Source: Spongospora subterranea (taxonomy: Eukaryota > Endomyxa > Phytomyxea > Plasmodiophorida > Plasmodiophoridae). Taken from it: DNA of 22,882 bases. A program made the position numbers and the translations under genes. Shown piece after piece: positions 1 to 22,882 of the stretch (position 1 is the stretch's first letter; each line of letters starts with the position of its first letter). The DNA lies in the NCBI GenBank assembly GCA_900404475.1, contig OUQQ01000308.1, positions 19,652 through 42,533 on the forward strand, read 5' to 3'. The notes under the pieces are model-generated. The model was given only the letters and a program-made list of their open reading frames with translations. It was not told where the DNA came from and ran no database searches.

Positions 1-212
1 GAAGGATGCGCCATCACCGATCATCAGATCAGCTCAACTATTGTGAACACCTTACATGTCTCAACTATATCCACATCATCAATATAGTCTCTTTCATTCA
101 CCATTTATCATATCCTATTAGGATATACCCCCTGTTTTCATACCTCAATTCATATCATCCCGCCAACCGGTATTGCATTTCTAACGTCGCTTAACTTGGT
201 GAAAAGTGGATT
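1..212. other. AT-rich flank, no gene seen
   Basis: This is the left edge of the window, downstream of the EF-hand gene. A 62-residue open frame starting at base 6 has no recognisable motif and a low-complexity His/Tyr/Ile-rich composition, so I do not call it. The stretch probably holds the 3' untranslated region of the EF-hand gene. Confidence 0.5.
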
Positions 213-491
213 TTAGAGATCTTCCAGTTCTGCAGTTGATATTGTCAGGAACTCATCGAAATCGATGCGATTGTCATGATTAATATCGGCATCCTCAAAC
301 ATTCGTTTGATCTCCCGCTTTGTCTTAATCTCACCGAGTCTAATAAGCGCTTCTTTCAGCTCCGATCTGGTGATGACCCCGTCGTGATTCATATCGAACA
401 CGTGAAATGCGGCTTTAAGCTGCTGAAGACGTTCTGGATCAATTGTGGAGCTAATCTTTAACCTGGATTGGGTTTGCTTTTTAGCCGACAT
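213..491 (-). CDS. Small two-EF-hand calcium-binding protein (calmodulin/centrin-like)
   Basis: This 92-residue single-exon frame starts at an ATG (489-491) and ends in TAA at 213. It has a short basic N-terminus (residues 1-20), then two EF-hands. The first loop reads DMNHDGVITRSE and the second DINHDNRIDFDE. Both have acidic or Asn ligands at positions 1, 3 and 5 and Glu at 12, so both should bind calcium. Calmodulin and centrin have four EF-hands in about 150-170 residues, so this is one lobe's worth. It could be a genuine two-hand protein such as a light-chain-like or centrin-related regulator. It could also be an N-terminal lobe whose second lobe was lost. I found no second-lobe sequence downstream in bases 1-212. 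It is divergent from the TBC gene, with about 216 bp between the two starts as a shared promoter region. The partner protein is unknown. Confidence 0.75.
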   Translation of the reverse strand: MSAKKQTQSRLKISSTIDPERLQQLKAAFHVFDMNHDGVITRSELKEALIRLGEIKTKREIKRMFEDADINHDNRIDFDEFLTISTAELEDL

Positions 492-707
492 ATTCTATCC
501 CAGCTACCATTCGGTAAAATGGGTGGGCACGCGCTGGCGACTCGTTCCATTGGTGTCGTTTGAGACAGGACGGGAAGGCGCCTGACCGGATAACCCATTG
601 ATGGAGGCGATCAAATGGGTACTGGCTCTCTGATTTGATGGGATATTTACAAGAGGGTTGTGCTGAGGCGTTGCTGAGCCTGGGCCCTGGGGCGATAAAC
701 CAAGACC
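492..707. promoter_or_regulatory. Divergent intergenic region between EF-hand and TBC genes
   Basis: The two genes start 216 bp apart on opposite strands, so this stretch must hold both promoters. I see no TATA box. An open frame on the minus strand (481-762) crosses it but looks like a chance frame overlapping both real starts. Confidence 0.4.
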
Positions 708-1814
708 ATGGGGATCTGCCATTGCGGGTCAATTGGACCTGACAAGACGCCAACCCCTCCATCGCCTATACCAGAGATCATCTTAGACGAATATGGGTTT
801 ATCCTTCACCATAATCGTTATCGCCTATCGGATCTGTCGTTAATATCCGATCAGGATCAGACCCGGTCCCTGATATGGCAATCGATTATCGCCGGGTCGG
901 ATACGGTAACCACATGGCGATCTGATCTGGTGATGGCGAGGGAGCTGTCTTGGTCTGGTATCCCATGCACTATACGCCATAAGGCCTGGTATATTCTATC
1001 TGGCGCCCAATCGCTCAAAGCGTTATCGCCAATCAGTTATGCACAATATCTCCTTGAGCCTTGCCCAACCGCTCACCGCCAGATAGAGGTCGATATACCC
1101 AGGACCTACTCTGAGCACCGCTATTTCACAGAATCGGGTCTGGGCAGGGAACGATTGAAGCGATTGCTCCATGGCCTGGCGATTAGATTAGGCCCAGATA
1201 CAGGATATGTACAAGGGATGAACATGATCGCCGCTCTGCTACTGCTCGTATTCGATAACGATGAGGAGTCGGCATTCTGGACACTAGCCGCCTATATGGA
1301 GCAATTGAATATGAAGAGGCTCTATCAAGATGGGATGGATTATTTAACATTATGTCTACATCGTCTTGGACGACTCATATCAACAACATATCCTCAACTT
1401 GAACACCATTTCGGGAAAGAGAATATTGAGCCATTCTGCTATGGTACTCCATGGTTTCTTACATTATTTGCCTATAACTTACCAATTCGTCAATGCTGTC
1501 GTGTATTTGATGCGGCGTTTGCTTTAAATATGGGAGAAGAACTGATCTACAGGTTCTCATTAACTTATATAAGGAGGGTGCTGCCAGATTTGCTGAGATG
1601 CCAATTCTCTGACGCTACCACATTACTGAAGATAATCGAGATTGACGATAACGACATTGGTGATATAATGAAGGAATCGTTGACTATGAAGATTGAGTTG
1701 GAGTTGGATCAATCCGGCGAAGCGGGAGCGAAAAGATTTCATAAAACAGATGATCCAGTTGACGTGTACAGCGGCTATACCGAGAACGGTGCCACCAAAG
1801 ATCATCACATATAA
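708..1814 (+). CDS. TBC-domain Rab GTPase-activating protein, intronless
   Basis: The 368-residue frame carries all three TBC signature motifs. The IRHKAW region is at 89-94. The motif IEVDIPR (116-122) supplies the arginine finger R122. The motif YVQGMNM (157-163) supplies the glutamine finger Q159. TBC proteins speed GTP hydrolysis on Rab GTPases with this Arg/Gln pair, so the protein should be an active Rab-GAP in membrane traffic. The domain covers about residues 80-310, and the tail (320-368) is acidic then polar. The start MGICHCGS fits the N-myristoylation pattern (Gly2, Cys at position 6), with Cys4 and Cys6 placed for palmitoylation. Membrane anchoring is therefore plausible and also supports this start codon. 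No intron is needed, unlike most genes nearby. The target Rab cannot be told from sequence. Confidence 0.9.
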   Translation: MGICHCGSIGPDKTPTPPSPIPEIILDEYGFILHHNRYRLSDLSLISDQDQTRSLIWQSIIAGSDTVTTWRSDLVMARELSWSGIPCTIRHKAWYILSGAQSLKALSPISYAQYLLEPCPTAHRQIEVDIPRTYSEHRYFTESGLGRERLKRLLHGLAIRLGPDTGYVQGMNMIAALLLLVFDNDEESAFWTLAAYMEQLNMKRLYQDGMDYLTLCLHRLGRLISTTYPQLEHHFGKENIEPFCYGTPWFLTLFAYNLPIRQCCRVFDAAFALNMGEELIYRFSLTYIRRVLPDLLRCQFSDATTLLKIIEIDDNDIGDIMKESLTMKIELELDQSGEAGAKRFHKTDDPVDVYSGYTENGATKDHHI

Positions 1815-2130
1815 ACTAATCAGCATCTATCTGCTTTTATACGTCGAGCAGCCAAAGTGTCATAACCAATAGATCATAGCTCCCCGACAGCGCCATGGCC
1901 AACCCACAACACGGACCCTCACCGAACATTCTCAATGTGGACTGTACACACGTACGACTGGAGCAGTGACGTGGCGCGTCGTGATCAGTGGTGTAACGCC
2001 ACGGGGCTCTGTCCGTGACTGGACATGAGTGCCCATGGGGGGACCCGCTCCACGTCCAGCTCCATCACAATTATTCAGACATTCCACATTCATCGACTGG
2101 CTTGTGCGCCAACCTTCGTCACCCAGGATC
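1815..2130. other. Intergenic, upstream of PH-domain gene
   Basis: This 316-bp gap contains the TBC 3' end and the PH-gene promoter. An in-frame ATG at 2035 could extend the PH protein by 32 residues (Pro/Arg-rich). A TGACGTGG sequence near 1967 resembles a CRE/bZIP site but is unproven. I see no RNA gene or repeat. Confidence 0.4.
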
Positions 2131-2989
2131 ATGGACCAACGAACCGCAACTCCTTCGACTGTATATGTTGTATGCTCGGGATGGCTATCTAAACGCGGTG
2201 GCTTCGTGTCAGCTTGGAAACGCAGGCTAGTTTGCCATACCGATTCCTAGTGAAAATTCAATTGATAATGACGGATTTTTAGATATTTCATGCTTCGCAA
2301 TGACCGCTATCTTTGCTATTTTTCTCAAGAAATTGGCCCTGACACTCCAAAGTCTGTAATTCATCGGTCGATGCTTGGGATGATACCTTTGGTGCACGCA
2401 TTGGCGATTGGGGATTCAACAATGGCTGGGCCTGGGGATGAGAATTCCACGTTCGATATTGTGACGATGTCCAGGACCTATGTCTGTCAAGCCAGTTCCA
2501 TTGAAGCTAAAAAGCAATGGATATTGGCACTACAGGCTATGATCACACCACTTCCTGAGTTCTCATTTTCTAAACAAGGGTTCCTTTATAAAAAAGGCAA
2601 ATTCAAGTGGACTCGACATTATTTTGCAGTCAGTTTACAGAAATTTCGTGGCCTTGTGCATTTGGCCTGATTGTGTCTGGTTGTAGGTAGGACGGAACTG
2701 TGTCTACATGTTCGAAGATGAGCTGAATTGCCGAGCTTTCGCTCGAATAGCGTCGCACTCGGGGAAAGCGTTCACGCTGGCTATGGAGCGGCACTGTCAA
2801 GAAGCGATTCCGTTGACCCACTCCCAGATTGACATTCCCCAAAACGGGGGCTCAGATGGGATGTTCAACACGTTTTGCATCATCAATGGCTCCAGGAGTA
2901 AACTTTGGCTCTCTGCCACGTCTTCGAAAGAAGTCAAGCGCTGGGCAGACGGCATTACAATGGAAATCCTCACAAGGCAGAACTATTGA
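2131..2989 (+). CDS. Tandem PH-domain protein (3 exons)
   Basis: Exons are 2131-2225, 2283-2628 and 2687-2989, giving 247 residues. PH domain 1 spans about residues 15-115 and ends in a helix with the family's conserved Trp (W111). PH domain 2 spans about 128-240 (W233). In PH1 the basic strand K21...KRRYF (30-34) fits the pattern that binds 3-phosphoinositides. PH2 has a similar basic KKGKFKW stretch. The protein is just two PH domains with little else, so it is probably a membrane-recruited adaptor. Intron 1 (2226-2282, 57 nt) has a GC donor. Only that choice joins ...WKR to RYF in frame. Intron 2 (2629-2686, 58 nt) has donor GTCAGT and joins RHYFA to VGRNC. The start at 2131 is the nearest ATG to PH1; ATG 2035 is an in-frame alternative. 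Confidence 0.82.
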
Positions 2990-3534
2990 ATGATTATGTT
3001 CAACCCTTTGGAATCATATTCTATACCCCTTTTGCACTGCCCAATACCCAAAGATTTATTCAGTCCCTTTTCCGACACAAATGAGCGAATCAGGCTCAAT
3101 TGCACCTATATCTGCTACTAAAATATTATCTCAATCCCTTGGCAATGTCTCTGAGTGATGATGAGAGGAAATATAGTCGATTGGGTGGTTGGACCCATCC
3201 AAGCTGGACCCTGCTAATAAGATTTCCTACATATGCACCCAATGGACAAAGAGAGGTTGTGTATCGATAGAGATAATCACGAACTTATTTACCACCGATG
3301 TCGATCGCGACAGAAAATCGTGTATCGATTACGTACCAGATTTTCACAGAAAAAATTCACAAAGATACTGCATTGGAAGGTAAGATCGTTTTTTGATATC
3401 AGTCGAACGCAAGCGAGATTCATCAAAAACGAAACAACAGCAGATATTATAGAGAAAATGATCGAAATATCGAACTTTTGAACAATTTTGGAGCCATTTA
3501 CAAATCACAATCAAATTTCGTGTGGCAAGTAAAG
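2990..3534. other. Intergenic between PH and chitinase genes; unassigned ORF
   Basis: This stretch holds the PH gene's 3' region and the chitinase promoter. A lysine/arginine-rich plus-strand frame (3233-3481, 82 residues) is open but matches no family I know. The sequence TGTATCGAT occurs twice (near 3260 and 3319) inside it. I do not call it a gene. Confidence 0.35.
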
Positions 3535-5348
3535 ATGGCGCCATCCTGTTTAATCCTGATATCTTCATTCTCTATTGTATATGTGGTGATGAGCCAATCT
3601 AATCCAGGCAGATGTGGACCTGATTTTGACAACGCTCAATGCAGCCCTGATAATTGGTACCATATCAACAGGTTCTCATGTTCTGTCTGATTGATCATCT
3701 GGGATTGTGTAGTTGCTCTGAGTATGGATATTGTGGCAATACTCCAGCTCATTGTAAACCTAGACAATCAGCAGGGTCTGCAATATTACCAGTTCCAGGA
3801 GGACTTGCACCTCCAAGACTCGATGGTCGATGTGGCCCAGCATTTGACAGCGCAAGTTGCATCATTGGGAATTGCTGCTCGAAATTCGGTCAGTGTGTGA
3901 TCTGTGGTGCTACGAAATATGGGAAATGTCTCAAGACATTGTCGTCTTAGGATTCTGTGGTAATACACCAGTTCACTGTGATTCTCAATCCATCTATCCG
4001 GTATTCAAAACTGCAACTCCATCAACGTCCCCTGTCACCAAACCCCCGGCACCGGGATCCAATCCGGTTCTGCCGCCCGCGACCAAATCAGCTGCAGCTT
4101 CACCGTCGCCCCAACAATCAACGGGTGCTCCTACAACAGCAGCACAACCATGTGGATTACAGCTGCCCTCATGTGCTCCTGGGAATTGCTGTTCCCAATG
4201 GGGATTCTGTGGTATGGTCCTCGTGGTCATGATCCCTAGTCTAAATGTCCATGATTGAGTCCCTGTTCCCCTACAGGTTCCAGCCCAGATCACTGCAATG
4301 ATCGGTCGATATACCCTCTGGTTCCATTCCCAACTCCCCCGCCAACCATCAGGGGAGATGGCAGATGTGGCAAGGATTACGATGGTGCTGCCTGCCCAAC
4401 TGGTCAATGCTGCTCACAATTCTGTAAGAGCCCATGGCCAAACTGCCCTGTTATGCTCATCCCGGCCTGTTATAGCCTTTTGTGGTGTTGGTCCACAGTT
4501 TTGTACAAGCGCTCCTTCTATTTCCAGCTCGTCAATTCAGACGCTTTTCACAAGGTCAATGTTCGACAGTCTGGTCAATACCAATCCATCTTGTGAAGGG
4601 CGTTCGATCTACACGTATGACGCCTTCATAAGGGCGGCCAGCTCCTTTCCCAAGTTCGGAAACGAGGGATCGCTTGATGCTCGCAAGCGTGATATTGCTG
4701 GATTCTTTGGCAATGCTATGCATGAATCACTGCAATTCTGCTACATCAACGAGCTCGCCCCAACGGTACGATCATCATATCGTGAATTAACGGATCATGA
4801 TCTGATGTCTGGCCTTTACAGACCCCTGCAACATATTGCTCAGCGTCGCCGACTTGGCCATGCTATCCAGGGGCGAATTACCATGGACGTGGGCCATTCC
4901 AATTGTCATGGGTAGTTAACCACTCATATCAATGCCAAAACCCAGATCCGGTTGACCTTTTGTTGGCAGAATTACAACTATATTCTGTTCGGTCAGACCT
5001 TGTCGCAAGCGCAAGCTAAGGCGATCTTCGAGACGCCTGATGCATTATCGGCGGATGGGGAGCTATTGTTCCGAGCTGCGTTGTGGTTCTATATGACACC
5101 ACAACCCCCTAAACAAGCAATGCACAGCGTTATGATTACAGATGTGCCACGATTCGGTGAGAGTATCAACATCATTAACGGTACGATGATGGTCATTGGA
5201 GGCTGTGCGATATCTGATCATGATCGAACTTTTAGGCGGTTTAGAATGTAATGGCGGTAATCCAGCACAAGTACAATCCCGAATCACCAATTACCAACGC
5301 GTCTGTAAGCTTCTAGGAACTGATCCAGGAACAAGTCTCACTTGCTGA
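3535..5348 (+). CDS. Secreted GH19 chitinase with four hevein-type (CBM18) domains
   Basis: Eight exons (3535-3656, 3713-3888, 3951-4211, 4277-4423, 4476-4765, 4822-4911, 4970-5180, 5236-5348) give 469 residues. Residues 1-20 form a signal peptide. Four six-cysteine hevein modules follow, with first Cys at 27, 81, 167 and 217. Each shows the CC...G/SxCG spacing. A Pro/Ser/Thr linker runs from about 118 to 165. The GH19 catalytic domain spans about 258-469. The motif HES (318-320) gives the general acid E319. INE gives E328, nine residues on, the spacing of loop-poor bacterial GH19 enzymes rather than the wider plant spacing. HGRGPFQLSWNYNY (353-366) and INIINGG (428-434) are family landmarks. 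The enzyme should cut chitin outside the cell, in wall remodelling or prey/host wall attack. Every splice joins a conserved motif, for example NCC, KFGFCG, WGFCG and SWNYNY. Introns are 52-65 nt. Confidence 0.93.
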
Positions 5349-5609
5349 GTAATTGTCATTATCATCATATAATCCCAAACCTCAAATGCAGTTATCAACC
5401 ACATTGTGTTATTTTCAAAGTCGCATTCTGTTTTATTTCAAAAGTCTTAATAAATGACAGAACTGCCAGCCAGTAATTGTAAATGCCTCGATCCCAATTG
5501 CAATTAGGTCAATTTCAGAATTGAGCTTGAACCAAAGTTTTACTCTGACTGAAGTACGACAACAATATGATTATCAAACATTCCGATTCTATGCCGCTGA
5601 TGGTAATAC
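5349..5609. other. Chitinase 3' region
   Basis: An AATAAA at 5450-5455, about 100 bp after the chitinase stop, is a candidate polyadenylation signal. Nothing else is recognisable before the retrotransposon relic. Confidence 0.4.
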
Positions 5610-5763
5610 TGATCAACTGTTGGGCTCATTCGAAGTATGAAGGTCATAAATCTTGTCGCGTACAAGCTACGGTTGCCAAATATCTGTCGGATTCATGACG
5701 TGTTTCACACCTCTCAGTTAGACCCGTTTATTTCCGATAACACTGTTAAGATCGGTCTCGGGT
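5610..5763 (+). pseudogene. Ty3/gypsy polyprotein C-terminal relic
   Basis: A fragment ending in TAA at about 5763 reads like the extreme C-terminal end of a Ty3/gypsy integrase. One frame gives GSFEV (near 5620-5635). After a +1 frame change the next frame gives VAYKLRLP then IHDVFHTSQLDPF. These match the common gypsy pattern of GPFEV, AYKL and IHxVFHVSxL. No upstream gag, protease, reverse transcriptase or RNase H remains, so only about 150 bp of coding survives. The frame break and the truncation make it a pseudogene. It runs directly into the TG...CA repeat that follows, as gypsy pol often abuts the 3' LTR. Confidence 0.7.
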
Positions 5764-5952
5764 AAAGTGCCGCGCGGACGGGATCGGGGCCAGGAGCGGG
5801 AACAGACCGGGGGACTAACCGGTTTACTCAAGTCGTTGCTAGTCTCGTTTCCGTTGCCATCGGTCCCCGGTCCGTTCCCGCGCTTCGTCCTCGCCCAGTC
5901 TCCTGACCCCTAGCCCGTCCTCGACTCCGCCCGCCCGAGACTGATCTTAACA
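5744..5952 (+). repeat. Probable 209-bp LTR that is a near-palindrome
   Basis: The stretch begins TGTTAAGATC and ends GATCTTAACA, so it has LTR-type TG...CA ends. It follows the gypsy relic directly. The outer 19 bases (5744-5762 and 5934-5952) are inverted copies with one mismatch. Further paired blocks lie inside: GGACGGG...GGGG...CAGGAG and CGGGAAC.GACCGGGG on the left reappear inverted on the right. An unpaired centre lies near 5820-5862, and the right arm carries an extra insertion of roughly 20 nt. The arms are much more GC-rich than the flanks. It could instead be a foldback or MITE-type insertion next to the relic. Confidence 0.6.
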
Positions 5953-6831
5953 GATCGTTCTATTGTTTTTCTGCGTCCGCGGGTCGAGAACCACATACCG
6001 TATCCTCATTGCGTAACTGGTTTAGAACACATGATGATGATGGTTTACCTGAAACAGTTATGAGCATGTAAAATGGGATTGGGTGTCATATGCAGTTTTG
6101 CGTGATATGGCTCCCAGCTACGATAATCAGTGAAACGGGAAACAGATTCATGTTTGATGAGCATATTTCACTGAAATACTCTTGAGTTCACTTCGCCGAT
6201 TGGTATGTCAGCACGGGGCAGCTCCTGATCCCTTTTAATTTCACGGTAAAGCAGTAACCAGGAGGGCAGATTTCCAGTAGAAATGTCAACATCTGACGCA
6301 TTCGCCAACTTACTCCTCATAGTAACAGATCATGAGAAGCTGAGGAAAACTACCGAATTCTGTAGAACGCCATGGAAAAAAATAATGATAGAACCCTTTT
6401 TTTCGACTACCAGCGTTCTTTGCGAACGGATTACATTGTTATGACATTGCAGAGATCATGTCCTTCCGGTGGACATCCTTTAAGATTATGACACACAGAG
6501 AGAGAGACGGATAACTGTGGCGGTATCGGAAAAGGCAGAGAGATATTATGATAACACATGGCGGGGGGAGGGCTGCTCATCGCCATCTGTTAAGACTGTT
6601 GAAAGAGTGGGGACGTGATTATGATACCGCATGACGAGGCTCACCTTAATCGGTTAGTGTCCCACACAGGTTGGTTTACGATACAGCATGACGGGAGCCT
6701 GTGCTGAGCCTTGGGACCCCTTCCAGTGTTGACGTGACGATAATCTGACTCTGTGACGATATCTAGAGCAGGTAGTCACACATTTAAGGCGAATTTCCGC
6801 AATACCAATATGAGGTAATCTAGAAATCGTC
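5953..6831. other. Gene-free 880 bp upstream of the actin-enzyme gene
   Basis: I see no coding frame with family motifs on either strand and no tRNA pattern. Between 6485 and 6693 a degenerate motif close to ATTATGATAnCnCATGnCG recurs at about 6485, 6545, 6618 and 6675. A two-codon upstream frame (ATG AGG TAA, 6810-6818) lies 13 nt before the next gene's start. The stretch probably contains that gene's promoter. Confidence 0.4.
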
Positions 6832-8202
6832 ATGATTGATGGAGGAGAAGGAGGAGGCAACAGTATTGGGCTAGGTCCTCAACTTCCAACTCATACCCGG
6901 CTTCAGATCGTCTCGTTGCTAGATATAGCACCTCAGGATGTACCGGCCGTTGTATCCGCCGTGACATCAATCGTATCTTTGCAGTGGCCTCAAAAAGCTA
7001 CGCTCCTGCATATACTGCCTTTAGTGCACGATCCAGATGCAATGTGTCTTATCATGCTCCTATCATCAAAGGTTATCGGGTTTGCTAAGCTAATACGTGT
7101 CCAACGATCTCATCGGAATCTGGTTGGATTCCTGGCATGCCTGATAATTGATAAGGATCACCGTCATCAAGGTTTCGGTGCCTATTTTCTGGATGACGTC
7201 GAGCGTCGTGCTGCACAGTCGATGTATAGCCGCATTTATTTATCAGCTGAATTATCACCAATATTTTTCTCTGTGTCTGGGTATACACCATGCCCTTTAG
7301 TTCGTGACATTTTACATTCTCGGATAGTTACCTCAAGCATGCAACACTATCTCGCTCAAGCATCATCTAAAGTAGAATTGGGTGAGAAGCAATCCTGGGC
7401 GACCAAAGCGTTAATTGAAGAAAGGCCCATCGTTAATAGCAATTATGATTGGTGGTGGTCGCGCTTGCCATTTCATCTGAATGCATCCACAAGTTATTTG
7501 ATGTTTGTCCATTATCTGCCATGGAGTTCGCAAATTGGTCCCTCATGTGGTCTATCTGCCCTACGTATGTCCTGCCTAGCATCATGTGCAAGGTTTCACG
7601 GTTCTGTCGTTGATGGAAAGTATAATGCCATGAAGGTGCAGGAAACTACAGATTTCATTGCAAAATGCGCACCCTTCCAATCGATAAGAAGCGGAATCGA
7701 GACATTCGATATTTTCGAAGATCCGCCAAATATCAATCGGCGAATTTCGTTGCTCCAGACAGCGATTAAACTCAAATTCACCTGGATCGGAGAAATGTTC
7801 AACGCTTTGCATCTGGCATGTTTGGCGAAAAGTTACTGTGGTCTCAACGTTCAAGTGCATAAGGGAACATTCACCAAACGAGATATCCTTAACCACATAA
7901 TTAACCGGAAAAACATCATCTTAGCGTACGACAGAGGACCGAACCATCAACCAATTCTGAATGGTGGAAACTCTGCACATTGGGCGATTATCACCGGAAT
8001 CTTAATCAATATGGACACGAACCACATAGATGTCATCCTGCAGCATGGTTTGAGCCATTATCCATTGGTTGTTAAAGCTGATCTACTATTGGAATCAAAC
8101 AAACAGTTGACCGGTCCAATATCAAGCGCGTCCTGTTACCGGATTGGATCAGAGGGCATTCAGCTTGCACAATATTTCTTGGTAATGGATGCAGTTGCCT
8201 GA
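6832..8202 (+). CDS. NAA80-like actin N-acetyltransferase fused to ACTMAP-like actin maturation protease
   Basis: One uninterrupted 456-residue frame contains two enzymes. Residues about 25-165 are a GNAT acetyltransferase. QWPQKATLLHIL (51-62) followed by CLIMLL (72-77) resembles the NAA80 N-terminal region, and RHQGFGAYFL (111-120) is the acetyl-CoA-binding motif A. Residues about 222-455 match ACTMAP (C19orf54 family), a C39-like cysteine protease. Landmarks are GPSCGLSAL with nucleophile C239, GEMF (320-323), AYDRGPNHQP (365-374), AHWAIITG with H383, and ESNKQL (421-426). In animals ACTMAP removes the N-terminal acetylated Met or Cys of actin, and NAA80 acetylates the exposed acidic end. 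Here one polypeptide should do both, in the cytosol. The linker (166-221) is polar. It has no introns. It is convergent with HPRT, 169 bp apart. Assignments rest on remembered family patterns, not a search. Confidence 0.88.
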   Translation: MIDGGEGGGNSIGLGPQLPTHTRLQIVSLLDIAPQDVPAVVSAVTSIVSLQWPQKATLLHILPLVHDPDAMCLIMLLSSKVIGFAKLIRVQRSHRNLVGFLACLIIDKDHRHQGFGAYFLDDVERRAAQSMYSRIYLSAELSPIFFSVSGYTPCPLVRDILHSRIVTSSMQHYLAQASSKVELGEKQSWATKALIEERPIVNSNYDWWWSRLPFHLNASTSYLMFVHYLPWSSQIGPSCGLSALRMSCLASCARFHGSVVDGKYNAMKVQETTDFIAKCAPFQSIRSGIETFDIFEDPPNINRRISLLQTAIKLKFTWIGEMFNALHLACLAKSYCGLNVQVHKGTFTKRDILNHIINRKNIILAYDRGPNHQPILNGGNSAHWAIITGILINMDTNHIDVILQHGLSHYPLVVKADLLLESNKQLTGPISSASCYRIGSEGIQLAQYFLVMDAVA

Positions 8203-8371
8203 TAGCGCATCACCACATGCATTTTCGATCATGAAATTCGATAGATTTCAAACCAAAGATATCTTCCCGTCGCACGAGAAGACGAAACTGGCAATAGGTG
8301 ATGAAATTGCACCAGCAGCTTTGACTACTGCATTCATCTTGTAGAGCGGGTGTTCAATTTTTGGGAAATAT

Positions 8372-9233
8372 TTATTGGGGCAGTGCATTAGGATTAAGAA
8401 CTCCAATGAAGGGAAGACATCGATATTCCCGATCGAGGTCCCTAATGTGATGCAGTCAGGATTCGTTTCTATTCGAGATTACTACACATTGCTTACATTC
8501 CATATCCTACTACAAATTCATCTGGGCATTCCCAGCCTATATAATCAACATTAACATCCGAGACGCGTTTCACCTGAGTTTCAATCAATATCCATAATAT
8601 AAACAAGGGTGTGTTGAGGCACCTTCTTATCAAGTAGGCATGCAATCCGAATAGATTTGGCCTTTTTATGTGCCAGATGATTCTGAAGCCACAACAAAGT
8701 GGCCCCGGTATCAATCAAATCTTCAATGATGAGAACATGTCGACCTTCTGTATCAATAGAGATGTCTTTCTTGAGCAATACCTAGGCAGGAGATGTTACT
8801 ATCGACAATGGGGATGCTTTGAAAATACTACATTGCCTGTGCTGTTGGTACCATGGTATGAAGATAACGCCATAAAATCCAGTTCATATGCGATCGTCAA
8901 ATGGCGAAGTAAATCAGAAGCAAATAATACTGCCCCATTGAGTAGACCGATGGCAATAATTTTCTCGCCGACATAATCTAACAGATTTCAAACAAAGAAC
9001 CTGTCTTATACAAAAATATTGCACAGACCTTGGCTGATCTGAATTGCCATCTGTTTGACTCGTGACTGGATTTCAGCTCCAGTCCAAAGAACCTTGTCAA
9101 GGTTTCTAGACCATTCGGGAGGACATGGTTCTATGCTTTTCCAATGATAAGTATTTCCATGGCATGCATCAGTAGATGACCTACAGCTGTAGCTTTTCCT
9201 CTGGTGATAATTCGGAAGTATCGGTACCGTCAT
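8372..9233 (-). CDS. Hypoxanthine(-guanine) phosphoribosyltransferase (5 exons)
   Basis: Minus-strand exons are 9233-9029, 8977-8832, 8781-8623, 8573-8497 and 8441-8372, giving 218 residues. The enzyme joins hypoxanthine or guanine to PRPP in purine salvage, in the cytosol. The PRPP-binding loop IIEDLIDTGATL is at 135-146. GLLNGAVLFASDLLRHL (79-95) and the flexible-loop start SSYHGTN (107-113) are typical. The C-terminal part, VDYIGW...GYGMDLDREYRCLPFIGVL, is closest to the short bacterial-type HPRTs of about 180 residues. Residues 1-43 are an unrelated extension with no clear presequence, so the true start or an extra 5' intron is uncertain. The core begins near LDKVLWTGAEI (45-55). Introns are 49-55 nt. 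Xanthine use cannot be excluded. Confidence 0.9.
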
Positions 9234-9913
9234 CGGGTATCGGTACCAAGAGAGGTAGTCTGCATTTTAGAATATTGGAGAAATCGTGCAAAGCTGAAAA
9301 AAACACTTTATCGACGGCAAGGCGCTGTGGTTGCCTGGGCGTTGACTGCTGCATTTACAGAAATTGCACAAGCGATTATTATCTGCCGAGAAAGCAGGGA
9401 AACGGCCGATGCTGATCCAAATGAAACGCCGAAGATGTGCGTTGGTGTGACGTCGTTCGGAGATCCGGAAGGGGGGAGGCAGCCCGGGTTGACTGCACTC
9501 TGGCCACTGCCTCCAATGGGCTCTACCCAACGTCCTCTGCGAAGGAACCTCACCCTAAACACTCTTATCCCCGTTACTCTATCCAGTCACTACAGTAACA
9601 ACTATGTAACGTCCTGCCAATGATACCACTCTGTCACTTTTCGTTTTCTATTATCGTTAGCGACTCTGTTTAGTTACCACTCTGGGCATTAACGTTTTCT
9701 GCCATTGTAATGGCCCTGTTTATGAATACAAAAAATTAATTTCCTGGATGAAACCCAAATCTCGTGGCGATATTTCCCAGCAATCAACGAATAAGTACAT
9801 GAATTTGGGTGAGGAATATACCGAGAGTCACAGGAGATGGGCTGGGGATAAATCAACTAGCTGTGATCGAGACAGGATCAGGGGCAGCCAACCAGGGAGA
9901 CAGACGAGGGGAT
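9234..9913. other. Divergent region between HPRT and IFT57
   Basis: The 680 bp must carry the HPRT and IFT57 promoters. Open frames on both strands (for example 9308-9562 minus and 9204-9623 plus) lack an ATG start and known motifs. The minus frame has an Ala/Ser/Ile-rich stretch that could pass for one membrane span. I do not call either. In-frame ATGs upstream of the IFT57 start lie at 9809 and beyond. Confidence 0.4.
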
Positions 9914-11400
9914 ATGAGCAGCGATCAGCGAGATGATGGGAGACGGCGGGGATCGGATACCACCGTATGGCCCGACGGATCCACGTTGGCGCTGATGGAT
10001 GAGGTTATCGACAAATTAAAGCTCCTCGACTACGAGACGACGTTCTGCGCGGTGAAGGCGTTTCCTCCTATTGATCGAATATTATTCACGATCCCATCTC
10101 GAATATCTCCATTCCCGTATTTCTCGGCTCTTGTCTCGTGGGCCCTGAAACTGGCCAAGGTCGAGTTCGTGGACTGGGAATTCGATGATCCATCCACGAC
10201 CTGCACCAATATGGTAATTGAGGTCACTAAATTAGGGTTCGTAGCTGATTTCCCTGCTGCTAAAGTAATTCTTCACAATTGGCCTGTCTCATGATATTGA
10301 CTATATCCTGTTTGTAGCTAAAGCCAGGTCTTGGAGTTCACGTCCTCACTCTGTTGCGTTTCGTTCTGGACAGAGCTCTTCGTGTCAAAGGCGTCCGCCT
10401 GATGAAACCGAGCTACGATCTGGGGAATACAGGAGATGTGGTTGAGGAGGTGATCGCGACCTGATATACGGGAGCCATCATTGTTGAGGATCTGATGGGT
10501 TTCACAGGGCAACGATGATGTGGTTGATGAGGATATCGGCGAAAGAGGTGTTGGTGGGGCGCCCGATGAGGATCAGGATGATATGGTGGGGGGCGACGAT
10601 TTAGAGTATGATGAGTTATATTGTAATGAGAGTGGGCAATATGATGGGGGTGATGATAAAGCAGTAGCGCCATCGGCAATGATGGAGTCGTCTGTGCGGA
10701 TATTGATATCGTCATTCGTTGTGGTCAGATTTTGAGTTAATTTGGATATACACAGGTAGATCCGACGGAATGGAAATTAGAGCTAGAAAGGGTGGCACCA
10801 TTGCTGAAGGTGAAGATGTCGGGGAGTGCCAAGGAATGGAGAACCCATCTTGATTCGATCCTGAAGCACCATTCGCTGATCTGCGACATATTCCCGGATA
10901 TCGACCAGCAATTGGGGAAGATCGGGTCGCAGTTCACTGAGATATCGCAAAGGATAACGGCACAGGAACGGCATATCCAGGAGAAATTCACACATCTTGG
11001 GGCAGAGTTCAAAGAGAAACAAGCTCAGGTATTGGGATTGGATGGGATTTGGATGAGAAAGGTCTGGTGAAGATCTGACCACAATCAGATCGATTCGATC
11101 ACCGGAGAATGTGGTAAACTATCTGGGGATGTCGCCTCAATGAGCGAGTCCTTAGCGATGAAGGTCGACGAACTGGAGACGATGAAGAAGCAGCTCGATT
11201 CTCGCAGCGATTCCATGACCGATACCAGTCCATTGCGACGGATCCGGGGCGCCCTGATCGAGCTGCGGGCCGAGATCAAACGGATGGAGCTGCACATTGG
11301 TATCCTACGCCATACTCTATTGAATGAGAACTTGGCGATATCAAAGAAGACGGGATCGGACTATCTACACCATGGGGTGTTAACAGCCCCCATTCGTTAA
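9914..11400 (+). CDS. IFT57: Intraflagellar transport protein IFT57 (5 exons)
   Basis: Exons 9914-10264, 10318-10449, 10508-10693, 10756-11028 and 11089-11400 give 417 residues, close to the animal protein (about 429). All four introns (53, 58, 62 and 60 nt) are phase 0. The N-terminal calponin-homology-like domain begins at MDEVIDKLKLLDYE (28-41). Its landmarks are FTIPSR, FDDPSTTCTNMV and DFPAAKV. An acidic linker (exon 3) follows, as in other IFT57s. VDPTEWKLELERV and KEWRTHLD then lead into a coiled-coil half, ending with the SMTDTSPLRRI, MELHIGILRHTLL pattern of the family. IFT57 is a peripheral IFT-B subunit that works with IFT20, IFT38, IFT54, IFT80 and IFT172 in building cilia. Its presence means the organism makes, or recently made, a flagellum. 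The start could instead be ATG 9809, adding 35 residues. Confidence 0.92.
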
Positions 11401-11594
11401 CCAAAATAAACCGCCTTCGAATCCGTAAGAGAATCAGTTCCAGGGGCGTGATGGGATTCCCTCGAGGGATTTCTGCACAATAACGGGTTTGAACAGGAGT
11501 GCTTGTGCTGGATTCGCGTGCCCATCCAGCTCGACCGTTTCAGGGCTTGGTTGGGGGCCAGTAGGGGGGATAAGGCCATTTGCTTTGTGGGGAT

Positions 11595-14500
11595 ATGTCT
11601 GGGGTAATATCATCCCCAACTGGCATAGTACCAGAACGACACAATTACCGCCTGTCCGGTCACGATGAACATCAGATCCATATCGGGAACGGGTCACCGG
11701 ATGCGGATGAGGTGTCGAGGCGGCCAATACCCGAGACCGTATATGCGGTCGACGAGAGCGATCCAGACGAGGACCAGACAGAACAGGATCGGGTGGAGGC
11801 CACGAGTGGATTAGACCATTGCTTGCGTCGTGTGGATGGTCGTCCTCATCAATATTCAGTGGTCGGGTGTAATTCCCCAGTACTATGGCGATCTCAATCC
11901 CCAGCTCTCCTGTTCAAGGGCATCACCATATCGATTGTCGTCACGATGTATAACGAGTCCAGGTATGGATCTCGTCATCTGAAACCGCTCCATCCTGATC
12001 AAGTATCGATCAGCGATGACCTATTACTCACATTACGAGGGATTTGTAAATGCGTCAAATTCATGTGCAAAAAAACGGGCGATCCGGAATTATGGAGGAG
12101 GATATCAGTGACGATTGTGGTTGATGGACGTGAGAAATTATCAGATTCGGTCCAGGAATCGTGCAGATTACTGAACATGACGGATCCGTTGACGATGGAG
12201 AAACTGGCCAAATCCAACCCGAACATCGCTCTGCACCTGTTCGAATGCGCTCCATCGTTTGCAGATGAAGGGGATAAAACGGCGTATCCACCAATACAGA
12301 TAATATGGGCGATAAAAGAGCAGAATTGTGGGAAGATCAACAGGTGCTCAATCGATGTCGGAAAGTTGAAAACGCAATATCGTGTTGAACAGTTGATGTT
12401 GCTGTGTTCAGCCATTGGTGGTATTTCGAAGGAATCGCTCATATACAGGCGCCAAAGTACTGCTTCCTGGTCGATATCGGAACGAAACCGCGGCGATCGA
12501 GCTTCTACTGGTTCTGGAGACATCTGACGATGGATGAATCTGTAGGTGGTGTGTGTGGACAGATAACCACAATCGATAAAGGGTTATCATTATGCAATCC
12601 GATTATTGGATCACAGCATTTTGAGTACAAGGTCAGTCCGCAATTAGCCGTGTTTTCGTCTATTGTTAATCAGATTGATTCATCAGCAAATATGGCACAG
12701 TTTCATCTGGGGGTTCTCATGTGCTGGTTTTGTGGGATTTACCGATTGGTTACCTGTGAAGTGATTTTATTGGATGATTTAGGTCGCGTCTGTATTGGAT
12801 AAATCATTCGAATCGGTTCTTGGGTATATGGCCGTACTGCCAGGCGCCTTCTCGGCCTATCGATATTCGGCAATCGTTGGTCAGCCGCTTCGTGCGTACT
12901 TCCATCAGCTGTTCGTGTCTGATGTTGACCTGGACCCGTTCGTGACGAACATGATGCTGGCCGAGGATCGGGTCCTGTGCTATGAGGTAATCCATCACAT
13001 GTCGCATGCCGATTGATCAATCTCATCGCCCATCGCCATTACAGCTGATCGCAAAGAAAAACGCCTGTCATGTTCTGCACTATTTGAACTCGGCCATCGC
13101 CGAGACCGATGTGCCCGATACATTGGGGAAACTCATCAAACAGAGGCGACGATGGCTGAACGGCTCGTTCTTCGCCCTGATTCACACGCTTCGCCATTAC
13201 AACTCCTTCTACAATCAGACGAGTCATCGACCATTGAGGAAGGCGGCCATTACCTTTGAGTTCATCTACTTCACTATCGCCGTTATCGTCCAATGGTTTA
13301 CAATTGGGCTATTCGGTCTCATCAACGTCTTCGTTCTGTCGGAATTTAAAGTGAACCCCGTCTACATCTATATCATTAGCGGTATCTACATTGGGTTCGT
13401 ACTGGGCCAGATCGTGTTGGCGATCAAGAACGACCCAATCGGTCTGTCGACATGGTATTCCCTCAGCAGCTTCAGCATCGGTGCCTGTTTCATCGCGCTG
13501 AGTATCCTGACCATCTGCCTGTCGTGGAGCCAGATCCGGTCGGCAGACCCACTGGTGCTCGTAACGGTATGTGCCCAACTCCACCCTGGGACTGACTGCC
13601 CATCCTACTTTGCCGAACCAGGGTCTATGGGCCTTCGCCAATCTCACAGTGGTGCTCATAGACCCCGGTTTGGGCGTCCCCAACGTTTATAGTGGCACTG
13701 ACACCCCGTTTCTTGTTTCGCTCAGCTGTTTCTTTCGTTCGGCACATATCTCCTGGCTGCATTGCTTCATGGGAGCCTGTCAACCCTGATTACATCATTC
13801 ATAGCATATATCTATATGATGCCTACATTCCTGATCATACTGCCCATATTTGCCTTCACAAATGTTAATGATGTGTCCTGGGGAACGAAAAACCGTAATT
13901 CTCTGTGGGTTTTCGGTTCGATCGGCCAACGATGATTTCTTGATAGTCAACACTGCCGCATTCGAAAACCAAAATACGACAGAAAGCGTCAGATCACAAG
14001 TGGCGATGAGGTTTCATCTGTTCAGGCTGAAGCTGTTATTTTTATGGTTGTCGTCCAACGTAATACCTGTTCTAATCACCAGATCTGGCACGATTTTAAC
14101 CTGTCTGATCCCCATTGAATTGTTGTTTTTGGTAATATGTCAGGTCGGTATTGCCGTCCTATCTGTGTATTATCAAATTGGCCATATATTCCTATACCTA
14201 ATCCTAGCTGTATTAGTATTCCTCAACGGGTAAAATAGCTCAACGCTATTCCACGAACGCTGACCTCACCCCGGTTTCCTCAGGTCTCGCTTCATTGGAT
14301 CGCTCGTCTATCTATTCGGCCATAACGCCAGTCCTTCAATGATGGTGAAGATGATCCTGGCGCCAATCCGTCCCAATGTCTGGCTATCGCTAGTCAAGCT
14401 ACCGTTCTCGGTCATCATATCATCTATTGGACTCATTGTTGTCATGTTCTCGTTTTTCTGTCCGATATCCCCATTACTATCGGGTTTAGCTCGCCTGGAT

Positions 14501-14839
14501 ATATGGTTTAGCCATCTGGGCACATCGTCATCAAAATATGCTGTCAAGACCTTCATACCAACAGCAACTTTACAAAGATATTTCGGCACAATTCGATTGA
14601 TGATCACATTGAGCGCGTTCATTGTTATCGCATTGATCACGCTCATGATTGTATCCATGAATCGTTCGTTGGCGCCTTGGAATTTCTGCCCATCGGCACT
14701 GCCTTGGTGCAATCCCGATATCAATCTGCCCTCCAAGTGGACCATCATCAGTATTCTGATACTGTTGGGCTGTAATATCGGATATGGAGCAGAATTCGCA
14801 ACGCGAAGGGTCTTACAGAAGATTGCCTGTCAATCATAG
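11595..14839 (+). CDS. Chitin synthase (division I-type, 8 exons) with extended C-terminus
   Basis: Exons 11595-11962, 12014-12343, 12412-12631, 12783-12986, 13045-13566, 13726-13894, 13947-14229 and 14284-14839 give 883 residues. The enzyme polymerises UDP-N-acetylglucosamine into chitin at the plasma membrane. Motifs in order are [43 protein letters not shown] (303-306), [16 protein letters not shown] (365-369), the catalytic QRRRW (407-411), several membrane spans, then [10 protein letters not shown] and [10 protein letters not shown]. The N-terminal 110 residues are acidic and variable. Exon 8 adds about 175 residues beyond RFIGS, with three or four more hydrophobic spans. Most family members end soon after this motif. 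The first intron (11963-12013) is 51 nt, in frame and stop-free. Two introns are long (12632-12782 and 13567-13725). An undetected intron within 14040-14220 is possible. Confidence 0.9.
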
Positions 14840-15024
14840 ATGTCTTTGGACAATGTGACGAATACACGATGACGATTAATCCGATTGATGTGTGATATTG
14901 AACAGACACGAAAATCGGTCAATATCATGACCGATTTCAGGATTCCGATCATACTTTAATCAACTTTTCATACGAGGATATACCTTATCAGTTCTGTTAG
15001 TGAATCAGGTTGGAATATAATATA
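14840..15024. promoter_or_regulatory. Short intergenic region with a 10-bp dyad
   Basis: A perfect inverted repeat, AAATCGGTCA (14912-14921) and TGACCGATTT (14928-14937) around a 6-nt spacer, lies about 90 bp before the next start codon. It could be a dimeric transcription-factor site or a 3' hairpin of the chitin synthase transcript. Confidence 0.4.
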
Positions 15025-15939
15025 ATGTCGGTGAAGATATCTGAAGCGGGAACGATGCTCACGCCTGCACAAAGGGCGCAGGTTATAGTATCAGAGGCAA
15101 CAGAGCAATTAACCCAGGTGGTTGAGGAGCTTAATGACTTACTAATGGAAGCCGGGGCGATTGTGGGGCCTGAACAGACAACAAGCGGGACAGATCTCGG
15201 CGACAATGTTGAGACAACTTGTGTTGTTTCTGAGGGCGGCGACGATGCCGGCCAGACCGAAAATGGCCCGGTGGGCTCAATGCAACAGACTAGTAATGGG
15301 TTCAAAGTTGGTGGCATGAGCCTGATGGCGATAGGAGGGGTGACAGTTGTAATTGGACTGATCGGCACTGGTCTATACCTGTATCGTAATGAGGTCTGTG
15401 GGGCACTGGGTGTAACGATACCAGGGGTCCATGACCTGTCAGGATCCACCACAGCGATGGCCGACCAGCTAATGCCCGACGGTGTTGGCGATCTGGGGGA
15501 GTCCATCACCATCACCGATCGGCTGGCGGCGGCGGCCACGTTCTCTGCCAACTTGGTGCTGTCGTCGGTTGTCACCAGTATCGGCGAGAAGACCAGAGAT
15601 CTACTGGATGTGGAAGGATATATAGAGCAAGCGCAAGTCGCGCTGATTGAGGTGGTTGGAGATCCTTTGGAGGCGATTCAGGATGCAGTTCAGGATCAGG
15701 TTCAGCAGGCTCAGCAAGCCATTATAGAACAGGTCGACACAGCCAAATCGGCATTGGTGGAGCAAGTCAGTGCAGGCGCAGATCAATTGATGGGCGATAT
15801 AAACCCAACGGAAGATGGGTTATTGTCGACCATGGCCCAGGTCATGGAAAAGCCTCAAGACGAGCCAGTTGGCCAAATTACTGATGGTGAAACCGATAGA
15901 TCTGATATTGATGTGGAAGCTCCACATGACAGTCTGTGA
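15025..15939 (+). CDS. Unrecognised single-span membrane protein
   Basis: This 304-residue frame is complete from ATG to TGA with no intron. I recognise no family. Residues 1-45 are helical and polar (Ala/Glu/Gln-rich), and 46-92 are acidic and disordered-looking. One strong membrane span lies at about 98-120 (GGMSLMAIGGVTVVIGLIGTGLYLY). Residues 165-185 are Ala/Val/Ser-rich. Residues 195-260 form an amphipathic helix-like repeat rich in Gln/Ala/Val/Asp with periodic I/V, including DQVQQAQQAIIEQV. The tail is acidic. There is no cleavable signal peptide, so it may be a signal-anchored protein. The helical half resembles coiled-coil or lipid-surface helices only in composition. It follows chitin synthase by 185 bp in the same direction, but a functional link is not shown. 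Confidence 0.7.
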   Translation: MSVKISEAGTMLTPAQRAQVIVSEATEQLTQVVEELNDLLMEAGAIVGPEQTTSGTDLGDNVETTCVVSEGGDDAGQTENGPVGSMQQTSNGFKVGGMSLMAIGGVTVVIGLIGTGLYLYRNEVCGALGVTIPGVHDLSGSTTAMADQLMPDGVGDLGESITITDRLAAAATFSANLVLSSVVTSIGEKTRDLLDVEGYIEQAQVALIEVVGDPLEAIQDAVQDQVQQAQQAIIEQVDTAKSALVEQVSAGADQLMGDINPTEDGLLSTMAQVMEKPQDEPVGQITDGETDRSDIDVEAPHDSL

Positions 15940-17088
15940 GAGTATATTCACAATATCGACCGTCAACTTCAATAAGGCGCCTTAATACAAACATAGCGAC
16001 GTTCTTTGTTTCCGACGTCGGGCTATTTTAGGGCAATCACACATATATTACTGTCCGGAGTCCGCGATTGAGGTCCGTCAGTCCCTTGAATCAGTTGACG
16101 ATTGACACGTTCATAGGCCTTGGGGGGAATTCGTGTCATGGTCAATATTGCGATTCAACAACTAATGTGGACCTATAGATGGGGATTGACCTTGATTTGC
16201 CTGTTCCCCCCGTCTCAATATTTCAGCTTTTGCATTAACTAATGAAAAATATCTCATGGATGATTGCAATATCGTGGGGTATTCAGTTGGCATCTGCCAC
16301 CATACTGTCTGCTGTATATTGAGCGGTTTTCGCTTTCATATTCACGTGCCCCCACAGTGATCATCCTATATCAAATGCTGTTTACATAGTACCATATTGA
16401 GCTTACGTCAGGTTTGTCTGTTTTTCAGCCTGATGTTTGTCCATGCTTATATGGTCTCCTTCTTCTCCAACATATCGCCTCCAGATTCACGTCTCAAAAA
16501 TACAGAATCGGAATATATTCACACTCCTGACGTCGCGTAATTGCTGTAAACTTTCCTATTATTCAACAATTGTTCATAACATCAATAGAAATACATGTTT
16601 CGCTTGGCAAATATCAAAGGCAAAACGGGTCTGGGTCAGAATACGACGACCGTGGCTGGGACTAAGAGTGTGAGCAATGAGAGCATTGCAGAGTTTCTGA
16701 CCGGGAGTGACACCAGAGAATCATCCTCTAATAACTGTGATGTAGGTTTAGTTGATCGCCAATATCAGTATATTTAAAAATAGTGTTGAGATGTCCTCCA
16801 TTGGCCCAAGCACCAGGAATCCGGTCAAACGCTTTTTGCGCTGTCGCAATGGTCTTATCACCCTCAAATCAGAGATTGCCATCATGTATCGGATACAATT
16901 ATTTAAAATTCAATACAGACCCATTATCAACAATTGAAGCCCGATTGGGGCCATTCGCTCGGTATGTCTGCATTCACCTTCTCCGGGTAGGGTTGGATTG
17001 TCGAGATGATGATATCCCGACCAATTGCCTGCAACAGCACTCGAGACGAAAACTTCACACACGGCACATGTGAAATTCTCATAAACAA
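15940..17088. other. 1.15 kb without a defensible gene; coding-like fragments at 16.6-17.08 kb
   Basis: From 15940 to about 16590 I see nothing coding. From 16595 a plus-strand frame of 60 residues starts MFRLANIKGKTGLGQ and looks balanced in codon use. On the minus strand, an ATG at 17082 opens a 51-residue frame (to 16927) containing AIGRDIIISTIQPYPEK. A further minus fragment around 16755-16870 reads KTIATAQKAFDRIPG. The two minus pieces could be spliced (GTGAAT donor), but the acceptor would be a weak GAG. I cannot choose a strand or a function. The right edge is the transposon end at 17089. Confidence 0.3.
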
Positions 17089-18696
17089 GAGCCCGTCTGG
17101 CAACATCGGAGTTCTGCGACTTTGCCTCCAAAACGCCAGAACGGAGCGTTATGTCATTTTGAAAAAATAAAACCGAAGTGTTTTGCAGATTTTGGTGGTC
17201 CTGGTACAAACCCCCATAATGGCCAAACTATGGCGTCTTGAACATGGAGCTCCGAGGTCTAGTATTTTCAAGTCAAAACGCCATTTAACGGCGTTTGAAA
17301 TGCGCGCCATTCCAAAATGAACCTGAACGTCCTGGCACGTTGTGTTAGGGTGGGCGGTCAATCACGTCGTGAAGGACCCATGCCACACCTCAGCGTTTGA
17401 CTGGAGATCCGCGATTAGAGAATCCTCGTTGCTTTCGTAACCAGAAGCGTACGGGGCCGGAGACCTTTGACGCGATTCTGGACATGATGGCGAGACGAAA
17501 TGTCCTCGAATTCAGTAGGTTTGTTTCAGCGAAGGAAAAATTGGCGACCTTGTATATCGCTGTGCCGCGACATTTAATCGTCAAGCTCAGGAACGATTTC
17601 AACGTAGCAGCTGGATCATTACGAAGAATGAGGTTTTGAGGCGTTACTTGTCGTTTACCCAGATGCCGTCGTTTGCCCCTGGGAGATCCACAGCAGCCCG
17701 AAAATGTTTCTCTTCTTCCAAAACTGCCTCGGAATCGCACGGAACGCACGTACCTGCAACGCCCCCTGCTGATAGATCAAGGTCATTCCGCAATCGCAAG
17801 GGCCTCATGAGTTATAATGTGCTAGCGGCCTGCTCATTTGATTTGCGCTTTGTTTATGTGTTTGCTGGCTGGGAGGTTTCGGCATGGGATGGTGGCGTAC
17901 TGCCTGATTGCCCTGCACCGCCAAGGTTTCTCGATTCCAAAAGGAAAGATTTATATTAGGTGATGCTGAACTCTCAAAACTAATCTCATGACGCCGTACC
18001 GAGGAGTTCGATACCATAATCAACGTCCCCATAATGCCAAGGAGCTCTACCATATGGGTCACGCGCAGCAGCGTAACTGCATTGACCGGATCTTGGGGCT
18101 TTGGAAAAACGGTCCCGACTCTCATGTCGTTTCCGGAATATCCAGTTTTTGTCGCAAACTATGATTGTGTTTGCGCTCTGTGCACTTCATAGCATCATCA
18201 TGGGATTAGAGCAGGACGCTGAACGCATAGGACAAACTCACCCAAGAAGCGACGTACTCGATAATTTTTCAAAAGCAACAGGGCAACTGCGGGATGAGAT
18301 TATCACAGCTATGTGGAACCAGTACAGAATCTAGCCTGGATTTCAACTGCACCAGAAGATAAAAAACTTGAAACCGCTAGTTGAAAGGAAAATTGCCGCT
18401 TTCCAAGCTTCTTTTGTTAAAACCGGAATCCGCCCTCTTGCCGCAAACGAATTGAAGCTGTAATTGACGAACAAGGCACTCGTCTCGTTCGTGGTTCCAC
18501 GATGCGCGTGGAGCTTCATAGGCCTTCTTGCGAGAAAATCCCATGATAGCAATAACCCCCAAGGAGCACGTGTCTGGCAAAACTGTGCACCAGAATGCTT
18601 CACAATGGCATTTTGGCCATAATGCCATATCAGAGGACTTTCATTTTGGGAATACAGCAGATGTTATTTTGGCACCCGTGGTTACCAGACGGGCAC
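17089..18696 (+). mobile_element. Degenerate PIF/Harbinger DNA transposon with terminal inverted repeats
   Basis: The two ends are inverted copies: GAGCCCGTCTGGCAAC at 17089-17104, and at 18681-18696 the complement of GTGCCCGTCTGGTAAC (2 mismatches in 16). TAA follows the right end and CAA precedes the left end, which fits the 3-bp TAA/TTA target duplication of Harbinger elements with one change. The 1608-bp interior holds a broken Harbinger transposase (17397-18334). Subterminal regions carry AACGCC-type repeats, including the hairpin AAACGCC/GGCGTTT (17276-17296), and an inverted near-copy of CATAATGGCCAAA at about 17213 and 18612-18625. The element sits just downstream of the dehydrogenase stop codon (18761). 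Confidence 0.75.
17397..18334 (+). pseudogene. Broken Harbinger (DDE_Tnp_4-type) transposase
   Basis: Pieces of one transposase lie in order but in different frames. The N-terminal helix region GPETFDAILDMM...EKLATLYIAV is at 17458-17570. A piece KMFLFFQNCLG is near 17700-17732. GTHVPATPP followed by FRNRKG, NVLAACSFDLRFVYVFAGWE and SAWD is at 17737-17900. LMTPYRGVRYH, RPHNAKELYHM and HAQQRNCIDRI are at 17985-18100. A C-terminal FALCALHSIIMG and RDEIITAMWNQY end at 18334. The frame breaks exactly at the first catalytic Asp (before GTH), the second Asp survives in SAWD, and the third acidic residue is Asp instead of Glu (CIDRI). The stop codons and frame changes mean it cannot make active transposase. 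Confidence 0.8.
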
Positions 18697-18760
18697 TAAC
18701 ATTGTAGCAATTTACTTAAACAATACATTTCAGGTTTATCATGATATTGCTTGATGCACA

Positions 18761-21700
18761 TTACTGATAGACAGCGTTAATCAAGGCGTCGAATTCTCTT
18801 TTGTGCATGACGGAGAATCCAGTTGCTGGGGACGCGGACACGGGACGTCCAACATACTCCTAAACAAACGCGCTTAAGTAACAAGACTCAAGGAAACCTT
18901 CAGTTCGCGTTCAGCGATAACATCACGGTTACGATGAAGTGTAACAACAAACAAGGGCGCCAACGAAACGCAATTTTAAATAAAAATAAAGCCACATTTA
19001 ATACACAAACACATGACTTACAACATCCTGGCGTTCGCGGCATTTTTTCAACGATGTCTTTATTCTGGGTTTGACATATGTCCATGCACCCATATTTTTG
19101 GGTTCTTCTTGGACCCAAAATATTTCCGCGTCGGGATAACGTTCTGCTTCTTCGGCGACTCTATCAAAGGGAAACGGCGACAATTGTTCCACTCTGCAAA
19201 GAGCAACATCGTGACGAGTTTCGCCGTGTTGCAAAAGGTCATAGTATACCTAAACCAGAGCACTAAACAGCCGCACACGGGCAATGGATACGTTGATACC
19301 TTGCCGGAACAAAAGACGAGCTTCTTAACATTCTTGGGATTTTCTGTGATTGCTGGACGGGATTCACAAATGACGCGAGAAAATCGTGTGCTTCCTGACA
19401 TATCTTTAAGCGAGGAAACTGCGGATTTATGTCTTAGTAACGACTTCGGATTCATGACGATCAATGGCTTCCGGAATTGCCGGTGCAATTGGCGACGGAG
19501 GCAATGGAAATAGTTTGCCGGAGTGGTAGGCATGACAACTTGCCAATTACTTTGTTGGATTTGGGTTCGGACCTCATCGTTCATTTCAGGGAAATAATCT
19601 TCATCATCAGCAGACATTTGTAAGAAACGTTCGAGGCGAGCTGAGCTGTGCTCTGGACCCTGTCCTTCGTAACCATGTGGCAGCAAAACCACAAGACCCG
19701 TCTGACGCAGCCATTTTGATTCACCGCAAGATATAAACTGATCAAATATCACTTGCGCCCCTAGAAAACAATTTCGATGTTGAACGCAAGGAATTTCGCA
19801 AAGGGCATACCATTCGCGAAATCGCCAAATTGAGCTTCCCATATAATAAGAGCATTCGGATCTTCAAGCGAATATCCGAGTTCAAAACCAAGAACACCAA
19901 ATTCACTCAAGTTTGAGTTTGACACGGAGAATACTGCTTGTTTTGGCGAAAGGGACGTCAGAGGGACAAACGGTTCTCTATTGCCATCTTGCTGATCATG
20001 AAGAACAGCATGGCGATGTGAGAAGGTACCACGCTCAACATCCTGACAAGGACGTTCGAAATTCAGCGAAGAAAAGACATGCAACAAAAAATATACCTGT
20101 CCGCTAAGTCGCACATGGTATTTTTCAAGTAACAAGGACCCAAACGCCAAAGCCTCAGCAGTACCCCAATCAAAATTTTCGCCGGATTCAAACATTGCAG
20201 CCTTATTCGCTAGAATAGCGGCAAGTCGTCTATGAACATTGAAACCTTCCGGTACTGAGCAAAGCCTGTAAAATGGCATCAACTATCGTAGAACTGAAGT
20301 AATGAATTAACATCAAAATACTTTTGCCCAATGTCTTTTAAAACAGAGGTATCGACACCAGTAGGTTTCCGCATGGAGTGCTTATTCGCACCTAAAATAC
20401 CCTCCCAATTGGATGACAGCCAATCAGTGGCAACTGAAATGCGTTCTCTAGAATCGTCAAACGCTTTTTCCAGTTTTTGTGTTGCACTGAAGGAAATCTG
20501 GGACAGAACATCAATGATTTTTTTGGAAAATTATAAATGGAGTACCTTGTCTGCTTCGTCCGCAGATAACTTTTCCATTGATTCAAGTTTCGCTCGGTAA
20601 ATGTCCAGAACGGAACTCATTTGGCCGATTTTGCGATACATTAACGGCTGTTTTGAAGTTAGAAAAGCCATCCAAACAAAGCGTGCAATACCTGTGTGAA
20701 CCTATGGCAACGTTTATCAAGTAATAACAACAAGATATGTGCTATGTCTTACATTGGTTCATCGATTTCGTTATGTCCGAACTTTCTGTAACAAACCATG
20801 TCGATGACAACGTCTCCACCGAACCTGGATACGAAACTATGTTATCACATTGTAACAGAGATTACAAATATTACCGTTGCCTCCACGCTGCAGCAAGATG
20901 ATGAACTCTAACAACAGCTTCGACATCATTTCCATTAACATGAAAAATCGGTGCATTGAAGGCTTTAGCGAGATCGCTGCAGTAAGCTGATGAACGCGAC
21001 CTGCAAATGGGTCAACAAAAAAAAAGACGAAAATACCATCAATACTTCATGGGGTCTGTCGTGAACCCAATTTGGTTATTGACAATAATGTGCACAGTTC
21101 CTCCAACAGAATAGCTGGGCAAATCGTTGAAACCCATAGTTTCGTAAACAACTCCTTGACCTGCGAATGCCGCATCTCCATGAAGTAAAAGAGGTAAGAC
21201 TTTAGAATGGTCTGAAATGAAAAGTCAGCAGCAAATATTGCCACAAACGAGGTTAAAACTTCACCATCACTATGTTTATAGAACTGCTTAGCACGAGCCT
21301 TCCCCATTACGACCGGATTCACGGCCTCCAAATGAGACGGATTCGCCAGCAAACTAATGTGCACATTACCACCACCAACAACGGGGCGGTTGAAAGACAT
21401 TCCAAGATGATACTTCACATCACCACTGCCTACACATGTTGAGAACAATCGACATCGAAACTGACGTGGCATACCTTCAAACTGAGATATGTCGCCTCCC
21501 CCGGAAAACTCAGCGAAAATTTGGGGAAGTGGCTTCCTGACAACGTTGGCGAGTACATTTAAACGCCCACGATGAGGCATTCCCAAAACAACATCGGTAA
21601 CACCTGAAAAAATTGAAAGAGTGTATGTCTGCATTTTGAAATTGTATTAACCATTATGATGTGCATGGTCGATAAGTTGTTTCATCCCAGGAATAACAGC

Positions 21701-22622
21701 TTCTCCTCCTTCAAGACCGAACCTCTTTGCAGTTGACCATTTTTGAGCAAGAAACCGCTCAAAATAGGTTGCCCAGATGAGTCTATCGAGAATATGCTCA
21801 CTTTCCTGTTTGGTGAAAGAGTATGGCGAGGGAGTCTCGATCTGGTCACGAATCCAATTGCATTGCTCTGTAACCATACTTTGAGAACACAAGAGTGTGT
21901 GTAGAACATGCGATATACCTGTATCCGGAATATGCATATATTCATAGCCAATAGTATCCATATACGTCTGTTTTAGTTGTGTCAAAAGATCTTTCAACTT
22001 AAGTGGAGGGCGGGACGAATCATGGAACCCTGTGTAGCTTGACGTTAAAAGGGTCATTCGAAAACAAAAGCTCAACAGAACCTTTCATGCCCTTTACACG
22101 AATGTCAACGACTCGATCAAGATCACTTTCAGAGATTCCAAACTGGGATAGCTTGAACGCATCTGTAGAAGTTAGACCTCGGTCAATACCATGAGTGCTT
22201 ATCCCGAGAGGGTCTACAAATAATAAGAATTAAAACCCTATCCTAGTTGATATGTTTCCTTTCTACCTAAATCGGCCATATAATGGCCACGAACTTGATA
22301 CGCTCTAATCAACTGAGTAACTTTTACTGCAAGCTGATCGAAAGATGTGTCCGACGTTGAAGCCGCTGTAAATTCAATGACAGTTCAATGCAAAATGTAA
22401 AAAGTTCATGAACCGTTGTATACCTGATGATCCTTTTACAGGCGGTGAAGAAAACTCCCCTGTACGAAAATACGCGTCCCAAGAAGAGTGAACCGACTTG
22501 GGATCTTTCCGCCAGTTCTCGTACATTGCTTCCATATAGACTGAGTTTGTGCCATGATATACTGATAATCTTCTAGTTTCGATACGAGGGTATCTGCGTA
22601 AAAGCGAAATAGCGCGAATCAT
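18761..22622 (-). CDS. 2-oxoglutarate dehydrogenase E1, mitochondrial (18 exons)
   Basis: The 957-residue E1 decarboxylates 2-oxoglutarate with thiamine diphosphate in the TCA cycle. Minus-strand exons: 22622-22424, 22365-22267, 22213-22100, 22029-21919, 21867-21652, 21603-21475, 21429-21265, 21211-21046, 21000-20875, 20824-20753, 20701-20692, 20647-20546, 20497-20322, 20265-20097, 20042-19811, 19760-19300, 19249-19022, 18859-18761. The N-terminus [19 protein letters not shown] is an arginine-rich mitochondrial presequence. Then come [27 protein letters not shown], the thiamine-diphosphate motif [10 protein letters not shown]...[66 protein letters not shown] and the C-terminal [11 protein letters not shown]. 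All 18 exons keep frame. Exon 11 is 10 nt. Introns are 44-70 nt except the last (18860-19021, 162 nt). Start is the ATG at 22620-22622; an upstream in-frame GTG is not used. Confidence 0.95.
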
Positions 22623-22882
22623 GATCACTTAAACCCAAATCGATTATGGTTGACCGCTGCTAATCCCGAATCGGGGTTGTAGTAAAACCCCAATCAGGAA
22701 TGAGACGTTGTTGGAGCGACTATAGGTCGTCACCACAAGACCGTATCCTGAAAGTGCGTGACAGTCTCGTACACTGCATGCACCGCAGGGCAGTCGGTGT
22801 ATATCACGGTCAGAGGACCCGTCATTCAACAAGAAGACTATCCTGGGTCCCTGGATGGGGGAGGCCTACCCACCGGACGGTA
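22623..22882. promoter_or_regulatory. Upstream region of the dehydrogenase gene
   Basis: This is the promoter side of the dehydrogenase. An inverted CCAAT sequence (ATTGG read on the gene's strand) lies near 22690. A small inverted repeat, GGGGTT/AACCCC, lies at about 22673-22690. Short minus-strand stretches read like protein but are broken by stops, so I call no gene. The window ends here. Confidence 0.35.

Follow-up and report, generated by a model that had tools for sequence, protein, structure and literature searches.

The window, that is, the whole stretch of 22,882 nucleotides analysed here, contains at positions 6832–8202 a gene whose product joins an NAA80-like GNAT domain to an ACTMAP-like protease half; this gene and all its features described below lie on the plus strand. 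As stated in the initial annotation, it consists of a single open frame, which runs from ATG to TGA (456 codons plus stop) without an internal stop. An in-frame stop lies 7 codons 5′ of the ATG, and the open stretch around the frame amounts to 462 codons. When 100 sequences as long as the window were simulated with a first-order Markov model, the longest six-frame open stretch averaged 169 codons and never exceeded 264. The two halves are connected by a linker of approximately residues 159–205 (7306–7446, limits inferred) that is open in frame, contains no polyproline, and in the assembled sequence shows neither a stop nor a frame break. The fusion is known from one assembly, which would suit an artefact of assembly or annotation, either two genes misjoined or a linker that is in fact an intron with two transcripts. 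An in-frame join of 456 codons without a stop, a length never seen in the simulated sequences, makes such an artefact scarcely credible. When the fusion protein was compared with the genome assembly (20,588,268 bases, or 20.6 Mb, in 679 contigs), it matched at its own locus only (E up to 0.001).

The GNAT domain, delimited by Pfam, by a search of PDB sequences and by searches with NAA80 fragments, spans residues 36–158 (6937–7305). Pfam places Acetyltransf_1 (PF00583) at residues 53–138 with an E value of 1.2e-7. When residues 1–183 were compared with PDB sequences, the best two matches were fly CG8481 (E = 1e-4) and human NAA80 (E = 2.2e-4), followed by a 'predicted acetyltransferase' (E = 0.076); the NAA80s were the only 2 of the 13 matches listed up to E 10 that fell below 0.01. 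NCBIfam returned GNAT matches only, all far under cut-off, with bacterial GNAT models reaching E = 4.9e-5 (22.9 bits, cut-off 125). A fragment of fly NAA80, searched against the genome with a limit of E 10, led to this locus only (one first-pass candidate, E = 7.6e-4). Among the 18 GNAT matches listed for PF00583 in the genome, the fusion locus was the best against both NAA80 fragments. By blastp, it gave E values of 1.7e-5 (fly) and 1.4e-7 (human) against 0.002 and 0.007 for the runner-up, and by phmmer, 2.7e-5 and 1.4e-5 against 0.0065 and 4.3e-4; the last margin, that obtained with the human fragment, is modest. The runner-up locus, C3:22949-23080, was set aside as an NAA80 candidate because its residues look like those of Elp3. 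By these comparisons NAA80 appears to be the GNAT to which this half is most closely related, and both the top two PDB matches and the rank of the locus within the genome bear out the NAA80 resemblance first proposed for it.

Of the motifs on which this resemblance had been founded, QWP at residues 51–53 and RHQGFG at residues 111–116 (7162–7179) are found in the translation. RHQGFG, the acetyl-CoA motif, lies within the GNAT domain and aligns with RGQGFG in fly NAA80 and RGRGFG in human NAA80, so that the RxxGxG motif is kept. The fusion thus has the GNAT family, the WP substrate loop and RxxGFG in common with NAA80/NatH (human NAA80, fly CG8481), and differs from it in that a protease is attached, that two arginines are replaced, and that the host is probably not an animal. 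The arginines belong to the substrate loop between α1 and α2, identified as QWPQKATLL (residues 51–59, 6982–7008) in a MAFFT alignment with fly and human NAA80. The peptide contacts of the fly enzyme, as given in PMC10318143, are W36, R38, R43, S124, T125 and I126. The fusion keeps two of these six (Trp52 and Ser138): in the MAFFT alignment Gln54 and Leu58 align with fly R38/R43 (human R107/R112), and Ala139 and Glu140 align with T125 and I126. Four of these contacts are present in human NAA80 (the tryptophan, both arginines and T125), which differs at S124 and I126. Overall, the fusion is identical to fly NAA80 at 29 of 118 aligned positions and to human NAA80 at 31 of 120, compared with 47 of 121 between fly and human. 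The second fly arginine is paired with Leu58 by MAFFT and with His60 by phmmer; neither counterpart of R38/R43 is an arginine, and Lys55 and His60, which lie nearby, could act as stand-ins. Judged from the alignment, the loss of the acid-binding arginines is nevertheless a real gap in the reading of this domain as an actin NAA80. It would fit a scheme in which the protease half alone acts on actin, the GNAT domain serving for docking or modifying another target and the new N-terminus being left free or capped by another enzyme. I consider this scheme improbable, as the RHQGFG motif and Trp52 are intact and the GNAT half still matches NAA80 best.

A further feature of the GNAT half concerns docking. 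Human NAA80 carries a polyproline loop that is bound by profilin 2 and is missing in insects, according to PMC7864067. The fusion lacks such a loop, like insect NAA80 and unlike human NAA80: it contains no polyproline, and its single PP pair is at residue 298. Since polyproline is missing, docking may be performed by the protease half. The profilin model PF00235 gave no match in the genome, but it gave none in the controls either.

The second half of the protein, a cysteine protease of papain/C39 type, covers approximately residues 206–456 (7447–8199, with a putative N-terminal limit). Its core was recognized by Pfam as ACTMAP-like_C (PF21646) at residues 306–391 (7747–8004), with an E value of 3.5e-24 and 85.9 bits (cut-off 27), in agreement with the ACTMAP resemblance initially suggested for this half. 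PF21646 had no other match in the genome (E up to 1); a single copy of each half was thus detected in the assembly. The four protease blocks reported previously are all in place, starting at residues 236 (GPSCGL), 320 (GEMF, 7789–7800), 371 (NHQP) and 382 (AHWAIITG). The PF21646 core, which includes GEMF and AHWAIITG with its His-Trp block, is shared with ACTMAP/C19orf54, and the cysteine of GPSCGL would be a further common feature; the difference is that in the fusion the protease sits behind a GNAT domain. Cys239 (7546–7548), in a block that is common to a bacterial relative described below, is the presumed nucleophile, and His383 (7978–7980) the other member of the presumed catalytic pair. 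The nucleophile of human ACTMAP is C132 (PMC13367750), of which Cys239 is the putative counterpart. No Pfam model covers the stretch around the Cys block at E up to 10, and no relative of the protease half was detected among PDB sequences at E up to 10. An alignment of the fusion with the bacterial relative (A1) gave four PDB matches, the best of which, a colicin (E = 0.021), was rejected as a relative of the protease because the match (profile positions 72–166) leaves out both the Cys and the His blocks. A single-sequence AlphaFold prediction of the fusion yielded a useless model (mean pLDDT 33.7). As far as Pfam and PDB sequences go, the halves did not prove to match unrelated families.

The bacterial relative is a hypothetical protein of 236 residues from Azospirillum sp. 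B510, WP_042444951.1. It was picked up in a tblastn search of plasmids at an E value of 8 only, and was then confirmed by Pfam, which assigns it to PF21646 above the cut-off (E = 1.3e-9). Its locus is on plasmid pAB510b (L042:1809-2519), and both the Cys and the His blocks are present. It is 30% identical to the fusion and has the SQ[IR]GP[ST]CG, IGE[MV]F and His-Trp blocks in common with it; thus family and blocks are the same, but the Azospirillum protein is bacterial and stands alone; none of its four listed neighbours is annotated as a GNAT. Two consequences follow. Since PF21646 also occurs in a bacterium, the family name alone is no proof of a role in actin processing, and the argument for actin rests on the NAA80-like pairing and on the actin N-terminus rather than on PF21646. 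Moreover, the occurrence of this protein suggests, on sequence grounds, that the family to which the actin maturation protease belongs arose in prokaryotes or is very ancient. No further relatives of the Azospirillum protein were found in plasmids or phages. The fusion itself had no relatives in phages (tblastn, E 1e-3) and matched plasmids by tblastn at E 0.2 or worse only (6 records; 3 records). No relative was confirmed in viral contigs scanned with the fusion, the Azospirillum protein and alignment A1, or in prokaryote genomes scanned with the fusion by peptide patterns; because each scan used 2–6 short peptide patterns, distant relatives could be missed.

Bacteria also possess chains that combine an acetyltransferase with a papain-like domain, as the fusion does. 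PMC10318531 describes members of the DUF3335 family as papain-like and often joined to GCN5-related acetyltransferases. The fusion might accordingly be considered a eukaryotic member of this group, modifying peptides and unrelated to actin. However, the DUF3335 model PF11814 had no match in the fusion protein at E up to 10 and none in the genome (the identical search was positive in 1 of 14 control genomes), and PF21646 is found in the protease half instead. I regard such a kinship as very improbable.

The nature of the potential substrate was examined in the same genome, where nine actin-family matches are distributed over five contigs. The best match, on contig C241, is a conventional actin of 376 residues, obtained by joining a 40-nt first exon over a 56-nt GT-AG intron (predicted splice). 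Compared with conventional actins from the PDB, it gave E values from 1.5e-229 to 1.2e-221 (among the best 60 of 107 matches). The second-best match (C309) is Arp2, and the piece on C249 is nearest to Arp1 (70 bits against 64 for actins); the remaining actin-family contigs are C251 and C379. Among the contigs classified (C241, C309 and C249), one conventional actin gene was found. The first exon and the intron lie at L002:1409-1504, and the intron donor, GTTCTT, is unusual; gene finders could miss this tiny 40-nt exon, although it encodes the decisive N-terminal residues. The predicted N-terminus is Met-Cys-Asp-Glu-Glu, to all appearances the animal class II form and the type of substrate used by ACTMAP and NAA80. 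In class II actins, according to PMC10318143, the methionine is removed and the cysteine acetylated, after which ACTMAP cleaves away the acetyl-cysteine and NAA80 acetylates the acidic residue thus exposed; PMC13367750 and PMC11465159 cover the ACTMAP step and the class II N-terminus, respectively.

Taken together, these data make it probable that the fusion is a bifunctional enzyme of actin N-terminal maturation, contained in one chain, in a non-animal flagellated eukaryote, probably of the fungal lineage. Nascent actin, beginning with Met-Cys-Asp-Glu-Glu, would lose its methionine and be acetylated on cysteine by general enzymes, as is known for animal class II actins. The C-terminal ACTMAP-like protease (Cys239/His383) would then cut off acetyl-cysteine, exposing Asp-Glu-Glu, and the N-terminal NAA80-like GNAT would acetylate the exposed aspartate. 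Being in one chain, both active domains would stay with a single G-actin molecule, and the fusion could in this way substitute for the profilin tether of vertebrate NAA80. Domain order along the chain need not mirror reaction order. Whereas the fusion, the family of each half, the single copy detected for each and the start of the actin are read off the sequence, the two activities, the order in which they act and any hand-over between the domains are deductions. The coupling of actin trimming and acetylation in one enzyme, as originally put forward, therefore stands in part: both families, the single frame and a Met-Cys-acidic actin speak for it, while the replaced NAA80 substrate arginines and the bacterial occurrence of PF21646 weigh against it. 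The latter two observations, loss of the acid-binding arginines and a family that takes in a bacterial protein carrying these motif blocks, would also be accounted for if the fused enzyme had a target different from actin, which it would trim and acetylate with an ACTMAP-like peptidase combined with an NAA80-related GNAT of different specificity. This is rather unlikely, given that the two partners joined here are those known to act in turn on actin, in animals as separate proteins, that the actin of this genome has an N-terminus of the processed type, and that searches of the genome revealed no ACTMAP-like or NAA80-like locus apart from this one.

Three papers (PMC10318143, PMC11465159, PMC7790372) describe either the processing of actin or the enzyme responsible as animal-specific. 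If the maturation of actin by a fused enzyme is correct, the occurrence of the joined enzymes in a flagellate that makes chitin and glucan and has an animal-type actin start would shift the origin of the pathway. It is about as likely as not that, more broadly, animals did not invent the maturation of the actin N-terminus: in a flagellate of the fungal lineage, one protein would cut off acetyl-cysteine and re-acetylate the aspartate on the same bound actin, the pathway would predate animals or have arisen beside them, and the protease would derive from an older family of which a member is left in at least one bacterium. The fusion would also tie the two enzymes together independently of human genetics, by gene fusion, and would offer one protein for studying trimming and capping together. 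No description of an NAA80-ACTMAP fusion was found in the literature searched, the ACTMAP discovery paper being outside that search. Fungal proteins that join ACTMAP and NAA80 may have been mentioned by Haahr et al. in 2022 or in nearby work.

The surroundings of the gene and the rest of the genome give some indications about the organism, which in all probability does not belong to the animals. The first part of an IFT57 gene lies at positions 9809–10294 of the window (plus strand; PF10498, E = 1.2e-17), and its presence implies that the organism probably builds a flagellum. A chitin synthase gene with several exons follows at 11580–13692 (plus strand), PF01644 being split across two frames and a third frame giving a match to PF03142 under the cut-off. 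Eight matches to 1,3-beta-glucan synthase, all on contig C411, were recorded in the genome; animals are not known to possess this enzyme. Together with a GH19 chitinase in the window, IFT57 and the two polysaccharide synthases make a flagellated fungus, or a close relative of one, the most likely host. There are three Zn_clus matches, and Fungal_trans (PF04082) had no match in the genome, but none in the controls either. A fragment of RPB2 did not tell the lineages apart, scoring 105 bits against mammalian-type chains and 101–102 bits against yeast-type chains. On the minus strand (8570–9100), converging on the fusion gene, lies a frame reading LIIEDLIDTGATLLWL, which resembles part of an intron-containing hypoxanthine phosphoribosyltransferase gene. 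Finally, pieces of Chitin_bind_1 (PF00187) and of a GH19 chitinase (PF00182) occur in neighbouring frames at 3857–4912 (plus strand) and probably represent one intron-bearing chitinase gene.
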